Shown: one piece after another, positions 1 to 64,000 of the stretch
How the letters are laid out: each line of letters begins with the position of its first letter
Position numbering within the stretch: the stretch's first letter is position 1
From: Embleya scabrispora
GTDB taxonomy: Bacteria; Actinomycetota; Actinomycetes; Streptomycetales; Streptomycetaceae
Assembly (NCBI RefSeq): GCF_002024165.1
Contig: NZ_MWQN01000001.1
Location: 3,823,365-3,887,364 of the forward strand
DNA: 64,000 nucleotides
Direction: 5' to 3'
Notes under the pieces: model-generated
The model's database searches: none
Seen by the model: only the letters and a program-made list of their open reading frames with translations
Told to the model about the DNA's origin: nothing
Program-made: the position numbers and the translations under genes

Positions 1-1356
1 CGGATGCGCGAGCGTCCCGTGCGGATGGCCGCGAGCGTGTCCACGATCGTGGTGTCGATCTTCTACCTGATCGCGCAGATGGTCGGCGCGGCCTCGGTCG
101 TCTCGCTCCTGCTCGACGTCAAGAGCGACGCCGCGCAGATCTCGGTCATCGCCGCGGTCGGCGCGCTGATGATCGTGTACGTCACCGTCGGCGGCATGAA
201 GGGCACCTCCTGGGTGCAGATCGTCAAGGCCGGCCTGCTGATGGTGGGCGCGTTCGTGATGTGCGTGTGGGTGCTGGCCAAGTTCGACTTCAACGTGGCG
301 GACCTGCTCGGCACGGCGGCGAGCAAGTCCGGGTCGGGTGAGTCGTTCCTGCAGCCGGGGCTCAAGTACGGCGCCACCGACGGCTGGTCGAAGATCGACC
401 TGATCTCGCTCGGTCTGGCCCTGGTGCTCGGTACGGCGGGCCTGCCGCACATCCTGGTCCGCTTCTACACCGTGCCCAACGCCCGCGTCGCGCGCCGCTC
501 GGTGACCTGGGCGATCGGCATCATCGGGGTGTTCTACCTGATGACCCTGATCCTGGGCTTCGGCGCCGCCGCGCTGATCGGCAGCAAGGAGATCAAGAAG
601 GCCGACCCGAGCGGCAACACCGCCGCGACCCGGCTCGCCGAACACCTCGGCGGCGGCGCGGGCACCACCGGCGGCGCGCTGATGCTGGCCTTCATCGCCG
701 CGGTGGCCTTCGCGACCATCCTGGCCGTGGTGGCCGGGCTCACCCTCGCGTCGTCCTCGTCGTTCGCGCACGACCTGTACGCGAACGTCTTCCGCAAGGG
801 CCGCACCACCGACAAGGACGAGGTCAAGGTCGCGCGGATCTCGGCGCTGGTGATCGGTACGGCCGCGATCGTACTGTCGGTGTTCGCCCGCGAGTTGAAC
901 GTGGCGTTCCTGGTCGCGCTGGCGTTCGCGATCGCCGCCTCGGCGAACCTGCCGGCGATCCTGTTCTCGCTGTTCTGGAAGAACTTCAACACGCGCGGCG
1001 CGGTGTTCGGCATCTACGGCGGCCTGGTCACCTCGGTGCTCGTGGTGCTGTTGTCCCCGATCTGCTGGGGCGGGGCCACCGATACGAAGCCCGCGATCAA
1101 GCAGTTGACGGCCAAGCAGGCGTCCGATTGCGACGTCTCGAAGGACCGCAAGGATGTGGGCAACGCCACGGCGCTGTTCAGCTGTACGACGCCGGCGCCC
1201 ATCCCGCTGGAGAACCCGGGCATCATCTCGATCCCGGTCGGCTTCGCGTGCGCCGCGATCGGCGCGATGTCGGGCCGCCGGCGGCGTACCGACGACGACG
1301 ACCGCAAGTTCGCCGAACTCGAGGTCAGGGCCCTGACCGGAGCCGGCGCGCACTGA
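1..1356 (+). CDS. Sodium:solute symporter, ActP/acetate type (5' truncated by window edge)
   Basis: The reading frame is open at base 1, so this is the C-terminal 450 or so residues of a membrane carrier; family members usually have about 530-550. Many hydrophobic segments are visible, and the stretch around residues 155-200 (TVPNARVARRSVTWA followed by GFGAAALIG) is typical of the ActP/MctC branch of the SSS family, which imports acetate, pyruvate or other short monocarboxylates with sodium or protons. A cytoplasmic tail rich in Arg and Asp ends the protein. The substrate is inferred from family resemblance only. The next gene is convergent. Confidence 0.85.
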   Translation, partial: RMRERPVRMAASVSTIVVSIFYLIAQMVGAASVVSLLLDVKSDAAQISVIAAVGALMIVYVTVGGMKGTSWVQIVKAGLLMVGAFVMCVWVLAKFDFNVADLLGTAASKSGSGESFLQPGLKYGATDGWSKIDLISLGLALVLGTAGLPHILVRFYTVPNARVARRSVTWAIGIIGVFYLMTLILGFGAAALIGSKEIKKADPSGNTAATRLAEHLGGGAGTTGGALMLAFIAAVAFATILAVVAGLTLASSSSFAHDLYANVFRKGRTTDKDEVKVARISALVIGTAAIVLSVFARELNVAFLVALAFAIAASANLPAILFSLFWKNFNTRGAVFGIYGGLVTSVLVVLLSPICWGGATDTKPAIKQLTAKQASDCDVSKDRKDVGNATALFSCTTPAPIPLENPGIISIPVGFACAAIGAMSGRRRRTDDDDRKFAELEVRALTGAGAH

Positions 1357-1419
1357 GCGCGCACCGCCACGGTCTCGGACTCCGGTCCCGGCGGCTCGCG
1401 CCCGGGTCCGGGATCGTGG

Positions 1420-1974
1420 CTATGCGTTGCGGCTGGGGTGGCCGAAGCGGCCCTTGTAGAACAGCAGCGGCGCGCACTCCACGCGGGGCGCGTCGAGGGC
1501 CTGGACCCGGCCGATCACGATCTCGTGGTCGCCGCCGTCCACGACGCTCTCCAGCGTGCAGTCGACCCAGGCCAGTACATCGTCCAGCCTCGGCGATCCG
1601 GTCGGCGTCGGGGCGTGGGAGACGCCGGCGAACTTGTCGGCGCCGCTGACCGCGAAGGCGCGGCACAGGGCTTCCTGGTCCTCGGCGAGGACGTTGACGC
1701 AGAAGCGGCCGCCCGGGCGGATGCGCGGCCAGGTGGTGGAGGTCTTGGCGACGAAGAAGGTGACCAACGGCGGGTCGAGCGAGAGCGAGGCGAAGGACTG
1801 ACACGCGAAGCCCACCGGGGTGTCGCCGTCGAGCGCGGTGATCACCGTCACGCCGCTGGCGAAGTGGCCGAGGACGTGTCGGAACGTGGCGGCCTCGACG
1901 ATGCCGTCGCCCTCGGGCAGGGCGATCGCGGCGGGATCCGCCGGCTTCGTGCTCGCTGCGTCGATCTTGCCCAT
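1420..1974 (-). CDS. Flavin reductase-domain protein, HsaB-like
   Basis: A 184-residue member of the flavin reductase (FMN-binding split barrel) family. The signature VGFACQSFASLSLDPPLV (residues about 53-70), RFCVNVL and DGGDHEIVIG are typical of the NAD(P)H:flavin reductases that feed reduced flavin to two-component monooxygenases. It most resembles HsaB, the partner of the HsaA steroid 3-HSA hydroxylase, but no HsaA-type oxygenase is in the window, so the partner is unknown. GAGGAAG precedes the ATG at a good distance. A copy of the island-wide operator palindrome lies about 100 bases upstream, placing it in the same putative regulon. Confidence 0.85.
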   Translation of the reverse strand: MGKIDAASTKPADPAAIALPEGDGIVEAATFRHVLGHFASGVTVITALDGDTPVGFACQSFASLSLDPPLVTFFVAKTSTTWPRIRPGGRFCVNVLAEDQEALCRAFAVSGADKFAGVSHAPTPTGSPRLDDVLAWVDCTLESVVDGGDHEIVIGRVQALDAPRVECAPLLFYKGRFGHPSRNA

Positions 1975-2012
1975 GATGGACTTCCTCGCAGGTGTCTAGG
2001 GGCGTCGGGTCT

Positions 2013-2027
2013 GTGACGCTACGTCAC
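2013..2027. promoter_or_regulatory. GTGACG-CTA-CGTCAC palindrome, operator-like
   Basis: A perfect inverted repeat of 6-bp arms with a 3-bp spacer, 39 bases upstream of the flavin reductase start. It shares the TGACGNNNCGTCA core of the nine operator copies elsewhere but lacks the outer C/G pair. It could be a second, weaker site for the same regulator or the site of another factor. Confidence 0.45.
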
Positions 2028-2073
2028 CCGATTTCCTTGCGTCAATCAAAGGAGAGGGGGTCCTTCGTCACAT

Positions 2074-2088
2074 CTGACGACTCGTCAG
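2074..2088. promoter_or_regulatory. Operator copy A (CTGACGACTCGTCAG)
   Basis: Perfect 7-bp inverted repeat about a single central base, about 100 bases upstream of the flavin reductase gene. It is one of nine copies of the same 15-bp motif found before transcription units of the catabolic island. Size and symmetry suit a TetR-family dimer. Confidence 0.7.
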
Positions 2089-2163
2089 TTGCCTTGTGGC
2101 GCAAGGCACATCCGCCCGTCGGCGGGCCGTGGTGGGGGTCCTCGGCCGGCCGTCGGCGTGCGA

Positions 2164-3027
2164 TTACCAGCCGTAGTACTCCGGCTTGCGGCGCTCCATC
2201 AGCGACGCGACTCCCTCGTTGGCGTCGCGGGAGGTCATGTTCGCCTCGACGATGCGGGCCTCCTCGTCGAAGGCCGTCGTGCGGTCGCTTTCGAGGGAGC
2301 GGTTCACCAGGTGCTTGGTGAACGCGTACGCCCGGGTGGGGCCCGTGGCCAGGCGCTCGGCCCACTCGCGGGCGGTGGCGTCGAGTTCGTCGGCGGGGAC
2401 GACCTTGTTCACGACGCCGATTCGGAGCGCCTCGGCGGCGGGGAGGTCGTCGCCGAAGAACATGAGTTCCTTGGCCTTCTGCGGGCCGACGAGGCGGGGG
2501 AGGAGGTAGGCGCTGCCGCCGTCCGGGACCAGGCCGCGGCGGGTGAAGATCTGGATGAAGCGGGCCGAGTCGGCGGCGATCACGAGGTCGCAGGCGAGGG
2601 CGAGGCTCATGCCGTAGCCGGCGGTGGTGCCGTTGACTGCTGCGAGCACGGGCTTTTCGCAGTCCAGGATCGCGGTGGTCAGGCGTTGGACGCCGGTCTT
2701 CATCATGCGGGTGGCGTAGCCGGTGGGGCGGGCGGGGGGTTGGGGGGTGTCGTCGGCCGCGTTCGTGTCCGCGTCTTTGGTGGCGGCCAGGAGGGACTTG
2801 GTGCCGGGGCTGCTGCGGAGGTCCATGCCGGTACAGAAGTGCTTTTGGCCTGCGGCCGTGAGGATGACGGCTCGGATCTGTTCGGTTGCGGAGGCCTCTG
2901 CCAGGAGCTCGATCAGGAGTTCGCGTTGGGACCAGGTGAGGGAGTTGCTGGCCGCGGGGCGGTTGAGGGTGAGGGTCAGGACGCCGGCGTGCACGCTGTG
3001 CAGCAGGTCTTGGTCGGGGGTGGTCAT
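2164..3027 (-). CDS. Enoyl-CoA hydratase/isomerase family protein
   Basis: A 287-residue crotonase-fold protein. HFCTGMDLR (oxyanion-hole segment) and NGTTAGYGMSLALACDLVIA (second oxyanion segment) are both present, so a CoA-thioester active site is expected. An insertion of about 25 residues rich in Asp, Ala and Pro follows the first motif. AGGAG lies before the ATG. It follows the repeat array on the same strand as the NDP-forming acyl-CoA synthetase and has no operator copy of its own nearby, so it may be read from the synthetase promoter. The family includes hydratases, isomerases and C-C hydrolases; the exact reaction cannot be read here. Confidence 0.85.
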   Translation of the reverse strand: MTTPDQDLLHSVHAGVLTLTLNRPAASNSLTWSQRELLIELLAEASATEQIRAVILTAAGQKHFCTGMDLRSSPGTKSLLAATKDADTNAADDTPQPPARPTGYATRMMKTGVQRLTTAILDCEKPVLAAVNGTTAGYGMSLALACDLVIAADSARFIQIFTRRGLVPDGGSAYLLPRLVGPQKAKELMFFGDDLPAAEALRIGVVNKVVPADELDATAREWAERLATGPTRAYAFTKHLVNRSLESDRTTAFDEEARIVEANMTSRDANEGVASLMERRKPEYYGW

Positions 3028-3053
3028 CGTGGCTCCTGTGTGTGGTTGGTCGT

Positions 3054-3541
3054 CCTCAAGCGCCGGACGGGCTGGTGTTGGGTTGGCCTCAAGCGCCGGC
3101 CGGGCTGGGAGGGTTTGTGTCCGACGTTGGGCGGTGCTCTGGTTGGGTTGGCCTCAAACGCCGGCCGGGCTGAGTGGCCTCAAGCGCCGGCCGGGCTGGA
3201 AGGTTTGTGTCTGACGTCGGGTGTTGGTCTGGTTGGGTTGGCCTCAAGCGCCGGCCGGGCTGGGAGGGATTGTGTCCGACGTCGGGTGTTGGTCTGGCTG
3301 GGTTGGCCTCAAGCGCCGGCCGGGCTGGAAGGTTTGCGTCTGACGTCGGGTGTTGGTCTGGTTGCGGTGGCCTCAAGCGCCGGCCGGGCTGAGTGGCCTC
3401 AAGCGCCGGCCGGGCTGGAGGGTTCTGGTCTGGCGTCGGGTGGCGGTTTGGTTGCGGTGGCTTCAAGCGCCGGCCGGGCTGGGTGGGTTGTGTGGCGTCG
3501 AGTGTTGGTTTGGGTGGTGGTCTCAAGTGCCGGCTGGGGTG
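3054..3541. repeat. Array of ten 21-bp GC-rich repeats, about 65-bp period
   Basis: Ten copies of CCTCAAGCGCCGGCCGGGCTG-like sequence start at about 3054, 3087, 3152, 3178, 3242, 3307, 3371, 3397, 3461 and 3521 (the last degenerate). Starts are mostly 64-65 bases apart, with shorter steps of 26 or 33, and the DNA between copies is also similar (G/T-rich, containing GACGTCGGGTGTTGGT). The whole 3028-3707 stretch has no credible gene; open frames through it are artefacts of the repeat. The core resembles a hairpin half common between streptomycete genes. It is not a CRISPR array because the spacers are not unique. Confidence 0.85.
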
Positions 3542-3647
3542 TTTGGCTCGGTCGGTGTTTGAGGGGCGTGGCTGTGGTTGGGTGGTTGCTTGGGGTGCCT
3601 GGCCGTTCGGGTTTGCTTGGCCCTCTCGGTTTCGTCCGGCTCGCCCC

Positions 3648-3684
3648 CGAAGCCGACCGGGGCTGTCTGGCGCGGTCGGCTTCG
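3648..3684 (-). terminator. Hairpin after the NDP-forming acyl-CoA synthetase gene
   Basis: A perfect 12-bp inverted repeat (CGAAGCCGACCG and its complement) with a 13-base loop, just beyond the stop codon of the synthetase gene. There is no clear U-tract, as is usual in this group. Confidence 0.6.
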
Positions 3685-3707
3685 TTCGGGTGGCTTCGGC
3701 CGCGGGG

Positions 3708-5906
3708 CTATTTCGCCACTGCTAGGGCGTCCAAGGCGACTGTGCCGCCGCCCCTTGGCATGACCATCAACGGGTTGATGTCCAACTCGGCTATCTCGTC
3801 GCCTAGTTCCAACGCCATGCGTTGTACTCGCATGACCACGTCGACGAGGGCGTCCAGGTCGGCCGGGGGTTGGCCTCGGAGGCCCTGGAGGCATTTGAGG
3901 CCGCGGAGTTCGCCGAGCATGCGCTTGACCTCGTAGGCGCCGAACGGCGGGACGCCGATGGCGATGTCGTCGAAGACCTCGACGAAGATGCCGCCGAGGC
4001 CGACCGAGACCGTCGGGCCGAACAGGTCGTCGTGGGAGATGCCCACCACCATTTCCACGCCGCGGTCCACCTGTTGGCAGACCAACACGCCCTCCAGGCG
4101 TCCCGCGCCCGCCTCCTTGGCCGCGTCGGTGATCTCGCGGTACGCGTCCCGCACCTGGCTCGCCGAGCGCAGGCCCAGTTTGACCAGGCCCAGGTCGCTC
4201 TTGTGCGGCAGTTGCGGGCCGCACGCCTTCATCACCACCGGGTAGCCGATCAGCCCCGCCGCCCGCACCGCCGCCGCGGCCGAGGTGACCAGTTGCTCGC
4301 GCGGCACCCGGATCCCGTACGTGCGCAGCAGTTGCTTCGCCGAGTGCTCCGACAGCGGCTTGCCCGAGGACAGCAGCCGCTTCGCCTTCGCCGCTGCGGG
4401 CGAGGCGGTGCGCGGCACGTCCTCGAACGGGGACGAGTACTGGGTGCGGAAGCGGTGGTAGTCGAAGTAGGCCCGCAGCGCCCGGACGCAGTTGCCGAAG
4501 GTGCGGAAGACCACGACCCTGTTCGACTTGAGGAGTATCTCGCGGTAGGCGTCCTCGTCGCCCACCGGCGAACCCCACACCACGCAGACCACCTTGTCGG
4601 TCGCCTCCGCCGCGTCCACCAGGTCCTGCGCGAGCCGGTCGCTCATCGGCGGGAACGCGCCGGTGATCGGACAGACCAGCACGCCGATCGCCGGGTCGGC
4701 CAAAATCGTGTCGATGATCTTCCGGCCGCGCTCGTCGCCCGCCGGATGCCCGCCGTTGTCCACGGGGTTGGACACGGTCAGATACGGCGGGATCCACTCG
4801 TGCAGCTTCTCCTGCGTGGCCCGCTCCAACTGCGGTACGGACAGGCCCTCGGCGGCGGCGAGGTCGGCCATGTGCGCGCCGGTGCCGCCGGAGATCGAGT
4901 ACACGCACACCCCCTGCGCGAGCGGGGTGCGGGTACGCGCGAACAACTGCGACGTGTCGATGAGTTCGTCGAGGCCGTCGACCCGGGTGACCCCGTACTG
5001 GCGGAACACCGCCGAAGCGGTGCGGTCGCCGCCGGTCAGCTTGCCGGTGTGCGACTGGGCCATGCGCGCGCCGGTCTCGGTTCGGCCGACCTTGACCACC
5101 ACCACCGGTACACCCTGCCGCGCCGCGTGGTCGGCCGCCAGCGCGAAGGTGCGCCCGTCCTTGAACCCCTCGACGTAGGCGGCGATCACCCCGACCTCCT
5201 CCTGGTCGGCGAAATGCCGCACGAAGTCCGCGATCTCCAGGTCGGCCTCGTTGCCCACCGGCGCCCAGTGCGAGACCCGAATCCCGATCTCCTGCGCCGC
5301 GAAGACCGGTCGACCCTGGTGCCCGCTCTGGGTGATCAGCGCGATCGCGGGACCGTCGAGGTCGGTGCGGAACTCCTCGAACGCGTTCAGGTTCGTGTTC
5401 GGCCCGAGCAGCCGCAGCGAACCGCCCGAGGTGAGTTGGGCCAGCCGGGCCTGGGCCTCGGCCCCGGCGTTGCCCGCCTCGGCGAAGCCGGCCGCGAATA
5501 CGACCGCGAAACCCACGCCGGCGCCCGCCAGTTGCTCCAGCACCTCGGCCGGGTCGCCGACCAGGACGACCGCGAGGTCGACCGGTTCGGGCACCGCCGA
5601 GATGTCCGCGTGGCACGGCCGGCCGGCGATGCGTTCGTGCTTGGGGTTGACCGGGAACAACCGAGCGCCGACCCGCTCGGCCCACGCGATCAGCTGTGCG
5701 GTGATCCGCGCGCCGGGTCGGCCCTCGGTGTCCGAGGCCCCGATCACCGCCACCGTGCGAGGTCGGAAGAAGCGGTCCAGGTCGGCGGGGCGGAGCGCGA
5801 GTGGTCGGCCGGTCACGTCGAGTTCGGCCGACGGATCCGCGTTCGCGGTGACGCTGGTTCGAGTGTGCCCCGGGAAGTGGTGTCCTCTGCTGTCGTGAAG
5901 CATCAT
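3708..5906 (-). CDS. NDP-forming acyl-CoA synthetase (acetate--CoA ligase family)
   Basis: A 732-residue single-chain protein. An N-terminal CoA-binding Rossmann domain (RTVAVIGASDTEGRPG near residue 50) and succinyl-CoA-ligase-like domains (ALITQSGHQGRPVF near 190; QSHTGKLTG near 280) are followed by a C-terminal ATP-grasp domain (GYPVVMKACGPQLPHKSD near 560). Enzymes of this family make an acyl-CoA from acid, CoA and ATP with release of ADP and phosphate; related proteins also act as acyltransferases. AAGGGA precedes the first ATG. Operator copy B lies 72 bases upstream. The likely role is activation of a carboxylate in the catabolic island; the substrate is unknown. Confidence 0.88.
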   Translation of the reverse strand: MMLHDSRGHHFPGHTRTSVTANADPSAELDVTGRPLALRPADLDRFFRPRTVAVIGASDTEGRPGARITAQLIAWAERVGARLFPVNPKHERIAGRPCHADISAVPEPVDLAVVLVGDPAEVLEQLAGAGVGFAVVFAAGFAEAGNAGAEAQARLAQLTSGGSLRLLGPNTNLNAFEEFRTDLDGPAIALITQSGHQGRPVFAAQEIGIRVSHWAPVGNEADLEIADFVRHFADQEEVGVIAAYVEGFKDGRTFALAADHAARQGVPVVVVKVGRTETGARMAQSHTGKLTGGDRTASAVFRQYGVTRVDGLDELIDTSQLFARTRTPLAQGVCVYSISGGTGAHMADLAAAEGLSVPQLERATQEKLHEWIPPYLTVSNPVDNGGHPAGDERGRKIIDTILADPAIGVLVCPITGAFPPMSDRLAQDLVDAAEATDKVVCVVWGSPVGDEDAYREILLKSNRVVVFRTFGNCVRALRAYFDYHRFRTQYSSPFEDVPRTASPAAAKAKRLLSSGKPLSEHSAKQLLRTYGIRVPREQLVTSAAAAVRAAGLIGYPVVMKACGPQLPHKSDLGLVKLGLRSASQVRDAYREITDAAKEAGAGRLEGVLVCQQVDRGVEMVVGISHDDLFGPTVSVGLGGIFVEVFDDIAIGVPPFGAYEVKRMLGELRGLKCLQGLRGQPPADLDALVDVVMRVQRMALELGDEIAELDINPLMVMPRGGGTVALDALAVAK

Positions 5907-5977
5907 CGCGCCCGTCCCTTTTTCGATCTTTCGTCGCCGCCAGATCCGATCGAAGCCCGATCGAGGCCGGAATCGAG

Positions 5978-5992
5978 CTGACGGTTAGTCAG
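5978..5992. promoter_or_regulatory. Operator copy B (CTGACGGTTAGTCAG)
   Basis: 15-bp palindrome with 5-bp perfect arms, 72 bases before the start of the NDP-forming synthetase gene. It matches the island consensus except in the right half, where A replaces C. Confidence 0.65.
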
Positions 5993-6124
5993 TTAGCTTG
6001 CTGATGGGACGTCAGGGCTGTCCACTGTCTCACCGGCCCGGTCCCGACGCATCTGTCCGATCACCTGGACATTTGCTGACTTGGTCAAACATGTTGCGGA
6101 TATCTGCTGGTCATCGCGCGGTTA

Positions 6125-7642
6125 CTAAACGTCCCCGAAGGACTTTTCCTGCTGGGTCAGGGATCTGCGGTCCACTTTGTCCATGCCGGTCAACGGCAGC
6201 GCCGGCACGATGCGGATCGCCTCGGGGAGCTTGTGGGCGGACAGCCGGGTGGCCGCGAATGCGCGCAACGCGGCCAGTGACGGCTCGGATGCGGCACGTG
6301 ACACCACGACCGCGACCCCTATCTCGCCCATCACCCGACTGGGTCGCGGGATCACCGCGACCGAGGCCACATCGGGATGGTCGAGCAGGACCGCCTCCAC
6401 CTCCTGCGGATACACGTTGTATCCGCCGCGGATGTACATCTCCGTCATCCGCCCGGTGATCCGCAGGCAGCCGGCCTCGTCGATCCGGCCGAGGTCGCCG
6501 GTACGCAGCCTGCCCTCCGCATCGAGAGCCGCGGCGCTCGCCGCGGGGTCGCGCCAGTAGCCCGCCATCACGGCGGGCGATCGCAGGCAGATCTGCCCCT
6601 CCTCGCCCGCCGGTCGGATCGCGCCGGTCTTCGGGTCGCGGATGTCCACCTCGGTGCCCGGTCGGGGGCGGCCGACCGTGTACAGCGCCTCGGAGTCGGG
6701 GGCGTCGAACGCGGTCAGCGTGCCCAGCCCCCCGGATTCGGTGGAGGAGTAGCGAATCGAGTAGCCCGCCCCGAATCGGGTCCGGGCCTCGTGCACGAGG
6801 GGGGCGGGGGACGGCCCGCCTCCGACGATCAGACCGCGCACGTGGGCGAGGTCGTAGCGCTCGAACTCCGGGCGGCCGAGCAGGAGGGAGACCTGCGCGG
6901 CGACGCCGCCGAGGTAGGGGATGCGCTCGCGCGCCACCACGCGCAACGCGTCCTGGGCCCGCCAGCGGCCGAGGATGTGCAGGGTCGCGCCGGACTTGAG
7001 GTAGCCGGCCAGCTTGGTCATGAAGCCGACGTGCGGCAGGCCGGTGGCGACCAGTTGCGGGCCGCCTTCGCCCCAGCGGTCGCCGGTGTCCATCGCGGTG
7101 ATCGCGGCGATCTGCCGGGAGGTGAACAGGGCGCCCTTCGGAGTGCCCGTGGTGCCCGAGGTGAATACGACCGTCTCGGGCAGGTCCGGGTCCTGATCCC
7201 CCGTCACCGGCGGCGCGGGCGGGATCGCGTCGAGCCGCAACTCGGCCCAGACGTTCGCCGCGTCGGCGGCCGGTACGCAGCGCACGACCTCGGGGCCGGC
7301 CGGGATGCCGTCGAGCAGGTCCTCCCCGGCGAGCACCAGGTCCGGCGCGGCGCGCTCCAGGATCGCGGCGCGTTCGGTGGGGGTGTAGCGCGGCCCCACC
7401 CCGGTGGTGATCGCGCCGAGTCGGGCCAGGGCGGTGTAGGCGATCACGTACTCGAGCCCGGACGGGAGCACGAGGGCGACCAGATGCCCGGCCCGCACAC
7501 CGCGTGCGGCCAGGCCCGACGCGACCTGATCGGTGACCGCGTCCAGGCCGCCGTAGGTGAACCCGCTTCCGCCGTGCACGAGGGCCCGCCGCTCGGGAAA
7601 GCGTCGGGCGGCCTCACGAAGCACCTGGGCGAGAACGGTCAC
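6125..7642 (-). CDS. AMP-forming acyl-CoA ligase (FadD-like)
   Basis: A 505-residue adenylate-forming enzyme. The P-loop-like motif VFTSGTTGTPKGALFTS (about residue 170), RYSSTESGG, the TGDLGRIDE hinge and the C-terminal K of TGMDKVDRRSL are present, so activation of a carboxylic acid to its CoA thioester through an acyl-adenylate is expected. I chose the GTG at 7642 because AAGGGA lies nine bases before it and the family homology begins there; an upstream ATG would add about 20 unrelated residues. It is divergent from an acyl-CoA dehydrogenase gene with operator copy C between them. The substrate is unknown; it is distinct from the FadD3 homologue at 21674. Confidence 0.88.
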   Translation of the reverse strand: MTVLAQVLREAARRFPERRALVHGGSGFTYGGLDAVTDQVASGLAARGVRAGHLVALVLPSGLEYVIAYTALARLGAITTGVGPRYTPTERAAILERAAPDLVLAGEDLLDGIPAGPEVVRCVPAADAANVWAELRLDAIPPAPPVTGDQDPDLPETVVFTSGTTGTPKGALFTSRQIAAITAMDTGDRWGEGGPQLVATGLPHVGFMTKLAGYLKSGATLHILGRWRAQDALRVVARERIPYLGGVAAQVSLLLGRPEFERYDLAHVRGLIVGGGPSPAPLVHEARTRFGAGYSIRYSSTESGGLGTLTAFDAPDSEALYTVGRPRPGTEVDIRDPKTGAIRPAGEEGQICLRSPAVMAGYWRDPAASAAALDAEGRLRTGDLGRIDEAGCLRITGRMTEMYIRGGYNVYPQEVEAVLLDHPDVASVAVIPRPSRVMGEIGVAVVVSRAASEPSLAALRAFAATRLSAHKLPEAIRIVPALPLTGMDKVDRRSLTQQEKSFGDV

Positions 7643-7763
7643 AACGGGTCCCTTCGGCCTGCGCGCGAAGTATCGGCGTGGGGGGTGGTGTATGCCACAC
7701 AACACGACACGCCCGGGGTAAGGCGACGTTTCAGAGGTGTGACGAAAGCAATGTTCTAAACGT

Positions 7764-7778
7764 ATGACGGTGTGTCAG
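7764..7778. promoter_or_regulatory. Operator copy C (ATGACGGTGTGTCAG)
   Basis: A degenerate copy of the 15-bp motif in the divergent promoter between the acyl-CoA ligase (start 7642) and the acyl-CoA dehydrogenase (start 7885). One regulator bound here could control both directions. Confidence 0.6.
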
Positions 7779-7884
7779 ATACTGGTGCTCGCGGGCTGCC
7801 GGATCGTCAATGGGGCCGACCGGAACTCGGGCCGGGCGACCGATCCGGACCCCGCGCGACATGAGTGTCAAGGAGTTGCGCCAC

Positions 7885-9021
7885 GTGGACGTCGAGTTCA
7901 GCGACGAGCAGCAGGAGATTCGCAAAGCGCTACGGGACGTGTTCGATCGGCACAGCGATTCGCCCGCCGTCCGGGCGGTGATGGCCACCGAGACCGGCTA
8001 CGACGCCGAGGTGTGGCGACGCGTGTGCGAGCAGACCGGGTTGGCCGGTCTCGCGATTCCGGAGCAGTACGGCGGGGTCGGGTTCGGCTTCACCGAGTTG
8101 GTGGTGGCGCTGGAGGAGATGGGCCGCGCGCTCTTCCCCTCGCCGTTCCTGGCGTCGTCGGTGCTGACCGCGTACGCGCTCGTGCACGCGGGCGACGAGG
8201 CGGCGCGGGCCGAGTACCTGCCGGGGCTGGCCGCCGGTGAGACGCTGGGCGCGCTCGCGCTGGCCGAGCCGGGGCGGCGGGACGTGCGCGCGGTGGAGAT
8301 GGCGGCGCGGGCCGACGGTGACGGCGACGGGTGGCGCCTGGACGGCGTCAAGACGCACGTGATCGACGGCTTGATCGCGGATCTGATCGTGGTGGGGGCG
8401 CGGGTCGATGGCGACTTGGCGCTGTTCGCGGTGGATGGGAACGCCGACGGGCTGACGCGGACGGCGCTGCCGACGCTGGACCAGACGCGCAAGCAGGCTC
8501 GGTTGACCTTCGCGGACACGCCCGCCCGGCTGTTGGGCGAGGTCGGCGCGGACGCGGCCCTGGAGCGGGTGCTGGCGCTGGCCGAGATCGCGGTGGCGGC
8601 GGAGGCGGTCGGCGGGGCGGCGCGGTGCCTGGAGGCGACCGTGGAGTACACGAAGGGGCGGGTGCAGTTCGGCCGGCCGATCGGGTCGTTCCAGGCGATC
8701 AAGCACCGCTGCGCGGATCTGTACGTCGAGGTCGAGACGGCGCGCTCGGCGCTGTACTACGCGGCGTGGGCGGCCGCGGAGGCGGAGGCGTCGGGGCTTG
8801 GCTCGCCGGGTGAGCTGGCGGTGATGGCGCCGTTGGCGATGACGACGGCGACCGCGGCGTACCGGCATGTCGCCGAGGAGATGATCCAGTTGCACGGGGG
8901 CGTCGGGTTCACGTGGGAGTACGACTGCCACCTGTACCTGAAGCGGGCGATCACCTCGGCGCACTTGCTCGGGGAGCGCGGGTTGCAGCGTGAGCGGATC
9001 GCCGCGCTCGCGGGGATCTAG
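7885..9021 (+). CDS. Acyl-CoA dehydrogenase family protein
   Basis: About 378 residues with the ACAD layout: N-terminal helical domain (FSDEQQEIRKALRDVFDRH), a middle beta domain, and a C-terminal helical domain with TKGRVQFGRPIGSFQAIKHRCADL and QLHGGVGFTWEYDCHLYLKRA. The last motif is the usual FAD/substrate segment. I chose GTG 7885 because AAGGAG (7870-7875) is nine bases upstream; in-frame ATGs at 7810 and 7861 add non-homologous residues. FAD-dependent alpha,beta-dehydrogenation of an acyl-CoA is expected. Steroid-type ACADs often act as alpha2beta2 heteromers, so this chain may need a partner such as one of those at 18454 or 19610. Confidence 0.87.
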   Translation: MDVEFSDEQQEIRKALRDVFDRHSDSPAVRAVMATETGYDAEVWRRVCEQTGLAGLAIPEQYGGVGFGFTELVVALEEMGRALFPSPFLASSVLTAYALVHAGDEAARAEYLPGLAAGETLGALALAEPGRRDVRAVEMAARADGDGDGWRLDGVKTHVIDGLIADLIVVGARVDGDLALFAVDGNADGLTRTALPTLDQTRKQARLTFADTPARLLGEVGADAALERVLALAEIAVAAEAVGGAARCLEATVEYTKGRVQFGRPIGSFQAIKHRCADLYVEVETARSALYYAAWAAAEAEASGLGSPGELAVMAPLAMTTATAAYRHVAEEMIQLHGGVGFTWEYDCHLYLKRAITSAHLLGERGLQRERIAALAGI

Positions 9022-9039
9022 CCGAGGTCGGCTCGCCGT

Positions 9040-9346
9040 CCTCAAGCGCCGGACGGGCTGGTTTTGCTTGGTTCGGATCCGTGGGTTGCGGTTTAACCCG
9101 TTGTCCTCAAGCGCCGGACGGGCTGGGGTTGCTTGGTTCGGATCCGTGGGTTGCGGTTTAACCCGTTGTCCTCAAGCGCCGGACGGGCTGGGTTGCTTGG
9201 TTCGGATCCGTGGGTTGCGGGTGAACCCGTTGTCCTCAAGCGCCGGACGGGCTGGGGTTGCTCGGCTTGGGTCCGAGGGTTGGGGCCGCGCCCGGTTGTC
9301 CTCGAGCGCCGGACGGCTGGAGTCGGGCCGTCCGGCGTTTGAGGAC
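9040..9346. repeat. Second array of 21-bp repeats, 64-66-bp period, ending in an inverted copy
   Basis: Copies of CCTCAAGCGCCGGACGGGCTG begin at 9040, 9105, 9170, 9234 and 9300. The intervening DNA (GGTTCGGATCCGTGGGTTGC and similar) is nearly identical from unit to unit. An inverted copy at about 9328-9346 faces the last direct copy, so that pair can form a long hairpin at the end of the acyl-CoA dehydrogenase gene and near the end of the convergent TetR gene, as a bidirectional terminator would. The period equals that of the array at 3054-3541. Confidence 0.85.
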
Positions 9347-9354
9347 GCACGGTG

Positions 9355-10005
9355 CTACCGCGTGGGGGGCTTCTTGCCTGTGACGCCCATGTAGACCAGC
9401 GTGGAGAGTGCCGGGCGGACGTCCTTCATCTTGATGTTCCAGGATTCGAAGCCCTTCTGGTGGCCGGCCACCGCCGCCAGCATGGCGACCAGCGTGCCCG
9501 CCATCGCGTTGGCGTGCACCTCCTCGCCGACCTTGCCCTTGGCCTGCATGTTCTCGATCGCCTCGGTGAGCGAGCCGGTGACCGCCGTGAGGATCTTCTG
9601 GCGCACCTTGTAGAAGCGCTTGTCGCCCTCGGCCGACGCGAGGTCGACGACGCGCAGGATCGGCTCGTAGTCCCGCCAGAACTCCAGGAATCCGTCGGCC
9701 AGGGCCTCGGCGGCGGCGTAGCCGCCCTTGCCCGCCCAGCTCTGGTCCTCGGCGAGGGTCTTCAGCCGCTGGCCGTCCTTGGCCATGTCGTTGGCGATCT
9801 CCAGGATCGCGCTCTCGACATCCTGGAAGTACTGGTAGAAGGTGGCGGGAGAGGTGCCTGCCATACGGGCGACGTCGATGACCTTGACGTCCCGGTACGG
9901 AGACGTGTCGAGCATCTCGCGGAGGCAGTCGAGCAGCTTTTGCCGCGTCGCCTGTCCGCGTCGCCCGGCGACGCGGCCGTCGACGGTGCGAACTTGTCCT
10001 GTCAT
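9355..10005 (-). CDS. TetR-family transcriptional regulator
   Basis: A 216-residue protein with an N-terminal TetR helix-turn-helix (TRQKLLDCLREML then VIDVARMAGTSPATFYQYFQDVESAI, residues about 20-70) and a helical ligand-binding half. The ATG at 10005 lies four bases after the stop of the SDR gene upstream, so the two form an operon behind operator copy D. That context makes it the best local candidate for the protein that binds the nine CTGACG...CGTCAG palindromes and represses the island until a CoA-thioester or acid ligand appears. Position is analogous to KstR2 in mycobacteria, but the sequence is not obviously KstR2. Confidence 0.88.
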   Translation of the reverse strand: MTGQVRTVDGRVAGRRGQATRQKLLDCLREMLDTSPYRDVKVIDVARMAGTSPATFYQYFQDVESAILEIANDMAKDGQRLKTLAEDQSWAGKGGYAAAEALADGFLEFWRDYEPILRVVDLASAEGDKRFYKVRQKILTAVTGSLTEAIENMQAKGKVGEEVHANAMAGTLVAMLAAVAGHQKGFESWNIKMKDVRPALSTLVYMGVTGKKPPTR

Positions 10006-10009
10006 GCCG

Positions 10010-10813
10010 TCAGTTTACGGGCGCATGATCCGTACCGCTGTCCGCCGCACGGAGGAAAGCGGGCATTTCCCCGCCGCCGTGCATGAGCAGTTCCGCTCCG
10101 CTGACGTACCGTGACATCGGCGACGCGAGGAACAGACATACGTCCGCCACATCGCTCGGATCGGCCATGCGTCCGAGCGGGATGGTGTCCGCGACGCGCT
10201 GTACGCCGGCCTCGTCCCCGTAGTGCAGGTGGGCCTGTTCGGTCCGGACCAGGCCCACGACCACCGAGTTGAGGCGGATCTTCGGCGCCCACTCGACCGC
10301 GAGCGAGCGGGTGAGCGAATTCATCCCGGCCTTGGCCGCGCCATAGGCCGCGGTGCCCGGTGAGGGGCGTACGCCGCTCACGCTGGAGATGTTCACGATC
10401 ACCCCGCCGGTTTCCTGACGGTGCATCAAGCGGTGGGCGGCCTGGGCGAAATACAGCGGGCCGAGCAGGTTCAGCTCGATGATCGCGCGGGAGAAGCGCG
10501 GCGACGCGGTGGCCGCGTCGGTCTGCGGCGCGCCGCCCGCGTTGTTCACCAGCACGTCGAGCCGGCCGAACCGCTCCTCCGCGAACGCCACCGCCGCGAA
10601 CGCGGTGTCGGGGTCGCGCACGTCGGCCGGGGTGAACACCGCGCCGCGTTCGCCGACGCTCGGCAGCGTGTCCGGCGCCTGGCGCGAACACACCACCACG
10701 TCGGCGCCGGCGGCCAGGAAACGTTCGCTGATGCCCCGTCCGATGCCCTTGCCGCCACCGGTGACGAGGACGACGCGTCCGCCCATGTCGAGCGGGTCGG
10801 TGGCGGAGGTCAT
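10010..10813 (-). CDS. Short-chain dehydrogenase/reductase
   Basis: About 267 residues. TGGGKGIG gives the NAD(P)-binding glycine motif, NNAG follows strand 4, and the catalytic Ser and YGAAK (Tyr-X3-Lys) are intact. I chose the ATG at 10813 because GGGAG precedes it; a longer frame upstream is Arg/Pro-rich and non-homologous. It is divergent from echA20, the arrangement of the SDR genes beside echA20 in mycobacterial HIP clusters, so oxidation or reduction of a ring-degradation hydroxy/keto intermediate is a reasonable inference. The TetR gene follows after a 4-base gap. Confidence 0.87.
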   Translation of the reverse strand: MTSATDPLDMGGRVVLVTGGGKGIGRGISERFLAAGADVVVCSRQAPDTLPSVGERGAVFTPADVRDPDTAFAAVAFAEERFGRLDVLVNNAGGAPQTDAATASPRFSRAIIELNLLGPLYFAQAAHRLMHRQETGGVIVNISSVSGVRPSPGTAAYGAAKAGMNSLTRSLAVEWAPKIRLNSVVVGLVRTEQAHLHYGDEAGVQRVADTIPLGRMADPSDVADVCLFLASPMSRYVSGAELLMHGGGEMPAFLRAADSGTDHAPVN

Positions 10814-10901
10814 GGCGGCTCCCGGAGGTCTGCGGTGTCGTGGGCGCCACGCTCGGTTCGTCTGGCGTGGGTCGCTCGGGGTCAACTATGGTGGCAGAAA
10901 T

Positions 10902-10916
10902 CTGACGATCAGTCAG
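10902..10916. promoter_or_regulatory. Operator copy D (CTGACGATCAGTCAG)
   Basis: 15-bp palindrome in the divergent promoter between the SDR-tetR operon (start 10813) and echA20-ipdABC (start about 11028). If the TetR protein is the reader, this site gives autoregulation as well as control of the ring-opening operon. Confidence 0.7.
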
Positions 10917-11027
10917 ATCGGGTGGTGATGTGCCTCTCACGACCGGACGGCCGCGTCGGCCGCACCCGCCGGTACCGGGCGCATGACCGGCCGATCCGAC
11001 GCACGCGGCCGAATGGATCTGGTTGCC

Positions 11028-11786
11028 ATGGCTATCCGTTACGAGGTGCGTGAGGGCATCGCCGAGGTGGTGCTCGACGCACCCCCCGTCAACGCGCTCA
11101 CCGTCGCCGGCTGGTTCGAACTCGCGGACCGGCTCCGCGAGGCGAGCCGCGACCGGCAGGTCCGGGTCGTGGTGCTCCGGGCCGAGGGACGCGGCTTCAA
11201 CGCCGGCGTCGACATCAAGGAGATGTCGAACACTGAGGGCTTCGACGCGCTCGTGGGGGCCAACAAGGGCTGCTACGACGCGTTCGCGGCGGTGTACGAC
11301 TGCGAGGTACCGGTGATCGCCGCCGTACACGGGTTCTGCGTCGGCGGCGGCGTCGGCCTGGTCGGCAACGCGGACATCGTGATCGCCTCGCACGACGCGT
11401 TCTTCGGCCTGCCCGAGGTGGACCGCGGTGCGCTCGGCGCGGCTACCCACCTGGCCCGGCTCGTCCCGCAGCACCGCATGCGGCAGATGGTCTACACGTC
11501 GGAGAACGCCCCGGCGGCCGAACTGCACGCGTACGGCTCCATCTACAAGCTGGTCGACCGGGACAAGCTGGTCGAGACCGCGTTCGAGGTCGCCCGCACG
11601 ATCGCGGCCAAGAGCCCGACGGTGATCCGCGCCGCGAAGGCGTCGCTGAACGGCATCGACCCGGTCGACGTCAAGCGCTCGTACCGCTACGAGCAGGGCT
11701 TCACGTTCGAGCTGAACCTGACCGGCGTGTCGGACGAACTGCGCGACGCCTTCACCGAGGGCCGCGAAGCGGACACCTCGAAGTGA
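11028..11786 (+). CDS. echA20: EchA20-like CoA-dependent ring hydrolase (crotonase family)
   Basis: A crotonase-fold protein of about 252 residues with high resemblance to mycobacterial EchA20: VILRAEGRGFNAGVDIKEM-type first oxyanion segment, HGFCVGGGVGLVGNADI second segment, GLPEVDRGALGAATHL, and a conserved tail with YRYEQGFTFELNL. EchA20 hydrolyses the last steroid D ring of the bicyclic CoA intermediate during HIP breakdown. The start is uncertain: ATG 11028 matches family length, but 11013 and 10983 are in frame and none has a strong ribosome site. It heads a tight operon with ipdA, ipdB and ipdC, the same order as in mycobacteria. Confidence 0.9.
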   Translation: MAIRYEVREGIAEVVLDAPPVNALTVAGWFELADRLREASRDRQVRVVVLRAEGRGFNAGVDIKEMSNTEGFDALVGANKGCYDAFAAVYDCEVPVIAAVHGFCVGGGVGLVGNADIVIASHDAFFGLPEVDRGALGAATHLARLVPQHRMRQMVYTSENAPAAELHAYGSIYKLVDRDKLVETAFEVARTIAAKSPTVIRAAKASLNGIDPVDVKRSYRYEQGFTFELNLTGVSDELRDAFTEGREADTSK

Positions 11787-11821
11787 CGCGGACCTCGAAC
11801 CAGAGACGGGAGCAACCATCC

Positions 11822-12691
11822 ATGGCCGACAAGCGCATGACGCCCGATCAGGTCGTCGCACGACTCTCCGACGGAATGACCGTCGGGATCGGCGGGTGGG
11901 GGTCGCGGCGCAAGCCGATGGCCCTGGTCCGGGCGATTCTGCGATCCGACCTGAAGGACCTGACCATCGTCTCGTACGGCGGTCCCGACGTCGGACTGCT
12001 CGCCCGCGCCGGCAAGGCGCGCAAGCTCGTCTACGCGTTCGTCTCGCTCGACTCGATCCCGCTGGAGCCCAACTTCCGCCACGTCCGGGAGAATGGTCTG
12101 GTCGAGGCGGTCGAGTACGACGAGGGCATGTTCCTCACCGGGCTGCGCGCCGCCGCCCAGCGGCTGCCGTTCCTGCCCACCCGCGCGGGCCTGGGCTCGG
12201 ACATCCTCACCGTCTCGCCGCACCTGAAGACGATCGAATCGCCCTACGACGACGAGACGTTGGTCGCGATGCCCGCGCTGAACCTGGACGTCGCGCTGAT
12301 CCACGCCAACGTCGCCGACGAGCGCGGCAATGCCGCGCTGACCGGCCCGGACCAGTTCATGGACGACCTGTTCTGCCTGGCGGCGGAGAAGGCGTACGTC
12401 TCGGCGGAGCGCGTGGTGCCGAGCGAGGAACTGCTCAAGGCGGCGGGCTGTGTGCACACGCTGACCGTGCACCGCTACATGACGCACGGCGTGGTCGAGG
12501 CGCCGAACGGGGCGCACTTCACCGAGTGTCCGCCGGAGTACGGCCGTGACGAGGCGTTCCAGAAGGCGTACGCGACGGCCGCCGCCGACCCCGAGGCGTG
12601 GGCCGCGTTCGAGCAGCGCTTCCTGAAGGTCGAGAGCGAAGCGGCGTACCAGGCCGCCGTCGCGGAGTTCGCGAAGGAGAACGCCAAGTGA
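11822..12691 (+). CDS. ipdA: IpdA-like CoA-transferase family alpha subunit (ring C hydrolase)
   Basis: A 289-residue class I CoA-transferase alpha chain. DGMTVGIGGWGSRRKPMALVRA near the N-terminus and SYGGPDVGLLARAGKARKLVYAF are typical of IpdA. With IpdB it forms the hydrolase that opens the last steroid ring of COCHEA-CoA, despite belonging to the transferase family. ATG 11822 has CGGGAG upstream and fits the family start; a longer in-frame start at 11783 is unlikely. The end overlaps the ipdB GTG by four bases, so the two subunits are translationally coupled. Confidence 0.92.
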   Translation: MADKRMTPDQVVARLSDGMTVGIGGWGSRRKPMALVRAILRSDLKDLTIVSYGGPDVGLLARAGKARKLVYAFVSLDSIPLEPNFRHVRENGLVEAVEYDEGMFLTGLRAAAQRLPFLPTRAGLGSDILTVSPHLKTIESPYDDETLVAMPALNLDVALIHANVADERGNAALTGPDQFMDDLFCLAAEKAYVSAERVVPSEELLKAAGCVHTLTVHRYMTHGVVEAPNGAHFTECPPEYGRDEAFQKAYATAAADPEAWAAFEQRFLKVESEAAYQAAVAEFAKENAK

Positions 12692-13461
12692 GCACCGACA
12701 CCCTGACCGACGCGACGCGCGCCGACGTGTGCGTGGCCGCCGTCGCGGACTGCTTCCGCGGCGACGGCGAGATCATCGGCAGCCCGATGGGCACCATCCC
12801 CACCATCGGCGCCCGGCTGGCCCGCGCCACCTTCGAGCCGGACCTGATGTTGTCCAACGGCGAGTCGTACTTCTTCGAGGGCGACGCCCGACTGGGGGCC
12901 AAGCCCGACGAGTTCGCCGTGGTCGGCTGGATCCCGTACCGCCAGGTGCTCGACGTGCTCGCGTCCGGGCGCCGGCACGTGATGATGGGCCCGGTGCAGA
13001 TCGACGCGCACGGCAACGCCAACATCTCCGCGATCGGCGACTGGGCAAGGCCCAAGCGCCAGGTGCTCGGTTCGCGCGGCGGGCCGGGCAACACGATCAA
13101 CCACACCACCAGTTACTGGATCCCCAAACACTCGGCGCGGGTGCTCACGCCGAAGGTGGACATGGTCTCCTGCGTCGGCTACGACCGGGCCGCGGCGACC
13201 GGATCGGCGGGTCGTTTCCACGAGATCCGACGGGTCGTCACCAACCTGTGCGTGCTCGACTTCGAGACCGACACCAAGGTCATGCGGCTGCGGTCGGTGC
13301 ACCCCGGGGTGAGCGTCGACGAGGTGGTCGAGGCGACCGGCTTCGAACTGGTGGTCCCGGCCGAGGTGCCCACCTCGCGGGTGCCGTCGGACGAGGAACT
13401 GCGCATCGTGCGCGAGGTGTTGGACCCGCGCGGAATGCGGCTGCGCGAGGTGCCGGCGTGA
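12688..13461 (+). CDS. ipdB: IpdB-like CoA-transferase family beta subunit
   Basis: A 257-residue partner of IpdA. It starts at a GTG inside the ipdA stop (GTGA overlap) and ends by a second GTGA overlap with ipdC. Visible family features are SPMGTIPTIGARLARATFEPDLMLSN-like N-terminal sequence, a GGPGNTINH turn, and the YDRAAATGSAGRFHEIRRVVTNLCV segment. Together the subunits act in the cytoplasm on the ring-C CoA ester. The equal stoichiometry implied by coupling fits an alpha-beta complex. Confidence 0.92.
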   Translation: MSTDTLTDATRADVCVAAVADCFRGDGEIIGSPMGTIPTIGARLARATFEPDLMLSNGESYFFEGDARLGAKPDEFAVVGWIPYRQVLDVLASGRRHVMMGPVQIDAHGNANISAIGDWARPKRQVLGSRGGPGNTINHTTSYWIPKHSARVLTPKVDMVSCVGYDRAAATGSAGRFHEIRRVVTNLCVLDFETDTKVMRLRSVHPGVSVDEVVEATGFELVVPAEVPTSRVPSDEELRIVREVLDPRGMRLREVPA

Positions 13462-14570
13462 GCGGGGCGGACGGCGTGGGCGGAGCGGCAGCCCGCCCGC
13501 ACCCGGCCCTGCGCAACGGCTTCACCGCGAAGTTCGGCGTCGAGTACCCGATCGTGCAGACCGGCATGGGCTACGTGTCCTACCCGAGCCTGGTCGCGGC
13601 CACCGCCGAGGCGGGAGGTCTGGGCATCCTGGCCTCGGCCACGATGACCTACGAGGAATTGGTCGCGGCGATCGCGGCGGTGAAGAAGCGCACCGCCAAG
13701 CCGTTCGCGGTCAACCTGCGCGCGGACGCGCCGGACGCGGCCGAACGGATCGACCTGATGGGCCGCGAGGGCATTCGTGTCGCGTCGTTCGCGCAGGCGC
13801 CGAAGAAGGACCTGATCGCCCGGGCGCACGACCTCGGCATGCTGGTGGTGCCCTCGATCGGGGCCAAGCGGCACGCGCAGAAGGTCGCCGAGTGGGGCGT
13901 CGACGGAGTGATCGTGCAGGGCGGCGAGGGCGGCGGCCACACCGGCTCGATCCCGACCACGCTGCTCCTGCCGCAGGTCACCGACGTGCTCCGGGGCAGC
14001 GACGTCACGGTGATCGCGGCCGGCGGCTTCTTCGACGGGCGCGGCCTGGTCGCGGCGCTCGCGTACGGCGCCGACGCGATCGCGATGGGCACCCGCTTCC
14101 TGCTCACCTCGGACAGCCCCGTGGGCAACGCGGTCAAGGACGTCTACCTCGCCACGGACGTCAACGGCACGGTGGTGTCCAAAGAGGTGGACGGCGTCCC
14201 GCACCGGGTGCTGGCCACCGACTTCGTCAAGCGGCTCGAACAGCGCTCGGTGCTCGCCCGCTATCCGCGCTCGATCGCCAACGCGCTGCGGTTCCGCAAG
14301 CTCAGCGGCGCCAAACTCACCGACATGGCCCGCGAGGGCCTGGCGATGAAGAAGTCGCAGGGGTTGAGCTGGCCGCAGGTGCTGATGGCGGCCAACACGC
14401 CGATGCTGCTCAAGGCCGCGATGGTGGACGGCCGACCGGACCTGGGCGTGATGGCCTCCGGCCAGGTGGTCGGGGTGATCGAAGACCTCCCCTCGTGCGC
14501 GGAGTTGATCGACCGGATCACCGCGCAGGCGAGCGGGATCCTGTACGAGCTGGAGGCCGCCCGGGTCTGA
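13458..14570 (+). CDS. ipdC: IpdC-like flavin-dependent oxidoreductase (NMO/2-nitropropane dioxygenase family)
   Basis: About 370 residues with an FMN-binding TIM barrel: YPIVQTGMGYVSYPSLVAATAEAG at the start, the GGEGGGHTG phosphate-binding loop near residue 160, then VIAAGGFFDGRGLVAALAYGADAIAMGTRF. In steroid clusters this protein is IpdC, which acts on a CoA-bound ring intermediate before EchA20; I take that role from gene order and family. The GTG start overlaps the ipdB stop. A strong hairpin follows the gene, closing the echA20-ipdABC operon. Confidence 0.9.
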   Translation: MSGADGVGGAAARPHPALRNGFTAKFGVEYPIVQTGMGYVSYPSLVAATAEAGGLGILASATMTYEELVAAIAAVKKRTAKPFAVNLRADAPDAAERIDLMGREGIRVASFAQAPKKDLIARAHDLGMLVVPSIGAKRHAQKVAEWGVDGVIVQGGEGGGHTGSIPTTLLLPQVTDVLRGSDVTVIAAGGFFDGRGLVAALAYGADAIAMGTRFLLTSDSPVGNAVKDVYLATDVNGTVVSKEVDGVPHRVLATDFVKRLEQRSVLARYPRSIANALRFRKLSGAKLTDMAREGLAMKKSQGLSWPQVLMAANTPMLLKAAMVDGRPDLGVMASGQVVGVIEDLPSCAELIDRITAQASGILYELEAARV

Positions 14571-14586
14571 CCTGGTGCCACCCCCA

Positions 14587-14621
14587 CCGCCGGCACCGCC
14601 CCTCGTGGGCGGTGCCGGCGG
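14587..14621 (+). terminator. Strong hairpin terminator after ipdC
   Basis: A perfect 15-bp stem (CCGCCGGCACCGCCC and its complement) with a five-base CTCGT loop, 17 bases after the ipdC stop. It separates the ring-opening operon from the transporter gene. Confidence 0.8.
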
Positions 14622-14690
14622 CATGTCCGGCCGTATTGGGCCGAGTTCGCCGGAAACGACCCCGCCTCGCCGTCGCCCCTCGCCGGTTTG

Positions 14691-14712
14691 GGGGTGGGTC
14701 TGGACCCACCCC
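14691..14712. other. Short hairpin upstream of the MMPL gene
   Basis: GGGGTGGGT and ACCCACCCC flank a 4-base loop about 95 bases before the transporter start. It may be part of the transporter leader or a second terminator. Nothing else decides between these. Confidence 0.4.
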
Positions 14713-14806
14713 TGCTCGGGGTCCCGGCGCAGTGTTCCGCGACCGGTCGGCCGACAGACTCGAACTGTCAGCGGGAAGCAGAGCGCATTCAAGAGGGGAC
14801 CTGACA

Positions 14807-17002
14807 ATGGCCAAGCAGCCGGCGACCGTTCGCGTCGCACGATGGAGCGCCACCCATCCGTGGCGGGCGATCACCATGTGGATCGCGTTCGTCGCCATCT
14901 GCCTGGTCGTCGGCGGTGCGGCGGGCACCGAGAAGACCACCAAGGCCGACATGCGCACCGGCCAGTCCGGCCGGGCCGACGCGATCGCCAAGCAGTACGG
15001 TCTGGACGGCGCGGCGAGCGAGAACGTGCTGATCACCGCGAAGAGCGGCGCGCTGGACCGGACCGCGGCGAACAAGATCGCGGCCGAGGTCACCACCAAG
15101 CTGAAGGCACTGCCCGAGGTCGCCGAGGTCGCCGAGCCGATCCCGGCCACGAACGGCAAGGCGCTCCTTGTGCCGCTCACCATGAAGGGTGACGCCGAGA
15201 AGGCCAAGGACCACATCGACCCGTTGCTGAAGGCGACGGCGAGCGTCCAGAAGGAACACCCCGACCTGCGGGTCGAGGAGATCGGTGACGCCTCGCTCGG
15301 CAAGGGCATCGAGGATCAGATCGCCGAGGACCTCGGCAAAGCCGAACTGTTCAGCCTGCCGATTACGTTGGTCATCCTGATGGTCGCGTTCGGCGCGATG
15401 ATCGCCGCCGCGGTGCCGGTGCTGTTGGCCATCTCCGCCGTGGGTGCCTCGATCGGCCTGTACGGCCTCGCCTCCACGCTCGTGCCCGACGCGGGCACCG
15501 TGTCCAGCATCATTCTGATGATGGGCATGGCGGTCGGCGTCGACTACTCGCTCTTCTACGTCAAGCGCGAGCGTGAGGAGCGGGCCAAGGGCCGCGGCCG
15601 GATCGACGCGATCGAGATTGCCGCCGCCACCTCCGGACACGCCGTGGTGGTCTCCGCGATCGCGGTGATCGTCTCGATGGCCGGCATGTACATCGCCGAC
15701 GACGCGATCTTCTCCAGCCTGGCCACCGGCGGCATCATCGTGGTCGCGGTCGCCATGGTCGGCTCGCTCACCGTGCTGCCCGCGCTGCTCGCCAAGCTGG
15801 GCAACAAGATCGACCGGCCCCGGGTGCCGATCCTGTGGCGGCTGACCGCCCGCGCGGACCGCGAGCCGCGCGTGTGGAAGGCCATGCTGCGCCCGGCGCT
15901 GAACCACCCCAAGGCCACTCTGCTCGTGTCGGTGATCGCCCTCGGCGCGCTGGCCCTGCCGGCCTTCGACATGAAGCTGCAGAACACCTCCGACGACGAC
16001 TTCCCCCGCTCGATGGCCACGATGCAGACCTACGACCGGATGACCGACGCCTACCCGAGCAAGCACAGCCCGTACAACCTGATCGCCCTCGCCCCGGCCG
16101 GCAAGGAGAAGGAGACCCGCGCCGCGCTGGACAAGGCGATCGCGCAGACCCGCACCAACCCGCTGTTCGCCAAGGACCCGGTCGAGGTGCTGGTCTCCCA
16201 GGACGGCCGCGCGTTCAAGGCCGACGTGATCGTGCCGCACATCTCCAGCTCCAAGGAGGCCAAGACGGCGCTGAAGCAACTGCGGGACACCGTGCTGCCG
16301 AACACCGTCGGCACCGTGGCGGGAGCGGAGTTCGCGGTCTCCGGCGAGACGGCGCTGAACAAGGACTTCGCCGACCACGTGCAGGACAAGTTGCCGCTGG
16401 TGATCGGCTTCGTGCTGCTGCTGACCTTCGTGATGATGTCGGTGACGTTCCGCTCGGTGGTGGTCGCGCTCACCGCTATCGCGATCAACCTGCTCTCCGC
16501 GCTGGCCTCCTTCGGCTTCCTGGTCGTGGTCTTCCAGCACACCTGGGCCGAGAAGTACCTGGACTTCCACTCCAGCGGCGCGATCATCTCCTGGCTGCCG
16601 CTGTTCCTGTTCGTGGTCCTGTTCGGCCTGTCGATGGACTACCACGTCTTCGTGGTCAGCCGGATCCGCGAGGCGGCCATGCAGGGGATGTCCACCAAGG
16701 CCGCGGTCGAGCGCGGCATCACCAGCTCGGCCGGCGTGATCACCAGCGCGGCGATCGTGATGGTCTCGGTCTTCGGGGTCTTCGGCACGCTGAGCATGCT
16801 CGACATGAAGCAGATGGGCGTCGGCCTGGCCGCCGCGGTCCTGATCGACGCGATCGTGGTCCGGATCGTGATCCTGCCCTCGCTGATGACCATCCTGGGC
16901 CGGGCCAACTGGTGGCCCAGCCGCGTCCCGCGCGTCCACGCCCCGCAGCAGGTCGCCCAGTACCCGACGTACGAGCGCCAGGGATACCAGCGGCAGTTCT
17001 GA
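14807..17002 (+). CDS. MMPL/RND-family transporter
   Basis: A 731-residue membrane protein with duplicated RND topology: TM1 near residues 20-40, a soluble loop to about 175, TMs 2-6 (about 180-345), a second loop, and TMs 8-12 from about 535. FGLSMDYHVFVVSRIREA and MGMAVGVDYSLFYVKREREE are the paired MMPL motifs carrying the proton-relay Asp-Tyr. AGAGGGGA precedes the ATG. The tail ends in a basic, Tyr/Gln-rich stretch. Placement between ipdC and fadA6 suggests export or import of a steroid-related or lipid compound, but no operator copy is directly upstream and the cargo is unknown. Confidence 0.88.
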   Translation: MAKQPATVRVARWSATHPWRAITMWIAFVAICLVVGGAAGTEKTTKADMRTGQSGRADAIAKQYGLDGAASENVLITAKSGALDRTAANKIAAEVTTKLKALPEVAEVAEPIPATNGKALLVPLTMKGDAEKAKDHIDPLLKATASVQKEHPDLRVEEIGDASLGKGIEDQIAEDLGKAELFSLPITLVILMVAFGAMIAAAVPVLLAISAVGASIGLYGLASTLVPDAGTVSSIILMMGMAVGVDYSLFYVKREREERAKGRGRIDAIEIAAATSGHAVVVSAIAVIVSMAGMYIADDAIFSSLATGGIIVVAVAMVGSLTVLPALLAKLGNKIDRPRVPILWRLTARADREPRVWKAMLRPALNHPKATLLVSVIALGALALPAFDMKLQNTSDDDFPRSMATMQTYDRMTDAYPSKHSPYNLIALAPAGKEKETRAALDKAIAQTRTNPLFAKDPVEVLVSQDGRAFKADVIVPHISSSKEAKTALKQLRDTVLPNTVGTVAGAEFAVSGETALNKDFADHVQDKLPLVIGFVLLLTFVMMSVTFRSVVVALTAIAINLLSALASFGFLVVVFQHTWAEKYLDFHSSGAIISWLPLFLFVVLFGLSMDYHVFVVSRIREAAMQGMSTKAAVERGITSSAGVITSAAIVMVSVFGVFGTLSMLDMKQMGVGLAAAVLIDAIVVRIVILPSLMTILGRANWWPSRVPRVHAPQQVAQYPTYERQGYQRQF

Positions 17003-17020
17003 TCCGGCACCTCCCCCCAG

Positions 17021-17055
17021 CGAGCGCGGCCACCGTTCCCCCCGGTGGCCGCGCT
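17021..17055. terminator. Bidirectional terminator between the MMPL gene and fadA6
   Basis: A perfect 14-bp stem (GAGCGCGGCCACCG and its complement) with a 7-base pyrimidine loop, between two convergent genes. Confidence 0.8.
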
Positions 17056-17095
17056 CCTTCGCGTGTGCCCGGCGAAGCGCGCGGGCGGAAGGGGG

Positions 17096-18262
17096 TCAGC
17101 CCAGGCGTTCGATGATGGTGACGTTGGCCTGGCCGCCGCCCTCGCACATGGTCTGCAGGCCGTAGCGGCCTCCGGTGCGCTCCAGGTGGTGCAGCAGGGT
17201 GGTCATCAGGCGGGCGCCGGTGGCGCCGAGCGGGTGGCCCAGGGCGATCGCGCCGCCGTTGGGGTTGACCTTCTCGTGCGGGGCCTTGATGTCCTTCATC
17301 CAGGACAGCACCACCGGTGCAAACGCCTCGTTGATCTCGACCGCGTCGATGTCGTCGATGCCCAGGCCGCACTTGGCGAAGGCGTACTCCGTGGCCGGGA
17401 TCGGTGCGGACAACATCTCGATCGGGGACGCGCCGCGCACGCTCATGTGGTGGATCCGGGCCCGCGGGGTGAGGCCGTAACGCTTCAGCGCCCGCTCCGA
17501 GACGATCAGCAGCGCCGCCGCCCCGTCGGAGATCTGCGACGCGACGGCGGCGGTCATCCGGCCGCCCTCCATCAGCACTTTCAGCTCCGCCATCTTCTCC
17601 AGGGTGGTGCCCCGGCGCGGCGGCTCGTCGACCGCGACCACGGTGCCGTCCACGTCGATCGGCGCGATCTCCTTCTCGAACCACCCGTTGTCGATCGCGT
17701 GGATCGCCCGCTCGTGCGACGCGAGCGCGAAGTGCTCCATCTCCTCGCGGGAGATGTCCCACCGCTTCGCGATCAGCTCGGCGCCGTGGAACTGGTCGAC
17801 GGGCTCGTCGCCGTAGCGCGCCGCCCAGCCCTTGGAACCGGAGAACGGGTCGGTGAACCCGAGCGGCTTCGCCGAGGTCATCGCCGCGCCGATCGGGATC
17901 TGGTTCATGTTCTGCACGCCGCCGGCGATCACCACGTCCTGGGTGCCGGACAGCACGCCCTGCGCGGCGAAGTGGATCGCCTGCTGCGAGGAGCCGCACT
18001 GCCGGTCGATGGTGACCCCGGGCACCGCCTCGCTGTAGCCGGCGGCGAGCCACGCGGTACGGGCGATGTCGCCCGCCTGCGGGCCGATGGTGTCCACGCA
18101 GCCGAAGACCACGTCCTCGACCACGTCCGGGTCGATGCCGCTGCGCTCGACCAGCGCGGTGAGGGCGTGCGCGCCCAGGTCGGCCGGATGCACCCCGGAC
18201 AGGCTGCCCTTCTTGCGGCCGACCGGCGTACGGACCGCGTCGACGATGTATGCCTCGGCCAC
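17096..18262 (-). CDS. fadA6: FadA6-like acetyl-CoA acetyltransferase (thiolase)
   Basis: A 388-residue thiolase. The nucleophile lies in DRQCGSSQQAIHF (Cys about 89), the His in NPNGGAIALGHPLGATGAR and the second Cys in MCEGGGQAN. Length and the GVQNMNQIP segment match FadA6, the thiolase of the HIP/ring C-D pathway that releases acetyl-CoA after ring opening. GTG 18262 is chosen because AAGGAGG lies just upstream and homology begins there. It is divergent from a pair of acyl-CoA dehydrogenase genes with operator copy E between them. Confidence 0.92.
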   Translation of the reverse strand: MAEAYIVDAVRTPVGRKKGSLSGVHPADLGAHALTALVERSGIDPDVVEDVVFGCVDTIGPQAGDIARTAWLAAGYSEAVPGVTIDRQCGSSQQAIHFAAQGVLSGTQDVVIAGGVQNMNQIPIGAAMTSAKPLGFTDPFSGSKGWAARYGDEPVDQFHGAELIAKRWDISREEMEHFALASHERAIHAIDNGWFEKEIAPIDVDGTVVAVDEPPRRGTTLEKMAELKVLMEGGRMTAAVASQISDGAAALLIVSERALKRYGLTPRARIHHMSVRGASPIEMLSAPIPATEYAFAKCGLGIDDIDAVEINEAFAPVVLSWMKDIKAPHEKVNPNGGAIALGHPLGATGARLMTTLLHHLERTGGRYGLQTMCEGGGQANVTIIERLG

Positions 18263-18366
18263 TGGGGCCTCCTTCGATCTCGTTGTTTCCGCGGACGACC
18301 CGCCTCGGTCCGCGTGTTCGATCACACGCCGCGCACGCTGTCGCCACACCGCGTACAGCAGCTAAC

Positions 18367-18381
18367 CTGACGACCCGTCAG
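18367..18381. promoter_or_regulatory. Operator copy E (CTGACGACCCGTCAG)
   Basis: Exact match to the island consensus, with 6-bp perfect arms, midway in the divergent promoter between fadA6 (start 18262) and the acyl-CoA dehydrogenase at 18454. Confidence 0.75.
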
Positions 18382-18453
18382 TTATGCTACCCGTGTCCGA
18401 CCGGGTTTCGACCTGTGTGTCCTCGGTCTCACACCCGTCGAGGGAGTCGCCCA

Positions 18454-19596
18454 GTGGATCTCGAATTCACCGAGCAGGAGCAGGAGTTCCGCCGGGAGGC
18501 GCGCGCGTGGCTGACCGCCAACGTGCCCGCCGAGCGCCTGCCGTCGATGGACACCCGCGAGGGCTTCGAGGCCCACCGCGCGTGGGAGCGCAAGCTCTTC
18601 GACGCGCGCTGGGCGGTGGTGTCCTGGCCCCGGGAGTACGGCGGCCGCGAGGCGGGGCTGACCGAGTGGCTGATCTTCGAGGAGGAGTACTACCGCGCCG
18701 GCGCCCCCGGCCGGGTCAGCCAGAACGGCATCTTCCTGTTCGCCCCGACGCTCTTCGAGTTCGGCACCAGGGAGCAGCAGGACCGCTACCTGCCCGCGAT
18801 GGCCGCCGGCGAGGAGATCTGGGTCCAGGGCTGGTCCGAGCCCGAGGCCGGATCCGACCTGGCCAACGTGCGCTCGCGCGCGGAGCGGGACGAGGAGCGC
18901 GGCGGCTGGCGGCTCAGCGGCCAGAAGATCTGGAGCTCGCGCGGCACCTGGGGACACCGCCTGTTCGGCTTGTTCCGTACCGACCCGCAGGCGCAGCGAC
19001 ACCGCGGCCTGACCTACTTCATGGTCGACCTCGCCGCCGAGGGCGTGACGGTGCGGCCGATCCCGCAGCTCGACGGCGAGCCGGGCTTCGCCGAGGTCTT
19101 CCTCGACGACGTCTTCGTCCCCGATGCCGACGTGCTCGGCGGGGTGGACGAGGGCTGGAAGATCATGATCGCCACCACCGGCAGCGAGCGCGGCCTCAAC
19201 CTGCGCAGCCCGGGCCGCTTCGCGGCCCCCGCGAACCGGCTGATCGAGCTGTACAAGCGCGACCCGCGCCCGGCCGAGCGGGACGCGGTGGTGCGGGCCT
19301 GGATGGACGCCGACGCGTACCGGCTGTTCACCTTCGGCACGGTCACCAAACTCCAGGCGGGCGGTGCGATCGGCGCCGACTCCTCGATCAACAAGGTCTT
19401 CTGGTCCGAGATGGACGTCGAGCTGCACGCGACCGCGCTGCGCCTGCTCGGCGAGGCGGGCGAACTGGACGACGGCGACGGCGGCTGGCTGGACGGGTTC
19501 CTGTTCGCGCTGGGCGGCCCGATCTACGCCGGCACCAACGAGATCCAGCGCAACACGATCGCCGAGCGCATCCTCGGCCTGCCCCGAGCGAAGTAG
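18454..19596 (+). CDS. Acyl-CoA dehydrogenase, large-type subunit (FadE17/FadE30-like)
   Basis: A 380-residue ACAD: LEFTEQEQEFRREARAWL at the N-terminus, the WVQGWSEPEAGSDLANVRSRA flavin-side motif near residue 128, QKIWSSRGTWGHRLFGLFRTD, and a C-terminus of GGPIYAGTNEIQRNTIAERILGLPR. AGGGAG precedes the GTG start. It is followed after 13 bases by a second, shorter dehydrogenase gene. Paired genes of this kind encode the alpha2beta2 ACADs of steroid breakdown, in which the two chains share active sites. FadE30 is an option from position, but similarity alone does not settle which fadE this is. Confidence 0.87.
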   Translation: MDLEFTEQEQEFRREARAWLTANVPAERLPSMDTREGFEAHRAWERKLFDARWAVVSWPREYGGREAGLTEWLIFEEEYYRAGAPGRVSQNGIFLFAPTLFEFGTREQQDRYLPAMAAGEEIWVQGWSEPEAGSDLANVRSRAERDEERGGWRLSGQKIWSSRGTWGHRLFGLFRTDPQAQRHRGLTYFMVDLAAEGVTVRPIPQLDGEPGFAEVFLDDVFVPDADVLGGVDEGWKIMIATTGSERGLNLRSPGRFAAPANRLIELYKRDPRPAERDAVVRAWMDADAYRLFTFGTVTKLQAGGAIGADSSINKVFWSEMDVELHATALRLLGEAGELDDGDGGWLDGFLFALGGPIYAGTNEIQRNTIAERILGLPRAK

Positions 19597-19609
19597 AAGG
19601 GTTCCGACG

Positions 19610-20638
19610 ATGCGCCTCGCATACACCGAAGACCAGGAACTGTTCCGCGACACCGTCCGTGACTTCCTCGCCGACCGGTGCACCACGGCGGACGTGCGCG
19701 CCGCGTGGGCCGCCGACACCGCGATCTCCGCGCGCTGGGTCGAACTCGCCAAGGTCGGCGTGACCGGCATCGTGGTCCCGGAGGAGCACGACGGCCTGGG
19801 CATGGGCGACGAGGAACTGGCCGCCGTGCTGGTCGAGGCCGGCCGGGCCGCGCTGCCCGAACCGCTGCTCGAATCCGCGGTCGCGGCCGGGCTGTTCGCC
19901 GAGTTCGCGCCCGACGCCGGGTGGTTGGCCGAGATCGCGGCCGGTCGGGCGGCGGCCTCCGTGCTGCTGCCCGGGCAGCGCCTCGCGGTCGAGGCGGCGG
20001 CCGCCGACGTCCTGGTGATCGGCCTGGCCGACGGCGACCTGCACGTGGCGACGCCGGCCGACTGCGTACTGACCGCGCAGCGCTCGGTCGACCGCAGCCG
20101 CAAGCTCTTCACGGTCGACTTCACGCCGACCGCACGCACCCTGGTGGCCTCGGACACCCAGCGTGCACTGGCCCGCGCGGCGGACCGGGGCGCGCTCGGC
20201 GCCGCGGCGCAACTGCTCGGCCTGACCCGGCGGATGCTGGACACCACCGTCGAGTACGCCAAGCAGCGGGTCCAGCGCGGCGTGCCGATCGGCTCGCACC
20301 AGTCGGTCCAGCACCACCTGGCCAACGTGCTGATCAAGCTGGAGTTCGCCCGCCCCGTGGTGCTGCGCGCGGCCTACTCGCTGGCCCGCGACCTGCCCTC
20401 TGCGGCCCGTGACGTGTCGATGGCGAAGATCTACGCGGGCGAGGCGGCCGACCTCGCGGCCCGCAACTGCCTCCAGGTGCACGGCGCGATCGGCTACACC
20501 GAGGAACACGACCTGCACCTGTTCATGAAGCGCGCCTGGGCGCTGGGCACCGCGTGGGGCGACGCGGGGGTGCACCGCGACCGGATCGCGGCGGACCTGC
20601 TCGGCGACGCGCCTGCCCCGCCCACACCCGCGTTCTGA
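19610..20638 (+). CDS. Acyl-CoA dehydrogenase, small-type partner subunit
   Basis: A 342-residue ACAD-like chain, shorter than normal because the middle domain is reduced. Visible are LAYTEDQELFRDTVRDFLADRC, VVPEEHDGLGMGDEELAAVLVEAGRAALPEPLLES, and the C-terminal YAKQRVQRGVPIGSHQSVQHHLANV and QVHGAIGYTEEHDLHLFMKRA. AGAAGGG lies before the ATG, and the gene is coupled to the larger ACAD upstream. I infer a heteromeric complex with the upstream chain. The C-terminal tail is Pro-rich and not conserved. Confidence 0.86.
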   Translation: MRLAYTEDQELFRDTVRDFLADRCTTADVRAAWAADTAISARWVELAKVGVTGIVVPEEHDGLGMGDEELAAVLVEAGRAALPEPLLESAVAAGLFAEFAPDAGWLAEIAAGRAAASVLLPGQRLAVEAAAADVLVIGLADGDLHVATPADCVLTAQRSVDRSRKLFTVDFTPTARTLVASDTQRALARAADRGALGAAAQLLGLTRRMLDTTVEYAKQRVQRGVPIGSHQSVQHHLANVLIKLEFARPVVLRAAYSLARDLPSAARDVSMAKIYAGEAADLAARNCLQVHGAIGYTEEHDLHLFMKRAWALGTAWGDAGVHRDRIAADLLGDAPAPPTPAF

Positions 20639-20688
20639 CCCGCCCCTTGGACTGACGACGTTTCAGGCGGCCGTCGTCACGCGCGAAC

Positions 20689-20716
20689 GCCCCCGGTTCC
20701 CTGGTGGAACGGGGGC
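20689..20716. terminator. Hairpin between convergent ACAD and crotonase genes
   Basis: GCCCCC-G-GTTCC pairs with GGAAC-GGGGGC around a five-base loop, with one bulged G. It is suitable as a bidirectional terminator. Confidence 0.65.
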
Positions 20717-20761
20717 ATTCGTGTTTCCGGAGCGGTGGCCGCGTCCCCGGATCACGTGGCC

Positions 20762-21538
20762 TCAGCGCACCCGGAACTCCTTGCTGCGGCTCTGGAACAG
20801 CCCGGCCTGCTCGGACCAGTCCAGGTTGCCCAGTTCGATCAGGTGCGGGGCCATGGTCAGGGCCTGCGCGCGGGTCAGGTCGCGGGCCGCCCAGATCGCG
20901 CGGATCGAGCCCTGGACGCCGTGCGGGGGATAGGAGGCGATGGTCTCGGCGGCCCAGCGGGCGGTGTCGAGCAGGTCCGCGGCGGGCACGACCTGCGAGA
21001 CCAGGCCCGTCTCGTACGCCCGCCGGGCGCTCATCCGCTCGGCGTTGCCGAGCAGGGTGAGCCGCATGACCTCGCCGAGCGGCATGCGCTGCGCCAGGTG
21101 CATCGACTCGAACCCGGAGACCATGCCGTACGTGGTGTGCGGGTCGAAGAACGTCGCCCCCTCCGCCGCGATCGCGAACTCGCACTCGCCCAGCAGGTAG
21201 AACGCGCCGCCGCAGGCCATCCCGTTGACCGCGACGATCACCGGTTTCCACAGGTCGGAGAACTTCGGGCCGACCCGGAGCATCGGGTCGTCCATCATGT
21301 ACGGCGACGACGGCTGCGGGATGTCCACACCGCGGTCGATGCCCGTGCAGAACGCCTTGTCGCCCGCGCCGGTGAGCACCACGCAGCGCACGTCGTCGTC
21401 GTGCCGCAGGTCCCGCCACAACGTGTGCAACTCGTCGATCATGGTGATGTCGAACGCGTTGTGCCGGTCCGGGCGGTTCAACGTCACCCACGCGACGCCG
21501 TTCTCCTGCTCGTAGCCCAGCGTCTCGAACTTGCGCAT
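20762..21538 (-). CDS. Enoyl-CoA hydratase/isomerase family protein
   Basis: A 258-residue crotonase with both oxyanion-hole segments: KAFCTGIDRGVDI (about residue 62) and NGMACGGAFYLLGECEFAIAAEGATFFDPHTTYGMVSG. It is divergent from the fadD3 homologue, sharing operator copy F, so it belongs to the same putative regulon. Hydration of an enoyl-CoA made by one of the nearby ACADs is the simplest role, but the family is catalytically diverse. Confidence 0.86.
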   Translation of the reverse strand: MRKFETLGYEQENGVAWVTLNRPDRHNAFDITMIDELHTLWRDLRHDDDVRCVVLTGAGDKAFCTGIDRGVDIPQPSSPYMMDDPMLRVGPKFSDLWKPVIVAVNGMACGGAFYLLGECEFAIAAEGATFFDPHTTYGMVSGFESMHLAQRMPLGEVMRLTLLGNAERMSARRAYETGLVSQVVPAADLLDTARWAAETIASYPPHGVQGSIRAIWAARDLTRAQALTMAPHLIELGNLDWSEQAGLFQSRSKEFRVR

Positions 21539-21624
21539 AGCTCAGCCCTCAATCATCGGTCGCCACCGCTTCGCGGTGGTGTGCGTCTCGATCGCCGCGA
21601 TGCCGCTTCCCTCGCCGCCATGAT

Positions 21625-21639
21625 CTGACGTACCGTCAG
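21625..21639. promoter_or_regulatory. Operator copy F (CTGACGTACCGTCAG)
   Basis: Exact consensus copy between the divergent crotonase (start 21538) and fadD3 (start 21674). It lies only 35 bases from the fadD3 start codon, so binding would likely cover the fadD3 promoter or initial transcript. Confidence 0.75.
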
Positions 21640-21673
21640 GTTCAATCAACCTCTGGCCTCTCCGGGAGCGATC

Positions 21674-23305
21674 ATGCAAGGGGACCTCGAGTGGGGCAGC
21701 ATTCCTGCTCTCGTCGACAGCGCGGCGGACCGCTTCGGTGACCGTGAGGCCGTGGTGGACGGCAATGTACGGGTCACCTACACCGAACTGCGGGACCGCG
21801 TCCGGCGCGCCGCGGCCGCCGCCATCGCGGCCGGCGTCGGCAAGGGCGACCGGGTCGGCGTCTGGGCGCCGAACTCGCTGGACTGGATGGTGGCCGCGCT
21901 CGGCGCGCTCACCGCCGGCGGCGTCGTGGTGCCGATGAACACCCGGTACAAGGGCGCCGAGGCCAAGTACGTGCTGGCCAAGACGCACGCCAGGCTGCTG
22001 TTCGTCTCGGGCACCTTCCTCGGCTCGTCCTATGTCGCGATGTTGCGCCAGGCGGCCGGCGGCGCCGCCGAGGGCCGGCCCTTCGCGGACCTGCCGGACC
22101 TGGGCCGGGTGGTCGTACTCGCGGACACCGCGCCGGACGACTGCGTCTCGTGGGCCGACTTCCTCGCCGGCGGCGAGGGGATTCCCGCCGCCGAGGTGGA
22201 CGCCCGCAAGGCGAGCGTGGCCCCGGACGACACCGGCGACATCATCTTCACCTCGGGCACCACCGGCGCGCCCAAGGGCGTGATGACCACGCAGGCACAG
22301 ACGTTGCGGGTGTTCGATACCTGGGCGTCGGTGGTCGGCGTCACCGAGGGCGACCGGTATCTCGTGGTCAGCCCCTTCTTCCACACCTTCGGGTACAAGG
22401 CCGGGATCATCGCGAGCCTGATCAAGGGCGCCACGCTGATCCCGCAGGCGGTCTTCGACGCGGATGCCACGATGGCGCTGATCCAGCAGGAGAAGGTCAC
22501 GGTGCTGCCGGGCGCGCCGACCATCTACACCTCGCTGCTGGACGCGGTGGCGCGGGAGGGGGCGAGCGGCTACGACCTGTCCTCGCTGCGGCTCGCGGTC
22601 ACCGGGGCGGCGGCGGTGCCGCTGTCCCTGGTCACCCGGATGGCCGAGGAACTGGGCTTCGACTCGGTGCTCACCGCGTACGGGCTGACCGAGTCGTGCG
22701 GCACCGCCACGATGTGCCGCCAGGGGGACTCGGCCGAGACCATCTCGTCCACCTCGGGCCGGGCCATCCCGGGCGTCGAGGTGATCACGGCGGACGCGGA
22801 CGGCAAGCCGACTGCGGTCGGCGAGTCGGGCGAGGTGTGGGTGCGCGGATACAACGTGATGACGGGCTACTTCGAAGACGCCGAGGAGACCGCGAAGGCG
22901 GTGGACGCGGACGGCTGGCTGCACACCGGCGACGTGGGCGTCCTGGACGAGCAGGGCAACCTGCGGATCACCGACCGGATCAAGGACATGTTCATCGTCG
23001 GCGGCTTCAACGCCTATCCGGCGGAGATCGAGTCGGTCCTGGCGGGGCACCCGGCGATCTCGGAGGCCGCGGTGGTCGGCGTCCCGGACGCGCGGATGGG
23101 CGAGGTCGGCAAGGCCTACCTGCTGCTGCGTCCCGGTGCCGAGGCCACCGCCGACGAGATCATCACGTTCTGCCGCCGCGAGATGGCCAACTACAAGGTG
23201 CCGCGCACGGTCGAGTTCGTCACCGAACTTCCCCGCAACCCGGGTGGCAAGGTCCTGAAGTTCGAACTCCGGGCCAGGGCGGCCGAAGAGGCGGCCCGCC
23301 GCTGA
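21674..23305 (+). CDS. fadD3: FadD3-like HIP-CoA ligase
   Basis: A 543-residue adenylate-forming CoA ligase with strong resemblance to FadD3: NSLDWMVAALGALTAGGVVVPMNTRYKGAEA, FTSGTTGAPKGVMTT (AMP-binding), FFHTFGYKAGIIASL, LTAYGLTES, DGWLHTGDVG and the C-terminal Lys in NPGGKVLKFELR. FadD3 attaches CoA to the propionate side chain of HIP, committing the last two steroid rings to breakdown. The sequence is about 35 residues longer than the mycobacterial enzyme, mainly in a loop near residue 120 and at the C-terminus. It has operator copy F immediately upstream and a strong terminator downstream. Confidence 0.9.
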   Translation: MQGDLEWGSIPALVDSAADRFGDREAVVDGNVRVTYTELRDRVRRAAAAAIAAGVGKGDRVGVWAPNSLDWMVAALGALTAGGVVVPMNTRYKGAEAKYVLAKTHARLLFVSGTFLGSSYVAMLRQAAGGAAEGRPFADLPDLGRVVVLADTAPDDCVSWADFLAGGEGIPAAEVDARKASVAPDDTGDIIFTSGTTGAPKGVMTTQAQTLRVFDTWASVVGVTEGDRYLVVSPFFHTFGYKAGIIASLIKGATLIPQAVFDADATMALIQQEKVTVLPGAPTIYTSLLDAVAREGASGYDLSSLRLAVTGAAAVPLSLVTRMAEELGFDSVLTAYGLTESCGTATMCRQGDSAETISSTSGRAIPGVEVITADADGKPTAVGESGEVWVRGYNVMTGYFEDAEETAKAVDADGWLHTGDVGVLDEQGNLRITDRIKDMFIVGGFNAYPAEIESVLAGHPAISEAAVVGVPDARMGEVGKAYLLLRPGAEATADEIITFCRREMANYKVPRTVEFVTELPRNPGGKVLKFELRARAAEEAARR

Positions 23306-23314
23306 ACCCGCGCG

Positions 23315-23367
23315 CGCCCGCCGAGCCGCCGGTCCTCGGGGCCGAGCGGCCGGCGGCTCGGCGGGCG
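23315..23367 (+). terminator. Very long hairpin after fadD3
   Basis: A perfect 18-bp stem (positions 23315-23332 with 23350-23367) and a 17-base loop that can itself pair (CTCGG with CCGAG). It lies 10 bases after the fadD3 stop. Confidence 0.85.
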
Positions 23368-23652
23368 GCGCAACGGCAAAACGCCCGTGTCGACCGAGGT
23401 CGAGCACGAGCGTCAGGCGGATGAAAACCTACGAGGTGGGCTCCCTGCGCCGGCATTGTCCGTTCAGGTGCTAGGGGTCGCCTTCCGGTCCATCGGACTT
23501 TCGGGCCTCTCAGCCTGACCGTCGGACCTCGGTCAACCGCTCCGAAGCCGCTGTTCGGTCCAGCTCCCTCGCTCGCCCCGTAGGCTTCTTTCAGGATACT
23601 TCCGTTCAAACCGGACAACAAGGGGTTTGCCGAACGGATCGTCGGCCGGCGC
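23368..23652. other. Intergenic stretch without recognised feature
   Basis: About 285 bases between the fadD3 terminator and the convergent crotonase gene. I see no credible gene, operator copy or repeat here; short open frames lack ribosome sites and homology. Confidence 0.5.
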
Positions 23653-24492
23653 CTATCTCCCTTCGAACTCCGCCGACCGGCGGGCGGCCTTGGCCGCGTA
23701 GCCCGCCACCGAGTCGTCCGACACCAGGGTGAGGGCCGCCGACATCGCCGTCAGGCCGAGGGCCGCGTCCAGGTTGGCGTCGGCGAAGGTGTCGATGCTG
23801 CGTTTGATGCCCTGTACGGCCAGCGGTGCGTTGGCCGCGATCTCCTCGGCCACGGCCCGTGCGGCCTTGTCCAGGTCGGCCGCCGGCACCACCTCCTGGA
23901 CCAGGTTCAACCGGGCGGCCAGCGCCGCGTCGATCCGTCGCCCGGTCAGCGACAGCAGCTTGGCCCACCCGGCGCCGGCCTCGCGGGCGATGCGGATGTC
24001 GCCGCCGGCGTCCACCGCGACCCCGATCTGCGCCTCGGGCAGCGCGAACCGCGCGTCGTCGGCCGCGATCCGGATGTCGGCCATCAGCGCCAACTCGAAC
24101 CCGAAGCCCAGGCAGTAGCCCTGCACGCCCGCCACCACCGGCTGCGGCAGCCGCGCGAAGGCGCGAAACCGCTCGTGTACCCAGCGCAGACCCTCGTAGT
24201 AGTTGCGGGTGCGCTCCGCCCCCGAGCGCCCGGTGATCGCACCGCCGGGCGCGGTCACGTCGATGCCCGCGCAAAACGCCCGCCCCTCGGCCCGCAGCAG
24301 GACCACCCGGATCCGCTCGTCGAAGCGGATCCGGTCGGCCATGATGCCCAACTGCCGGGTCGCCTCCCAGCTCCACGCGTTCAACTTCTCCGGCCGGCAC
24401 AGGGTCAACGACGCGATGCCGGTGCCTTCGTCGACCTCCAGGCGCATGCGTTCCTCGGCCGCGTCGATGCTCGGGTCGGTGGTGTTGATCAC
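23653..24492 (-). CDS. Enoyl-CoA hydratase/isomerase family protein
   Basis: A 279-residue crotonase with GRAFCAGIDVTAPGGAITG (first oxyanion segment, followed by a Gly-rich insertion) and GVQGYCLGFGFELALMADIRIAADDARFALPEAQIGVAVD. GTG 24492 is chosen because AGGAGG lies nine bases upstream. A longer frame overlaps the operator and lacks homology. It is divergent from the luciferase-like gene with operator copy G between. Function beyond CoA-ester chemistry is not readable. Confidence 0.86.
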   Translation of the reverse strand: MINTTDPSIDAAEERMRLEVDEGTGIASLTLCRPEKLNAWSWEATRQLGIMADRIRFDERIRVVLLRAEGRAFCAGIDVTAPGGAITGRSGAERTRNYYEGLRWVHERFRAFARLPQPVVAGVQGYCLGFGFELALMADIRIAADDARFALPEAQIGVAVDAGGDIRIAREAGAGWAKLLSLTGRRIDAALAARLNLVQEVVPAADLDKAARAVAEEIAANAPLAVQGIKRSIDTFADANLDAALGLTAMSAALTLVSDDSVAGYAAKAARRSAEFEGR

Positions 24493-24528
24493 GGTCCGGT
24501 TCCTCCTGGAGCGGTCTTTCGGCCTTGT

Positions 24529-24543
24529 CTGACGACCCGTTAG
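24529..24543. promoter_or_regulatory. Operator copy G (CTGACGACCCGTTAG)
   Basis: One mismatch from copy E. It lies 37 bases from the crotonase start and 113 from the luciferase-like gene start, so it can serve both directions. Confidence 0.7.
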
Positions 24544-24655
24544 ATCGGAGTATGTGACACGCGTTCGGCACAGTCCATCGATGTCCGTCGATCTCGCCCG
24601 ACCACTTTTCTCCGAGCCCCCACTCGACCCCTCTCGCACTTTCGGAGGCACTCCC

Positions 24656-25603
24656 ATGGCCGCGATCCTGCCCCCGGGCACCCTGCACGTCGGCATGCAG
24701 TTGCCCATCCAGTCGCAGAGCCGGCTGTACGCGGAAGCCTGGGAGGACGGCGCCGGACCCGACGAACTCGCCGCGCTCGCCCGCGCCTGCGACCGGGCCG
24801 GCTTCGCCTACATCGCGGTCTGCGACCACACCGCGATCCCGCGCAGCCACGCCGGCGCGATGGGCACCGAGTGGTGGGACACGATGACCACGCTCGGCTG
24901 GCTCGCCGGGGTCACCGAGCGGATCCGGCTGATCAGCCACGTGTCGGTGCTCGCCTACCGGCACCCGATGATGTCCGCCAAGGCGTTCGCCACGCTGGAC
25001 CGGATCTCGAAGGGCCGGGCCATCGTCGGCGCCGGCGCGGGCCACGTCGAGGCCGAGTTCGAGATGCTCGGCGTCGACTTCAAGACCCGGGGCAGGGCGC
25101 TGAACGAGGCACTGGAACTGCTCGACCTGGCGCTGCGCGAGGAGTACGTGACCTTCGCCGGGCAGCACTGGCGGGTGGACGACATGGGCGCCCGGCCGCG
25201 TCCGGTGCAGACTCCCCGTCCGCCGATCTGGATCGGCGGCTCGGCGGGCGCCGCGCTCAAGCGGGTGGCCAGGTACGGCGACGGCTGGCTGCCGCAGGGC
25301 AGCCCGCGCGAGACCTACCCGGCGCAGCTTGCCGAACTGCGGCGCTACCGGGAGGAGTTCGGCCGTGCGGACGAGCGCCTCGACATCGGCGCGATTCCCG
25401 AGATGATCTACGTCGGCGAGGCCGGCTGGGACGTCGGCGCCCACACCCTCACCGGGAGCGCGGACAAGATCGCCGAGTCGCTGCGCTGGTACGGCGAGCA
25501 GGGCGCGAACCAGATCCAGGTCCGCTTCCGCAGCCGGGACCTGGCCGAACTGCTGGACCAGATCGCCCGGTTCGCCGCCGAGGTGGCTCCCCACCTGTCC
25601 TGA
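24656..25603 (+). CDS. Luciferase-like (LLM-class) flavin or F420-dependent oxidoreductase
   Basis: A 315-residue bacterial-luciferase-fold TIM barrel. Features include HVGMQLPIQSQSRLYAEAWE, the conserved VCDHTAIP segment near residue 60, ISHVSVLAYRHPMMSAKAFATLD, GRAIVGAGAGHVEAEFEMLG and PPIWIGGSAGAALKRVARYGDGWLP. The family uses FMNH2 or reduced F420; fbiC in this window shows that the host makes F420, but the cofactor cannot be assigned from sequence alone. GGAGG is eight bases before the ATG. Its stop codon lies inside operator copy H, and an SDR gene follows. Confidence 0.86.
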   Translation: MAAILPPGTLHVGMQLPIQSQSRLYAEAWEDGAGPDELAALARACDRAGFAYIAVCDHTAIPRSHAGAMGTEWWDTMTTLGWLAGVTERIRLISHVSVLAYRHPMMSAKAFATLDRISKGRAIVGAGAGHVEAEFEMLGVDFKTRGRALNEALELLDLALREEYVTFAGQHWRVDDMGARPRPVQTPRPPIWIGGSAGAALKRVARYGDGWLPQGSPRETYPAQLAELRRYREEFGRADERLDIGAIPEMIYVGEAGWDVGAHTLTGSADKIAESLRWYGEQGANQIQVRFRSRDLAELLDQIARFAAEVAPHLS

Positions 25604-25614
25604 CGCACCATCAG
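25600..25614. promoter_or_regulatory. Operator copy H (CTGACGCACCATCAG), overlapping a stop codon
   Basis: The TGA of the luciferase-like gene is bases 2-4 of this copy. The downstream SDR gene starts 25 bases later, so the SDR probably has its own regulated promoter within the end of the upstream gene, or the site acts as a roadblock. Confidence 0.65.
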
Positions 25615-25638
25615 TCCCGTTCTTCGAAAGGTCTTCGC

Positions 25639-26427
25639 ATGGGCAAGCTGGACGGCAGGGTGGTCCTGATCACCGGCGCGGCACGCGGACAGGGTGTGGC
25701 GGAGGCCCGCCTGTTCGCGGCCGAGGGCGCGCGGGTGGTCCTCGGCGACATCCTCGACGAGGCGGGTGAGGCGGCGGCGAAGGAGATCGGCGACGCTGCG
25801 CGCTACGTCCACCTGGACGTGTCGAGCGAGGACGACTGGCGGCGGGCGGTGGAGGCCTCCGTCGCCGCGTTCGGCCGGCTCGACGGACTGGTCAACAACG
25901 CCGGGATCCTGGCCTTCGAGCCGATCGAGGAGATGTCCCGGGAGGCATATCTGCGGATCGTCGAGGTGAACCAGCTCGGTACGTTCCTGGGCATGAAGGC
26001 GGCGCTGCCCGCGATGCGGGCGGCCGGCGGCCCGGGCACGATCGTGAACATCGCCTCCTACGCGGGCCTGGCCGGCATGGAGGGCCTGGTCGCGTACGCC
26101 TCGACCAAGGGCGCGGTCCTGGCGATGACCCGGGTGGCCGCCCTGGAGGCCGCCCCGCACATCCGGGTCAACGCGATCTGCCCGGGCGGCGTCCGTACTC
26201 CGATGACCAATCCCGGGGACATCGAGGGCCTGCCCTCCCGGCCGCCCGCCCCGGGCGAGCCGGACCCGGTGAGCGAGGTCTTCGGCGGCATACCTCTGGC
26301 CCGCATCGGCGAGCCCGACGAGATCGCCACCGCGGCGCTGTACCTCACCGGGCCCGACAGTTCCTACACGACCGGCACCCACATCGTCGTCGACGGCGGC
26401 TGGATGGCCGGCGTGAAGCTCTTCTGA
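25639..26427 (+). CDS. Short-chain dehydrogenase, 3-alpha(20-beta)-hydroxysteroid dehydrogenase-like
   Basis: A 262-residue classical SDR: TGAARGQG cofactor loop, Asp in GDILDE favouring NAD, DVSSEDDW, NNAGIL, catalytic Ser and YASTK. The GDILDEAGEAAAKEIGDAARYVHLDV segment is close to the 3-alpha/20-beta hydroxysteroid dehydrogenase group. Oxidation of a steroid hydroxyl or of a hydroxyacyl-CoA is the likely role in this context. The spacing to the preceding gene is 35 bases, containing operator copy H and a GAAAGG ribosome site. Confidence 0.86.
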   Translation: MGKLDGRVVLITGAARGQGVAEARLFAAEGARVVLGDILDEAGEAAAKEIGDAARYVHLDVSSEDDWRRAVEASVAAFGRLDGLVNNAGILAFEPIEEMSREAYLRIVEVNQLGTFLGMKAALPAMRAAGGPGTIVNIASYAGLAGMEGLVAYASTKGAVLAMTRVAALEAAPHIRVNAICPGGVRTPMTNPGDIEGLPSRPPAPGEPDPVSEVFGGIPLARIGEPDEIATAALYLTGPDSSYTTGTHIVVDGGWMAGVKLF

Positions 26428-26518
26428 TGCCGTTGGCGGCGCATCAGGATATGCCTCTGGAGCATATCTCGGGTGAGCCCCGTCTCATCCCGTGCGGACC
26501 CCTGGCGACCCCCGATAT

Positions 26519-26533
26519 CTGACGTACCATCAG
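26519..26533. promoter_or_regulatory. Operator copy I (CTGACGTACCATCAG)
   Basis: One mismatch from copy F, 100 bases before the amidohydrolase start. It is the last copy seen going rightward and so marks the right limit of the putative regulon. Confidence 0.7.
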
Positions 26534-26632
26534 CTTCGTGGAGCGGCCGGACCACGCGTGCGGACGGCGTGCGCCGGCCGCGTGCGCAGGCAACACCGAG
26601 GGCAGCGACACCGAGGGCAGAGGAGCTTCGCC

Positions 26633-28357
26633 ATGCTGGACCACGTCATCACCGGAGCCACCGTCGTCGACGGGACGGGCGCGCCGTCCTTCCTGGGTGA
26701 CGTGGGCATCAGGGACGGCCGCATCGTCGCGGTCACCCCCGCCGGCGGCATCACCGAGGAAGCCGCGAGCACCGAGAACGCCGAGGGCCTGGTCCTGGCT
26801 CCCGGCTTCGTCGACCCGCACACCCACTACGACGCCCAGCTGCACTGGGACCCGTACGCCACCCCCTCGGTCAACCACGGCGTGACCACGATCATCGGCG
26901 GCAACTGCGGCTTCACCCTCGCGCCGCTCAAGGCCGAGGACGCCGACTACACGCGCCGGATGATGGCCAAGGTCGAGGGCATGGCGCTGCCCGCGCTGGA
27001 GAACGGCGTGGACTGGAGCTGGGAGACCTTCGCCCAGTACCTGGACAAGCTGGAGGGCCGGATCGCGGTGAACGCGGGCTTCATGGCCGGCCACTGTGCG
27101 ATCCGCCGCTACGTGATGGGCGCCGACTCGGTCGGCAAGGAGGCCACGCCCGAGCAGGTCGCGGCGATGGTGGCGGAACTGGGCAAGGCGATGGAGGCCG
27201 GCGCGCTCGGCTTCTCCACCGGCCAGTCCAACCACACCGACGGCGACGGCAACCCGGTGCCCTCGCGGCATGCCACGCCCGCCGAGATCCTGGCGCTGTG
27301 CGAGGAGGTCGGCAAGCACGAGGGCACCCAGCTCGAAGTCATCGTGACCGGCTGTCTGGACAAGTTCTCCGACGACGAGATCGACCTGCTGGTCAAGATG
27401 ACCACCACGGCCGGCCGCCCGATGAACTGGAACGTGCTCACCGTCGACTCGGCCGCGCCCGACCGCGCGCCCCGGCAGATCCACGCGTCGGAGAAGGCCA
27501 AGGAGGCGGGCGGGCGGATCGTGATCCTGACCATGCCGGTCCTGGTCCCGATGAACATGTCGTTCCTGACCTACTGCGCGCTGAACCTGATCCCGGGCTG
27601 GGGCCCGATCCTGTCCCTGCCGGTGCCCGAGCGGATCGCCAAGCTGCGCGACGCCGACGTGCGCGCACAGATGTTGCGCAACGCGGACAGCCCCGAGGCG
27701 GGCGTCTTTCGCCGACTGGCCGACTTCGGCCGCTACGTGATCGGCGACACCTACTCCGAGGCGAACGAGGGCCTGTCGGGGCGGGTGGTCGCCGACATCG
27801 CCAAGGAGCGCGGCCAGGACGACTTCTGGACGCTGATCGAGATCTGCATCAACGACGACCTGCGCACGGTGTTGTGGCCGATGCCCACCGACAACGACCA
27901 GGCGTCGTGGGACCTGCGGCAGCAGGTGTGGGACAACGAGCACGTGATCCTGGGCGGCTCGGACGCCGGCGCGCACCTGGACCGCATGTGCGGCGCGACC
28001 TACACCACCCGCTTCCTCGGCGACATGCTGCGCGGGCGCAAGCTGGTGTCGTTGGAGCGCGCGGTGCAGATGCTCACCACCGAGCCCGCCGAACTCTTCG
28101 GCCTCAAGGACCGCGGCCGAATCGCCGAGGGTTTCCACGCCGACCTGGTCCTGTTCGACCCGGCCACGGTCGGCTCCGGCCCGGCCCGCCTGATGCACGA
28201 CCTGCCCGGCGACAGCCCGCGCCTGACGAGCGAGTCCACCGGCGTGGTCAGCGTCCGCGTCAACGGTGTGGAAACCATCCGCGACGGCCAAACCACCGGC
28301 GCCGCCAACGGCACCCTGCTGCGCAGCGGCAAGGACACGCGCACGGTTTCGGTCTGA
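26633..28357 (+). CDS. Amidohydrolase family protein (N-acyl-D-amino-acid deacylase/D-aminoacylase-like)
   Basis: A 574-residue metal-dependent hydrolase of the amidohydrolase superfamily. GTGAPSFLGDVGIRDGRI at the N-terminus, PGFVDPHTHYDAQLHWDP (the HxH pair), a GHCAIRRYVMG segment, SDAGAH near residue 442 (metal Asp) and a C-terminal small beta domain are visible. Family members cleave N-acyl amino acids, but proteins of this size often turn up beside steroid and aromatic catabolic genes with unproved substrates. AGAGGA precedes the ATG and operator copy I is upstream, so it seems to be co-regulated with steroid-type genes. Confidence 0.83.
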   Translation: MLDHVITGATVVDGTGAPSFLGDVGIRDGRIVAVTPAGGITEEAASTENAEGLVLAPGFVDPHTHYDAQLHWDPYATPSVNHGVTTIIGGNCGFTLAPLKAEDADYTRRMMAKVEGMALPALENGVDWSWETFAQYLDKLEGRIAVNAGFMAGHCAIRRYVMGADSVGKEATPEQVAAMVAELGKAMEAGALGFSTGQSNHTDGDGNPVPSRHATPAEILALCEEVGKHEGTQLEVIVTGCLDKFSDDEIDLLVKMTTTAGRPMNWNVLTVDSAAPDRAPRQIHASEKAKEAGGRIVILTMPVLVPMNMSFLTYCALNLIPGWGPILSLPVPERIAKLRDADVRAQMLRNADSPEAGVFRRLADFGRYVIGDTYSEANEGLSGRVVADIAKERGQDDFWTLIEICINDDLRTVLWPMPTDNDQASWDLRQQVWDNEHVILGGSDAGAHLDRMCGATYTTRFLGDMLRGRKLVSLERAVQMLTTEPAELFGLKDRGRIAEGFHADLVLFDPATVGSGPARLMHDLPGDSPRLTSESTGVVSVRVNGVETIRDGQTTGAANGTLLRSGKDTRTVSV

Positions 28358-28370
28358 CCGCCCCGAGACC

Positions 28371-28404
28371 CGGCGGCGTACGGGGGTCCTCCCGTACGCC
28401 GCCG
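28371..28404 (+). terminator. Terminator after the amidohydrolase gene
   Basis: A perfect 14-bp stem (CGGCGGCGTACGGG and its complement) with a 6-base loop, followed by CTTTA. It sits between convergent genes. Confidence 0.8.
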
Positions 28405-28432
28405 CTTTACGGCCGGACGGCGAGCATGGTGG

Positions 28433-28690
28433 TCAGGCGGGTAGGTAGGTCACCTGGAGCACCAGGACGCTTTCGCTACGCACGACGATCAGATAGCGGA
28501 ACATGCCACTCTCGGGGTACGCGGTGCCCATCGGGGGATTCGGTCCCTGGTAGGTCGCGCCGTCGAGGTAGAGCGCCTCGGCGGCTCTGACGATCTCCTC
28601 GGCTCTGGTTTCGACCTGGGCGATGAATGCTTCGGGAGCTCCGCCGACGACGCTTTGTTCGTCGGGGTGGTATTCCCAGCTCCAGCTCAT
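28433..28690 (-). CDS. Small protein, second gene of a toxin-antitoxin-like pair
   Basis: An 85-residue protein starting MSWSWEYHPDEQ. It has a predicted helix (EAFIAQVETRAEEIVRAAEALYL) followed by beta strands (FRYLIVVRSESVLVLQVTYL), a layout like RelE/ParE-type small toxins, although catalytic residues cannot be identified. The start overlaps the preceding gene by ATGA. Genes of this kind often follow DUF6247 genes in streptomycetes. The toxin role is inferred from size, fold pattern and coupling only. Confidence 0.6.
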   Translation of the reverse strand: MSWSWEYHPDEQSVVGGAPEAFIAQVETRAEEIVRAAEALYLDGATYQGPNPPMGTAYPESGMFRYLIVVRSESVLVLQVTYLPA

Positions 28691-29133
28691 GTCTCGACTG
28701 CGGCGTATGCGGCGCGCATCAGTTCCTCGGCGACCCGAACACCTCGGGCACGGATCTCGGCGTCGTCACTGATGGTGTCGACCTGCTCGGCGCGGTGGTA
28801 ACGGAACGCGAGATCGGGGTGGCGCTCGATCTCGACGACCGCGGCCCAGTGGCGGAGCCATGCCCGCAGGGGGTCCAGGCGGTTGATCTTCAGCGCGGTC
28901 GCGGTGGCCTCGCGTTGGGAGCGGTCCATCTCCGGGAGCCAGTGTGGGGCCAGCAGCGCGACCGCGCGACGTAGCCCCTCAATGGTGCGCTCTGGGCGGG
29001 GCATGACCGGTGTGCCGTATTCGGACTCGGCGGTCGGCATCGCAGGCTCCCTTCCGATCGGCATGACACGGGCGAACCCGGCCCGCCATTCACTGTAGTC
29101 GGCCCTATCGATGTCGATCACGGTCTCGGACAT
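28687..29133 (-). CDS. DUF6247-like protein, possible antitoxin partner
   Basis: About 148 residues. The segment TIEGLRRAVALLAPHWLPEMDRSQREATATA followed by LDPLRAWLRHWAAVVEIERHPDLAFRYHRAE is the DUF6247 pattern (a helical protein of unknown structure, often adjacent to small toxin-like genes). ATG 29133 is preferred over the in-frame GTG two codons earlier because GGGAGG is then better spaced. It is translationally coupled to the 85-residue gene. A DNA-binding motif is not evident. Confidence 0.65.
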   Translation of the reverse strand: MSETVIDIDRADYSEWRAGFARVMPIGREPAMPTAESEYGTPVMPRPERTIEGLRRAVALLAPHWLPEMDRSQREATATALKINRLDPLRAWLRHWAAVVEIERHPDLAFRYHRAEQVDTISDDAEIRARGVRVAEELMRAAYAAVET

Positions 29134-29397
29134 CCTCACCCTCCCGCAGGCGCTCGTTCGCCGGCCGCTTCGAACGGTTCAACGATCTAGCGGTCCCGAG
29201 GTCACCCGAACGGACCTGCGCCGGGCTCGGGACGACCCACGTGACGTGCGACACGAGTCGGGATGGGCATGGATCGGGGCCGCCTACGCTTGGTTCTTTC
29301 GGGGGCGACGTCGGGTCGGCTCCCGTGTCTCGGTGGGGCGGAGCAGATCTCGCCCGCCGATCCAACCCGAGCAGTAGCGACGACAGCGAGGTGTCGC

Positions 29398-31995
29398 ATG
29401 ACCCCGACTCCCAACGAGGGACGTCCCACCGAGAGTTCGATGCGGCGCGCGCTGCGGCGCGCCCGCGACGGGGTCATGCTCGACGTCTCCGAGGCGGCCG
29501 TGCTCCTGCACGCCCGCGACGCCGATCTCGACGACCTGTGCGCCTCGGCCGCGCGCGTGCGGGACGCCGGCCTGGAGGCGGTCGGCCGCACCGGCGTGAT
29601 CACCTACAGCCGCAAGGTGTTCATCCCGCTCACCCGGCTGTGTCGGGACCGCTGCAACTACTGCACCTTCGTCACCGTCCCGGGCAAGCTCCGGCGCGAG
29701 GGCCACGGGATGTTCCTCAGCCCCGACGAGGTGCTCGAGATCGCTCGCGACGGCGCCGCGCTCGGCTGCAAGGAAGCCCTGTTCACCCTCGGCGACCGGC
29801 CCGAGGACCGCTGGCCCGAGGCCCGCGAGTGGCTGGACGCGCACGGATACGACGACACGCTCGCCTATGTGCGGGCGATGTCGATCCGGGTCCTGGAGGA
29901 GACCGGCCTGCTGCCGCACCTGAACCCCGGGGTGCTCTCCTGGACCGACTTCCAACGGCTCAAGCCGGTCAGCGCGTCGATGGGGATGATGCTGGAGACC
30001 ACCGCGACCCGGCTGTGGTCCGAGCCCGGCGGTCCGCACTACGGCTCGCCCGACAAGGAACCGGCGGTGCGGCTGCGGGTGCTGGAGGACGCCGGGCGCT
30101 CCAACGTGCCGTTCACCACGGGTCTGCTGATCGGCATCGGCGAGACGATGACCGAGCGGGCCGAGTCGATCTTCGCGATGCGCGGGATCGCCCGGCAGTA
30201 CGGCTCGATTCAGGAAGTCATCGTGCAGAACTTCCGCGCCAAGCCGGACACGGCGATGCGCGGCACCCCCGACGCCGACCTGGTCGAATTGGCCGCCGCG
30301 ATCGCCGTCTCGCGGATCGTGCTCGGGCCGAAGATGCGCATCCAGGCGCCGCCGAACCTGATCGGCGACGAGTACGCGCTGATGATCGGGGCCGGGATCG
30401 ACGACTGGGGCGGGGTCTCGCCGCTCACGCCCGACCACGTCAATCCCGAACTCGCCTGGCCACAGATCGAGTTCCTGGCGGCGCGCACCGCCGAGGCGGG
30501 CTTCACGCTGCACGAGCGGCTGAACGTGTACCCCGAGGTGATCCTGCGCGGCGAACCGTGGGTGGACCCCCGGGTGTTGCCGCACGTACGCGCGCTGTCC
30601 GACCCGGAGACCGGTCTCGCGATCGAGGGCCGCAACCCCGAGGGCCTGCCCTGGCAGGAACCCGAGGACATCTTCGCCGCCGCGTCCGGCCGCACCGACC
30701 TGCACGTGACGATCGACACCACCGGCCGCACCACCGACCGGCGCGACGACTTCGACAACGTCTACGGCGACTGGGACGCGCTGCGCGAGCAGGTCGCCGC
30801 CGGCCCCGCCGGATCGGTGGTCCGGCTCGACTCGGAGGTGCGCGAGGCACTGGCCCAAGCCGCCGCCGACCCGACCCGGCTGACCGACGACCAAGCCCTC
30901 GCGCTGTTCCACTGCGACGGCCCTGCCATGGACGAACTCGCCCGGATCGCCGACGACTTGCGTCGCGAGGTGAACGGCGACGAGATCACCTACATCGTCA
31001 ACCGCAACATCAACTTCACCAACGTCTGCTACACCGGCTGCCGGTTCTGCGCGTTCGCCCAGCGCCGCACCGACGCCGACGCGTACACCCTCTCCCTGGA
31101 CCAGGTGGGCGAGCGGGCCGAACAGGCGTGGGCGGTCGGCGCGACCGAGGTCTGCATGCAGGGCGGCATCCACCCCGACCTGCCCGGAACCGCCTACTTC
31201 GACATCGCCCGCGAGGTCAAGAAGCGGGTCCCGGGGATGCACGTGCACGCCTTCTCGCCGATGGAGGTGGTCAACGGCGCGACCCGCACCGGGATGTCCA
31301 TCCGCGACTGGCTGACCGCCGCCAAGGAGGCGGGCCTGGACACCATCCCCGGCACCGCCGCCGAGATCCTGGACGACGACGTGCGCTGGATCCTGACCAA
31401 GGGCAAGCTGCCCGCCGCGACCTGGGTCGAGGTGGTCAAGACGGCGCACGAGCTGGGCATCCGCAGTTCCTCGACGATGATGTACGGCCACGTGGACACC
31501 CCCGCGCACTGGCTCGGCCACCTGCGCCTGCTCGGCCGGATCCAGGACGAGACCGGCGGCTTCACCGAGTTCGTCACCCTGCCCTTCGTACACACCAACG
31601 CCCCGGTGTACCTGGCCGGCATCGCCCGCCCCGGCCCGACCCTGCGGGACAACCGGGCCGTACACGCGATGGCCCGCATCCTGCTGCACGGCAAGATCGA
31701 CAACATCCAGACCAGCTGGGTCAAGCTCGGCGTCGAGGGCACCAACCTGATGCTCCAGGGCGGCGCCAACGACATGGGCGGCACGCTCATGGAGGAGACC
31801 ATCTCCCGGATGGCCGGCGCCGACAACGGCTCGAAGAAGTCGATCGCCGAACTGGAGGCGATGGCCGCCTCGCTCGGCCGCCGCGCCCGCCAGCGCACCA
31901 CCACCTACGGCGAGGTGGACGCCGAGCGGCAGGCGATCGCCCGGCGCCACGACGAGGACGTCGACCGGATCATGCTGCCGATCCTGACCAACTGA
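29398..31995 (+). CDS. fbiC: FbiC, 7,8-didemethyl-8-hydroxy-5-deazariboflavin (FO) synthase
   Basis: An 865-residue fusion of two radical SAM enzymes. The CofG half carries CRDRCNYC (residues about 82-89), the CofH half CYTGCRFC (about 544-551), each a CxxxCxxC cluster site. Together they join a tyrosine-derived fragment to 5-amino-6-ribitylaminouracil to form FO, the chromophore of coenzyme F420. The two-domain length is normal for actinobacteria. A GAGGTG ribosome site lies before the ATG. It stands alone, with a strong terminator after it. F420 from this route may serve the luciferase-like enzyme at 24656. Confidence 0.95.
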
Positions 31996-32013
31996 GCGAC
32001 GGCACACGCGCCC

Positions 32014-32053
32014 GCGCGGGCCGGAGGGCGACCCGTTCGCCTCCGGCCCGCGC
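32014..32053 (+). terminator. Terminator after fbiC
   Basis: A 12-bp GC stem (GCGCGGGCCGGA with its complement) continues, past a bulged G, into GGCGA/TCGCC around a five-base loop, 19 bases after the fbiC stop. Confidence 0.75.
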
Positions 32054-32145
32054 CGCTTTCCGCGGTGCTCTCGGATGCGTGTGCGACACCCCGGCGATCC
32101 CGCGCCGGTACGCTGCGGTGGGGCTTCGGGGGAGGGAGAACACAC

Positions 32146-33249
32146 ATGGCCGCACTGTGGTCCAGGGACCGTTTGCAGGACTTTCGGGCACGGGTACGGG
32201 GCTGTCTCGTCGGCGGCGCGATCGGGGACGCGCTCGGTGCCGGGATCGAGTTCCTGAGCCTTGCGGAGATCCGCGAACAGCACGGATCCGACGGGGTCAC
32301 CGGCTACGTGACGGCGTACCACCGACACGGCGCGATCACCGACGACACGCAGATGACCCTGTTCACGGTGGAGGGGCTGATCCGCGCGCACGTGCGCCGG
32401 GACACCGGGGCCTGGCATCCGCCGACCGACCTGCACGGCGCCTACCTGCGCTGGAAGGCCACCCAGAGCGAATGGGGCCCCGACGAGCGCAAGGACGAGG
32501 GCTGGCTGGTTCGCGAGGAGTGGCTGTACAGCTCGCGCGCGCCCGGATCCGCGTGCCTGCGCGGGCTGGAGGACGAGAGCGTGATGGGCACGCTGGAGCG
32601 GCCCAAGAACCCCGACTCCAAGGGGTGCGGCGCGGTCATGCGCTCCGCGCCGTTCGGCCTGCTGGTCGGCTGGCGGCCCGAGCTGGTCTTCCAACTCGCG
32701 GTGGAATGCGCGGTGTTGACCCACGGACACCCCACCGGCTACCTCGCGGCGGGCGCGTTCGCGGTGATCGTGCACGCGGTCATGCAGGGCGCGCCGTTGG
32801 AGGAGGGCGTACGGATCGCCCTGGAGCTGGTGAAGTCCCGTCCGGAGCACGCAGAGACCGCGCACGCGATCGAGGCGGCGTCGGCCGCGGTGCGCGCCGG
32901 GGTGCCCTCGGCGGAGCGGGTCGAGGCGCTGGGCCAGGGCTGGACCGCCGAGGAGGCGCTGTCGATCGGGCTGTACTGCGCCCTGGTGGCCCCCGACATG
33001 CGCACCGGACTGCTGCTCGCGGTCAACCACGGCGGGGACAGCGACTCGACCGGGTCGATCTGCGGCAACCTGCTCGGCGCCATGCACGGCGACACCGTGC
33101 TGCCCGCCGACCTGGTCGCCGAACTCGAGGGCCGCGGTGCGATCCTGCAACTGGCCGACGACTTCGCGATGGAGATGACCCAGGGCACCACGCTGCACGG
33201 CCCCGAGGCGGGGGAGACCTGCTGGACCCGGCGCTACCCGCCGACCTGA
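32146..33249 (+). CDS. ADP-ribosylglycohydrolase family protein
   Basis: A 367-residue ARH-fold protein. RGCLVGGAIGDALGAGIEF, the metal-binding DDTQM near residue 66, and VNHGGDSDSTGSICGNLLGA near residue 288 give the two-metal site of ADP-ribosyl hydrolases (DraG/ARH3 type), so removal of ADP-ribose from a protein or nucleic acid, or hydrolysis of a related N- or O-glycoside, is expected. GGGAGG is just upstream of the ATG. It stands alone between fbiC and the convergent nagA; the substrate is unknown. Confidence 0.88.
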   Translation: MAALWSRDRLQDFRARVRGCLVGGAIGDALGAGIEFLSLAEIREQHGSDGVTGYVTAYHRHGAITDDTQMTLFTVEGLIRAHVRRDTGAWHPPTDLHGAYLRWKATQSEWGPDERKDEGWLVREEWLYSSRAPGSACLRGLEDESVMGTLERPKNPDSKGCGAVMRSAPFGLLVGWRPELVFQLAVECAVLTHGHPTGYLAAGAFAVIVHAVMQGAPLEEGVRIALELVKSRPEHAETAHAIEAASAAVRAGVPSAERVEALGQGWTAEEALSIGLYCALVAPDMRTGLLLAVNHGGDSDSTGSICGNLLGAMHGDTVLPADLVAELEGRGAILQLADDFAMEMTQGTTLHGPEAGETCWTRRYPPT

Positions 33250-33252
33250 GCG

Positions 33253-33285
33253 CCGGCCGCCCCGGACACTGCCCGAGGCGGCCGG
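33253..33285. terminator. Hairpin between convergent ARH and nagA genes
   Basis: CCGGCCGCC and its complement enclose a 15-base loop, beginning at the ARH gene end and reaching to within 11 bases of the nagA stop. Confidence 0.6.
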
Positions 33286-33295
33286 ATCGCTCCGA

Positions 33296-34438
33296 TCAGG
33301 GTCGGCGCTCGTCCACCCACGCGCCCGCGACCATCACCGCGCGCACCCGAAGCGCGTCGTCCAGGACCACCAGGTCGGCCTGCTTGCCCGGCTCCAGCGT
33401 GCCGATCCGGTCGGCCAGGCCGAGCGCCCGCGCGGGCGTGGCCGAGAGCGAGCGCACCACGTCGGCGATCGGCAGGCCGCCCGCGACGCCGTTGCGCAGC
33501 GCCCCGTCCAGGGTCAGCGTGCTGCCCGCGATCGAGTCGCCGCCGGCCAGCCGGGCCACCCCGTCCACCACGTCCACGGTCATCACGCCCAGCGGGTAGA
33601 CGCCGTCCGGCATGCCCGCCGCGCCCATCGCGTCGGTGATGAAGGCGACCCGGTCCGGGCCCGCGCTCGCGTACGCCAGGTTGACCACGCTCGGGTGCAG
33701 GTGCACGCCGTCGTTGATCAACTCCACCACCGCGTCGCTGTCCTGGAGCAGCGCGGTGACCGGCCCCGGCTCGCGGTGGTGCACGCTGCGCATCGCGTTG
33801 AACAGGTGGGTGGCCACGCTCGCGCCCGCGGCCAGCGCCGCGTGGGTCTCCCGGTGCGTGCCGTCGGTGTGCCCGACCGCGGCGATCACGCCCTCGTCGG
33901 CGAGCCGGCGCACCAGTTCGACCCCGCCCGGCAGCTCCGGGGCCAGGGTGACCATGCGGATCGCGCCGTTCGCCGCCTTGAGCAGCGTGCCGACCTCGTC
34001 CCGGTCCGGCGCGCGCAGCTGGGTCGGGTCGTGCGCGCCGCAGCGGGCCGCGCTCAGATAGGGCCCCTCCAGGTGCAGCCCCGCCAGCAGGCCGTCGTGC
34101 ACGAGCGGGGAGAGTGTGGTCACGATCCGCAGCAGGTCCGCCGGGGACGCGGTGACCAGGCTGGCGACCGTGGTCGTGGTCCCGTGCGAGCGATGGAATT
34201 CGGCCACCCGCAGCGCCTCGTCGGGATCGCCGGAGGTGTACGAACCACCTCCGCCGCCGTGCACGTGCATGTCCACGAAACCGGGGACGATCCAGCCGCC
34301 CGCGACATCGACCACCGGCTCCGAGCCGTTCGGCCGACCGGGGCCGGCGAAGCCGATCCGTTCACCCACCACGTGCACCGAGGCGCCGTCGACCACCCCG
34401 GAGGGCAGCACCACGCGCGCATTGCCGAGCACCGTCAC
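33296..34438 (-). CDS. nagA: N-acetylglucosamine-6-phosphate deacetylase
   Basis: A 380-residue amidohydrolase: GFVDMHVHGGGG (HxH), HLEGPYLS (metal-bridging Glu), VGHTDGTHRETHAAL and THLFNAMRSVHHREPG (metal His residues), FITDAMGAAGMPDG (catalytic Asp). It converts GlcNAc-6-phosphate to glucosamine-6-phosphate and acetate. The GTG start overlaps the stop of the upstream ROK kinase gene (GTGA), giving a kinase-deacetylase operon. With the ABC importer at 36916-40118 this forms an amino-sugar uptake and use locus. Confidence 0.92.
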   Translation of the reverse strand: MTVLGNARVVLPSGVVDGASVHVVGERIGFAGPGRPNGSEPVVDVAGGWIVPGFVDMHVHGGGGGSYTSGDPDEALRVAEFHRSHGTTTTVASLVTASPADLLRIVTTLSPLVHDGLLAGLHLEGPYLSAARCGAHDPTQLRAPDRDEVGTLLKAANGAIRMVTLAPELPGGVELVRRLADEGVIAAVGHTDGTHRETHAALAAGASVATHLFNAMRSVHHREPGPVTALLQDSDAVVELINDGVHLHPSVVNLAYASAGPDRVAFITDAMGAAGMPDGVYPLGVMTVDVVDGVARLAGGDSIAGSTLTLDGALRNGVAGGLPIADVVRSLSATPARALGLADRIGTLEPGKQADLVVLDDALRVRAVMVAGAWVDERRP

Positions 34439-35400
34439 CCGCGCACCTCCAAGGTGTCCCACGCGATCAGTCCGGCGCCTCGGCAACCGGCCTCGTCTCC
34501 GAGTGCCGCGGTGACCAGCGGCGGCACGTGTTGGACCACGGCGCGCTCGGCGAGCAGCGTCCGCAATGGGTTGAACAACTGCTCCCCGGCAAGCGAGAGT
34601 CCGCCGCCGATGACCAGCAACTTCGGGTCGTACAGGGCGAGTCCGGTGAGCAGACCGTCCGCGAACGCGGACAACCCCTGACCCCACACCGCGGCCGCGA
34701 CCCGATCGCCCGCGGCGACCCGGGCGACCACCTGGGCCGCGCTCAGCGGCGGGTCGTCGCCCGGCGCGGCCTCGGCAAAGGCGTGCGCGATCGCGGGTCC
34801 GGAGAAGTGCGCCTCCAGACAACCGACCGCCCCACACGTACATTTACCCCCGCCGGGGCGCACCGTGATGTGCCCGATTTCGCCGGCCTGCCCGTGCGCG
34901 CCCGGGTAGGGGCGACCGTTCAGCACCAGCACCGAGGCGAGCCCGGTGCCGATCGCCACGAACAGGAAGTTGTCGCAGTCGCGCCCCGCGCCCAACCGGC
35001 CCTCGGCGAGCGCGCCGGTACGCACGTCGTGGCTCAAAGCCGCCGGCAGCCCCAGCCGGTCGGCGACCAGCGAGCGCAGCGGCACCTCGCGCCACTGGAT
35101 GCTGGCCGACCACACCGCCACGCCCGCCGCGTCGTCCACGATGCCCGGCACCACCACACCCGCCGCGCGCGGCACCCCGCCGAGTTCGACCGCCCGATCG
35201 CGCAGCGCCTCGGCGAAGTCGACGATCCCCGCGACCACCGCGTTGGGGCCGTCGGTGCGTCCGGTCGGACGCCGCTCGGAGTAGACCAGGCCGCCGTTCG
35301 CGTCGACGACGCCGCCCTTGATGTCGGTGCCGCCGACGTCGAGTGCGACGACGCAGTCCGCGCCGGACAGGTCGGACGGCGTGATGTTCACGTGCGGCAT
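34435..35400 (-). CDS. ROK-family sugar kinase
   Basis: A 321-residue ROK protein: ALDVGGTDIKGGVVD phosphate loop near residue 20, GTGLASVLVLNG, GHITV, and the zinc motif CTCGAVGCLE (about residue 178). Coupling to nagA argues for an amino sugar such as N-acetylglucosamine (or another N-acetylhexosamine) as substrate, but ROK specificity is not readable from motifs alone. The ATG at 35400 is preferred because homology begins there. It is divergent from a DeoR-family regulator gene. Confidence 0.88.
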   Translation of the reverse strand: MPHVNITPSDLSGADCVVALDVGGTDIKGGVVDANGGLVYSERRPTGRTDGPNAVVAGIVDFAEALRDRAVELGGVPRAAGVVVPGIVDDAAGVAVWSASIQWREVPLRSLVADRLGLPAALSHDVRTGALAEGRLGAGRDCDNFLFVAIGTGLASVLVLNGRPYPGAHGQAGEIGHITVRPGGGKCTCGAVGCLEAHFSGPAIAHAFAEAAPGDDPPLSAAQVVARVAAGDRVAAAVWGQGLSAFADGLLTGLALYDPKLLVIGGGLSLAGEQLFNPLRTLLAERAVVQHVPPLVTAALGDEAGCRGAGLIAWDTLEVRG

Positions 35401-35487
35401 CGGCGTCTCAAGTCTGGTAGATGGGGCAGATTGTCGGCCCGAGGGCGGGTGGATCCGAGAATGCGCGTTTGTGCTCACTGGATAGCA

Positions 35488-35509
35488 GTTGAAAACATGA
35501 ACATGCAAC
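35488..35509. promoter_or_regulatory. Possible operator in the kinase/DeoR divergent promoter
   Basis: GTTGAAAACATG-AACATGCAAC is an imperfect palindrome with GTTG/CAAC ends that also holds a direct repeat of AACATG, in an AT-rich patch of an otherwise GC-rich 235-base promoter. Direct or inverted repeats of this kind suit DeoR-family proteins. Evidence is sequence symmetry only. Confidence 0.35.
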
Positions 35510-35635
35510 AGCATCGTTGAGTGAGCGCAACCTCACCGAAACCCCCACGCGTGACACGCGCGGGTGGCCGGGGAGGATGGTCGCAACGATCCGACACGGG
35601 TCGGGCAGGCTGTCGGACCGGGCGGGAGGTCGCGG

Positions 35636-36426
35636 GTGAGTCGTTACGAGCGGTGGGGTGCACTCCTCGAATTGCTGGCCAAGCACGGCCGGCTGGAGGT
35701 CGAGGACGTGGCCTCGGAGCTGGACGTCTCGCCCGCCACGATCCGCCGCGACCTGGACCAGCTCGCGCAGCAGCAGATGTTGACCCGCACCCGGGGCGGC
35801 GCGGTCGCGCACGCGGTCTCCTACGACCTGCCGCTGCGCTACAAGACCGCCCGACACGCGTCCGAGAAGCAGCGCATCGCGCAGGCGGTGGCGGCCCTGG
35901 TCAAACCGGGGGAGACGGTCGGGATCAACGGCGGCACCACGATGACCGAGGTGGCCCGCGCGCTGGTGGCCCGGGCCGATCTGTACACCGAGGGCGACTC
36001 GTCCGCGCAGGCGTTCACCATCGTCACCAACGCGCTCAACATCGCGGGCGAACTCGCCGTGCGGAGGCACGTGAAGATCGTGCTCACCGGCGGCGTGGCG
36101 CGCCCGCAGTCGTACGAGCTGATCGGCCCGCTCGCCACCGGGATCCTGCGCGAGGTGGCGCTGGACGTGGCCATCCTGGGCGTCGACGCGATCGACGTCG
36201 AGCACGGCGCGAGCGCGCACCACGAGGGCGAGGCGAGCATCAACCAGTTGATGGCCGCCGGCGCCGGTCGGGTCGTGGTCGCCGCCGACTCGTCCAAGTT
36301 GGGCCGCCGCGCGTTCGCCCGGATCTGTCCGCTGGACCGGGTCGGCGTGCTCGTGACCGACACCGCCGCCCCGAGGAGGCGACCGCGGCCTTCGTGGACG
36401 CGGGCGTGCGGGTCGTCCGCGTCTGA
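35636..36426 (+). CDS. DeoR-family transcriptional regulator, apparent frameshift near its 3' end
   Basis: N-terminal DeoR helix-turn-helix (LLELLAKHGRLEVEDVASELDVSPATIRRDLDQLAQQ) and a C-terminal sugar-phosphate sensor domain (GINGGTTMTEVARAL; IVTNALNIAGEL; LTGGVARPQSYELIGPLA). The expected ending, EEATAAFVDAGVRVVRV, is present at 36373-36426 but in the next frame; a missing C in the CCCC run at 36369-36372 explains this. Read without correction, the frame continues to 36679 with an Arg-rich tail unlike the family. A GGGAGG site precedes the GTG. It is divergent from the kinase-nagA operon and probably controls it and the importer. Confidence 0.8.
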
Positions 36427-36724
36427 CGCGCGGTTCGTTCGGGTCCTTCGGGTCCGTTCGGGTCGTTCGGCCCGAGACCCGCCAAAACCCCGGCCGAAGC
36501 TTCGGGCATCGTCGCCTGTCAATGCTGCCGAAACGTTATTCCAACCAACTCTTCGGCCGGCGGAACGCAAAATCCGCCCACAACCGGAATGGATCATTCG
36601 AAGAAGCGTCGATGGACCACTTCAAGATCCAATAGGCGTCCTCCGGGCCGGTTCCGCGCGTCCGCGCCCGCACGGGTAACGAATTGCCCGGCAAACTGCC
36701 GCGACCTCTCCAACCAATCGCAGG

Positions 36725-36740
36725 ATTGGTGTAGACCTTT
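36725..36740. promoter_or_regulatory. DasR-like (dre) site upstream of the sugar ABC importer
   Basis: ATTGGTGTAGACCTTT matches 12 of 16 positions of the streptomycete dre consensus ACTGGTCTAGACCACT, including TGGT.TAGACC. It lies about 175 bases before the substrate-binding protein gene, inside the 490-base gene-free stretch 36427-36915, which is richer in A/T than its surroundings and must hold the importer promoter. DasR regulates GlcNAc uptake, which suits nagA nearby. Confidence 0.45.
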
Positions 36741-36915
36741 CTTCCGGCGAGGTGTTGACTGCCGACACGGCGAGTCCGCAAAATGCTCGATGCTGCTCAA
36801 GAGTTTTCTCAAAATCCGTGTTGCGAACAGTTTTGCGCATGTGTACGCATGGGGTTGCGCCACGAAACCCTGCCCAACGGTCCTGTTTTCCCGAAGGCAT
36901 GAAGGCGGTTCTGCG

Positions 36916-38238
36916 ATGAAGCGGCACCAGATGGCATTGGCGGCGACAGGACTGTCGGCCGCACTGCTTCTGTCAGCGTGTGGTGGGTCGGACGACGACA
37001 GCGACGACAGCAAGGGGGCGACCCCCGGCGCCTCCGCGCCCGGCGCCGCCGGCGCCCCGAAGGACGGCACGATCAAACTGGTCGTGGCGGACTACGGCAG
37101 CGGCGACGGCAGCATGCAGAAGTACTGGAACGGGGTGATTTCGAGCTTCAACGCGAAGTACCCCGGGATCAAGGTGAACCTGCAGGTCATCAACTGGGAT
37201 GACATCGACAAGCAGGTCGCGACCATGGTCCAGAACAACGAGATGCCCGACCTGCTGCAGACCGGCGGTTACGCGGACAAGGTCGTCGACGACCTGCTCT
37301 ACCCGGTCGACGAGATCATGTCCCCCGAGACCAAGGCCGACTTCGTCGAGTCCTTCACTCCGGCCGCGACCGTGAAGGGCAAGCAATACGGCATTCCCTT
37401 CACCTCCAGCACCCGGCAATTGATCTACAACACGGATCTGTTCACCAAGGCCGGCATCACCGAGCCGCCGAAGACCTGGGACGAGCTCAAGGCCGCCGCG
37501 ACCAAGCTCAAGTCCGCCGGCGTGGCGACCCCCTTCGGCCTGCCGCTCGGCAAGGAGGAGGCCCAGGGCGAGTTCATGAACTGGGCGCTCGGCAACGGCG
37601 GCGGCTACCAGACCAACGGCAAGTACACGGTCAACAGCCCGGCCAACGTCGAGGCGCTGAACTGGGTCAACGACAACCTGGTCAAGACGGGTCTGACCGA
37701 GTCCAACCCCGGCACCAAGAACCGCAAGGACGTCTACACCGACTTCTACGGTGGCAGCGTCGGCATGGTGAACAGCAACCCCACCATGATCGCCACGCTG
37801 AAGAAGGACTACCCGAACCTCAAGTACGCGACGGCGGCCATCCCCGGCAAGACCGGCCCGCTGAACGAGACGCTGGGTGTCTGCGACTGGATGATGGCGT
37901 TCAAGAAGAACGGCCACAAGGACCAGATCAAGGCGTTCGTGGACCACGCGTTCAGCACCGAGCAGCAGATCAAGTTCCAGGAGCAGTACAGCTTCCCGCC
38001 GGTGACCAAGTCGGTGATGGCCAAGATGACGGCCAACCCGAGCAACGCCGGCCTCAAGCCGTACATCGACCTGCTGCCGAAGGCGAAGTTCTACCCGCTC
38101 AACGACGTCGCGTGGGACGTGCTCTCGCCCAAGATCAAGGAGCAGCTCGGCAGCGCGGTCTCCGGCAAGTCCCCCAAGGACGTGCTCGACCAGCTCCAGA
38201 AGGAAGCCGAATCGGCCGTCGCCCAGCAAAAGAGCTGA
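36916..38238 (+). CDS. Extracellular sugar-binding lipoprotein of an ABC importer
   Basis: A 440-residue family 1 solute-binding protein. A signal peptide ends in the lipobox LLLSACGG, so it is a lipoprotein; an acidic Ser/Asp linker follows. Family features include the WNGVISSFNAKYPGIKV opening, PDLLQTGGYA, YGIPFTSSTRQLIYNTDLFTKAGI and PKTWDELKAAATKL. ATG 36916 is chosen because it directly begins the signal peptide. It heads an operon with two permeases and no ATPase, the usual arrangement where a shared ATPase such as MsiK is used. An amino sugar or chito-oligosaccharide is inferred from neighbours. Confidence 0.9.
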   Translation: MKRHQMALAATGLSAALLLSACGGSDDDSDDSKGATPGASAPGAAGAPKDGTIKLVVADYGSGDGSMQKYWNGVISSFNAKYPGIKVNLQVINWDDIDKQVATMVQNNEMPDLLQTGGYADKVVDDLLYPVDEIMSPETKADFVESFTPAATVKGKQYGIPFTSSTRQLIYNTDLFTKAGITEPPKTWDELKAAATKLKSAGVATPFGLPLGKEEAQGEFMNWALGNGGGYQTNGKYTVNSPANVEALNWVNDNLVKTGLTESNPGTKNRKDVYTDFYGGSVGMVNSNPTMIATLKKDYPNLKYATAAIPGKTGPLNETLGVCDWMMAFKKNGHKDQIKAFVDHAFSTEQQIKFQEQYSFPPVTKSVMAKMTANPSNAGLKPYIDLLPKAKFYPLNDVAWDVLSPKIKEQLGSAVSGKSPKDVLDQLQKEAESAVAQQKS

Positions 38239-38283
38239 CGCCCCACCGGACAAGTCCGCGCACCGAACGAGGAGGACGGCCCC

Positions 38284-39194
<911 letters not shown>

Positions 39195-39198
<4 letters not shown>

Positions 39199-40118
39199 GC
39201 ACCGTCGTGACCGCCGAGCCGGACGCCGGCGCCCCGCAAGGGCCCGCCGGCGTGGCCGGCGGCAAGGGGACCAGGCGCGGGAAGCCCGTACTCGGGGGCT
39301 CGAAGTACAGCCAAAAGCAGCTGTGGTTCGGCGCGCTCGCGTGGGTGATCGCGATCGTGTTCGTGGCGCCGTACATCGAGATGGCGATCACCGCCCTGCG
39401 GCCGAAGGACGAGCTGACGAGCGACGGCTACGTGCCGTCGAAGTTCGAGTGGGCCAACTTCGTCGACGTCTGGGACAAGTCCACGCTCGGCGACAACCTC
39501 AAGGTCTCGTTGCTGGTCGCGGGCATGTCGACGCTGCTCGTGCTCGTGGTCTCGCTGCCCGCGGCCTACTACACCGCGCGCAAACGGTTCCGCGGCCGGG
39601 GCGTGTTCCTGATGCTGGTACTGGTCACCCAGATGTTCCAGCCGACCTCGCTCCTGGTGGGCCTGTACCGCGAGTTCTACATCCTGGATCTGCTCGACTC
39701 GTACTGGGCGCTCGTGCTGGTCAACGGCGCGTTCAACCTGGCCTTCTCGGTGTGGATCCTGACCGCCTACTTCAGCGCGATCCCGGTCGAGCTGGAAGAG
39801 GCCGCGATGATCGACGGTGCCTCCCGTCTCGGGGCACTGCGTAGGGTCACGCTGCCGCTGGCGATGCCGGGCATCGTCACCGCGGTCATCTTCACCTTCA
39901 TCGCGGCGTGGAACGAGTTCACCGTCGCGCTGGTCCTGGTGACCACCCCCGACAAGCAGCCGTTGACGGTCGGGATCAACAGCTTCCTCGGCGCCTACCG
40001 GGTCGAGTGGCAGTACCTGTTCGCCGGGTCGGTGGTGGCGATCGTGCCGGTGGTGATCCTGTTCGCGTACATCGAGAAGCACGTCGTATCGGGGTTGACG
40101 GCAGGGTCGGTGAAGTAG
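39195..40118 (+). CDS. Sugar ABC transporter permease, MalG type
   Basis: A 307-residue permease with a Gly/Lys-rich N-terminal tail of about 40 residues, six membrane segments and the EAA loop EEAAMIDGASRLGALRRVTLPLAMPG (about residues 198-223). The C-terminus YIEKHVVSGLTAGSVK is typical of MalG-type subunits. It completes the importer and is followed by a strong terminator. Confidence 0.92.
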
Positions 40119-40173
40119 GTCGGGGGCGGCCGTCCGGGACGTCTCGGGCGGTCGTGGTCGGCCCTGGACGACG

Positions 40174-40208
40174 CGAAGCCCACAGGTCTCGGGGGCCTGT
40201 GGGCTTCG
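40174..40208 (+). terminator. Terminator after the sugar importer operon
   Basis: A perfect 13-bp stem (CGAAGCCCACAGG and its complement) with a 9-base loop, between the permease gene and the convergent cupin gene. Confidence 0.85.
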
Positions 40209-40226
40209 GCGTGTCCGGGCGGGCGG

Positions 40227-40571
40227 TTACGGCAGGGTGATGTGGTACGCCTTGCGCAGCGTCTCGTGCACGGTCCACACCGTCTCGTCGCCCTCCTGGA
40301 GCACGCACGCGTCGCCCGGACCGACCTCGATCGTCGCGCCGCCGCGGATCTCGATCGTGGCGCGGCCGGAGACCACCACGAACAGCTCGTTGGCCTCGGT
40401 GTCGGTCACCACGCCCGGGGTGATCTGCCAGATGCCGCGGATCTGCCTGCCGTCCTCGGACTCCCACAGGACCTTGCCCGAGACCTCGGGCGTGCCGGAG
40501 ACGATCTGCGCCGGGTCGAGCGGGTCGGCTTCGAGCTCGGCGGTGGGGATATGGACGGCAAAGGTAGACAT
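40227..40571 (-). CDS. Small cupin-domain protein
   Basis: A 114-residue single-domain cupin. QITPGVVTDTEANELFVVVSGRATIEIRGG and VEVGPGDACVLQEGDETVWTVHETLRKAYHI give the two cupin motifs, although the usual first His pair is replaced (TDTEAN), so metal binding may be altered. This resembles the DUF861/ureidoglycolate-lyase-like cupin group. ATG 40571 begins the homologous part. It is convergent to the importer operon; the function is unknown. Confidence 0.8.
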   Translation of the reverse strand: MSTFAVHIPTAELEADPLDPAQIVSGTPEVSGKVLWESEDGRQIRGIWQITPGVVTDTEANELFVVVSGRATIEIRGGATIEVGPGDACVLQEGDETVWTVHETLRKAYHITLP

Positions 40572-40731
40572 GCGGCGGAGCATATAGGCCAACCGGACGG
40601 CCGCCGCTCGCGGGTGATTCGTGGGCTTTTCCGGCGAATGCCCGCGCCGGTGCGGTCCTGCGTCGGTATCGGCGGGCAGAATGCCCGAGAGCGGGTCGAC
40701 GGGCCCGCCCGAGGCACCGAAGGGAAGACCG

Positions 40732-41067
40732 ATGGGTGAGGAGCACGACGTGCGGCCGGAGCCGCCCGGAATTCCCGGGCAGGGCGCCGCGGCGACCGCA
40801 CCCGACGCGACCCCGGCCGGCGGCCTGTCCGAGCGGGACCGGGACATCCTCGAATTCGAGCGCCAGTGGTGGAAGCACGCCGGCGCCAAGGAACGCGCCG
40901 TGCGCGACCGCTTCGGCTTCTCCGCGACCCGCTACTTCCAGGTGCTCAACACCCTGCTCGACCGGCCCGAGGCGCTCGAACACGACCCGATGCTGGTCCA
41001 GCGGCTGCGCCGGCTCCGCGAGGCCCGCCAGCAGGCCCGCTCCACCGTGCGTCGTACCGGGCACTGA
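40732..41067 (+). CDS. DUF3263-domain protein
   Basis: A 111-residue protein. LSERDRDILEFERQWWKHAGAKERAVRDRFGFSATRYFQVLNTLLDRPEAL is the DUF3263 signature, a helical module with helix-turn-helix character found across actinobacteria. The N-terminal 35 residues are Pro/Ala-rich and disordered. In actinobacteria this gene is regularly followed by a LytR C-terminal-domain membrane protein, as here after 9 bases. Confidence 0.88.
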   Translation: MGEEHDVRPEPPGIPGQGAAATAPDATPAGGLSERDRDILEFERQWWKHAGAKERAVRDRFGFSATRYFQVLNTLLDRPEALEHDPMLVQRLRRLREARQQARSTVRRTGH

Positions 41068-41076
41068 GAGGCCGGG

Positions 41077-41778
41077 GTGTTCACGCGCCGCAAGGACGAG
41101 TACGACGTATTCGACGGCTTCGGCCGCTACGGCCTGATCTGGACCAACGAGGACCCGGGAGCACCCGATCCGGAGCAGGCCGCCCCGGAAGAGGGGGAGG
41201 CCGAGGGGGAGTCCGGGCGCGACCTGATCGGCGGCCTGCGGATCGACGACTCGCCCGTGCCGACCCGGTCCCGGCGCAGTCTGATCGTGCCGGCGGCCGT
41301 ACTGGCGGCCCTGGCCCTGGCCGGCGCGCTCGCCATCGCCCGGGAGGAACCCGCGACGCGGGCGGCGGCGGATCGGGGCCGGCCCACATCGGCGGCGCCC
41401 GCACCCGCGCCGGTGTCCGCCCGCCCGGTACCGCCCGCCCACGCGCCCCCGGTCCCGAGGGGCAGCCGAGGCGAGGTCGTCCTGCTCGACCAGACCAAGG
41501 TCCCGGCACTGGCCAAACGCATGGCCCGCCGCCTGGAGGCGGCCGGCTGGGAGGTGACCGGAACCGACACCTTCCGCGGCGCCGTCCCGGCGACCACCGT
41601 CTACCATCCCGCCGACCTGGCGGCGCAGGCCCGAGCCCTGGCCGAAGCACTCCCGGGCATCACCCGCGTCAAGCCCGCCTTCGCCGGCATCCCGCGCCAC
41701 CGCCTGACGGTGATCGTGGTCGACGACCAGGTGGTCCCGTTGGCGGATCGGGTGCTGGGGTCGTTGACCACGTGGTAG
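41077..41778 (+). CDS. LytR C-terminal-domain membrane protein
   Basis: A 233-residue protein: an acidic cytoplasmic N-terminus (about 65 residues), one membrane span (LIVPAAVLAALALAGALAIA), a Pro/Ala linker, and a C-terminal LytR_C domain (EVVLLDQTKVPALAKRMARRLEAAGWEVTGTDTFRG...TTVYHP) outside the membrane. The catalytic LCP domain of LytR itself is missing. It is coupled to the DUF3263 gene; a role in envelope assembly is inferred. Confidence 0.85.
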   Translation: MFTRRKDEYDVFDGFGRYGLIWTNEDPGAPDPEQAAPEEGEAEGESGRDLIGGLRIDDSPVPTRSRRSLIVPAAVLAALALAGALAIAREEPATRAAADRGRPTSAAPAPAPVSARPVPPAHAPPVPRGSRGEVVLLDQTKVPALAKRMARRLEAAGWEVTGTDTFRGAVPATTVYHPADLAAQARALAEALPGITRVKPAFAGIPRHRLTVIVVDDQVVPLADRVLGSLTTW

Positions 41779-41899
41779 CGAGGGGCGCGGGGGGAGAACG
41801 GTGCGCGCGCGGGGCTCGGCGGGAGCGCGGTGCGCGAACGAGACTCGGCGGCGTGGCCGGGAATCCGCGTCGCGCCCCGGTCGCGTTAGGTTGGTCGGC

Positions 41900-42751
41900 A
41901 TGACCTCGAACCGGTCCACGCTGCCCGAACCCACCACGCCGGCCGGCCGAATCGGCCTCGCCGCGCTGCTCGACGCACCCGCGCGGGCGGTCGTCGCACT
42001 CGACTTCGACGGCACGCTCGCCCCGATCGTCGACGATCCCGAGCACGCCCGGGCCGATACGCGCGCGGTCCTGGCGCTGTCCCGGCTGACCCCGCATCTG
42101 GCCGCGGTGGTGATCGTCACCGGGCGGCCCGCCGCGGTCGCGGTGGAGTACGGCCGCTTTCGCGGGGTCGCCGGTCTGGAGAACCTCGTCGTGCTCGGCC
42201 ACTACGGCCTGGAGCGCTGGGACGCGGCGACCGATCGGGTCAGCGCTCCGGAGCCGCCGCGCGGGGTGCACGAGGTGCGGCTCGAACTGCCCGACCTGCT
42301 GCGCTCGCTCGACGCGTGGAACACCACGTGGACCGAGGACAAGGGCAGCGCGCTGGCCGTGCACACCCGCCGCGCCCCCGATCCGCAGGCCACCCTCGAC
42401 CTGCTGCGCGGCCCGCTCGGCGAACTGGCGAAGCGGCACGACCTGGTCGTCGAACCCGGGCGCTACGTGCTGGAGTTGCGCCCCCGGGGAATGGACAAGG
42501 GGCGCGCGCTCACCGGCTTCCTCGCCGAACGCCGGGCCGCGATGGTGTTGTTCGCCGGGGACGATCTCGGCGACCTTGCCGCGTTCGAGGCCGTCGAGGA
42601 GCTGCGTGGCCGGGGCGTGGCCGGGCTCACCGTGTGCAGCGGCTCGGCCGAGGTGCACGCCCTCGCCGAACGCGCCGACCTGGTGGTGGCCGGGCCGGAG
42701 GCGATCGCGGACCTGCTCGGCGCGCTCGCCGACGCGGTGGAGGGCGGCTGA
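41900..42751 (+). CDS. otsB: Trehalose-6-phosphate phosphatase
   Basis: A 283-residue HAD-superfamily phosphatase. DFDGTLAPIV (nucleophile Asp and acid/base Asp), VIVTGRP (motif II Thr), RGMDKGRAL (motif III Lys) and FAGDDLGDLAAF (motif IV metal-binding Asp residues) are all intact. It removes phosphate from trehalose-6-phosphate to give trehalose. The synthase, otsA, is 16 kb downstream at 57985 rather than adjacent. ATG 41900 begins the homologous region; a longer frame upstream is basic and unlikely. Confidence 0.92.
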   Translation: MTSNRSTLPEPTTPAGRIGLAALLDAPARAVVALDFDGTLAPIVDDPEHARADTRAVLALSRLTPHLAAVVIVTGRPAAVAVEYGRFRGVAGLENLVVLGHYGLERWDAATDRVSAPEPPRGVHEVRLELPDLLRSLDAWNTTWTEDKGSALAVHTRRAPDPQATLDLLRGPLGELAKRHDLVVEPGRYVLELRPRGMDKGRALTGFLAERRAAMVLFAGDDLGDLAAFEAVEELRGRGVAGLTVCSGSAEVHALAERADLVVAGPEAIADLLGALADAVEGG

Positions 42752-42764
42752 GGCCACCGGCCCG

Positions 42765-44093
42765 TCACGCGCCCTCCTCCCCGCACGGTTCCGGCGCGCC
42801 GTCCGTGATCGCGAAGCGGGCCCGGGGGTCGAGCAGCAACGTGGCCTTCACGCCCTGCGGTTGAGCCGTACGCACGGTCAGGTCCGGGGAGACCCGGATC
42901 CCGTGTTCGGTCAGCGCCGCGCGCGCCGTCGCGAATTGGGCCGGGGTCAGGCGGTAGGCGCAGGGTGGTTCGAGCGGCGCCGCCCAGGTCCCGGGCAGGT
43001 TGTCGGCGCCGTCCAGGTAGACCCGTTCCGGGCCGCGCGCGGACCGGGCGCGCGCGGCGCGGATCGCCGACGTGACGGCCTCGCCGCGTTCGGCCGCCAT
43101 CCGGAGCGTGGCGCGGGCGGCCACCAGGTGCGCCCCCACCCGACGGCGATGGAGCAGGGCCGCGTCACCGCGCTCCAGGGCCGATGTGGGGTTGGCGTCG
43201 ACCTCGACCAGGACCGCGACCGCGGAATCGAGCGCGGCCGCGTTGCGCAGCAGGCGTTCGTCCCCGTCGCCGCCGAGTCGACGACCCGTCGCGTCCACGC
43301 CGTACACGTCCGACGCCCACCCCGCCGCGCGCAGCGCCGAACCGATCCGATCGCGCGCCAACTCCTGGGCCAGGCCGCGTAGTTCGGGGTCCACGTTGAG
43401 ATTGCGCGGCCACAGGTACAGAGTCGGCGCGGCGGGGGCGTCCGTCGGCGCGTCGAACTCGTGCAGGTCGTGCACGATGTGCGGGCGCGTCTCGCGCAGC
43501 ACCCGCCGCAGGGCCCGCGCCTCGGGCGAGGCCACCGCCAGATGGTCGCGGTTGAGGTCCACCCCCTCGGCCGTTCCCCGGGTGCCCGCCGCCAGCCCGT
43601 CAGGGTTGGGCGCGGGCAGCACCAGGACGGTGACCCGCTCGAGGAGTCGGCGACCGGCGGCCGAGCGGTCGTCGGCCAGGTCCCGGACCAGCTTCAGGCA
43701 CGCCTCGCGGCCGGCCGGCTCGTCACCGTGCTGGCCGCAGACGAACAACACCCGGATCGGCTCGGGCACCGTGCGCGCCCCGGACACCGTGATCAGCTCC
43801 ACATCGCGGCCGCGCGCACTGCCGCCCACCCGGGTCACCGTCACCCGCGCCGGCGCCCAGCCGGCGCGATCGGGGCCCGGCGCCGCCGCGATCAGCTCGC
43901 GCAGGAGGTCCCGCTCCTCCGCCGGGGTGGTCCAGGACAGGCCGCCCCGGCGCTCGAACCCCGTGGTGATCCGGCCGCCGCGGCCGCCGCTCGCCGGCGC
44001 CGGGCCGAGCGCGACGCCGGCCACCAGCGCCACCAGGAGCATCGATCTTGTCGCCCGCGTCGTCCACGTCCGCCATGTCCGCCACGCCCTCAT
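42765..44093 (-). CDS. Secreted M14-family zinc carboxypeptidase
   Basis: A 442-residue protein with an Arg/Trp/Thr-rich n-region and a hydrophobic signal (SMLLVALVAGVALGPAPAS). The M14 zinc ligands are visible in CGQHGDEPAGREA (HxxE) and HDLHEF, with NPDG, DLNRDH and the catalytic Glu in AVLVEVDANP. It should cleave C-terminal residues from peptides, or peptidoglycan stem peptides, outside the cell. The C-terminal 110 residues are less conserved. ATG 44093 is taken as the start; its ribosome site is weak and a hairpin lies 24 bases upstream. Confidence 0.85.
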   Translation of the reverse strand: MRAWRTWRTWTTRATRSMLLVALVAGVALGPAPASGGRGGRITTGFERRGGLSWTTPAEERDLLRELIAAAPGPDRAGWAPARVTVTRVGGSARGRDVELITVSGARTVPEPIRVLFVCGQHGDEPAGREACLKLVRDLADDRSAAGRRLLERVTVLVLPAPNPDGLAAGTRGTAEGVDLNRDHLAVASPEARALRRVLRETRPHIVHDLHEFDAPTDAPAAPTLYLWPRNLNVDPELRGLAQELARDRIGSALRAAGWASDVYGVDATGRRLGGDGDERLLRNAAALDSAVAVLVEVDANPTSALERGDAALLHRRRVGAHLVAARATLRMAAERGEAVTSAIRAARARSARGPERVYLDGADNLPGTWAAPLEPPCAYRLTPAQFATARAALTEHGIRVSPDLTVRTAQPQGVKATLLLDPRARFAITDGAPEPCGEEGA

Positions 44094-44116
44094 CGTCGAA
44101 CCACCGTCCCCTCCCA

Positions 44117-44151
44117 CGGGCAAGTCCCCAGACCCCTGCGGGACTTGCCCG
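44117..44151. other. Perfect 12-bp inverted repeat in a divergent promoter
   Basis: CGGGCAAGTCCC and GGGACTTGCCCG are separated by 11 bases, 24 bases upstream of the M14 peptidase start and 279 bases before the HelD-like gene. Since both neighbours point away from it, it is not a gene-end terminator; it could be an operator or a leader hairpin. The rest of the 336-base gap 44094-44429 shows nothing clear. Confidence 0.55.
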
Positions 44152-44429
44152 AATTCCACACCCGGAACAGCGGGAATCGCGCACCCGGGACACCGAGCAT
44201 GGCCCGGCAAAGGGAGTTGATGGCAGAGCCCGACTGGCCTAGGCTCGCTGATTCCGCTGCCCCACCCAGTGCAGTGATCGGGAGCCGTGATCGGTGCCCG
44301 GCACCGGTGGGCCGCGCGGGCCGCCACCCGAATCGGGCATCCGGCCCGTGCCCTCGCAGGGGCGCACCAGGACGGGCCGCCGAGCCCGGCCGGGCTCCGA
44401 TATGTCAGCGCCACGAATCGGAGACAGTC

Positions 44430-46562
44430 ATGTCCGCGCCCGCCGCCGTCCCCGACCCCGCCCCGCCCGCCGACCGGGTCGAGGCGAACCCCGGCACCGA
44501 TGCGCTCGCCGTCGAACGCGCCTACCTGGACGCCTCCCGCGCCGCCCTGCGCCGCATGCGCGAGGAGACCGAGGCGCTGGACCTGCGCGACGTCGGCGCC
44601 ACCGCCGTCGCCACCGAGACCGCCCGGCACCTGATCGCCAAGCGGCTCGCCGCGCTCGGCGACCACGCCGGATCCCCGCTGTTCTTCGGCCGGATCGACG
44701 GCCGCTTCGCCGACGGCGTCGAGGGTGTCGAGCCGATCGAGGTCACCGCCGACCCGGACAAGACCGTCGAGTCGTTCTGGATCGGCCGCCGGCACGTGCA
44801 CGACGAACTCGGCGACCCGATGGTGGTGGACTGGCGCGCCCCGCTGTCCCGGTCCTTCTATCGGGCCAACCGGGCCGACCCGCTGGGCGTCGAACTGCGC
44901 CGCCGGTTCGGCTGGACCGCCGGCGAGCTGACCGCGTTCGAGGACGAGCACCTGACCGACCCCGACGAGGCGGAGAGCGCCAGTGGGATCCTCGCGGCCG
45001 AGATCGAGCGTCCCCGCGTGGGCCCGATGCGCGACATCGTCGCCACCATCCAGCCCGAGCAGGACGAGATCGTACGCTCCGACCTCGGCCACACGCTCTG
45101 CGTCCAGGGCGCGCCCGGCACCGGCAAGACCGCCGTCGGCCTGCACCGCGTGGCCTGGCTGCTCTACGCCTACCGCGACCGCCTCGCCCGCAGCGGCACC
45201 CTCGTGGTCGGCCCGAACCGCTCCTTCCTCGACTACATCCAGCAGGTGCTGCCCGCGCTCGGCGAGGTCGAGGTCGGTCAGACCACCGTCGAGGACCTGG
45301 TCACCCGCACCTCCAAGATCAAGGTGCGGGCCCTCGACGAGGCGGTGCCCGGCACGATCAAGGGCGACGCGCGGATGGCCGAGGTGTTGCGCCGCGCGGT
45401 CTGGTCCGGTCTGAGCGACCCGCGGGAGTCGGTCGCCGTGGTCCGCGACTCGCGCACCTGGCGGCTCGCGGTGTACGAGGTCGAGGAACTGGTCACCGCG
45501 CTGCGCGGACGCGACGTGCGCTACGGCGCCGCGCGCGACATGCTCCGGCAGCGGATCGCGCACGCGTTGTTGACCAAGATGGAGGAGCGCGGCGAATCCC
45601 CCGACGACCGGGTGCAGGACGCGGTCGCGCGCAGCCGCCCGGTCAAGGCGGCGGTCGACGCGATCTGGCCGGCGGTGGACCCGCTCAAGCTGGTCTTCCG
45701 GCTGCTGAGCGAACCCGCGTTCCTGGCCGCCTGCGCGGACGGCATCCTGACCGCCGACGAACAGGCCGCGATCGGCTGGGCCAAACCGCCGCGCTCGGCG
45801 GGCGCCGCGCGCTGGACCGTGGCCGACGCGGTGCTCGTGGACGAGACCGCCGACCTGCTTCACCGCACCGGCGGCTACGGGCACGTGGTGATCGACGAGG
45901 CGCAGGACCTGTCCCCGATGCAACTGCGCGCCGTCGGCCGGCGCTGCCCCACCGGCTCGGCCACCGTGCTCGGCGACATCGCGCAGGGCACCACCCCGTG
46001 GGCCACCCCCGGGTGGGCCGAGACACTGCGCCACCTCGGACACGAGGGAGCCAGGATCGAGGAACTGACCCGGGGCTTCCGGGTGCCGCTGCAGATCCTG
46101 GAGTTCGCGAGCCGGTTGTTGCCGCTGATCGCTCCCGGCCTGGCGCCGGCGTCCTCGGTCCGACAGGCGGCGGGCGCCCTGGAACTGCGCGCGGTCGAGC
46201 CGGACGAATTGGCCGCGCGGTCCGCCGAGGCGGCCGTCGAACTGCTCGACCACGAGGGCTCGATCGGCCTGATCTGCGCGGACGCGCGGGTGCCCGAGAT
46301 CGCCGCCGCACTGCGGGCGACCGACATCGCGCACCGGGTCCTGGGCACGGACGGCGACACCGACGCGCCCCGTATCAGCGTGGTACCGGCATCACTCGCC
46401 AAGGGCCTGGAGTTCGACCACGTAGCAGTCGCCGAACCCGCCGAAATCGTCGACGCCGAGGCCCAGGGCCTACGCCGCCTCTACGTGGTACTCACCCGCG
46501 CGGTCTCCGGCCTGATCGTGGTACACGCGGCCCCCCTACCCACCCCATTGGCAACCCCCTGA
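44430..46562 (+). CDS. HelD/HelR-like UvrD-family ATPase (RNA polymerase recycling factor)
   Basis: A 710-residue SF1 helicase-like protein. Visible are an N-terminal coiled-coil arm (VERAYLDASRAALRRMREETEAL), the WIGRRHVHDELGDPMVVDWRAPLSRSFY segment of HelD proteins, Walker A GAPGTGKT (about residue 227), Walker B VIDEAQDLSP (about 488) and a C-terminal VPASLAKGLEFDHVAVAEP / LYVVLTRA helicase motif. HelD proteins use ATP to release stalled RNA polymerase; the HelR branch in streptomycetes also displaces rifamycin. GGAGA lies before the ATG. I cannot tell HelD from HelR by eye. Confidence 0.88.
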   Translation: MSAPAAVPDPAPPADRVEANPGTDALAVERAYLDASRAALRRMREETEALDLRDVGATAVATETARHLIAKRLAALGDHAGSPLFFGRIDGRFADGVEGVEPIEVTADPDKTVESFWIGRRHVHDELGDPMVVDWRAPLSRSFYRANRADPLGVELRRRFGWTAGELTAFEDEHLTDPDEAESASGILAAEIERPRVGPMRDIVATIQPEQDEIVRSDLGHTLCVQGAPGTGKTAVGLHRVAWLLYAYRDRLARSGTLVVGPNRSFLDYIQQVLPALGEVEVGQTTVEDLVTRTSKIKVRALDEAVPGTIKGDARMAEVLRRAVWSGLSDPRESVAVVRDSRTWRLAVYEVEELVTALRGRDVRYGAARDMLRQRIAHALLTKMEERGESPDDRVQDAVARSRPVKAAVDAIWPAVDPLKLVFRLLSEPAFLAACADGILTADEQAAIGWAKPPRSAGAARWTVADAVLVDETADLLHRTGGYGHVVIDEAQDLSPMQLRAVGRRCPTGSATVLGDIAQGTTPWATPGWAETLRHLGHEGARIEELTRGFRVPLQILEFASRLLPLIAPGLAPASSVRQAAGALELRAVEPDELAARSAEAAVELLDHEGSIGLICADARVPEIAAALRATDIAHRVLGTDGDTDAPRISVVPASLAKGLEFDHVAVAEPAEIVDAEAQGLRRLYVVLTRAVSGLIVVHAAPLPTPLATP

Positions 46563-46822
46563 CCGCAACCCCGCCCGACAGACCCCACCAGACCCCGCCC
46601 GAGTCCCCACCGGCACACCACCCGGCGACCCGCCCACGCCATGGGCCGCCCACGGATCGACGCGTCGATCACCACCTCGACCACCGTCGTGGGCCCTGAC
46701 GCGCCGACGGGATGCACCAACGACCCGGCCCACCGGGCAAGGCCCACATCGCGACGGTGGCCAGGCGGGGCGGGACCCACGTCGCCACACGAGCCCGGCG
46801 TCCCCGACCGCTCGTCCCCCGT

Positions 46823-47030
46823 GGCGCGTCAGCGCCCACGAGGGGGGCCGCCCACGCGATCGACGCGCGAAGCGCGGAGAGCGGCGGAGCCGCCGCTTGT
46901 TTTTTGGGCTGGGCGACCCGGAGCGAAGCGGAGGGGCGCACAGCCGCGAGCGAGGTGCCGCTTTTCTGCGGAGGAGCGAAGCGGGGGAGCAGAAAAGCGG
47001 TGCCTCGCGAGCCGGCGCAAAGCGCCCAAC
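46823..47030 (+). repeat. Dispersed 208-bp structured repeat, copy 1
   Basis: A nearly identical sequence in inverted orientation lies at 62013-62215. The element holds several small inverted repeats (CGCGCGAAGCGCG; AGCGGCGGAGCCGCCGCT) and a 12-bp pair CCGCTTTTCTGC/GCAGAAAAGCGG around GAGCGAAGCG-rich DNA. It encodes no plausible protein, despite open frames. It fills most of the gap between the HelD-like and HD-domain genes (46563-47129); the 46563-46822 part is C-rich with no clear feature. No flanking target duplication is evident, so mobility is unproved. Confidence 0.8.
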
Positions 47031-47129
47031 AATACGAGTGAACCGCGTGTGTCGAACCGGTTGGTGGTCGGCTTCGCTCGCTCGTTCTGCCATGCTGGCC
47101 ACGTGGAACGCATCCAGGAGTCCGCGACC

Positions 47130-47765
47130 GTGACGCTGCGGGACCAGTGGGCCCGGCTCGTCGGTGAGCACGCCGAGGCCGGCGCCGTCGTCGAGAGCCT
47201 GCTGGCGCGCTATGCCGAGCCGCACCGCCGCTATCACGACACCGACCATCTGCGCACCGTGCTCGACCTGATCGGCGAACTGGCCTACGAGGCCGACGAC
47301 GCCGACGCGGTCATGCTCGCCGCGTGGTTCCACGACGCGGTCTACGACCCGGCCCGGGCGGACAACGAGGAGCGCAGCGCGCGCCTCGCCGAGCGCGGGC
47401 TGCGCGAGGCGGGCGTGGCGCCGGCCCTGGTGGCCGAGACGGCGCGCCTGGTCCGGGTGACCGCGGAGCACGCGCCCGGTGAGCACGACCGCAACGCCCA
47501 CGTGTTGTGCGACGCCGATCTGGCCATCCTGGCCGCCGACCGGGAGCGCTACGAGGCGTACACCGCGGCGGTGCGCGAGGAATACGCGTTCGTCCCGGAC
47601 GAGGCGTTCCGCGCCGCCAGGGCCGCCGTACTGCGCGACCTGATGTCGCTGCCCCGGCTGTTCCACACCCGCCTGGGCGCGGCGCGCTACGAGGAGGCGG
47701 CCCGCTTCAACATGCGCGCCGAACTGGAGCGCCTGGAAGGCAGCATCCCGCGCCAGCAGTCCTGA
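47130..47765 (+). CDS. HD-domain phosphohydrolase-like protein
   Basis: About 211 residues. RRYHDTDHLRTVLDLIGEL, then AAWFHDAVYDPARADNEERSA (the HD doublet) and CDADLAILAADRERYEAY, form the metal site of small HD hydrolases. The family is often annotated as a predicted metal-dependent phosphohydrolase; the substrate is unknown. I chose GTG 47130 because AGGAG (47116-47120) is nine bases upstream; GTG 47103 is an in-frame alternative nine codons earlier with no clear ribosome site. Confidence 0.85.
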   Translation: MTLRDQWARLVGEHAEAGAVVESLLARYAEPHRRYHDTDHLRTVLDLIGELAYEADDADAVMLAAWFHDAVYDPARADNEERSARLAERGLREAGVAPALVAETARLVRVTAEHAPGEHDRNAHVLCDADLAILAADRERYEAYTAAVREEYAFVPDEAFRAARAAVLRDLMSLPRLFHTRLGAARYEEAARFNMRAELERLEGSIPRQQS

Positions 47766-47828
47766 ACCCGGCCCGCCGGATCCCGGCCCCGGCTCGGCGC
47801 CCGGAGCCCGCGGCGCCCCGGCTGCGGG

Positions 47829-48098
47829 TCAGCGCGGGCTGTAGCGCTTGCGCCGCCGCAACCCCGCCCGGGTCAGCCGCAGCACCAGCTCCCGGCTGGA
47901 GACCGGCTCGGCTCCCCGCTCCAGCGCGAGGGCGTACAGATCGGCCGGCACGTCGTAGTGGTCCCGGTCGAACGCGCGTTCCGGCGCGCCGAGTTCGCGC
48001 GCGAACTCGTGCAGCTCGGCATGCGAGACGTCACTGACGAGGTGCGACCACAGCCGCCCGCGCCCGGGCCAGGCCGGGGGATCGATGAGAAGAGCCAC
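47829..48098 (-). CDS. DUF4031-domain protein
   Basis: An 89-residue protein: VALLIDPPAWPGRGRLWSHLVSDVSHAELHEFARELGAPERAFDRDHYDVPADLYALALERGAEPVSSRELVLRL-type sequence, the conserved DUF4031 pattern found widely in actinobacteria. A basic tail (RRRKRYSPR) ends it. GTG 48098 begins the homologous part. The function is not known. Confidence 0.82.
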   Translation of the reverse strand: MALLIDPPAWPGRGRLWSHLVSDVSHAELHEFARELGAPERAFDRDHYDVPADLYALALERGAEPVSSRELVLRLTRAGLRRRKRYSPR

Positions 48099-48187
48099 GG
48101 GCTCGATTCTCGTACACATTCCGTTTGCGCCGTGATCGGGCGCCCGCCGGGTCCGCCGTGATCGCCGGGATCGCCCACACTGGGCAC

Positions 48188-48571
48188 ATGAGCAAGGATC
48201 CCACCGACGTCGCCCTGCTGACCGCCCGCGCCCTGGTCCTGGCCGACCTGCGTACGCACGGCGCCGAGACCCCCGAGACGGTGACCGTCGTCGAGCACGC
48301 CCTGGTCGAGCGCAAGTGGTGGGTCGAGCAGTGGCCCGACGGCGCCGCCTTCGTGCCCGGCCTGATCGGCCAGGACGTGCAGGAGGCGCTGGCCGAGCAG
48401 GGCCGGGTGTGGCCGCCGTGCCCGCTGCACGACGACCACCCGCTCTACCTCGAACCCGAACTCGGCGAGGATCCGCACTGGGTCTGCGAACGGGCCGGCA
48501 CCGTGATCGCCCCGCTCGGCGCGCTGACCTCGACTCAGCCGCCGAACGAGCGCGCGGTCAGGGACGCGTAG
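48188..48571 (+). CDS. Conserved hypothetical protein
   Basis: A 127-residue protein not recognised beyond similarity in style to streptomycete proteins of unknown function. It holds two Trp-rich patches (KWWVEQWPDGAAFVPGL and HWVCERAG) and CPLHDDHPLYLEPELGEDPHWVC, with Cys and His that could bind a metal. ATG 48188 has weak upstream GGGCAC. Its last 37 bases overlap the end of the convergent ARPP-1-like gene. Confidence 0.75.
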   Translation: MSKDPTDVALLTARALVLADLRTHGAETPETVTVVEHALVERKWWVEQWPDGAAFVPGLIGQDVQEALAEQGRVWPPCPLHDDHPLYLEPELGEDPHWVCERAGTVIAPLGALTSTQPPNERAVRDA

Positions 48572-49542
48572 ATCGGCCGGTCGGCACCCACCGCGTACGC
48601 GCCGACCCAGCCCTCGCCCTCGGCCCGACCCACGGTGACCCCGGCGTGGGCGGCCTCTCCGGTCGTGGTCACCACCTGGTCGGCACCGGCGCCCAAGGCC
48701 ACCTCGGCCCGCCGCTGCTCCTCGGCGTCGGCGGCCCGCAGCGCCTCGGCGAGCACGTCGTACGGGTCGCCGGCCGCCGCGCCGTCGCCGCCGGGCAGGG
48801 TCAGCACGGTCCGGCTCGGCGGCGGATCGGCCGGGTCGTGCAGGCCGTGGCGGATCGCCTCCGCGCCGTAGCAGAACCGGATCAGCGGCGCCCACATCGC
48901 CGACCAGTACGCGCGTGAGGGTGCCCGCTCGATCCCGGCGATCTCGCCGTCGAGCAGCACCACCGCGCCCACCTGGTCCGGCTCGCACTCGAACTCGGCG
49001 ACGAAGCGCTCCAGTTCGAGGGCGTAGTGCTTGGTGAACAGCGCCAGGTTGCCGGTCTCGGCGAGGCCGGCGGAGGCGTTGAACCGCTGCACGGCCGGCC
49101 ACAGCCGGCTGTACCCGTCCGCGTCGGCACTCGCCGAGGCGGCGGCGCGCAGCGTGAGCGGCAACACGGCGAGCGGCTGCGGCCCCGACGGGATCAGCCC
49201 CGGCTGGGTCTGCTGCACGCACATCGCCGCGTCGAACGCCAACTCGCCCGAGGGCTCGACCAGCGCGGCCCGGGGCATCGCGTGGTCCTGCGCGCCGCGC
49301 TTCACCAGCACCGCGAGGTGACACGGGACCAGCGCGACATGCGGGCCGTGGTTGACGAAGGTGAGCGTGCCGTAGCCGCTGGTGCCGATCCACAGATCGG
49401 TGGGCACGGTGACGGTCGGCGCGTCGACGGTGTCGCCGAGCAGCGGCAGCACCTGCATACGACCGACGCTCTGCACCCGCCCGAGGGTGCAGTCGGCCAG
49501 CAGGTCGCCGATCGGCAGCGTGTCGTGGGCGAGGGTGGTCAT
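48535..49542 (-). CDS. ARPP-1-like protein coupled to the vWA protein
   Basis: A 335-residue protein. The pattern TLTFVNHGPHVALVPCHLAVLVKRGAQDHAMPRAALVEPS ... CVQQTQPGL, and later QVGAVVLLDGEIAGIERA ... WAPLIRFCYGAEAI, follows the ARPP-1 domain (named from association with ADP-ribosylglycohydrolase and rhodanese-phosphatase genes and discussed with RNA-repair systems). The biochemical role is unknown. ATG 49542 overlaps the stop of the upstream vWA gene (ATGA), so the two products are coupled. A Cys and QD/QQ residues in the first half are candidate functional sites. Assignment is by visual pattern and moderate. Confidence 0.65.
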   Translation of the reverse strand: MTTLAHDTLPIGDLLADCTLGRVQSVGRMQVLPLLGDTVDAPTVTVPTDLWIGTSGYGTLTFVNHGPHVALVPCHLAVLVKRGAQDHAMPRAALVEPSGELAFDAAMCVQQTQPGLIPSGPQPLAVLPLTLRAAASASADADGYSRLWPAVQRFNASAGLAETGNLALFTKHYALELERFVAEFECEPDQVGAVVLLDGEIAGIERAPSRAYWSAMWAPLIRFCYGAEAIRHGLHDPADPPPSRTVLTLPGGDGAAAGDPYDVLAEALRAADAEEQRRAEVALGAGADQVVTTTGEAAHAGVTVGRAEGEGWVGAYAVGADRPIYASLTARSFGG

Positions 49543-51059
49543 GCGGTCACCTCCGGGTGGGCCAGGCGCAGCAGCGCGGGGACGGCGGCGGTCGGATCGG
49601 TGGCCAACATCAGTCGGCACCAGGCGAGTTCGAGGGCTTCGGGACGGTGCACGGGGGCGAGCGGCAGGTCCGGCGCGTAGCCGCGCAGACCGGCCGCCTC
49701 GGCGGCGAGGACGGGGCAGAGCTGGACCACCGGCACCGCGACGCCGAGGGTGCGCGCCGCGTCGAGCACCTGGGCGAACCGGCCGGCGGGCGCGTTCTCG
49801 TAGCCGTCGCCGACCACCACGATCAGCTCCGCGCCGGTACGCAACGCGGCGACCAGGGCTTCGGCGGCGGCGGTCGGCCCGGCGGGGTGGACCAGCCGGC
49901 CGTCCGGGACGCCGCCGATCCACACGTCGTGGCAGGTGCCCGCCGCCGCCCGCAGTGCGTCGCGCAGGGCGAGCACGGCGGCGATCGGCCGCAGCGGCTG
50001 GTCGGTGCCGCCACGCATGGAGGCGGAACCGTCCAGGACGAGGGCGACCCGGCGGCCGGCCAGGTCCAGCCCGGCCGCGGTGTGCGCGGCGCGCCGGTCG
50101 AGCGCGGCGGCGACCTCGGCGGTCATGCCTTCCGCGAACGCGTACAGGTACAGCCGGACCGCGTCGTAGCGGTCGAGATCGACCTCGACCGTCACACCCG
50201 CCCGAGCGGCCTGCCGCTGCCCGGCCAGCCGCTGTCCGACGGTGAGCCGGGCGGCGGTCAGCTCCAGGACGCGGGCCGGCTTCGCGTCCGGGTGGTACCG
50301 GCCGCGCAGCCCCTCCAGGGTTTCCAGCGGCAGCGCCGCGCCCGCGTCCAGGTCGGTGCGGGCGGCCCGATACGCGACCGGGAGCGGCAGCGTGTACGGC
50401 CCCTCGGCGCCGAGCACGAACGCGACGCACTCGCGAACCGCGGCGGGATCGGCCCGGTCGACCGCCCAGCGGTCGATCTCGCGGGCGAGGATGCGGTGTT
50501 CCTTCGAGTCGAGTTCGCCTCCCGCGAGGTGCTTGGTCAAGATCGCGCGCAGGATGCCGCTCAGCCGCAGACCCCACGCGTGCCGCAGGGCGGTGGCCAG
50601 CTTGTCCCGGTAGCGCACCGACCACAGCTCCAGGGAGGTGGAGCCGAGCACGGTGCGCAGGATCAGTCGGCGCACCCGCGCGTTGTTCACCCGCCGCTCG
50701 GCCAGCAGGGCGAACAGCTTGAGCCGGCGCGGCACGGTCAACGCGGCCACCGCGGCGTACACCGTGTCGCCGTCGTCCTCCCGCGCGGGCGTGCCGAGCA
50801 GGTGCAACACGCCGAGCTGCCGGCTGCGGTCGGTGGCCCCGGGGGAGCACACCAGACCCGCGTACAGCCGCCGGTCCAGCGCGGCCATCGTGCGGTGCGC
50901 GTCCTCTTCGAGGGCGAGCTGCTCGTCGCGGGTGTTGTAGAAGGAGGCCCGTCCGGTCGCGGCCACGGCGACGTCCAGGAAACGTACGACGGTGGCGGCG
51001 GCCTCGGCACGGGCGGGATTGTCGGCGCTGAGCGCGCGGCTGATCTCGGTCTCGGTCAT
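49539..51059 (-). CDS. vWA-domain protein with Ro60/TROVE-like architecture
   Basis: A 506-residue protein. Residues 1-330 are almost all helical (FYNTRDEQLALEEDAHRTMAALDRRL; RRVNNARVRRLILRTVLGS; SVRYRDKLATALRHAWGLRLSGILRAIL), then a von Willebrand A domain begins at RRVALVLDGSASMRGG with an intact MIDAS (D343, S345, S347) and later VVVGDGYENAP. Helical ring plus C-terminal vWA, at this size, is the plan of Ro60 and bacterial Rsr. The sequence is divergent, so I call it TROVE-like. Two Y-RNA-like elements lie directly upstream on the same strand. GGGGGAG precedes the ATG, and the gene is coupled to the ARPP-1-like gene. Confidence 0.75.
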   Translation of the reverse strand: MTETEISRALSADNPARAEAAATVVRFLDVAVAATGRASFYNTRDEQLALEEDAHRTMAALDRRLYAGLVCSPGATDRSRQLGVLHLLGTPAREDDGDTVYAAVAALTVPRRLKLFALLAERRVNNARVRRLILRTVLGSTSLELWSVRYRDKLATALRHAWGLRLSGILRAILTKHLAGGELDSKEHRILAREIDRWAVDRADPAAVRECVAFVLGAEGPYTLPLPVAYRAARTDLDAGAALPLETLEGLRGRYHPDAKPARVLELTAARLTVGQRLAGQRQAARAGVTVEVDLDRYDAVRLYLYAFAEGMTAEVAAALDRRAAHTAAGLDLAGRRVALVLDGSASMRGGTDQPLRPIAAVLALRDALRAAAGTCHDVWIGGVPDGRLVHPAGPTAAAEALVAALRTGAELIVVVGDGYENAPAGRFAQVLDAARTLGVAVPVVQLCPVLAAEAAGLRGYAPDLPLAPVHRPEALELAWCRLMLATDPTAAVPALLRLAHPEVTA

Positions 51060-51079
51060 CGAAATGGGCTCCCCCGTGG

Positions 51080-51184
51080 GCACCCGGGGCAGGTCGCGGG
51101 TCCGGTGTCGGTCTCGGTACGAAGCCGGGACCGCTTCCAACCCATGGGAAACGGCACTGTACGAACACGCAGTTCCCCGGGTGC
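51080..51184 (-). ncRNA. Putative bacterial Y RNA, element 2
   Basis: Read on the minus strand, a perfect 10-bp closing stem (GCACCCGGGG at 51184-51175 with CCCCGGGTGC at 51089-51080) is followed by an internal loop AACT/GACCTG and a second stem GCGTGTTCG (51170-51162) with CGGACCCGC (51104-51096), one U-C mismatch inside. The enclosed part can form an 8-bp hairpin (CCGUUUCC/GGAAGCGG) and a second hairpin with a 7-base loop. The 3' end lies 20 bases before the vWA start and touches its ribosome site, so it may also be a leader element. Confidence 0.7.
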
Positions 51185-51190
51185 GATGGC

Positions 51191-51298
51191 ACGCGACTTC
51201 GGGCAGGTCACGGGTCCCGGATAGGGATTCGAACCCCAAGCACCCCAAAAGCGCTTGTACGCCAAGACAGAAGGAACACGTAGTTCCCGAAGTCGCGT
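51191..51298 (-). ncRNA. Putative bacterial Y RNA (YrlA-type), element 1, with tRNA-like domain
   Basis: On the minus strand, a perfect 13-bp closing stem (51298-51286 with 51203-51191), then the same AACT/GACCTG internal loop as element 2, then ACGTGTTCC/GGGACCCGT. Inside is a tRNA-like fold: a D-like arm UGU-CUUGGCGU-ACA, a 5-bp arm with a 7-base loop UUUUGGG, and a canonical T-arm UGGGG-UUCGAAU-CCCUA (51238-51222). There is no acceptor stem or CCA end, so it is not a tRNA. Six bases separate it from element 2. Position beside a Ro60-like gene matches known bacterial Y RNAs. Confidence 0.75.
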
Positions 51299-51318
51299 CA
51301 CGAGCCTACGAGCGAGCG

Positions 51319-51333
51319 GCCGGCGATGCCGGC
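51319..51333. terminator. Short GC hairpin between the Uma2-family gene and the Y-RNA elements
   Basis: GCCGGC-GAT-GCCGGC just after the Uma2-family stop codon on the minus strand. It could end that transcript before the Y-RNA elements begin, which would imply a separate promoter for them within about 30 bases. Confidence 0.35.
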
Positions 51334-51338
51334 GAATA

Positions 51339-51917
51339 TCACCGTGAGGGGAAGTCCGAGGTGTCCAGGTCGATGCCGAACGGCGCGGGGACGGCGACCG
51401 GTCCGCCGAAGTCGACGCGCTGGATGCGCTGGTAGACCTTGCCGTCCGGCTCGGAGTACAACGTCGCCGCAGGACCGTCCTTGTCCCACCGATCGACGAG
51501 CAGGTAGAGCGGAATCGGTCCGTGTGCGTATGCCCGCAGCTTGTCGACACGGTCGGTGCCGGCATTGCTCGGAGAGGTGATCTCGGCGACGAGAAGGACC
51601 CGATCCGCCGGGGTCGGCGTGGCGACGTCTTCCCGTGCCATCACCACCAGGTCGGGAATACACAGCCGGCCGACCGACATGATCTCCACGCCCAGATGCT
51701 GAAAGACACCGCATCCTTCGGGGACGGCTCGGCGCAGCTGCCAATGAAGGTCGTCCGCGATCAATTCATGCCTGTGCCCCGGCGGCGGCGACATCGTGAT
51801 GTTCTCTCCGTCGAACTCGGCGCGCCATCCTTCGGGCACGTCCAATCCCTGCCACATGGTCACGATTTCGCGCCAGGTGGTGCTCACCTCGATCACGGGT
51901 GCGGGCATCTCGTCCAC
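51339..51917 (-). CDS. Uma2-family (DUF820) endonuclease-like protein
   Basis: A 192-residue PD-(D/E)XK-fold protein. GWRAEFDGENITMSPPPGHRHELIADDLHWQL at the start, then IPDLVVMA (catalytic Asp) and LLVAEITSPSN (Glu) form the nuclease-like core. This family is expanded in streptomycetes and cyanobacteria; the biological role is unknown. Its stop lies about 40 bases upstream of the first Y-RNA-like element on the same strand. An ATG three codons later is an alternative start. Confidence 0.85.
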   Translation of the reverse strand: MDEMPAPVIEVSTTWREIVTMWQGLDVPEGWRAEFDGENITMSPPPGHRHELIADDLHWQLRRAVPEGCGVFQHLGVEIMSVGRLCIPDLVVMAREDVATPTPADRVLLVAEITSPSNAGTDRVDKLRAYAHGPIPLYLLVDRWDKDGPAATLYSEPDGKVYQRIQRVDFGGPVAVPAPFGIDLDTSDFPSR

Positions 51918-52053
51918 CTCGCCTACCTCGATCCATGCCGTACAAGAACGACGCTACGGTCGCTCGGAGACCATTTCAGGGTAAGTCGCCGGTGCCACTC
52001 GAACGAGCGAACACGCTTCGAACAGTGGCGGGTGTGCCCGGTGGCATACGAAA

Positions 52054-52081
52054 GAGGCGGCCCCCCGAAGGGGACCGCCTC
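52054..52081 (-). terminator. Terminator after groEL
   Basis: GAGGCGG-C-CCCC pairs with GGGG-A-CCGCCTC around a CGAA loop, with one mismatch, 50 bases after the groEL stop. Confidence 0.8.
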
Positions 52082-52131
52082 TCGCGTGGAGCTACCGACC
52101 GGGGAGGTCGGGACTGCCGATCCTCAGCGGA

Positions 52132-53847
<1,716 letters not shown>

Positions 53848-53900
53848 TCACGGGTGCCGAGCCTCACCGGCCCGGTCCGTTTCTGTCACTCTCACATCCA

Positions 53901-53945
53901 GAGTGCTAACGCCAATGATTAGCACTCGACCATGCCGAGTGCAAG
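53901..53945. promoter_or_regulatory. CIRCE operator with an extra half-site upstream of groEL
   Basis: Three 9-bp half-sites are spaced by 9 bases each: GAGTGCTAA (53901-53909), TTAGCACTC (53919-53927) and GAGTGCAAG (53937-53945). The second and third form a CIRCE element (TTAGCACTC-N9-GAGTGCTAA) with two mismatches in one arm; the first adds an outward-facing half-site. CIRCE is the operator of the heat-shock repressor HrcA. Confidence 0.88.
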
Positions 53946-54105
53946 CGCAACGACCCCTCTCGACCCACTCGCGCGTACACCGCGCGTGTCGCACGCCCCA
54001 CCGCCCCCCGGCCCCACCACCCGACCCCCGCACGGGTTCGGGTCGGCGGCCCCGCGCCGCGATCGTGTTCCGTCGTGCCCGCGTGCTCGGGCCCGGACGT
54101 GCAAC

Positions 54106-54150
54106 GACCGGGGCCCGGCCCCCGCTTGGCGGGAAGGCCGGGCCCCGGTC
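54106..54150 (-). terminator. Terminator after the cold-shock gene
   Basis: A perfect 15-bp stem (GACCGGGGCCCGGCC and its complement) around a 15-base loop, in the 490-base gap between the cold-shock gene and groEL. Confidence 0.8.
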
Positions 54151-54252
54151 ATTGATCCGACAGGATCGGGCGTGTGTGTGCCGCGATGTGTCGTGCAGTC
54201 CGTGGTGTGGACCGTTTCAAGCAGAGGAGCAGAGGAGCGCATGGCTCCCGGT

Positions 54253-54456
54253 TCAGGCGGTGACGCGGACCATGTCGGCCTGCGGCCCCTTCTGCCCCTG
54301 CGAGATCTCGAACTCGACTCGCTGCCCCTCCTCGAGCGTCCGGTACCCGTCCATCTGGATCGCGCTGTAGTGGACGAAAACGTCCGCCCCACCGTCGACC
54401 GCGATGAAGCCGTACCCCTTCTCCGCGTTGAACCACTTGACGGCGCCCTGAGCCAT
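54253..54456 (-). CDS. Cold-shock domain protein (CspA family)
   Basis: A 67-residue single cold-shock domain. [20 protein letters not shown] holds RNP1 (KGYGFI) and DVFVHYSAI holds RNP2, so it should bind single-stranded RNA or DNA as an RNA chaperone. GGGGAG precedes the ATG at 54456. A long upstream gap is consistent with the long leader usual for such genes. Confidence 0.95.
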
Positions 54457-54781
54457 TCCTAACTCCCCTGTTACTGGCCCTTTCACGGATACTGCACGCC
54501 GCAGCTCCGGGTTCGTATCCAGAAGGACCCGGCCCTCTGCTACGACCGCGGCTGAATGTATCCGGACGGATGCCCGGAGCAACAGGTCAATCGGACGAGA
54601 ATTCCCGAGCGAATAAAACGCGCATTCTTCGCGAGTCTCCGGGAAAGCCGTATTTCAATCCACCAGGAAAACGACTTTCCACACATATCGGATGTGATCC
54701 CGACCACGGGTTTACCGACGCGCCGCCGCCAAAGGCGGGAAATGGAGCCGGTTAAACCCCGGTTACGCACAACCTCCGACA
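54457..54781. other. Gene-free stretch upstream of the cold-shock gene
   Basis: About 325 bases of lower GC content than the surroundings, presumably holding the cold-shock promoter and leader. I see only a weak inverted repeat (CACAT-ATCGG-ATGTG near 54677) and no credible gene. Confidence 0.5.
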
Positions 54782-54832
54782 GGAACGAAGAAATCCGCCG
54801 CGCGGTGCTCCGGCGGCGGATTTCTTCGTTCC
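54782..54832 (-). terminator. Terminator after the thrC-sulfur carrier operon
   Basis: A perfect 20-bp inverted repeat (54782-54801 with 54813-54832) with an 11-base loop, 46 bases beyond the sulfur-carrier stop codon. Confidence 0.88.
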
Positions 54833-54877
54833 GTTTCGGGCCCGATCAAGGAAGATCGGGACGCTCGGCCTATCGCG

Positions 54878-55156
54878 TCAGCAACCCCCGGCGACCGCCG
54901 GGATGATCGAAACGGTGCCCTTGTCGGGGATCGCCGTGGCGAGCCCGTCGGCGAAGCGCACGTCCTCGTCGTCCACGTACAGATTCACAAAGCGACGCAG
55001 CTTGCCCTCGTCGTCGAGGATGCGCGCGCGAATTCCGGTGTGGTCCTTTTCCAGGGAGTCCAGGACCTCGGCGAGCGTGGTGCCCTCGGCGGACACCTCC
55101 GCCGCCCCGCCCGTGTAGGTGCGCAGGATGGTCGGGATGCGAACGGAGACGCTCAT
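54878..55156 (-). CDS. cysO: CysO/MoaD-like ubiquitin-fold sulfur-carrier protein ending in GGC
   Basis: A 92-residue beta-grasp protein close to CysO: VRIPTILRTYTGGAAEVSAEGTTLAEVLDSL, RRFVNLYVDDEDVRFADGLATAIPD and SIIPAVAGG. CysO carries sulfide as a C-terminal thiocarboxylate for cysteine synthesis. Here the reading frame adds one Cys after the Gly-Gly, so the mature carrier would need removal of that residue before activation. It starts inside the thrC stop (ATGA) and shares the SAM riboswitch of thrC. A molybdopterin role (MoaD) is less likely given the CysO-like sequence. Confidence 0.88.
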   Translation of the reverse strand: MSVSVRIPTILRTYTGGAAEVSAEGTTLAEVLDSLEKDHTGIRARILDDEGKLRRFVNLYVDDEDVRFADGLATAIPDKGTVSIIPAVAGGC

Positions 55157-56427
55157 GCGAGGCCGGCCTTTCGGAAGGAGTCCAGGGTGGGTCGAATGGT
55201 CGCGGTGGGTCCGGTCGTCGGCGTGACCGCGTCCAACGTCTTGAGGCCGTCGCCCGTGTTGAGCACGACCGTCTCGGCGTCCGGATCCAGCGCGCCGGAC
55301 TCGAGCAGCTTGCGCAGGCAGCCCACGGTGACCCCGCCCGCGGTCTCGCCGAAGATGCCCTCGGTACGGGCGAGCAGCTTCATCGCCTCGACCACCTCGA
55401 CGTCGTTCACGTCCTCCACCGCGCCGCCCGTGCGCTTGCACACGTCGAGCACGTAGGGACCGTCGGCGGGGTTGCCGATCGCGAGCGACTTGGCGATCGT
55501 GTCCGGCTGCACCGGGCGGATCACGTCGTGCCCGGCCTTCCACGCGGCGGCCACCGGGGAACACCCCGTCGCCTGGGCGCCGAAGATCCGGTACGGCGCG
55601 TCCTCGACCAGACCCAGCGCGATCAACTCGCGGAAGCCCTTGTCGATCTTGGTCAGCTGCGACCCCGACGCGATGGGAATGACGATCTGCTCCGGCAGTT
55701 TCCAGCCGAGTTGTTCGGCGATCTCGTAGGCGAGCGTCTTGGAACCCTCGCCGTAGTAGGGCCGCAGGTTGACGTTGACGAAGCCCCAGCTCTCGCCGGC
55801 CGGGTCGCCGATCAGCTCCGAACAGAACCGGTTGACCTCGTCGTAGGTCCCCTCGATGGCGACCAGCTCGCCGCCGTAGACCGCCGCCGTGACGACCTTG
55901 CCGGCCTCCAGGTCGGCCGGGATGAACACACAGCTGCGCAGGCCCACCCGGGCGGCGGCGGCACCCACCGCGCCGGCCAGGTTGCCCGTGGACGAGCAGG
56001 ACAGCGTGGTGAAGTCGAAGGTGCGCGCGGCCTCGACCGCGATCGCCACCACGCGGTCCTTGAAGGAGTGCGTCGGGTTCCCGGAGTCGTCCTTGACGTG
56101 CAGGTTGCGCACGCCCAGCTCGCGGCCCAGGTTCTCGGCCCGGACGAGCTTGGTGAAGCCGGGGTTCAGGCTGGGCCGGGACGCGACGTCCGCGGACACC
56201 GGCAGCAGCGGCGCGTAGCGCCAGATGTTGTGCGGCCCGGCCTCGATCCGCTCCCGCGTCACGGTGCCGAACTCGTAGGCGACCTCCAGGGGGCCGAAAC
56301 AGGACTCGCAGGCGTACTTCGGGCCGAGCTCCGTGCGCTCTCCGCACTCGCGACACGACAGCGCGACGGCCGGACCGAAGGAGGTGGGGGTGGCGCTGGT
56401 GGTGCGGGTGGCGGTGGGTGTCGCCAT
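55153..56427 (-). CDS. thrC: Threonine synthase
   Basis: A 424-residue PLP enzyme. The N-terminus has two CxxC pairs (SCRECGE and ACESCFG), then GNPTHSFKDRVVA with the PLP Lys, SCSSTGNLAGAVGAAAARVG and the PLP phosphate-binding region. It converts O-phosphohomoserine to threonine. A SAM-I riboswitch lies directly upstream, with its P1 stem about 19 bases before the start codon, so control by S-adenosylmethionine is expected. It is coupled to the sulfur-carrier gene downstream. Confidence 0.95.
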   Translation of the reverse strand: MATPTATRTTSATPTSFGPAVALSCRECGERTELGPKYACESCFGPLEVAYEFGTVTRERIEAGPHNIWRYAPLLPVSADVASRPSLNPGFTKLVRAENLGRELGVRNLHVKDDSGNPTHSFKDRVVAIAVEAARTFDFTTLSCSSTGNLAGAVGAAAARVGLRSCVFIPADLEAGKVVTAAVYGGELVAIEGTYDEVNRFCSELIGDPAGESWGFVNVNLRPYYGEGSKTLAYEIAEQLGWKLPEQIVIPIASGSQLTKIDKGFRELIALGLVEDAPYRIFGAQATGCSPVAAAWKAGHDVIRPVQPDTIAKSLAIGNPADGPYVLDVCKRTGGAVEDVNDVEVVEAMKLLARTEGIFGETAGGVTVGCLRKLLESGALDPDAETVVLNTGDGLKTLDAVTPTTGPTATIRPTLDSFRKAGLA

Positions 56428-56445
56428 GGCGAGGGCCTTTCTGTC

Positions 56446-56595
56446 CTCATCTTTACCCGTGGGGTCCCACGGGCCGGACTTGGCACCTGTCCGAATCGTC
56501 GGCCGCTCGCTCGCGCCGAAAGCGCGTCACGAGGAATGACGATCGGATGGTTGCCGGGGCTTCAACGGGCCGTTCCCTCTGCCCCTCTGGATGAG
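56446..56595 (-). promoter_or_regulatory. SAM-I (S-box) riboswitch upstream of thrC
   Basis: On the minus strand CTCATCCAGAGGGGCAGAGG opens the element; GGCCCGTTGAAGCCCCGGCAA, CAGGTGCCAAGTCC and the closing GATGAG follow in order. P1 is CTCATC/GATGAG, the P2-P3-P4 cores match the S-box consensus, and P4 is the perfect CCCGTGGG-AC-CCCACGGG hairpin. There is no terminator-antiterminator pair before the ATG 19 bases later, so control of translation start is the likely mode. The divergent gpgS promoter lies in the rest of the 362-base gap. Confidence 0.95.
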
Positions 56596-56789
56596 CTGCT
56601 ATGGCGGTGGACACACCCTTCGCCGGGTGGCCGGTCCGCGTTTGTCCGGTCCGACGTGCGATCGTCGTTACCGGTGACGACGACTGTAACCGAACCGGTG
56701 CCGCGTCGATCATCCGGTCCACCTCGCGAGACGATAAAGGGTGGAACGACCGAGGCCGGAACACCGGCGACGACAGGGGATCTTCGAAC

Positions 56790-57767
56790 GTGACGCACGA
56801 GGTGGGCGACTGGCTCCGACGGCGGTCCTCCGCAGCCGCCGACTGGCCCGTCGACAGGCTTGTCGACGCCAAACGCGACACCCGGGTCAGCGTCGTCCTG
56901 CCCGCGTTGAACGAGGCGGCGACCGTCGGCGACATCGTCAAGGTGATCCGGACCGAGCTGGTCGAGCGGGTACCGCTGGTGGACGAGCTGGTGGTGGTCG
57001 ACTCCGGCTCCACCGACGACACCTCGCGGGTGGCGGCCGACGCGGGCGCGCGGGTGGTGCACCGCGACGACATCCTGCCCGCGCTCCCGGCCGTGCGTGG
57101 CAAGGGCGAGGTGCTGTGGCGCTCGCTCCTGGTCACCGACGGCGACATCGTCGCGTTCGTGGACGCCGACCTGAAGGACTTCTCGGCGGACTTCGTTGCC
57201 GGGATTCTCGGCCCGCTGCTCACCGACCCCTCGGTCCAGCTGGTCAAGGCCATGTACGACCGGCCGCTGGAGATCGGCGACACGATCGTGCCCGCCGGCG
57301 GCGGCCGGGTGACCGAGCTGGTCGCCCGGCCCCTGCTCAACCTGCACTGGCCCGACCTGGCCGGCTTCGTGCAGCCGCTCGGCGGTGAATACGCCGCCCG
57401 CCGCACACTGCTCGAACAGCTGCCCTTCCCGTGCGGCTACGGCATCGAGACCGCGATGCTCGTGGACACCCTGCGCCTGGTCGGCCTGGACGCGATGGCG
57501 CAGGTGGACGTCGGTGTGCGACGGCACAACCACCAGGACGAGGCGGGCCTGGGGCGGATGGCGGCGGAGATACTCCAGGCCGTCGAGCGCCGACTGCGCC
57601 GCGGCCCCGCGGGCGCGCACCCGGCCGAGCCGAGCACCGTGCTGACCCAGTTCGAACGGGACGAGGCGGGCTTTCGGGTACGCACCCACGACATCGCCGC
57701 CCGGGAGCGACCGCCGATGGCGACGGTGCCGGAGTACCGCGCGCGAACCCGACTGGTCGGGCGCTGA
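56790..57767 (+). CDS. gpgS: Glucosyl-3-phosphoglycerate synthase (GT2/GT81 family)
   Basis: A 325-residue glycosyltransferase. VSVVLPALNEAATVGDIVKVIR, VVDSGSTDDTS, KGEVLWRSLLVTDGDIVAFVDADLKDF (DxD metal motif) and RPLLNLHWPDLAGFVQPLGGEYAARR match GpgS, which transfers glucose from a nucleotide sugar to 3-phosphoglycerate, the first step toward glucosylglycerate or methylglucose lipopolysaccharide. GTG 56790 has AGGGGAT upstream. It precedes otsA; both draw on nucleotide glucose. Confidence 0.9.
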   Translation: MTHEVGDWLRRRSSAAADWPVDRLVDAKRDTRVSVVLPALNEAATVGDIVKVIRTELVERVPLVDELVVVDSGSTDDTSRVAADAGARVVHRDDILPALPAVRGKGEVLWRSLLVTDGDIVAFVDADLKDFSADFVAGILGPLLTDPSVQLVKAMYDRPLEIGDTIVPAGGGRVTELVARPLLNLHWPDLAGFVQPLGGEYAARRTLLEQLPFPCGYGIETAMLVDTLRLVGLDAMAQVDVGVRRHNHQDEAGLGRMAAEILQAVERRLRRGPAGAHPAEPSTVLTQFERDEAGFRVRTHDIAARERPPMATVPEYRARTRLVGR

Positions 57768-57984
57768 GCCGTTGACCCGGGGTTTCGCCGCCGTTTCCCC
57801 GCTGTTCGGCCCCGGTTCACGGCTCGGTGGCCGAAGGTTCACCGCAAATTCGTGAGACGTCGAAGAGCCACACGCCCATCACGCGGGGTAGTGGACCGTA
57901 CGCGTGATACTCGCCACACCGTTCGGGCCGAGGGCACGTTTGGGTCCGGGTTTGCGCATCGGGATGCGTGGCTAGGGTCGGGGC

Positions 57985-59451
57985 ATGAGTGCTCCCCCTC
58001 CCGCCGGTGTCCTGGTCGCCTCCAATCGCGGTCCCGTGTCCTTCTCCCTGGAGGACGACGGCACGCTCACGGTGCGGCGGGGCGGCGGCGGACTGGTGTC
58101 CGGGCTGTCCACCGCCGGGCAGGGCACCGGCGCGGTGTGGGTGTGCTCCGCGCTCGGCGAGCCCGACCGCACCGCGACCCGCGCCGCGCCCTCGGGCCGG
58201 CTGGATCTCGCCGGTCACGACACCGGCGGGCTGGCCGTGCGGATGCTCGACATCGACCCCGGCACGTTCGCGCGGGCGTACAACGCCATAGCGAACTCGA
58301 CCCTGTGGTTCGTCCACCACCTGCTCTACGACACCCCCTCCAAGCCGGTCTTCGACGCGCGCTTCCGCAGGGAGTGGGCCTCCTACGAGGCGTACAACCA
58401 GGCGTTCGCCGAGGCCCTGGCGGAGGAGGCGGCCGAGGGCGCCAAGGTGGTCGTACAGGACTACCACCTGACCCTGGTGCCGGTGCTGCTCCGCCGACTG
58501 CGTCCCGACCTGCGGATCGGCCACTTCGCGCACACCCCCTGGGCGCCGCCGGACTACTTCCGGCTGCTGCCCGACGACATCGCCCGCTACGTGCTCGAAG
58601 GGGTGCTCGGCGCGGACCACGCCGGATTCCATTCCCGGCGCTGGGCGCTCGCCTTCCTGGACTGCTGCGCCGACGTGCTGGGCGCCGCGGTGGACCGGGA
58701 CGCGATGACCGTCACGCACGCGGGCCACGTGACCGAGATCGGCGTACACGCGCTGGGCGCCGACGCCGAGTTCCTGCGCGAGCGCGCGTCCCGGGCCGAC
58801 GTGGACACCCGCCTCGCCGGGCTGCGCGAGGCGGTCGGCGACCGTCGGGTGATCGTCCGGGTGGACCGTACGGAGTTGTCCAAGAACATCGTCCGGGGCC
58901 TGCTGGCCTACCGCGAACTGCTGCGCACCCGACCGGAATGGCTCGGCCGGGTGGTGCACGTGGCGTTCGCCTACCCGTCGCGGCACGACCTGCCGGAGTA
59001 CCGCGAGTACACCGCCGCGGTGCAGCGGGTGGCCAAGGAGATCGACGACGAGTTCGGCACCGGCGACTGGCAGCCGCTGATCCTGCACGTCAACGACGAC
59101 TTCCCGCGCTCGCTCGCGGCGTATCGGCTGGCCGACGTCGCGTTGGTGAACCCGATCCGGGACGGGATGAACCTGGTCGCCAAGGAGGTGCCGGTGGTCT
59201 CCCTCCTGGACGAGGGGCACGGGGGTTGCGCGCTGGTGCTCTCCCGGGAGGCGGGCGCGTGCGAGGAGTTGGGCGAGGACGCGATCGTGATCAACCCGTT
59301 CGACGTCTCGCAGACCACGGAGGCGCTGCACGAGGCGCTGACGATGGACACCACCGACCGGCTCCAGCGCACCAAGCGGCTGGCCGCGGCGGCGGTGGCG
59401 CTCAATCCGCAGCAGTGGTTTTTGGAGCAACTGGACGCGTTGGACGCGTAG
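57985..59451 (+). CDS. otsA: Trehalose-6-phosphate synthase
   Basis: A 488-residue GT20 glycosyltransferase. VASNRGPVSF, the RRGGGGLVSGL glycine loop, VVQDYHLTLVP, HFAHTPWAPPDYFRLLP, FHSRRWALAFL, RVDRTELSKNI and NPIRDGMNLVAKE are the family motifs for UDP/GDP-glucose and glucose-6-phosphate binding. With OtsB at 41900 it makes trehalose. The 3' end runs into a 9-bp tandem repeat that spans the stop codon. Confidence 0.95.
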   Translation: MSAPPPAGVLVASNRGPVSFSLEDDGTLTVRRGGGGLVSGLSTAGQGTGAVWVCSALGEPDRTATRAAPSGRLDLAGHDTGGLAVRMLDIDPGTFARAYNAIANSTLWFVHHLLYDTPSKPVFDARFRREWASYEAYNQAFAEALAEEAAEGAKVVVQDYHLTLVPVLLRRLRPDLRIGHFAHTPWAPPDYFRLLPDDIARYVLEGVLGADHAGFHSRRWALAFLDCCADVLGAAVDRDAMTVTHAGHVTEIGVHALGADAEFLRERASRADVDTRLAGLREAVGDRRVIVRVDRTELSKNIVRGLLAYRELLRTRPEWLGRVVHVAFAYPSRHDLPEYREYTAAVQRVAKEIDDEFGTGDWQPLILHVNDDFPRSLAAYRLADVALVNPIRDGMNLVAKEVPVVSLLDEGHGGCALVLSREAGACEELGEDAIVINPFDVSQTTEALHEALTMDTTDRLQRTKRLAAAAVALNPQQWFLEQLDALDA

Positions 59452-59468
59452 GACGCGTAGGACGCGTT
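59433..59468 (+). repeat. Four tandem copies of a 9-bp repeat across the otsA stop codon
   Basis: GGACGCGTT, GGACGCGTA, GGACGCGTA and GGACGCGTT follow in a row. The second copy supplies the TAG stop and the third would supply another in the same frame. Nine bases is three codons, so copy-number change would alter the protein end without a frameshift. Confidence 0.8.
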
Positions 59469-59504
59469 CGAGAGGTGACTGGGGCGGCCGGGTGGCCGGG
59501 CCGC

Positions 59505-59542
59505 CATACGCCGGCCGAACCGCGCGGTTCGGCCGGCGTATG
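59505..59542. terminator. Perfect 38-bp palindrome between otsA and the surface gene
   Basis: CATACGCCGGCCGAACC pairs fully with its complement around a 4-base CGCG loop, between two convergent genes, and is flanked by a further imperfect CGCC/GGCG pair. It is a strong bidirectional terminator. Confidence 0.88.
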
Positions 59543-59581
59543 TGGCGGCGGGCCGGGTGCCGGGTGCCGGGTGTTCGGTGC

Positions 59582-60790
59582 TCAGGCTGCGGTCGGCCCG
59601 GCGGCGCGGCGTCGGCGGGTGATCACCACCGCTACCGTGCCGGCGGCGACCAGGGCCGCGCCGACGGTGCTCGCGGCGGCCAGACCGGCCGGGCCGGTGA
59701 GCGCCAGGCTGCCGCCGCCGGACGTGCCGCCCGAGCCGCCGGTGGATCCCGCGGCCCCGCCGGCGGTGCCCGAGGTGCCGGCCGACGTGGTGCCCGAGGT
59801 GCCGCCCGTGCTCGTCGAACCGGCGGTGCCGGCACCCGAGTTGCCGCCGGTGGCGCCCGCGCTCGTCCCGGCGGTCGGAGTCGAGCCGCCCTTGAAGGCG
59901 ACCTTCACGAAGGCGTCCTGGCTGCGGTCGGGGGAGCCGTGCGCGGCCATGGTCAGCACGTAGCACTCGGTCTTGAGGCAGTCGACGTCCTTGCCCGCGC
60001 CGTTCTTGTACGCGGCCTTGACGTCGGTGAGCGTGACCGAGAACGTGCCGTCCGGGTTGATCCCGTCCGCGCCGTACGCCTTGATCCACTTCGAGGCGCC
60101 GTAGTTGCCCGCGTTGGTGGTCCAGTCGGCCTCCTTCGGGCCGAACACCACGTAGATCCCGTTGCCGCTGCCGGCCGCGTAGCCGGAGCCCTTGACGGTG
60201 ACCGACGCGCCCGCCGGATCCAGGCCGGTGCTCGGGGTCACGGTCAGCCGCACCCCACCGGCCGCCCGAGGCGCCGCGGCCGGCGCGGCCTGTGCCGCCG
60301 TGGCGGCGCGCAACGATCGGGGCGCGGCGGCGGTCGGCGCGGGCGCGGCGAAGGTCAGCGCGACCTTGGCGGCGGGCCCGCCCTCGGCCCCGACCCGGAC
60401 CTCGAACGCCGGGGCGTCCGGGGCGAATCCGGTGCCGACCACGAGCGGGGTCGCGACGAAGCCGTTGCCGTCGGCGGTGAGCACGCGGCTGCCCTTGGAG
60501 TCGATGGTGTCGCCGCCGTACAGCGCGACGGTGACCTTGGCGCCGGGAGCGAAGCCGCGGGCGGTCACGGTGATCTCGTCGCCGCCCGGGGCCAGTTCGG
60601 CGCCGCGCGAGACGGTCGCTGTGGGGCCGGCCGACGGGGTGGTGGTCGAAGGTGTCGAGGTCGACGGGGCGGCGCCGACGGCCGGTGCGGTCAGGATGCC
60701 GGCGGCGGCGACGGCCAGGCCGACGGCGGCGGCCGCGGTGAGCATGCGCGGGGCGCGCGGGGCGACGGGTGGAGTGTGCTGAGTGAACAT
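59582..60790 (-). CDS. Secreted cell-surface protein with one copy of an unrecognised beta domain and an LALTG anchor
   Basis: A 402-residue protein: signal peptide (MLTAAAAVGLAVAAAGILTAPAVGA), a Ser/Thr/Pro stretch, a beta-rich domain (about 55-140), then a domain of about 125 residues (LTVTPSTGLDPAGASVTVKGSGY ... GIYVVFGPKEADWTTNAGNYGASKWI ... CLKTECYVLTMAAHGSPDRSQDAFVKVAF), a Gly/Ser/Thr linker, LALTG, a membrane span and RRRR. The ending fits sortase E-type anchoring (LAxTG). The same domain occurs twice in the protein at 62530. AGGAG precedes the ATG. Function unknown. Confidence 0.8.
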   Translation of the reverse strand: MFTQHTPPVAPRAPRMLTAAAAVGLAVAAAGILTAPAVGAAPSTSTPSTTTPSAGPTATVSRGAELAPGGDEITVTARGFAPGAKVTVALYGGDTIDSKGSRVLTADGNGFVATPLVVGTGFAPDAPAFEVRVGAEGGPAAKVALTFAAPAPTAAAPRSLRAATAAQAAPAAAPRAAGGVRLTVTPSTGLDPAGASVTVKGSGYAAGSGNGIYVVFGPKEADWTTNAGNYGASKWIKAYGADGINPDGTFSVTLTDVKAAYKNGAGKDVDCLKTECYVLTMAAHGSPDRSQDAFVKVAFKGGSTPTAGTSAGATGGNSGAGTAGSTSTGGTSGTTSAGTSGTAGGAAGSTGGSGGTSGGGSLALTGPAGLAAASTVGAALVAAGTVAVVITRRRRAAGPTAA

Positions 60791-60831
60791 GGCTGCTCCT
60801 GAAGGGGTTTCGGGCGACTCGACGGCGGTCG

Positions 60832-61890
60832 TCAGCCGGTCGGGTCGGCGGTGGCTTCGGTGCGGGTGTCGGCGGGCTTCGACCCGTCGCCGGCCTCGGT
60901 GGATTTGCCGGCCTCGGCGGACGCCGTGCCCTCGGTGGTTGCCGCGCCTTCGGCGGCGGTGCTTTTGTGGCGCCGGACGACCCGAATGAGCCGGCCGATC
61001 AGCGCGGAGAGCAGCAGCACGATCGCGCCGAGGAGCAACCACGGCGGCGCCCATATGGCGGTCGACTCGGTGGCCGAGGTCGCCGGATCGCCCGTCACCT
61101 TCACATCGGCCGTGAGGCGCCCGGCCGGGACGACGCCGGCGAAGCGCTGCACCACCTCGTGCGTGGCCCCCGGCAACAACTCGGGCAGCGTGGTGTGCTT
61201 CGGGCCGCCCAACCGCCAGCCGCCGAGGCCGGAGATCGTGGTCTCCACCCGGGCGGTGGTGCGTACGTTGCCGGTGTTGCGGACCCGGTAGCGCACCACC
61301 GCCTCGGCGCCGCCGAACATCGCGAGCGGGTTGTCGTAGGACACCCGCAGGTCCTCGATCGCCAGCCCCGGCAGCGCGGGACCGGCCACCCGCAGGTACA
61401 CCCGCGCGCCGACCCGCCGGTCCACGTCGAACCGCTGCTCGCCGGGCCCGGTCGCGGCGGCCTTGATCGAGGCGACGATGGCGCCGGTGTGATCGCCGGG
61501 CGTGGCGCCGGCCGGGACGGTCAGCCGGAACGGGATGTCCGCGCGCTTGCCCGGCGCGATCGTGTACGACTCGGCGTCGAAGCCGATCCACGAGCCGACG
61601 TCCCTGGGCTGCTCGGCGCCGGTCAGCAGGGTCATTCCGCCGTCCACGGCGAGCACCGCGTCGGTGGCGTAGACGCGCAGGGTCAGCGGCTCGGCACCGA
61701 AGTTGGACACGCCGACCACGTCGACCAGGGTCTGTCCCGGTGCGGCGGTCAGCACGAAGTGGTCGCGCCCGTTCGTTGGTTGCACACCCCAGGTGAACTC
61801 GTCGGCGGCTCGGGCGGGGGCGGTGAGGGCGACGAGGGAGAGCGCGGCGGCGAACAGCACGCCGAGCAGGCGGGCGAGGGGGGCGGGCAT
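60832..61890 (-). CDS. DUF916/WxLIP-like secreted membrane protein
   Basis: A 352-residue protein with a signal peptide (LARLLGVLFAAALSLVALTAPARA), a beta-sandwich DUF916-type domain (FTWGVQPTNGRDHFVLTAAPGQTLVDVVGVSNFGAEPLTLRVYATDA), a second immunoglobulin-like domain (LRVSYDNPLAMFGGAEAVVRYRVRNTGNVRTTARVETTI), one C-terminal membrane span and a charged cytoplasmic tail rich in Ala, Glu and Thr. In Gram-positives such proteins work with WxL-type surface proteins; here the flanking surface genes are the likely partners. It lies 41 bases downstream of the 59582-60790 gene region in reverse order, so the genes may be co-expressed. Confidence 0.82.
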   Translation of the reverse strand: MPAPLARLLGVLFAAALSLVALTAPARAADEFTWGVQPTNGRDHFVLTAAPGQTLVDVVGVSNFGAEPLTLRVYATDAVLAVDGGMTLLTGAEQPRDVGSWIGFDAESYTIAPGKRADIPFRLTVPAGATPGDHTGAIVASIKAAATGPGEQRFDVDRRVGARVYLRVAGPALPGLAIEDLRVSYDNPLAMFGGAEAVVRYRVRNTGNVRTTARVETTISGLGGWRLGGPKHTTLPELLPGATHEVVQRFAGVVPAGRLTADVKVTGDPATSATESTAIWAPPWLLLGAIVLLLSALIGRLIRVVRRHKSTAAEGAATTEGTASAEAGKSTEAGDGSKPADTRTEATADPTG

Positions 61891-62012
61891 CGCGGGACTC
61901 CAGTGGGCGGCTTCGCTGCGGGGATGGGTCGAGTGGGGTGGTTGGGGTCTTGCGGGGGTCGCGGCGCGGGCCAACTGATCAGCCGGAGTCGTGTCCCGCA
62001 GCGTGGGTTTTT

Positions 62013-62215
62013 GTTGGGCGCTTCGCGCCGGCTCGCGAGGGGCCACTTTTCTGCTCCCCCGCTTCGCTCCTCCGCAGAAAAGCGGCCCCTCGCTCGGGGC
62101 CGGGTGCCCCTCCGCTTCGCTCCGGGTCACCCGGCCCAAGTTCTGCGGCTCCGCCGCTCTCCGCGCTTCGCGCGTCGATCGCGTGGGTGGCCTGTGTCGT
62201 GGGCGCTGACGCGCC
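62013..62215 (-). repeat. Dispersed structured repeat, copy 2 (inverted relative to copy 1)
   Basis: The complement of this stretch matches 46823-47030 almost base for base, including the GCAGAAAAG/CTTTTCTGC pair and the GAGCGAAGCGGAGG motifs. It lies in the 639-base gap between the DUF916 gene and the next surface gene. Open frames across it are artefacts. Confidence 0.8.
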
Positions 62216-62424
62216 ATGGGGGTGTGTGTGCGGTCCTTGTCGTGATGGGTCGCGCCGGTCGGGTCGGGGGCGGGGCACCCAGCCCGAGCTCTGCGGCTCC
62301 GCCGCTCTCCGCGCTTTGCGCGTCGATCGCGTGGGTGGCCTGTGTAGTGGGCGCCTGCGCGCCGCGGGGTGCGCGCGGTCCTTGTCGTGATGGGTTGCGG
62401 GGCCGGTCGGGTCGGGGGCGGGGC
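62129..62424. repeat. 148-bp tandem duplication overlapping repeat copy 2
   Basis: Two units of 148 bases (62129-62276 and 62277-62424) share TCTGCGGCTCCGCCGCTCTC, CGTCGATCGCGTGGGTGGCC, CGGTCCTTGTCGTGATGGGT and GGTCGGGTCGGGGGCGGGGC, with scattered differences. The first unit includes one end of repeat copy 2, so a partial third copy of that element is created. Confidence 0.75.
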
Positions 62425-62492
62425 TTGTGGAACCGCAGCCTTCGAGGTGAACGCAACGGGTGGAGCGGGTGGGTGCACCGGGTCGGCCGGGA

Positions 62493-62516
62493 GGGCGTCG
62501 ACGCATGCCGACGCCC
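62493..62516 (-). terminator. Hairpin after the repeat-domain surface gene
   Basis: GGGCGTCG and CGACGCCC with an 8-base loop, 14 bases beyond the stop codon. Confidence 0.6.
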
Positions 62517-62529
62517 GCCCGAACCTGGG

Positions 62530-63921
62530 TCAGATGAGTGTGAGCGTGAGTGTGCCCGTGTACGTGCCGGGGACGGTGAGGCCGGGGACGCCGAGTTTGA
62601 GGGCGCCGCCGCATTCGAAGGAGCCCGCACTGGCGCCGGGCGCCGACGAGCACAGCGTGCGTGCTCGGCCGAGGCCGGTGCCCGGGTCGGCCTGGGCGCC
62701 CGGGGTCACCGAAGCGGTGGTGCCCCCGGTGGGGAGCGTGCCGGTGACCGACTTGGCGGTGGGGGTCCAGCCGAGGTTGTCGCCGACGATCCGGCCGCCG
62801 GCCGAGGTCAGGTCGCTTGCCTGGCCGGTCAGCGTCCACCCGGCATTGGTGCCGCGTGCGTCGGAGACGGTGAGCGGGTTGAGCGCGCCGCCGGTGAAGG
62901 CGTCCTTGCCGTTGAGGGTGACGCCCGGGAGTGCGACGTCGGTGCCGCCGACGCCCAGGGTCAGCGGGCCGCCCTGCACGTCGGTGGTGATCACCTGGTA
63001 GCCGGTGCCGGGGCCCGGGTTGGTCGGGGCCTTGAACGCGACCGGGACGAAGGTGTCCTGGCTGCGGTCCGGCGAGCCGTGTGCGGCGAAGGCGACGACG
63101 TGGCAGGTGGTGACGGCGCAGTCGTACTCGACGCCGTCCTTGTTCTTGTACTTGGCCTTCATGCCGTCGAGGGTCAGCGAGAAGCTGCCGTCGGCGTTCA
63201 GCTTGGCCTGGCCCGGCGAGTTGCCCGGGGTGGTGCGCACCCACTTGGTCGCCTGGTACGGCGCGGGGTTGGTGTTCCAGTCGGCGCCCTTGGGGCCGAA
63301 CGCGACGTAGACGCCGTTGCCGCCGTCGCGCACCGGGTCGAAACCGGTGCCGGTGACGGTGAAGTTCTGGCCGTCGGGGTTCGCGCCCGTGGCCGGGGTC
63401 ACCGTGAGCTTGGGCGCCGGCGGTGGGGTGGTGTTCTTGAACGCGACCGGCGTGAAGGTGTCCTGGCTGCGGTCGGTCATGCTCGCGCCGTGCGCGGCGA
63501 AGGTGACGACGCGGCACTCCTGCTTGAGGCAGTCCACCTCCTTGCCGTTGCCGTCGGTGTACTTCGCCTTGACGTCGAGCGTGGTGGTGAAGGCGCCGTC
63601 GGCGCTCATCTTGCTGCCGGCGACCCACGCCTGGGCGCCGTAGGCGCCCGCGTTGGTGTAGTAGTCGTCGATCTTCGGGCCGAACAGGACGTAGACCCCG
63701 TTGCCGGAGTTGCGGGTCTTGTCGAAACCGGTGCCGTTCACGGTGATCGTGGCGCCGTCGGGATCGATGCCGACGCTGGGCGACACGCTCACCGCCGGGG
63801 TCCCGGCGGCCTGCGCGGGCGAGGCGAGGCTCACGCCGGCCACGGCCAGGGCGCCGGTCGCGCCGATCGCCCCCCAGCGGATCAGGCGGCTCGCGGGCCT
63901 GTGCCGCGTTCCGTTGGTCAT
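62530..63921 (-). CDS. Secreted surface protein with two copies of an unrecognised beta domain and a WxL-like C-terminus
   Basis: A 463-residue secreted protein: signal peptide (WGAIGATGALAVAGVSLASPAQA), two tandem domains of about 125 residues (SVSPSVGIDPDGATITVNGTGF ... GVYVLFGPKIDDYYTNAGAYGAQAWV ... CLKQECRVVTFAAHG; then TVTPATGANPDGQNFTVTGTGF ... GVYVAFGPKGADWNTNPAPYQATKWV ... CAVTTCHVVAFAAHGSPDRSQDTFVPVAF), and a C-terminal part with DARGTNAGWTLTGQASDL and NLGWTP, reminiscent of WxL domains. Each repeat has a Cys pair. The GGAGGAG site makes ATG 63921 the start. With the DUF916 protein it suggests a surface complex; ligand unknown. Confidence 0.8.
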   Translation of the reverse strand: MTNGTRHRPASRLIRWGAIGATGALAVAGVSLASPAQAAGTPAVSVSPSVGIDPDGATITVNGTGFDKTRNSGNGVYVLFGPKIDDYYTNAGAYGAQAWVAGSKMSADGAFTTTLDVKAKYTDGNGKEVDCLKQECRVVTFAAHGASMTDRSQDTFTPVAFKNTTPPPAPKLTVTPATGANPDGQNFTVTGTGFDPVRDGGNGVYVAFGPKGADWNTNPAPYQATKWVRTTPGNSPGQAKLNADGSFSLTLDGMKAKYKNKDGVEYDCAVTTCHVVAFAAHGSPDRSQDTFVPVAFKAPTNPGPGTGYQVITTDVQGGPLTLGVGGTDVALPGVTLNGKDAFTGGALNPLTVSDARGTNAGWTLTGQASDLTSAGGRIVGDNLGWTPTAKSVTGTLPTGGTTASVTPGAQADPGTGLGRARTLCSSAPGASAGSFECGGALKLGVPGLTVPGTYTGTLTLTLI

Positions 63922-63955
63922 CCTTGGCTCCTCCATCTGGCAGTGTGCACAGGGC

Positions 63956-63990
63956 GGCGCCCGGACCTATTAGCGGTAGGTCCGGGCGCC
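63956..63990. terminator. Long hairpin upstream of the last surface gene
   Basis: A perfect 14-bp stem (GGCGCCCGGACCTA and its complement) with a TTAGCGG loop, 34 bases before the surface gene start. It probably ends a gene beyond the window. Confidence 0.7.
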
Positions 63991-64000
63991 GTCCGTACGG

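What the first reader, a model, noticed from the sequence alone, without database searches (positions are those of the whole stretch)
48535..51298. Divergent Ro60-like vWA protein, ARPP-1-like partner and two Y-RNA-like elements form one module
Seen: on one strand and in order, two structured RNA elements, a 506-residue protein with a helical N-terminus and C-terminal vWA (MIDAS D343/S345/S347), and a 335-residue ARPP-1-like protein coupled by an ATGA overlap. Known: bacterial Rsr proteins (Ro60 orthologues, TROVE plus vWA) are encoded beside Y RNAs and act in RNA surveillance and maturation; ARPP-1 has been discussed in RNA-repair neighbourhoods. Inference: this is a Ro60-type ribonucleoprotein whose protein has diverged beyond easy TROVE recognition, with an extra dedicated partner.
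Basis: partly seen in the sequence, partly recalled or inferred. Interest (0 to 1): 0.92.

Follow-up and report, generated by a model that had tools for sequence, protein, structure and literature searches.

The report
Ro60-like particle with tRNA-mimic RNAs
An actinomycete bacterium carries an unrecognised relative of the human Ro60 RNA-binding protein together with two tRNA-like small RNAs and a fixed partner protein, and the same protein pair, often near tRNA genes, turns up in other bacteria and in large phage genomes, which points to a widespread tRNA-guarding particle.

Summary
The 506-residue protein has no TROVE hit in Pfam, and its ring alone gives no significant profile match, but its predicted structure matches Ro60/Rsr over full length: the only eight PDB chains at E <= 0.001 are Ro60/Rsr. 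Two paralogous RNAs lie upstream (51191-51298, 51078-51186, minus strand), with compensatory changes, a T-arm mimic and a -10-like box 4 nt before the first. A model of the first RNA hits none of 61 related genomes except the five it was built from, the five with a close orthologue. ARPP-1 follows with an ATGA overlap. A second branch (about 30% identity) has another conserved upstream RNA and Pfam ARPP-2 as partner. First-branch homologues occur in Minicystis, three MAGs (one labelled archaeal) and 35 distinct large viral loci; ARPP was found in all of these, and tRNA genes are often nearby. Some viral RNAs look like whole tRNA cloverleaves nested in a Y-type stem. I read it as a divergent Ro-type ribonucleoprotein that guards, or decoys attacks on, tRNA. 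Fold and RNA structure are well supported by computation; transcription, binding and function are inferred. Eight Actinomadura-type loci searched showed no convincing RNA.

The parts
51303..51308 (-). -10-like hexamer TAGGCT ending 4 nt before RNA Ya
   Evidence: TANNNT 4-9 nt before the RNA in 5 of 5 Ya and 25 of 26 branch-2 RNAs, against 2 of 1000 and 21 of 5200 random positions (pattern chosen after seeing the sequences)
51191..51298 (-). RNA Ya: outer stem (11 bp in the consensus, 13 bp here), inner stem, T-arm-like and possible anticodon-arm-like hairpins
   Evidence: covariation in 5 sequences; model R2 has no hit in the other 56 of 61 genomes
51239..51255 (-). possible anticodon-arm mimic in Ya (5 bp, 7-nt loop, U33, 'anticodon' TTG)
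   Evidence: 5 of 5 Ya have a 5-bp/7-nt arm, 4 of 5 with U33; the energy folds pair this stretch otherwise
51224..51236 (-). T-arm mimic GGGTTCGAATCCC in Ya
   Evidence: stem pairs kept in 5 of 5
51078..51186 (-). RNA Yb, paralogue of Ya
   Evidence: found by Ya model R2 at E 1.9e-7 here and at E 2.7e-6 to 2.2e-5 in the four other loci
49539..51059 (-). Ro60-like protein P0001: helical ring plus C-terminal vWA
   Evidence: AF2 pLDDT 87.5; the eight PDB matches at E <= 0.001 are all Ro60/Rsr
48535..49542 (-). ARPP-1 protein P0002, with motif C108-V-Q-Q-T-Q113
   Evidence: PF20208 E 8.5e-23; the motif or a close form of it in the nine ARPP-1 rows, absent from the five ARPP-2 rows

Best explanation
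The module makes a Ro60-type ribonucleoprotein. Two short RNAs, Ya and Yb, are made from a promoter just before Ya. Their outer and inner stems with the conserved GGGAACT/ACCTGCCC internal loop dock on the outside of the helical ring of the Ro-like protein, and their tRNA-like end points outward. The ARPP protein, made by translational coupling, is the enzymatic or client-handling partner. I think the particle watches over tRNA: the tRNA-like module either decoys tRNA-attacking nucleases or modifiers, or holds the ring shut until damaged tRNA displaces it, and ARPP then acts on the damaged or ADP-ribosylated end. Shown by computation: fold, gene order, RNA structure, co-occurrence, and in some phages cloverleaves nested in such stems. 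Inferred: transcription, binding, tRNA as the target, ARPP chemistry.
For: Fold: the only 8 of 350,542 PDB chains at E <= 0.001 are Ro60/Rsr, E 6.2e-6 to 7.9e-5, full-length alignments; next best E 0.014. Profile-profile with 26 ORFs from actinobacterial TROVE loci: 91.7%, E 7.8e-7 over the last ring repeats plus vWA. RNA. Branch 2: RNA in 19 and ARPP-2 in 20 of the same 61 genomes, one copy each; 18 of the 19 RNA hits lie beside the protein (these 18 are training sequences or copies of them, so the news is that no further copy exists). Four Polyangia RNAs outside the training set were found at E 3.3e-8 to 3.4e-12, each upstream of the gene (L164-L167). tRNA link: the Minicystis module sits in a 13.3-kb same-strand array of 54 predicted tRNAs covering all 20 amino acids; 136 of 136 tRNAs predicted near 35 viral modules lie on the module's strand, and complete cloverleaves follow 8 of 31 viral motif copies directly. 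R2 also hits the RNA upstream of a canonical TROVE gene (L055, E 0.003) and the nested-tRNA RNA of a viral contig (L206, E 0.008) (E-values of these models are rough).
Against: Pfam TROVE is not reached, and profile comparison of the ring alone is not significant (E 0.16 and 0.091). TM-scores to Ro60 are 0.39-0.48 with rmsd 8.8-13.2, so the ring differs. R2 does not find the Minicystis or Kapaibacterium RNAs or those of 33 of 35 viral loci at E <= 1, and one of the two viral hits is only E 0.4; those RNAs rest on a short motif, chosen after the fact, plus folding, and a strict stem test was weak. The motif is absent from the Pacearchaeota and Microscilla loci and from 16 of 35 viral loci. The anticodon arm in Ya competes with other foldings. 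Branch-2 RNA shows no T-arm. Eight Actinomadura-type loci gave no convincing RNA hit. Of 20 viral neighbours scanned with Pfam none is a known RNA-repair enzyme, though 11 had no hit at all. tRNA density near the viral modules was not compared with the rest of the contigs. No expression or binding data.
Confidence: 0.67

Rival explanations
1. Ya and Yb are cis-regulatory leaders in the 5' UTR that control the operon (for example by sensing tRNA or by feedback from the Ro-like protein), not stable RNAs of a particle.
For: Yb ends 18 nt before the start codon, in the usual place of a leader; in branch 2 too the RNA lies directly upstream.
Against: Two tandem paralogous copies with closed outer stems; tRNA-like modules; in some viral contigs motif copies lie 2-4 kb upstream (L188, L211, L213) or after the pair (L212 at 8579); bacterial Y RNAs are likewise encoded beside rsr (PMC7790460, passages).
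Confidence: 0.17
2. The pair is an ADP-ribose conflict system of the kind published for ARPP: the vWA protein is a peptide-binding chaperone, ARPP acts on ribose or ADP-ribose, and the RNAs are a side feature.
For: PMC9503650 passages report a vWA chaperone and ARPP among ARG-centred systems and propose action on ribose of ADPr.
Against: Here the vWA protein has the full Ro60 architecture, and the branch-2 RNA is conserved from Actinomycetota to Polyangia; no ARG, Nudix or phosphatase gene among the seven window neighbours scanned.
Confidence: 0.1
3. It is an ordinary Rsr/YrlA locus, merely diverged.
For: Same overall plan: RNA with tRNA mimic upstream of a ring-vWA protein; several canonical actinobacterial TROVE loci show such RNAs by eye.
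Against: The same genome has two canonical TROVE loci; the family is below the Pfam TROVE threshold, has its own RNA families and an ARPP partner.
Confidence: 0.06

Closest known systems
Bacterial Ro60 orthologue Rsr with Y RNAs (YrlA), e.g. Salmonella rsr-yrlBA-rtcBA and Deinococcus Rsr
   Same: Ring plus vWA fold, vWA MIDAS residues, short RNA with a tRNA-like module encoded next to the protein (PMC7790460, passages)
   Different: Not recognised by Pfam TROVE; no rtcB/rtcA among the seven window neighbours scanned; ARPP-1/ARPP-2 partner; RNA not matched by Rfam, though Rfam also misses the RNAs of canonical loci; tRNA module can be an intact cloverleaf
ARPP (PF20208) ADP-ribose conflict systems
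   Same: PF20208 domain with conserved Cys/Gln; a vWA protein is also reported in such systems (PMC9503650, passages)
   Different: Partner is a Ro-like ring protein with RNAs; the words Ro60, TROVE and Y RNA do not occur in that paper's main text
tRNA array units of bacteria and phages
   Same: Same-strand tRNA clusters, considered a putative anti-defence system (PMC12803027, search listing only)
   Different: Here a Ro-like/ARPP pair lies inside or beside the tRNAs, and some tRNAs sit in Y-type stems

Membership tests
Ro60/Rsr (TROVE) proteins | Helical ring followed by vWA domain | tested here: met
   AF2 model and Foldseek
Ro60/Rsr (TROVE) proteins | Match to the curated TROVE model PF05731 | tested here: not met
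   no TROVE hit at E <= 1 for P0001 or for five homologues; so it is not filed under PF05731, only as a distant relative by fold
Ro60/Rsr (TROVE) proteins | Sequence-profile similarity in the ring | tested here: inconclusive
   E 7.8e-7 when the vWA is included; E 0.16 and 0.091 for the ring alone
Ro60/Rsr (TROVE) proteins | MIDAS residues in vWA | tested here: met
   D343/S345/S347 invariant in 12 of 12 rows and 18 of 18; DxSxS somewhere in 48 of 48
Ro60/Rsr (TROVE) proteins | Binds Y RNA on the ring surface | not testable with these tools
   needs biochemistry
Bacterial Y RNA (YrlA type) | Closed stem plus tRNA-like module | tested here: met
   Ya: covarying stems and T-arm mimic, possible anticodon arm; full cloverleaf in 8 viral copies. 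Branch-2 RNA: stems met, no T-arm seen
Bacterial Y RNA (YrlA type) | Match to an Rfam family | tested here: inconclusive
   no Y RNA family at E <= 10, but Rfam also finds none at its gathering score at 20 TROVE loci
Bacterial Y RNA (YrlA type) | Encoded beside a Ro-type gene and transcribed | tested here: inconclusive
   adjacency met; -10-like box present; no RNA data
ARPP-1 (PF20208) | Score above curated cut-off and conserved Cys/Gln | tested here: met
   81.5 bits against 27; CVQQTQ motif; that these are the published Cys and Gln is my inference

The most novel reading that the evidence does not exclude
Bacteria, perhaps archaea, and large phages share an undescribed class of Ro-type particle whose RNA is a tRNA, or a piece of one with freely varying anticodon, mounted on a Ro-binding stem, with ARPP as its effector enzyme. 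It serves as a decoy or sensor for tRNA-targeting attack and is deployed in phages together with tRNA genes.
Probability: 0.4. Interest if true: 0.94.

Novelty: new variant of a known kind. Interest (0 to 1): 0.86.

Why it matters
Ro60 is a human autoantigen whose normal RNA-surveillance job is still debated, and bacterial Rsr has been studied in few species (recalled, except that PMC7790460 says functions were studied only in Deinococcus). A second, large Ro-like family with its own RNAs, a steady partner of unknown chemistry (ARPP-1/ARPP-2) and homes in phages near tRNA genes gives a direct way to ask what the tRNA mimicry of Y RNAs is for. It also gives context to two Pfam families and to tRNA-like genes with odd anticodon loops that annotation would call pseudo-tRNAs.

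Tried and rejected
Sequence-only links: Pfam and NCBIfam gave only sub-threshold hits for P0001, and PHROGs and PADLOC none. A profile search of PDB sequences gave one hit at E 0.38, to a capsid protein. Rfam gave no Y RNA, and the control at 20 TROVE loci shows that this absence means little.

The idea that one RNA model would unite all loci was rejected: R1 does not hit branch-1 loci, and R2 misses Minicystis, Kapaibacterium and most viral loci. In whole genomes R2 also recovers Yb in only 3 of the 5, against 5 of 5 in the smaller search. A strict 9-bp outer-stem test on 35 motif copies was weak (5 of 35 own windows against 50 of 1150 other-locus windows; with one mismatch 22 of 35 against 358 of 1150; the earlier variant gave 5 of 35 against 65 of 1150). 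A pairing-probability test was better (24 of 35 above 0.5 against 107 of 444 random windows, p 1e-6). The motif was chosen by eye from Yb and the Minicystis and Kapaibacterium copies; the form used on viral loci is a relaxed one. It misses Yb of L040 and has one unrelated hit in L041.

ARPP-1 was modelled well (pLDDT 89.4), but the best PDB match has E 0.19, so its fold gives no mechanism. Plasmids: 0 of 72,556 records. Further relatives of the Microscilla locus: 1 of 198 genomes, itself. Neighbour genes of viral loci gave no RNA-repair context.

Rows dropped before counts: viral loci L179, L180, L183, L193, L195, L200, judged copies from equal coordinates and scores. Identical branch-2 RNAs were collapsed, and L157 left out, in A7; L164-L167 were not in A7 and were found afterwards by R1. 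L168 (a fragment) and L169-L171 (weak hits) were not followed. 19 of the 27 Actinomadura-type loci were not searched for RNA.
Full report
WHAT IS IN THE WINDOW. On the minus strand, in transcription order, lie two structured RNA elements (Ya 51191-51298, Yb 51078-51186), a 506-residue protein (49539-51059) and a 335-residue protein (48535-49542) whose ATG overlaps the previous stop as ATGA. The second protein is ARPP-1 (PF20208, 81.5 bits, cut-off 27). The first has only sub-threshold family hits, a vWA model among them, and no TROVE at E <= 1. The nearest named homologue is in Embleya scabrispora (88% identity), so the genome is probably an Embleya. It holds two canonical TROVE loci elsewhere.

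THE PROTEIN IS A RO60 FOLD. An AlphaFold2 model from an 18-row alignment has mean pLDDT 87.5 and pTM 0.83: 21 helices followed by a vWA domain. In Foldseek against 350,542 PDB chains only eight reach E <= 0.001, and all eight are Ro60 or Deinococcus Rsr, aligned over 537-557 columns with probability 1.00. The best non-Ro chain is at E 0.014. TM-scores are moderate (0.39-0.48, rmsd 8.8-13.2), so the ring is not a close copy. By sequence the link is partial: profile-profile comparison with 26 ORFs from actinobacterial TROVE loci gives 91.7% and E 7.8e-7 over the last ring repeats and the vWA, and with 48 rows 93.2% and 2.8e-7. The ring alone is not significant (E 0.16 and 0.091), although the alignment puts FYN of this family on TFYE of TROVE.

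THE RNAS ARE REAL. Ya was aligned from five loci (two Embleya-type, three Yinghuangia-type genomes). Of 29 pairs, 8 have a two-sided change, 12 cells in all; 0 of 500 shuffles reach the covariation score, and 94.5% of cells pair against 28-50% when partners are slid. A covariance model of Ya alone (R2) finds Yb, a few nt downstream, in all five loci at E 1.9e-7 to 2.2e-5, so the two are paralogues. Over 61 whole genomes R2 hits the five genomes it was built from, which are the five with a close orthologue, and none of the other 56. A -10-like TANNNT lies 4-5 nt before Ya in 5 of 5 (random positions 2 of 1000). Ya carries a T-arm mimic, kept in 5 of 5. Two to seven nt before it a 5-bp arm with a 7-nt loop can form in 5 of 5, with U33 in 4 of 5, and the would-be anticodons all differ (TTG, CCG, CAT, GCA, TCA); such an arm with U33 arises in 1.7-9.7% of shuffled segments. 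Energy folding pairs that stretch in other ways, so the anticodon arm is a proposal.

A SECOND BRANCH SHOWS THE SAME LOGIC. Full-length homologues at about 30% identity occur in the same and related genomes and in Polyangia (18 of 144 genomes at E <= 0.001, three of them weak). One conserved RNA of about 84 nt lies upstream in 18 of 19 actinomycete loci by pattern and in 14 of 14 Polyangia loci read, by pattern or by model R1. In 26 of these RNAs, 7 of 20 pairs change on both sides, 34 cells; 0 of 500 shuffles reach that or the covariation score, 17 of 500 reach the number of pair types. The -10-like box is there in 25 of 26 (random 21 of 5200). The next ORF starts within or at the end of the vWA gene in 21 of 21 loci, with a 4-nt overlap in 19. 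Ten of ten tested hit Pfam ARPP-2 (E 1e-99 to 1e-133); in L167 the vWA frame runs out of register and the next ORF is not recognisable. In 61 genomes R1 is found in 19 and ARPP-2 in 20, one copy each. Eighteen of the 19 RNA hits are training sequences or copies of them, each beside the protein, so the independent result is the lack of any other copy and the one new hit. That hit, in G020, lies next to a C-terminal piece of ARPP-2 with no room for a Ro-like gene. G003 has the protein and ARPP-2, but only the 3' half of its RNA remains, next to what reads by eye as a transposase gene. No held paper names PF22549, PF20208 or an 'ARPP-1/ARPP-2 domain'.

BEYOND ACTINOMYCETES. One named scan gave 34 loci, among them Minicystis rosea (47%), a Kapaibacterium MAG (41%), a 4-kb contig of a MAG labelled Pacearchaeota (32%), an uncultured Microscilla (27%) and many Actinomadura. 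ARPP-1 follows in five of five tested (L110-L113, L116). In Minicystis the pair lies inside 54 predicted tRNAs for all 20 amino acids, all on its strand, over 13.3 kb. The Microscilla locus has seven tRNAs upstream. Minicystis and Kapaibacterium each have two copies of the motif GRGRACTG-N6-12-TWCAG within 500 nt before the gene and none elsewhere in the locus (shuffles 0.01 and 0.007). They fold into outer stem, internal loop and inner stem enclosing a cloverleaf (L110 about 3436-3564; L111 second copy, with a 6-nt anticodon loop) or, read by eye, a tRNA in permuted order (L110 about 3729-3865). Several canonical actinobacterial TROVE loci show the same order, T-arm, closed acceptor, D-arm, again by eye. 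The Pacearchaeota and Microscilla loci lack the motif.

PHAGES. One of 50,697 phage records, a 462-kb uncultured phage, encodes a homologue (35% over residues 23-504). Two scans of IMG/VR brought 40 predicted viral loci, contigs up to 436 kb. Together these are 41 loci, 35 after dropping copies. An ARPP gene is present in 41 of 41, within about 0.3 kb after the Ro-like gene except in L197 and L201 (about 1.2 kb) and L217 (upstream). In the 35 loci, 136 tRNAs are predicted, all 136 on the module's strand; four loci have none. The relaxed motif occurs 31 times on that strand and 0 times on the other, in 19 of 35 loci. In 8 of 31 it is followed at once by a complete tRNA, among them a 'stop' TTA, a Cys-ACA and one with a 2-nt anticodon call. 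Flanks of motif copies pair at long range more than random windows (24 of 35 against 107 of 444), though the strict stem test was weak. R2, built only from the five actinomycete RNAs, hits the nested-tRNA RNA of L206 at E 0.008 and otherwise only L188 at E 0.4.

HOW IT LIKELY WORKS. [quoted passage not shown] The anatomy here fits that frame: ring, docking stem, outward tRNA mimic. The tRNA arrays, the variable or broken anticodon loops and the phage setting favour tRNA protection or decoy. ARPP is proposed to act on ribose through a conserved Cys and Gln (PMC9503650, passages). P0002 has a fitting C108-V-Q-Q-T-Q113, kept across the ARPP-1 rows with small changes and absent from the ARPP-2 rows, so the two branches may differ in chemistry. 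Its predicted fold has no PDB counterpart. These functional steps are inference.

AGAINST. No transcript or binding data. The Pfam TROVE model is not reached, so I do not file the protein under PF05731. Eight Actinomadura-type loci searched had no convincing RNA: none with R1, and with R2 only an E 0.14 hit on the other strand of L116. Branch-2 RNA lacks an obvious tRNA part. None of 20 viral neighbours scanned is a known RNA-repair enzyme. The archaeal label rests on one short MAG contig, and the IMG/VR contigs are predicted viruses. Papers central to bacterial Y RNAs were not held, so the novelty claim covers only the searches; one search listed 15 of 44 papers.

Noticed in passing
L110 and its genome, G772:C1:8254562-8267813: Array of 54 predicted tRNAs for all 20 amino acids on one strand around the Ro-like/ARPP-1 pair in Minicystis rosea, with further tRNA-like pieces that carry long insertions.
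   Followed up: partly
G000:C1:1854409-1856804 (L043, L146): The same genome carries a second module of the other branch: RNA of 85 nt, Ro-like protein, ARPP-2.
   Followed up: yes
window 56444-56597 (-): SAM riboswitch (RF00162) ahead of a PLP-dependent enzyme (55153-56427) that I take for threonine synthase; the riboswitch also lies near the module in four related loci (L039-L042).
   Followed up: no
window 9073-9157 and 9138-9221 (+): Two overlapping tRNA-Leu (CAA) predictions.
   Followed up: no
G020:C1:540896-541390: Degenerate branch-2 locus: RNA plus a C-terminal ARPP-2 piece with no Ro-like gene between.
   Followed up: partly
L010 2800-3500 (-): Branch-2 RNA of a same-genus genome with only its 3' half left beside a gene that reads by eye as a transposase.
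   Followed up: partly
L206 5603, 8662, 8751; L189 5649; L209 5553: Viral tRNA-like genes with 2-nt or 4-nt anticodon calls near the module.
   Followed up: partly
window 51339-51917 (-): Uma2-family endonuclease gene just upstream of the RNAs; whether it is kept in relatives was not tested.
   Followed up: no
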